Positions 1-6,761 of a stretch of 6,761 nucleotides of DNA are shown here, in pieces. The notes below the pieces were generated by a model that ran no database searches, was not told the origin of the DNA, and saw only the letters and a program-made list of their open reading frames with translations. Position 1 is the stretch's first letter; each line of letters opens with the position of its first letter. Source of the DNA: Caldifarciminota bacterium (GTDB taxonomy: Bacteria; WOR-3; Hydrothermia; WGAB01); assembly GCA_015489295.1 (NCBI GenBank), contig WGAB01000119.1:1-6761 (forward strand), given 5' to 3'. Position numbers and translations under genes: made by a program.

Positions 1-1191
1 GGTGTACACCGTACCGTCCAGGAAGATGCCGGCCACGCTGTCGGTGTCCGCGCGTTCCACGACGGCAAAAGAAAGGGACCCGTGGACCAGGCGCAGGCCC
101 AGCCAGGCGTTCTGGGTGTCGGCGCAGGTGAACCGGATGGTGTCGGTGGCCGTGCCGTTGGCGGAAATCGTGGAGACCTCCAGGCCGTAGCCGCTGGCCA
201 CCTGCACCTCCACGCCGGGATCCACCGCGAGGAAGTTGTAGCGGTACCAGGTGTTGAAGCCCCCCTCCAGGCTGTCCATGCGGTAGGGCAGGCCCAGGTT
301 GTACAGATGCTCTGAGGTCGCCAGAGTATAGGGACCCAAGATGCGGATCAGGTTGTGGGTGTTGCCCGAGGTGGGCACGTCGGTGTAGGCGGTATCCAGC
401 TGGGCCACGGGATGCAAAGCCAGGGGATAGGAGCACCCGGTGATGACATTGGTATTTGTGAGTCGGACCACCTGGTTCTGGTACAGCCGGAGGGCGCCGT
501 AGTCGGAGGTGATGCCCTGGAACAGATTGTTGGCGATGAAGAGGGTGTCGCACTGTTCCGCATCCACGCCGGGATGGGAAAGGCCCACGAACTCGTTGTC
601 GGCAATGTGGAGATAGCCCATGTACAGGGCCCGCAGGCCCCCGCTGCCCAGGAACCGGTTGCCCTGGATCACCACCGAGTCCATGTCCTCCAGGTACAGG
701 CCCCGGGAGCTGTTGCGGAACACCGAGTGGCGGACCTCTGCGTTGTCCAGGGCTACCGGGCCTCCGGTATCATCCTCAAACACGCAATACTCAAAGAAAC
801 TGGTGCGTTTCTGGGTTCGGTCGGGCCAGTAGTTGTTCAGGACGATGCCGTTCCAGGCGGCGTGGTTCCATCCCCGGAACACGATGGAATCGGTGCTCGT
901 GCCGATGGCCACCACTGCGGCCAGGGTATCCACGAAAACCGAGGAGAGCCCGAGATACGCCCCCTCCTCAAATTCCACGATGCAGCCGGGTTCCAGGGTA
1001 AGGGTGGCGTCGCCGGTAAGTTCCACATATCCCAGGATCCGGTGGGGGCTGTCGGCCGCCCGCCACACGGTATCCGTGGAAATCACTTCGTGGTCATGGT
1101 AGGTTTGAGCAAAGGCTGCACCGAAGAGGATGAGGAAGAGGGGGGAAACCCATATCCTTCGGCAGGCCCTCCATAGAGTCCTGCCCCGCAC
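1..1191 (-). CDS. Exported right-handed beta-helix repeat protein, 3' part beyond the window
   Basis: The minus strand is open without a stop from 1212 to base 1, so the C-terminus lies outside the window. I start it at GTG 1191, where a near-perfect Shine-Dalgarno AAGGAGGT (1198-1205) sits 6 nt upstream. An ATG at 1212 with a weaker AGGAG would add 7 residues. From GTG, 397 residues are visible. They begin with a typical signal peptide: basic stretch, hydrophobic SPLFLILFGAAFA, likely cleavage after AFA (about residue 28). Residues ~60-230 show parallel beta-helix coils (NRFLGS, NEFVGL, NNLFQG; Asn ladders and short hydrophobic strands), as in NosD/pectate-lyase-like folds. The pattern 'PG-x-x-V ... 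DSIVF/DTIRF ... WxGI/WLGL' appears near residues 70-125 and again near 325-375, suggesting two tandem helix modules. I see no catalytic residues that define an enzyme. A surface or secreted structural, adhesive or carbohydrate-binding role is inferred. It is transcribed away from the lasso operon and is probably unrelated to it. Confidence 0.85.
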   Translation of the reverse strand, partial: MRGRTLWRACRRIWVSPLFLILFGAAFAQTYHDHEVISTDTVWRAADSPHRILGYVELTGDATLTLEPGCIVEFEEGAYLGLSSVFVDTLAAVVAIGTSTDSIVFRGWNHAAWNGIVLNNYWPDRTQKRTSFFEYCVFEDDTGGPVALDNAEVRHSVFRNSSRGLYLEDMDSVVIQGNRFLGSGGLRALYMGYLHIADNEFVGLSHPGVDAEQCDTLFIANNLFQGITSDYGALRLYQNQVVRLTNTNVITGCSYPLALHPVAQLDTAYTDVPTSGNTHNLIRILGPYTLATSEHLYNLGLPYRMDSLEGGFNTWYRYNFLAVDPGVEVQVASGYGLEVSTISANGTATDTIRFTCADTQNAWLGLRLVHGSLSFAVVERADTDSVAGIFLDGTVYT

Positions 1192-1233
1192 ATCCCGACC
1201 TCCTTCCCTCATGATCGGACTCCTGTTCCTGCA

Positions 1234-1248
1234 CCCCTATCATAGGGG
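1234..1248. promoter_or_regulatory. Perfect 15-bp palindrome over the -10 box (possible operator)
   Basis: CCCCTAT-c-ATAGGGG is a perfect inverted repeat with 7-bp arms and one central base. It covers the candidate -10 of the beta-helix gene, where a bound dimeric regulator would block RNA polymerase. The one-base centre makes an RNA hairpin unlikely, so a DNA-level site fits better. No regulator gene is visible in the window. Confidence 0.35.
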
Positions 1249-1268
1249 CGAGAAAAGGGAGCATGCAA
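1239..1268 (-). promoter_or_regulatory. Candidate sigma70-type promoter of the beta-helix gene
   Basis: Read on the minus strand, TTGCAT (1268-1263) and TATGAT (1244-1239) are separated by 18 nt. The -10 differs from TATAAT at one base; the -35 keeps only TTG plus weak similarity. Transcription would begin near 1232, about 20 nt before ATG 1212 and 40 nt before GTG 1191. The -10 lies inside the palindrome at 1234-1248. Position and -10 quality support it; the -35 is weak. Confidence 0.45.
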
Positions 1269-1646
1269 GCCGCGCGCTTACAGAAACCGGCAAAGGTTTT
1301 GATGCTTTAGCAAATTCCCAAAGAAAGCCATTCTGTAGGGAAAGCCAGGGCCCAGAACCTTAAAAGAGGTGCCCTTCGCAATTTTTCGGCCAGTTCCGGT
1401 CCCCTCCGTGGGAAGGATGCCTCTGGGTCGCTCCGATTCCCCCGGCGCGATCTTCCTTCGGGTGTGCAGGGCAGGGGCATGGGGGCACAGATCAGGGTAT
1501 CATAGGCCTCAAGAGGGTCCTCAGCCCCGCAGGGGGCAGGGATTGGCAGACAAGACCTTGGCATAGGTTTGTAACCCCCCAAGTCGTCTCCTCCACCGTC
1601 AACAGTCCTCGAACTCCGAAACACCCCCGGGAGGGATTCTGCCGTG

Positions 1647-1667
1647 GGAGCGGCTTCAGCCGCGACA
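1647..1667 (+). repeat. REP-like palindromic element, copy 1
   Basis: GGAGCGGCTTCAGCCGCGAC plus one further base is identical to 1740-1760. The core GCGGCT-tc-AGCCGC is a 6-bp inverted repeat. The form, a short palindrome with an asymmetric GGAG head, resembles the REP elements mobilised by RAYT (TnpA-REP) enzymes in other bacteria. That link is by resemblance only, since no RAYT gene is present here. Confidence 0.65.
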
Positions 1668-1677
1668 ATCCAATCAT

Positions 1678-1711
1678 CCCCGCCCCCGGCGGGCGGGGAC
1701 TGAGGGGCGGG
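1678..1711 (+). repeat. G-rich hairpin repeat unit A
   Basis: CCCCGCCC (1678-1685) pairs with GGGCGGGG (1691-1698). Then comes actga and a third G-rich arm GGGGCGGG (1704-1711), which could compete for the same C-rich strand. The same layout (hairpin, A[C/T]TGAGG, G-rich arm) recurs at 1803-1834 and, inverted, at 1976-2008 with different stem bases, so it is a dispersed repeat family rather than chance GC-rich sequence. Confidence 0.55.
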
Positions 1712-1734
1712 GGTGCAGCCCGCAGGGCTGCACC
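1712..1734. repeat. Perfect 10-bp-stem hairpin between the two REP-like copies
   Basis: GGTGCAGCCC (1712-1721) and GGGCTGCACC (1725-1734) are perfect complements around a GCA loop. No T-run follows, so it is not a standard intrinsic terminator. It sits directly after hairpin unit A and just before the second REP-like copy, as part of a dense palindrome cluster. Confidence 0.6.
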
Positions 1735-1739
1735 ATGTA

Positions 1740-1760
1740 GGAGCGGCTTCAGCCGCGACA
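1740..1760 (+). repeat. REP-like palindromic element, copy 2
   Basis: This is an exact 21-base match to the copy at 1647-1667, in the same orientation and 93 bp downstream. It is preceded by TGTA, giving the extended head GTAGGAGCGGC. Together the two copies bracket hairpin unit A and the 10-bp-stem hairpin. Confidence 0.65.
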
Positions 1761-1802
1761 TCAGAATGGTCCTCGTTCCTGGCGAGCCCGACAGCAAATC
1801 GT

Positions 1803-2008
1803 CCCCTCCCTTTGGGAGGGGATTGAGGGGAGGGCATTTTGGAGTGCGGCACCTGGGTGCCGCTCTGGAGTTCCGGCGTGGAGCCTTGCAGTGCTGTTTA
1901 GACGGGAGCCGTGCCCTTTGTGAACGGGGAACCTCCGGTTTTCAAAGCGGTGCCGAGGCACCGCACTCCAAGAACACCCCCACCTCAATCCTCCCCCTGA
2001 GGGGGAGG
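1803..2008. repeat. Composite inverted repeat of about 206 bp (MITE- or REPIN-like)
   Basis: Left arm 1803-1863 and right arm 1947-2008 are imperfect inverted copies around an 83-bp centre. Each arm has an outer G-rich hairpin (CCCCTCCC-ttt-GGGAGGGG on the left; CCTCCCCC-tga-GGGGGAGG on the right), then ATTGAGG read inward, then an inner hairpin headed GGAGTGCGG. The inner stems are GCGGCACC/GGTGCCGC (1846-1863) and GCGGTGCC/GGCACCGC (1947-1964), so base changes on one side are matched on the other. No open frame of note lies inside. The build suggests a non-autonomous mobile repeat or paired REP elements. No target-site duplication was identified. Confidence 0.6.
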
Positions 2009-2032
2009 AAGTTATTGAACCGCAAGGGGTTA
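1995..2032 (+). repeat. 38-bp direct repeat, copy 1
   Basis: This begins in the right outer hairpin of the composite repeat (CCCTGAGGGGGAGG) and continues through AAGTTATTG, GCAAGG and TTA. It matches 2046-2083 at 32 of 38 positions by eye, with a 51-bp offset. Confidence 0.6.
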
Positions 2033-2045
2033 GCGTAAATCTGTA

Positions 2046-2083
2046 CCCTCAGGGGGAGGAAGTTATTGGGCGGCAAGGACTTA
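2046..2083 (+). repeat. 38-bp direct repeat, copy 2
   Basis: This is the second copy of the 1995-2032 unit, starting CCCTCAGGGGGAGG and sharing AAGTTATTG, GCAAGG and the final TTA. It lacks the left half of the hairpin, so it looks like a truncated or partially duplicated end of the composite element next door. Confidence 0.55.
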
Positions 2084-2116
2084 TCGGGAATCCTGCCCGA
2101 GAGAATATGGCGAAAT

Positions 2117-2137
2117 CGCTGCTGAAGCGGCTCCTAC
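2117..2137 (-). repeat. Degenerate REP-like element, copy 3, inverted
   Basis: Read on the minus strand this gives GTAGGAGCCGCTTCAGC followed by AGCG. Compared with the extended head of copy 2 it differs at two of 21 positions, both within the palindrome, which weakens the stem. It appears to be an older inverted copy about 90 bp upstream of the lasso promoter. Confidence 0.45.
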
Positions 2138-2226
2138 CGGGCTGGCCACTGCTGCTGAGGTGGCTTCGACCGCGTCCTGATGCCTTTTCCGGTCTGCACC
2201 TGGATGGCTACAGGGACTATGTCAAG

Positions 2227-2255
2227 TTTACATTCCCCTACGCCCCCAATATAAT
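2227..2255 (+). promoter_or_regulatory. Strong sigma70-type promoter of the lasso operon
   Basis: TTTACA (2227-2232) matches the -35 consensus at 5 of 6 bases. TATAAT (2250-2255) is a perfect -10, and the spacer is exactly 17 nt. Transcription would start near 2262, giving a leader of about 57 nt before the precursor ATG at 2319. The leader may form a small CCGGA/TCCGG hairpin (2273-2288). A consensus promoter directly before a small precursor gene fits high expression of the peptide. Confidence 0.85.
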
Positions 2256-2318
2256 TCATCGCCACCACTCGACCGGAAGGGGATCCGGGAGGGCCAACCA
2301 AAAGAGGAGGTATCGGCT

Positions 2319-2483
2319 ATGAGGAAAAGGGTGCGGAAACAAGATCCCGGATTCCAGGCCGGGGAGGAAAACCGGAAGCCCTATCGCCCTCCGCGGGTGG
2401 AGACCCTGGGGCGCCTCCGGGACCTGACTCGTGGAGCCCATGTGGGCGGTCTCTTGGACGTGGGTTCCTCGAGCGCCTATTAG
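2319..2483 (+). CDS. Lasso peptide precursor (class II-type, predicted Gly1-Asp9 ring)
   Basis: This 54-residue ORF starts at ATG 2319 behind an excellent ribosome site (GAGGAGG, 2304-2310, 8 nt spacing). The basic N-terminus leads into YRPPRVETLGRLRDLT (residues 22-37), which fits the lasso leader signature Y-x2-P-x-[L/V]-x3-G-x5-T, the element bound by the RiPP recognition protein. Thr37 is at -2 of the expected cleavage after Arg38, as in microcin J25 (LTK before its Gly1). The predicted core, residues 39-54, is GAHVGGLLDVGSSSAY. Gly1 supplies the amine, and Asp9 is the only acidic residue, giving an unambiguous 9-membered ring with tail VGSSSAY. It has no cysteine, so it would be class II. 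The unmodified lasso should have a monoisotopic neutral mass of about 1470.71 Da, calculated here from the composition. Its promoter lies just upstream and an export gene follows. Product identity is a confident family call; activity and actual maturation are unknown. Confidence 0.92.
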   Translation: MRKRVRKQDPGFQAGEENRKPYRPPRVETLGRLRDLTRGAHVGGLLDVGSSSAY

Positions 2484-2563
2484 CCTTCGAAATCTGAGGA
2501 TTCACACCACGTAGGGAGCTTCTTTTAAGCCAATACGCCCCGCTCGGGAGAAAAGGGGGGACT

Positions 2564-3706
2564 TTGGCGTCCCCATTGTCCTGTTGGGCCCTGCTGGACT
2601 CCTGGATCCGATCCCGTCAAAAGGAGAGGGATCGTCTGGTATTCTGGGCCCAGGACCATCGAGTGGTGCCCCTGGTATACCGCAGGGTTCGGGAGAAATT
2701 TCCCCACCTGGAGCCCCTGCTCCGCCCCCTTGCCCACCGACAACAACTCCTTGCGATCCACGGAACCCGGCAACTCCTGAACCTGATCCAAGCGTTTCAA
2801 GAAGCCGGCATTCGGGTTTTGCCTCTGAAGGGACCGGTGCTGTCTTACCAACTCTGGCAGGATGTGGGTCTCCGGGCTTTCGTGGATTTGGACCTCCTGG
2901 TTCACCCTTCGGATCTCCGCAGGAGCTGGACCGTTCTGGAACACCTGGGATATACTCTGACCGACCCTCCTCTCCAGGGGCTTCCCGCCCATCTTCAGAC
3001 CCGCATCCTCCGCAGGACCCATCACAGTGTATGGCGTTCTCCGGATCCGACGCAGCTTCCGGTGGAACTCCACTGGCACCCTGTAGACCCCCGCTGGCCT
3101 GTCCGCCTGAGCTCAGATATGCTCCTGAGCCGTTCCCAGCGCCTCAGGCTTCTGGGACGGGAGATCGAAACCCTCCATCCCGCGGATCTCCTGATATATC
3201 TTGCCCTTCATGGTACCAAGCACCAGTGGAACCGGCTTCTGTGGCTCTGCGATTTCTTTCAGGCTTGGCATCGGTGGAGGCACTGGATCAATCCCGAAGA
3301 ACTTCGGATGTATGCCCGGGAGACGAGAACCCTCAAGCCCTTGTTGCTGGGGTTTGCACTCATCGACCGGATGGCGTCGCAACCGCTCCCAAAGGGTATT
3401 CGACAGGATCTACAGCAATTTCCAGAACTCCGGTGGTTCGCCCGAGAACATCTGGAGAGCCTGCTCCAGGGTACGAGGGGGCCGTCCGGGACCCTTCGGC
3501 GGATCGTTTACGAAGCCCGAATGATGGGGGCTGGAACACACGGGTTTCTGGTCCACGCCCTTCGTCTTCTTGTGCAACGTTTCTTTGTCCCCACCCTGGC
3601 CGATTTCTATGCCCTTTCGCTCCCCTCGCGATGGACTGTTCTTTACTACCCCTTTCGGCCCTTCCGCTGGTTAACCCAGCGGTTCTTGGCACGCTTAAGC
3701 CAATGA
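2564..3706 (+). CDS. Nucleotidyltransferase family protein (PF14907-type), lasso-operon associated
   Basis: This 380-residue protein has the layout of the uncharacterised nucleotidyltransferase family with a Pol-beta-like fold. Near residues 82-113 it reads IRVLPLKGPVLSYQLW ... RAFVDLDLLVHP. Lys89-Gly90 form the turn, and Asp108 and Asp110 are the metal-binding D-x-D pair. The rest is Arg/Trp/Leu-rich and helical, as usual for the family. The start is TTG 2564, with a G-rich AAAGGGGGG stretch 3 nt before it. The frame is open upstream to 2498 but offers no ATG or GTG, so the true start is uncertain. It follows the lasso precursor by 80 nt with no convincing terminator and overlaps the ABC gene by ATGA (translational coupling). 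Relatives occur in lasso clusters such as the paeninodin type, where their job is unproven. Nucleotidylation of the Ser/Tyr tail or of a partner protein is only inference. Confidence 0.85.
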   Translation: MASPLSCWALLDSWIRSRQKERDRLVFWAQDHRVVPLVYRRVREKFPHLEPLLRPLAHRQQLLAIHGTRQLLNLIQAFQEAGIRVLPLKGPVLSYQLWQDVGLRAFVDLDLLVHPSDLRRSWTVLEHLGYTLTDPPLQGLPAHLQTRILRRTHHSVWRSPDPTQLPVELHWHPVDPRWPVRLSSDMLLSRSQRLRLLGREIETLHPADLLIYLALHGTKHQWNRLLWLCDFFQAWHRWRHWINPEELRMYARETRTLKPLLLGFALIDRMASQPLPKGIRQDLQQFPELRWFAREHLESLLQGTRGPSGTLRRIVYEARMMGAGTHGFLVHALRLLVQRFFVPTLADFYALSLPSRWTVLYYPFRPFRWLTQRFLARLSQ

Positions 3707-5526
3707 AGAGCGGGGAGATAAAAGCCCTGCATCTCGCCGTTGCGCACCTGAAGCGCTACCGACCCTTGGTCCTTGCGAACCTGGTGCTGTTAATCCTCCT
3801 GTCAGCCACCGAGGTGGTTGGCGTTGGAATGGTAATCCCCCTTTTGCAAAGTTTCACCCAGGACCAGCGACCGTTGCCGCTGATGCAAGGCTTCCACCGC
3901 CTGTTTGCCCTCCTTCATCTGGAGGTCAACCTCTGGACCGTGCTGGGAGCCTTTAGCGTGGTGGTGGCGCTCCGCTATCTGCTTCAGGCCGTGCAGCAGT
4001 ATTTGGCCCGTCTTCTGAGCAGCCGTGTGACCCGGGATCTGCGGCAGCGCCTGTATGAGAAATTGCTGACCCTGCCCCTGTCCTTCTATGTCCGCAGGAG
4101 AACCGGTGAACTCCTGGCCATCGTGGAACGGTCCACCGTCAAGGCAGGCCTGGCCCTGGAGATCCTGGTGTTGACTCTGGCTTCTGCTACCATCACCCTG
4201 GGCTTGGCGGCCCTGAGCCTTGCCCTTTCCGTGCCCCTGACCCTCGGGGTGGGAGGCCTGCTGGGCGGCATCTACCTTCTGGTGGTCCCCCGAATTCGGG
4301 CAGCCTTCGAAGGCGGACAGGAGGCCAGGGATGTCGAAGAGCGGCTCACCGGATGGCTCGTGGAAACCTTAGAGGCCTTAAAGCTCGTCAAGGCCATGAA
4401 CCGGGAGGACCTGCACCGCGCCCGGTTCGATGCCCTGAACCGACAGGCCTATGAATTGCATCTTCGGCTTCAGCGGAACCGGGTGACGGCACAATTGCTG
4501 ACCGAACCCCTGGTGTTCCTCCTGGCCCTGGGACTGGTTGCCCTTTCCGTGGGCGTGTTTCGGCAACCCCTGGCCGTAGTGGTCACCTTCTTCTTTATCC
4601 TGTTCCGAATCTTGCCCCGATTTCGGCACATCAGCCACAACTATGTCCTAATTTCCGAATTCCTGCCCCATTTTGCCCGCATTGAGGAGGTGCTGCAGGT
4701 CACGGAGCCAAGGCCCCCTTCGGGTCCCCGGCCCATCCGGCACCTTAGACGGGGGGTGGTGTTCGACCGGGTACACTTTCGGTATCCCGGTACGAGCGAG
4801 GAGGTGCTGAAGGGTGTGAGCTTCCGGATTCCTCGAGGTTCGATGATTGCGCTATTCGGCCCCTCGGGGGAAGGCAAGACCACCGTGGTGGATCTCCTGC
4901 TCCGATTTTACGATCCGACCCGTGGGCGGATCCTGGTGGACGGTAAAGATCTCCGGGAGTTCCGGATTGAGGACTGGCGAAACCTGATCGGCCTGGTGCC
5001 CCAAGAGGGATTCGTGTTCCACGATACCGTGTGGAACAATCTGCGGTACGGCAACCCAGAGGCTACCGACGAGGCGGTCCTTCGCGCCGCCCAGCTTGCC
5101 GGAGCCCATGAGTTCCTTCAGCGTCTTCCCCAGGGGTACGATACCGTACTGGGGGAACGCGGGGTGATCCTTTCGGGAGGGCAGAAACAACGCCTGGCCC
5201 TGGCCCGGGCCCTGGTCCGGAACCCCGAGATTTTGATTTTGGACGAGGCCACCAGCGCTTTGGATAGCGAGGCAGAGGCCGCCGTTAAAGAGGTGGTGGC
5301 CCGCCTCCGTGGAAAGAAAACGATTCTGGTCATCGCCCACCGGTTTTCCACCATCGTGGACGCCGATGAGATCGTGGTACTCTTGCAGGGGCGGGTTGTC
5401 GACCGGGGAACTCATCGAGAGCTCCTGGAACGTAACGAAGTGTATCGCCGGAACTACGAACTTCAGGTGCAGCAGACCCTGGCCGAAGGGCCCCCGGGTG
5501 TGTACAATCCAGAACTGGAGACCTGA
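3703..5526 (+). CDS. ABC exporter with fused membrane and ATPase domains, probable lasso exporter
   Basis: This 607-residue half-transporter has an N-terminal exporter-type membrane domain (hydrophobic segments near residues 22-48, 77-95, 153-195 and 268-304) and a C-terminal ATPase. ATPase motifs are complete: A-loop Tyr361, Walker A GPSGEGKT (386-393), Q-loop Gln434, signature LSGGQ (490-494), Walker B ILILDE (510-515, catalytic Glu515), D-loop SALD and H-loop His546. It should work as a homodimer in the cytoplasmic membrane. The ATG at 3703 overlaps the upstream TGA (ATGA) and has little Shine-Dalgarno of its own, so it is probably translated by coupling. The same frame is open upstream of 3703, but that part is low-complexity Pro/Ser/Gly and overlaps the nucleotidyltransferase, so I exclude it. 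Being in a lasso operon, it fits the McjD-type exporter/immunity role. A lipid or MsbA-like role cannot be excluded from sequence. Confidence 0.92.
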   Translation: MKSGEIKALHLAVAHLKRYRPLVLANLVLLILLSATEVVGVGMVIPLLQSFTQDQRPLPLMQGFHRLFALLHLEVNLWTVLGAFSVVVALRYLLQAVQQYLARLLSSRVTRDLRQRLYEKLLTLPLSFYVRRRTGELLAIVERSTVKAGLALEILVLTLASATITLGLAALSLALSVPLTLGVGGLLGGIYLLVVPRIRAAFEGGQEARDVEERLTGWLVETLEALKLVKAMNREDLHRARFDALNRQAYELHLRLQRNRVTAQLLTEPLVFLLALGLVALSVGVFRQPLAVVVTFFFILFRILPRFRHISHNYVLISEFLPHFARIEEVLQVTEPRPPSGPRPIRHLRRGVVFDRVHFRYPGTSEEVLKGVSFRIPRGSMIALFGPSGEGKTTVVDLLLRFYDPTRGRILVDGKDLREFRIEDWRNLIGLVPQEGFVFHDTVWNNLRYGNPEATDEAVLRAAQLAGAHEFLQRLPQGYDTVLGERGVILSGGQKQRLALARALVRNPEILILDEATSALDSEAEAAVKEVVARLRGKKTILVIAHRFSTIVDADEIVVLLQGRVVDRGTHRELLERNEVYRRNYELQVQQTLAEGPPGVYNPELET

Positions 5527-5529
5527 ACC

Positions 5530-6471
5530 ATGTGGGGAGTCTTTCTGATCCTGGCCTTAGGGATAGGCGATCCGCCACCAAGCCAGCCCCTGCCCGATAC
5601 CCTGAAGGCCCGGCTGGAGGAGTTGTACAAGACGGCCAAGAAGTGGGGGGTGGGGGAGAACCGCGAGAAGGTGCCGGAGGCCCGCAGGCAACTGGCGGCC
5701 TACGGCGAGGCCACGCTCCAGTTCCTGTTTGCCGAAAAGGTTCGTACCCTCAACGCCCTGGAACTCCGGGTGTTCAAGTTCGTGGTCCAGCGGAACCGCC
5801 AGCGGGCCCTGCCCTATTTGCACCAGGCCTTAGAGAGCGAGAACGATACCGTGCGCCGGGTGGCCCTTTGGCTCGTAGGCGAGGTCAAGGATTCCTCGGC
5901 CCTGCCGAAACTCCAGGAGATGCTGGCCACCGAAAAACGCCCCCGCATGCGTGCCCGGGTGCTGGGCGCCCTGGGCAAGATCGGGGATACCACCGCCGCC
6001 TCGTGGGTGGCGCCGTATCTCCAGGACACGTCCCGCTTTGTCCGCTACGCCGCGGCCTCGGCCCTGGTGAAACTCCACCAGCCCCGCTGGGTTCCTGTGT
6101 ACCTGACCCTGCTCCGGGACCCGGATTTCCAGTTGCACCAGGCCGGCCTGGCGGGCCTGGCCCGGGAACCGGCGGTGGCCCTGGACTCTCTGGAGACGCG
6201 GTGGCGCGAGGAGGTTCGGCCGCGCGACCTGCAGGCCCTGGCCCGGGTGCTGGCCTCCCCGGATCTGCACCTCACCGACCGACAACGCCGGGCCTGGCGC
6301 GCCCGACTGGTGCCCCTGCAGCACCATCCGGACCCGGCGGTTCGGCTCTATGACGCCAAGGCGTTAAGGAGTTTAGGTGGCAAGTCGCTAAAGCCCCTGA
6401 TGCAGGCCTGGATGGACCGGGAAACCGACCCCATGGTGTGGAACACCCTTCGCCAGATCCTGCAGGAATGA
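5530..6471 (+). CDS. HEAT-repeat protein, probably exported
   Basis: This 313-residue protein starts at ATG 5530, 3 nt after the ABC stop, with GGAG (5517-5520) as ribosome site. A short hydrophobic N-terminus (MWGVFLILALGIG) looks like a minimal signal peptide or anchor, followed by a Pro-rich linker. From about residue 93 it is built of helical pairs of HEAT/PBS-lyase type: roughly 93-120, 124-153, 155-185, 188-212, 260-285 and 287-312. Typical phrases are DTVRRVALWLVGEV, RMRARVLGALGKIGD and RFVRYAAASALVKL. The middle (213-258) is less regular. Such folds bind proteins and carry no enzymatic residues, so a scaffold or binding role is inferred. Its tight spacing makes it the last gene of the lasso operon, but HEAT proteins are not known lasso components, so the link could be positional only. 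It is Arg-rich, like its neighbours, and shows no frameshift. Confidence 0.85.
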   Translation: MWGVFLILALGIGDPPPSQPLPDTLKARLEELYKTAKKWGVGENREKVPEARRQLAAYGEATLQFLFAEKVRTLNALELRVFKFVVQRNRQRALPYLHQALESENDTVRRVALWLVGEVKDSSALPKLQEMLATEKRPRMRARVLGALGKIGDTTAASWVAPYLQDTSRFVRYAAASALVKLHQPRWVPVYLTLLRDPDFQLHQAGLAGLAREPAVALDSLETRWREEVRPRDLQALARVLASPDLHLTDRQRRAWRARLVPLQHHPDPAVRLYDAKALRSLGGKSLKPLMQAWMDRETDPMVWNTLRQILQE

Positions 6472-6516
6472 AGGGAAGAGGCAGTACCCGAAGGCTGGGT
6501 GCCAACGCGGCTTCCG

Positions 6517-6761
6517 TTACCCCTGGGTACCAGGCTGGCCGGTTTCAAACCGCCGGAGATCCTCCTCGCGGCCCATGACCACCAGGATGTCGCCCTCCCG
6601 GATCACCTCCTGGGGGCCGGGATTGAACACCATCTCTCCATTGGCCCGTTTGATGGCGATCACGATCACGCCGTAATGGTTCCGCACATCGGCCTCGGCC
6701 AGGGTGCGGTTCACCACCGGCGAAGAGCGGGTGACCCGGATCTCCTCCAGTTGCAGGGGCA
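6517..6761 (-). CDS. Potassium channel/transport protein, C-terminal RCK (TrkA-C) domain, 5' part beyond the window
   Basis: This is the C-terminal end of a minus-strand gene whose start lies beyond the right edge. The stop is TAA at 6519-6517, and 80 codons are visible. The sequence follows the RCK_C (TrkA-C) pattern: LEEIRVTRSSPVVNRTLAEA, then YGVIVIAIKR, then FNPGPQEVIREGDILVVMGR, ending in EEDLRRFE. This domain dimerises and binds ligands that gate K+ channels or Trk/Ktr transporters. Ending soon after RCK_C fits both channel proteins with an RCK_N-RCK_C tail and stand-alone TrkA/KtrA subunits, and the visible part cannot separate them. A GTG at 6717 falls within the domain and is not the true start. 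It converges on the HEAT gene with 45 nt between the two stops and no clear terminator hairpin. Confidence 0.88.
   Translation of the reverse strand, partial: PLQLEEIRVTRSSPVVNRTLAEADVRNHYGVIVIAIKRANGEMVFNPGPQEVIREGDILVVMGREEDLRRFETGQPGTQG

What the first reader, a model, noticed from the sequence alone, without database searches (positions are those of the whole stretch)
2319..2483. Unannotated-size lasso peptide precursor with core GAHVGGLLDVGSSSAY
A 54-codon gene carries the full lasso leader signature (Y22, P25, V27, G31, T37), Thr at -2, Gly1 and a single acidic residue at core position 9. It is easily missed because it is short. I do not recognise the core as a characterised lasso peptide. 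The small-residue-rich tail (VGSSSAY) has only its terminal Tyr as an obvious plug.
Basis: partly seen in the sequence, partly recalled or inferred. Interest (0 to 1): 0.9.

Follow-up and report, generated by a model that had tools for sequence, protein, structure and literature searches.

The report
New WOR-3 lasso peptide precursor
This is a short gene for the raw material of a knotted "lasso" peptide in what appears to be an uncultured bacterium of candidate phylum WOR-3; its kind is known, but the peptide looks new, and its few relatives keep the handling tag while the active part changes.

Summary
The 54-codon gene at 2319-2483 reads as a lasso peptide precursor: leader motif, Thr at -2, Gly1, Asp9, core GAHVGGLLDVGSSSAY (lasso [M+H]+ 1471.718). 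A WOR-3 MAG (L001/G001) has the same block A-N-D-HEAT with a divergent lasso-type cyclase directly upstream of A. The four aligned precursors, the window's included, keep Gly1 and an acidic residue 9. Two share an identical 42-residue leader but differ at 5 of 16 core residues.

In the window, A, an NTP_transf_5 gene (N) and an ABC exporter (D) stand without a recognisable B or C. A has a sigma-70-like promoter at nearly the same distance from the ATG as in L001. A-N-D is far more diverged from the MAG (dS about 1.0-1.6; 0.8 in the short core) than the beta-helix and HEAT flanks (0.2-0.3), which suggests cassette exchange. Repeats lie at the upstream junction, so an assembly chimera is not excluded. 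The window's own genome is not held, so B and C could not be sought there.

Verdict: a sound new member of a known kind, with interesting side observations.

The parts
2227..2255 (+). promoter-like site of A (TTTACA, 17 nt, TATAAT); second hexamer ends 63 nt before the ATG
   Evidence: equivalent site TTGACA-17-TAAAAT 64 nt before the ATG in L001
2305..2310 (+). Shine-Dalgarno AGGAGG, 8 nt before the ATG
   Evidence: same spacing in L001
2319..2483 (+). lasso precursor gene A, 54 aa
2319..2432 (+). leader, 38 aa, with YRPPRV...G...TR
   Evidence: invariant columns
2433..2480 (+). core GAHVGGLLDVGSSSAY, predicted Gly1-Asp9 ring
2564..3706 (+). N: NTP_transf_5 (PF14907) protein with a polymerase-beta-type nucleotidyltransferase fold; start codon uncertain (TTG at 2564 used here; P0001, 347 aa, starts later)
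3703..5526 (+). D: ABC exporter (membrane plus ATPase domains)
   Evidence: PF00664, PF00005; a 75% identical protein at the same place in L001
1432..2160 (.). stretch without a recognised gene at the upstream junction, repeat-rich; the part tested (from 1980 on) recurs widely in the related MAG up to about 2174

Best explanation
2319-2483 encodes a lasso peptide precursor of a bacterium close to a WOR-3 (Caldifarciminota) MAG. It is transcribed from its own promoter as the first gene of an A-N-D unit. A B system (leader-binding domain plus protease) would recognise the YxxPxV...T leader and cut after Arg38. An Asn-synthetase-like cyclase C would activate Asp9 with ATP and join it to Gly1, closing a 9-residue ring round the tail VGSSSAY, with Tyr16 as the likely plug. 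N would decorate a hydroxyl of the tail (Ser12-14 or Tyr16) and D would export the product. B and C are not on this contig; they lie elsewhere in the genome (or next to A after all, if the contig is misjoined: rival 1, which overlaps with this reading). Shown: the gene, the conserved leader and core pattern, N and D downstream, and C beside A in the relative. Inferred: maturation, threading, the site and kind of N's modification, export, and the place of B and C.
For: Leader and core pattern as described. Relative L001 has C-A-N-D-HEAT in a row. C keeps SGGVDS in 9 of 9 aligned sequences and has no Cys at residue 2 in 9 of 9; for L001 and P0071 its best NCBIfam match is the lasso cyclase NF033535, though at only 41 bits against a cut-off of 525. 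Its only solved relatives at E <= 0.01 are CarA, AsnB and beta-lactam synthetase, ATP-driven amide-forming enzymes (recalled). In a third source, C (P0072) and N (P0003) both show a contig of 24,057 nt, which suggests linkage. N models at mean pLDDT 90.1 with a nucleotidyltransferase fold and keeps D108, D110 and an acid at 168 in 18 of 18. The promoter lies 63 and 64 nt before the ATG in the two loci.
Against: No C in the window by tblastn with the relative's cyclase (best E 0.62, scattered pieces) and no B or C family match in its ORFs upstream of A. No B found in MAG G001: no PqqD match at E <= 0.001, no NF033537 match, only a weak PF13471 match below cut-off inside a longer transglutaminase-like protein. 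The leader model is missed by 0.7 bit. C scores far below the lasso cyclase cut-off, and for P0072 the best NCBIfam match is asparagine synthase (46.0 bits), with the lasso cyclase fifth at 32.0. The tail has little bulk to hold a threaded fold. Only 1 of 147 phylum genomes has this cyclase (the second match, G129, begins like an ordinary asparagine synthase).
Confidence: 0.75

Rival explanations
1. The contig is an assembly chimera: A-N-D-HEAT was joined to the beta-helix gene through dispersed repeats, and in the real genome C (and B) lie upstream of A as in L001. The lasso peptide is still real, but the split arrangement is not. (Overlaps with the best explanation on the peptide itself.)
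For: A query of window 1980-2330 matches at 43 places in G001 (40 of 64 candidates scored). In G001 the beta-helix gene is on another contig, beside a gene that I take by eye for lysine 2,3-aminomutase. A second sharp junction at 6544/6545 joins a stretch 99.5% identical to G001:C94, although the beta-helix flank is about 93% identical in DNA.
Against: Of the stretch from 2175 to the ATG nothing aligns in G001. By tblastn the window does not encode a cyclase end there, and the stretch carries the promoter at nearly the same distance as in L001, so C does not abut A there as it does in L001.
Confidence: 0.3
2. The cassette is a remnant: B and C were lost, and A-N-D is a decaying or purely exporting unit.
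For: No B or C recognised in the window. P0193 sits on a 20,461-nt contig, a length that appears in 0 of the 70 N hits and 0 of the 120 listed of 226 C hits.
Against: A, N and D are intact open frames. dN is well below dS between window and L001: dN/dS 0.17 for the leader, 0.35 for the 16-codon core, 0.26 for N, 0.16 for D. Promoter, Shine-Dalgarno and the core's key residues are kept.
Confidence: 0.12
3. Not a lasso precursor: a chance small ORF or another kind of peptide.
For: Leader model just below its cut-off; C far below the lasso cyclase cut-off, and asparagine synthase is the best match of one C relative.
Against: Three relatives with conserved leader and core pattern, an Asn-synthetase-like gene next to one of them, N and D downstream, and a pattern-scan expectation of 0.002.
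Confidence: 0.03

Closest known systems
Lasso peptide clusters with an N gene, e.g. pseudomycoidin (psm) of Bacillus pseudomycoides (PMC9266682, passages read) and bsf of Bradymonas sediminis (PMC10368454, passages read)
   Same: Short precursor with the YxxP leader motif at -17/-14, an annotated nucleotidyltransferase (N) gene, and a D gene in bsf; an Asn-synthetase-like cyclase in the relative L001.
   Different: In psm the N gene acts with a kinase on a phosphorylated C-terminal Ser; here the core ends in Tyr (Leu in P0193) and no kinase family was matched among the window proteins scanned or the L001/L041 genes scanned (4 downstream genes; the rest were read by eye only). B and C are not beside A in the window. 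Leader -2 is Thr, not Ile as in BsfA.
NCBIfam NF033521 lasso_leader_L3 precursors
   Same: Leader residues 22-39 align to profile positions 1-18 of 20.
   Different: 18.3 bits against a cut-off of 19.
Precursor of MAG G001 (L001:1777-1953) and P0191
   Same: Same leader block, Gly1, V4-G5-G6, D9, G11, S14-A15-Y16.
   Different: 9 of 16 core residues shared with L001; in L001 C lies directly upstream of A.
Polymerase-beta-type nucleotidyltransferases: MenT1, ANT(2'')-Ia, LnuA; more weakly FKRP

Membership tests
Lasso peptide (precursor A) | Leader with YxxP motif and Thr(-2) | tested here: met
   Y22, P25, G31, T37; conserved in 4 of 4 precursors aligned. That these mark the class is from PMC10368454 passages and recall.
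Lasso peptide (precursor A) | Core residue 1 (mostly Gly) and Asp or Glu at 7-9 | tested here: met
   Gly1 and Asp9; D, D, E at position 9 in the three relatives
Lasso peptide (precursor A) | Curated leader model NF033521 above cut-off | tested here: inconclusive
   18.3 of 19 bits; P0193 24.6, P0191 17.5, P0194 no match. A score threshold rather than a defining trait.
Lasso peptide cluster | Cyclase C (Asn-synthetase homologue) in the genome | tested here: inconclusive
   Not found in the window; present next to A in L001; own genome not held
Lasso peptide cluster | B or B1+B2 (leader-binding domain and protease) in the genome | tested here: inconclusive
   None matched in the window; none found in MAG G001, whose lasso contig begins inside C; own genome not held
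Lasso peptide | Threaded Gly1-Asp9 macrolactam | not testable with these tools
   needs the molecule (MS/MS, NMR)
PF14907 NTP_transf_5 (N) | Pfam match above cut-off and conserved acid triad | tested here: met
   151.7 bits against 31.2; D108, D110, E/D168 in 18 of 18
PsmN-like pathway (hexose on a phosphorylated C-terminal Ser) | C-terminal Ser as acceptor | tested here: not met
   The core ends in Tyr
PsmN-like pathway (hexose on a phosphorylated C-terminal Ser) | Partner kinase gene | tested here: inconclusive
   No kinase among the window proteins scanned; the genome is not held

The most novel reading that the evidence does not exclude
In this family the precursor travels with N and D as an exchangeable cassette with its own promoter, apart from B and C, which serve changing cores in trans. 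N builds the stopper: it attaches a nucleotide (or sugar phosphate) to the terminal Tyr or a tail Ser after threading, so that a tail of small residues is locked by a bulky group that is not encoded in the sequence.
Probability: 0.12. Interest if true: 0.75.

Novelty: new member of a known kind. Interest (0 to 1): 0.42.

Why it matters
It points to lasso peptides in an uncultured candidate phylum (a search of the held papers for 'lasso peptide' with 'WOR-3' gave one paper, whose shown passages report no WOR-3 lasso peptide) and gives a small natural series of four cores on one leader type. The one pair with a fixed leader and a changed core, and the diverged cassette between more conserved flanks, hint at turnover of the product. 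If N modifies a small-residue tail without a kinase partner, that would be a testable new route to a plug.

Tried and rejected
Looked for the window's own genome: not held. The first genome-contig scan with N alone found nothing; the second, with the three-sequence alignment, found L001. Searched the window for cyclase remnants: none convincing. The short reading GYRDYVKF at about 2206-2229 resembles the YRxxV end of the cyclase by eye, but it is neither collinear nor was it reported by tblastn. The tblastx listing was noise and was not used. The 14 ORFs of 30 aa or more overlapping window 1213-2318 gave no family match of note: 14 of 14 scanned in Pfam, 10 of 14 in NCBIfam. Plasmid records hold no match to the cyclase at 1e-30. 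Viral contigs gave none for C or A. The PDB sequence search gave nothing for N and only weak matches that I take for chance for A. A second precursor-like match in G001 (G001:C153, 38 aa, without a Thr-x-Gly core start) and the matches in G074, G106 and G117 (L057 and L058 read, G106 not read) were set aside as likely chance. The weak NF033537 matches in 12 of 147 genomes were all below cut-off, in open frames of 429-500 residues, and were set aside as other families without further reading. The first identity figures for A used a wrong start for L001 and were replaced. A script stopped with an error after printing the figures used; its remaining part was rerun. The HEAT gene was considered as a cluster member and set aside: G002, of the same family, has a homologue (43%) without the cyclase. 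Papers PMC12670498 and PMC13352647 were looked at in passages and not used. Paper searches.

Full report
What is there. The ORF at 2319-2483 is real and as described. It starts at ATG with AGGAGG 8 nt before it, has a 38-residue leader and a 16-residue core, and is the only ORF in six frames that fits a loose lasso pattern (0.002 expected per random sequence; the pattern is mine). The curated leader model NF033521 matches at E 0.0017, 0.7 bit under its cut-off. Downstream lie N (PF14907, 151.7 bits), D (ABC exporter) and a HEAT-repeat gene. Upstream lie about 1.1 kb in which 14 of 14 ORFs of 30 aa or more have no Pfam match of note, then a beta-helix protein gene on the other strand.

Where it comes from. 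One genome contig was found to encode a close relative of N: L001, a MAG record titled candidate division WOR-3, a name that leads to phylum Caldifarciminota in the taxonomy copy. L001 carries cyclase C (cut by the contig start), A, N, D and HEAT in that order. Protein identity to the window is 56% for N, 75% for D and 91% for HEAT; for the precursor it is 23 of 38 aligned leader residues and 9 of 16 core residues. The beta-helix protein has a 94% identical counterpart in the same MAG on another contig.

The machinery. The full-length cyclase P0071 (602 aa; the L001 copy is cut) is a diverged Asn-synthetase homologue: Pfam Asn_synthase 37.5 bits. Its best NCBIfam match is the lasso cyclase, but at 41 bits against a cut-off of 525; for the relative P0072 the best is asparagine synthase (46.0 bits), with the lasso cyclase fifth at 32.0. 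SGGVDS is kept in 9 of 9 sequences aligned and Cys2 is lacking in 9 of 9. A search gave 226 proteins at E <= 1e-10, of which 120 were listed; only the 7998 candidates sharing most words were scored. No B was found in MAG G001 with PF13471 (one weak match, below cut-off, in a longer protein), PF05402 or NF033537. As the contig begins inside C, B may lie in the missing stretch. In the phylum, 1 of 147 genomes has this cyclase; a second match at 58 bits lies in a frame that begins like an ordinary glutamine-dependent asparagine synthase. 14 of 147 have a match to the N alignment at E <= 0.001.

A changing core on a fixed leader. A profile search of the protein collection gave 4 proteins among 5 candidates: P0191, the window's own P0192, P0193 and the weak P0194. 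Cores: GAHVGGLLDVGSSSAY (window), GVNVGGFYDGGTTSAY (L001), GASVGGILDGGATSAY (P0191), GAHVGGLFEIGTYSAL (P0193). Gly1, V4, G5, G6, an acid at 9, G11, S14 and A15 hold in 4 of 4. L001 and P0191 have identical leaders (0 of 42 differ) and 5 of 16 differing core residues (Fisher p 0.00095). This is one pair, at protein level only. Against a stronger reading, dN/dS over the 16 core codons between window and L001 is below 1 (0.35), so no positive selection is shown.

A diverged cassette. Synonymous divergence between window and MAG is about 0.18 in the beta-helix gene and 0.27 in HEAT, but 1.0 in D, 1.3 in N and 1.6 in the leader; the 16-codon core gives 0.8. The last 215 bases of the window differ from the MAG at 1 position only. 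The change falls near the end of D, before HEAT. Different ages of the segments explain this better than fast protein change, since synonymous sites differ too. Exchange of the A-N-D cassette, or an old rearrangement, would do it; a chimera could account for part.

The missing C and B. In L001 the stop codon of C overlaps the -35 box of A's promoter. In the window the promoter stands at nearly the same distance (63 against 64 nt), but tblastn finds no cyclase end before it. Before that come repeats: a query of window 1980-2330 matches 43 places in G001, reaching no further than about 2174. Two further hints of A apart from C rest on contig lengths only: P0193's contig (20,461 nt) appears in 0 of 70 N hits and 0 of the 120 listed C hits, and the contig length shared by N P0003 and C P0072 (24,057 nt) appears for 0 of the 4 A hits. 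Gene calling may have missed short genes, and the lists are limited, so these are leads. The second junction at 6544/6545 adds doubt about the contig.

Novelty. The core sequence is in none of the held papers as a text string. The search 'lasso peptide' with 'WOR-3' gave one paper, whose shown passages mention antimicrobial peptide expression in WOR-3 but no WOR-3 lasso peptide. Subscription papers and databases of predicted lasso peptides are not covered. I file it as a new member of a known kind. The separation of A from C and a kinase-free N would make it a variant if confirmed.

Noticed in passing
window 6545-6761: The last 217 bases (C-terminal part of a TrkA-domain channel gene, minus strand) are 99.5% identical to G001:C94 while the beta-helix flank is about 93%; the last codons of the gene are replaced at a sharp junction. 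Rearrangement or contig chimera.
   Followed up: partly
window 1980-2174: Dispersed repeats: a query of 1980-2330 matches 43 places in MAG G001, some beside the beta-helix gene there too.
   Followed up: partly
window 5530-6471: HEAT-repeat protein gene directly after D in both loci, 91% identical, far more conserved than the lasso genes before it; a homologue exists in G002 without the cyclase.
   Followed up: partly
window 1-1212 (minus strand): Beta-helix (PF13229) protein gene cut by the window end; its G001 counterpart lies in a 1538-residue open frame with further weaker matches in the same frame.
   Followed up: no
P0194 (49 aa, 1,034-nt contig, source jgi): Another likely lasso precursor with the same RKPY..P...GRLRDLT leader and a different core (Gly1 and Glu8 if cut at the same place); context unknown; no NCBIfam match.
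   Followed up: no
P0073-P0190 (cyclase hits): A broad family of cyclase-like Asn-synthetase homologues at about 36-50% identity, a few named from Brocadiaceae, Chloroflexi, Nitrospirae and Gemmatimonadales MAGs. They may mark further lasso clusters that curated models miss; this is a guess, none was examined in context.
   Followed up: no
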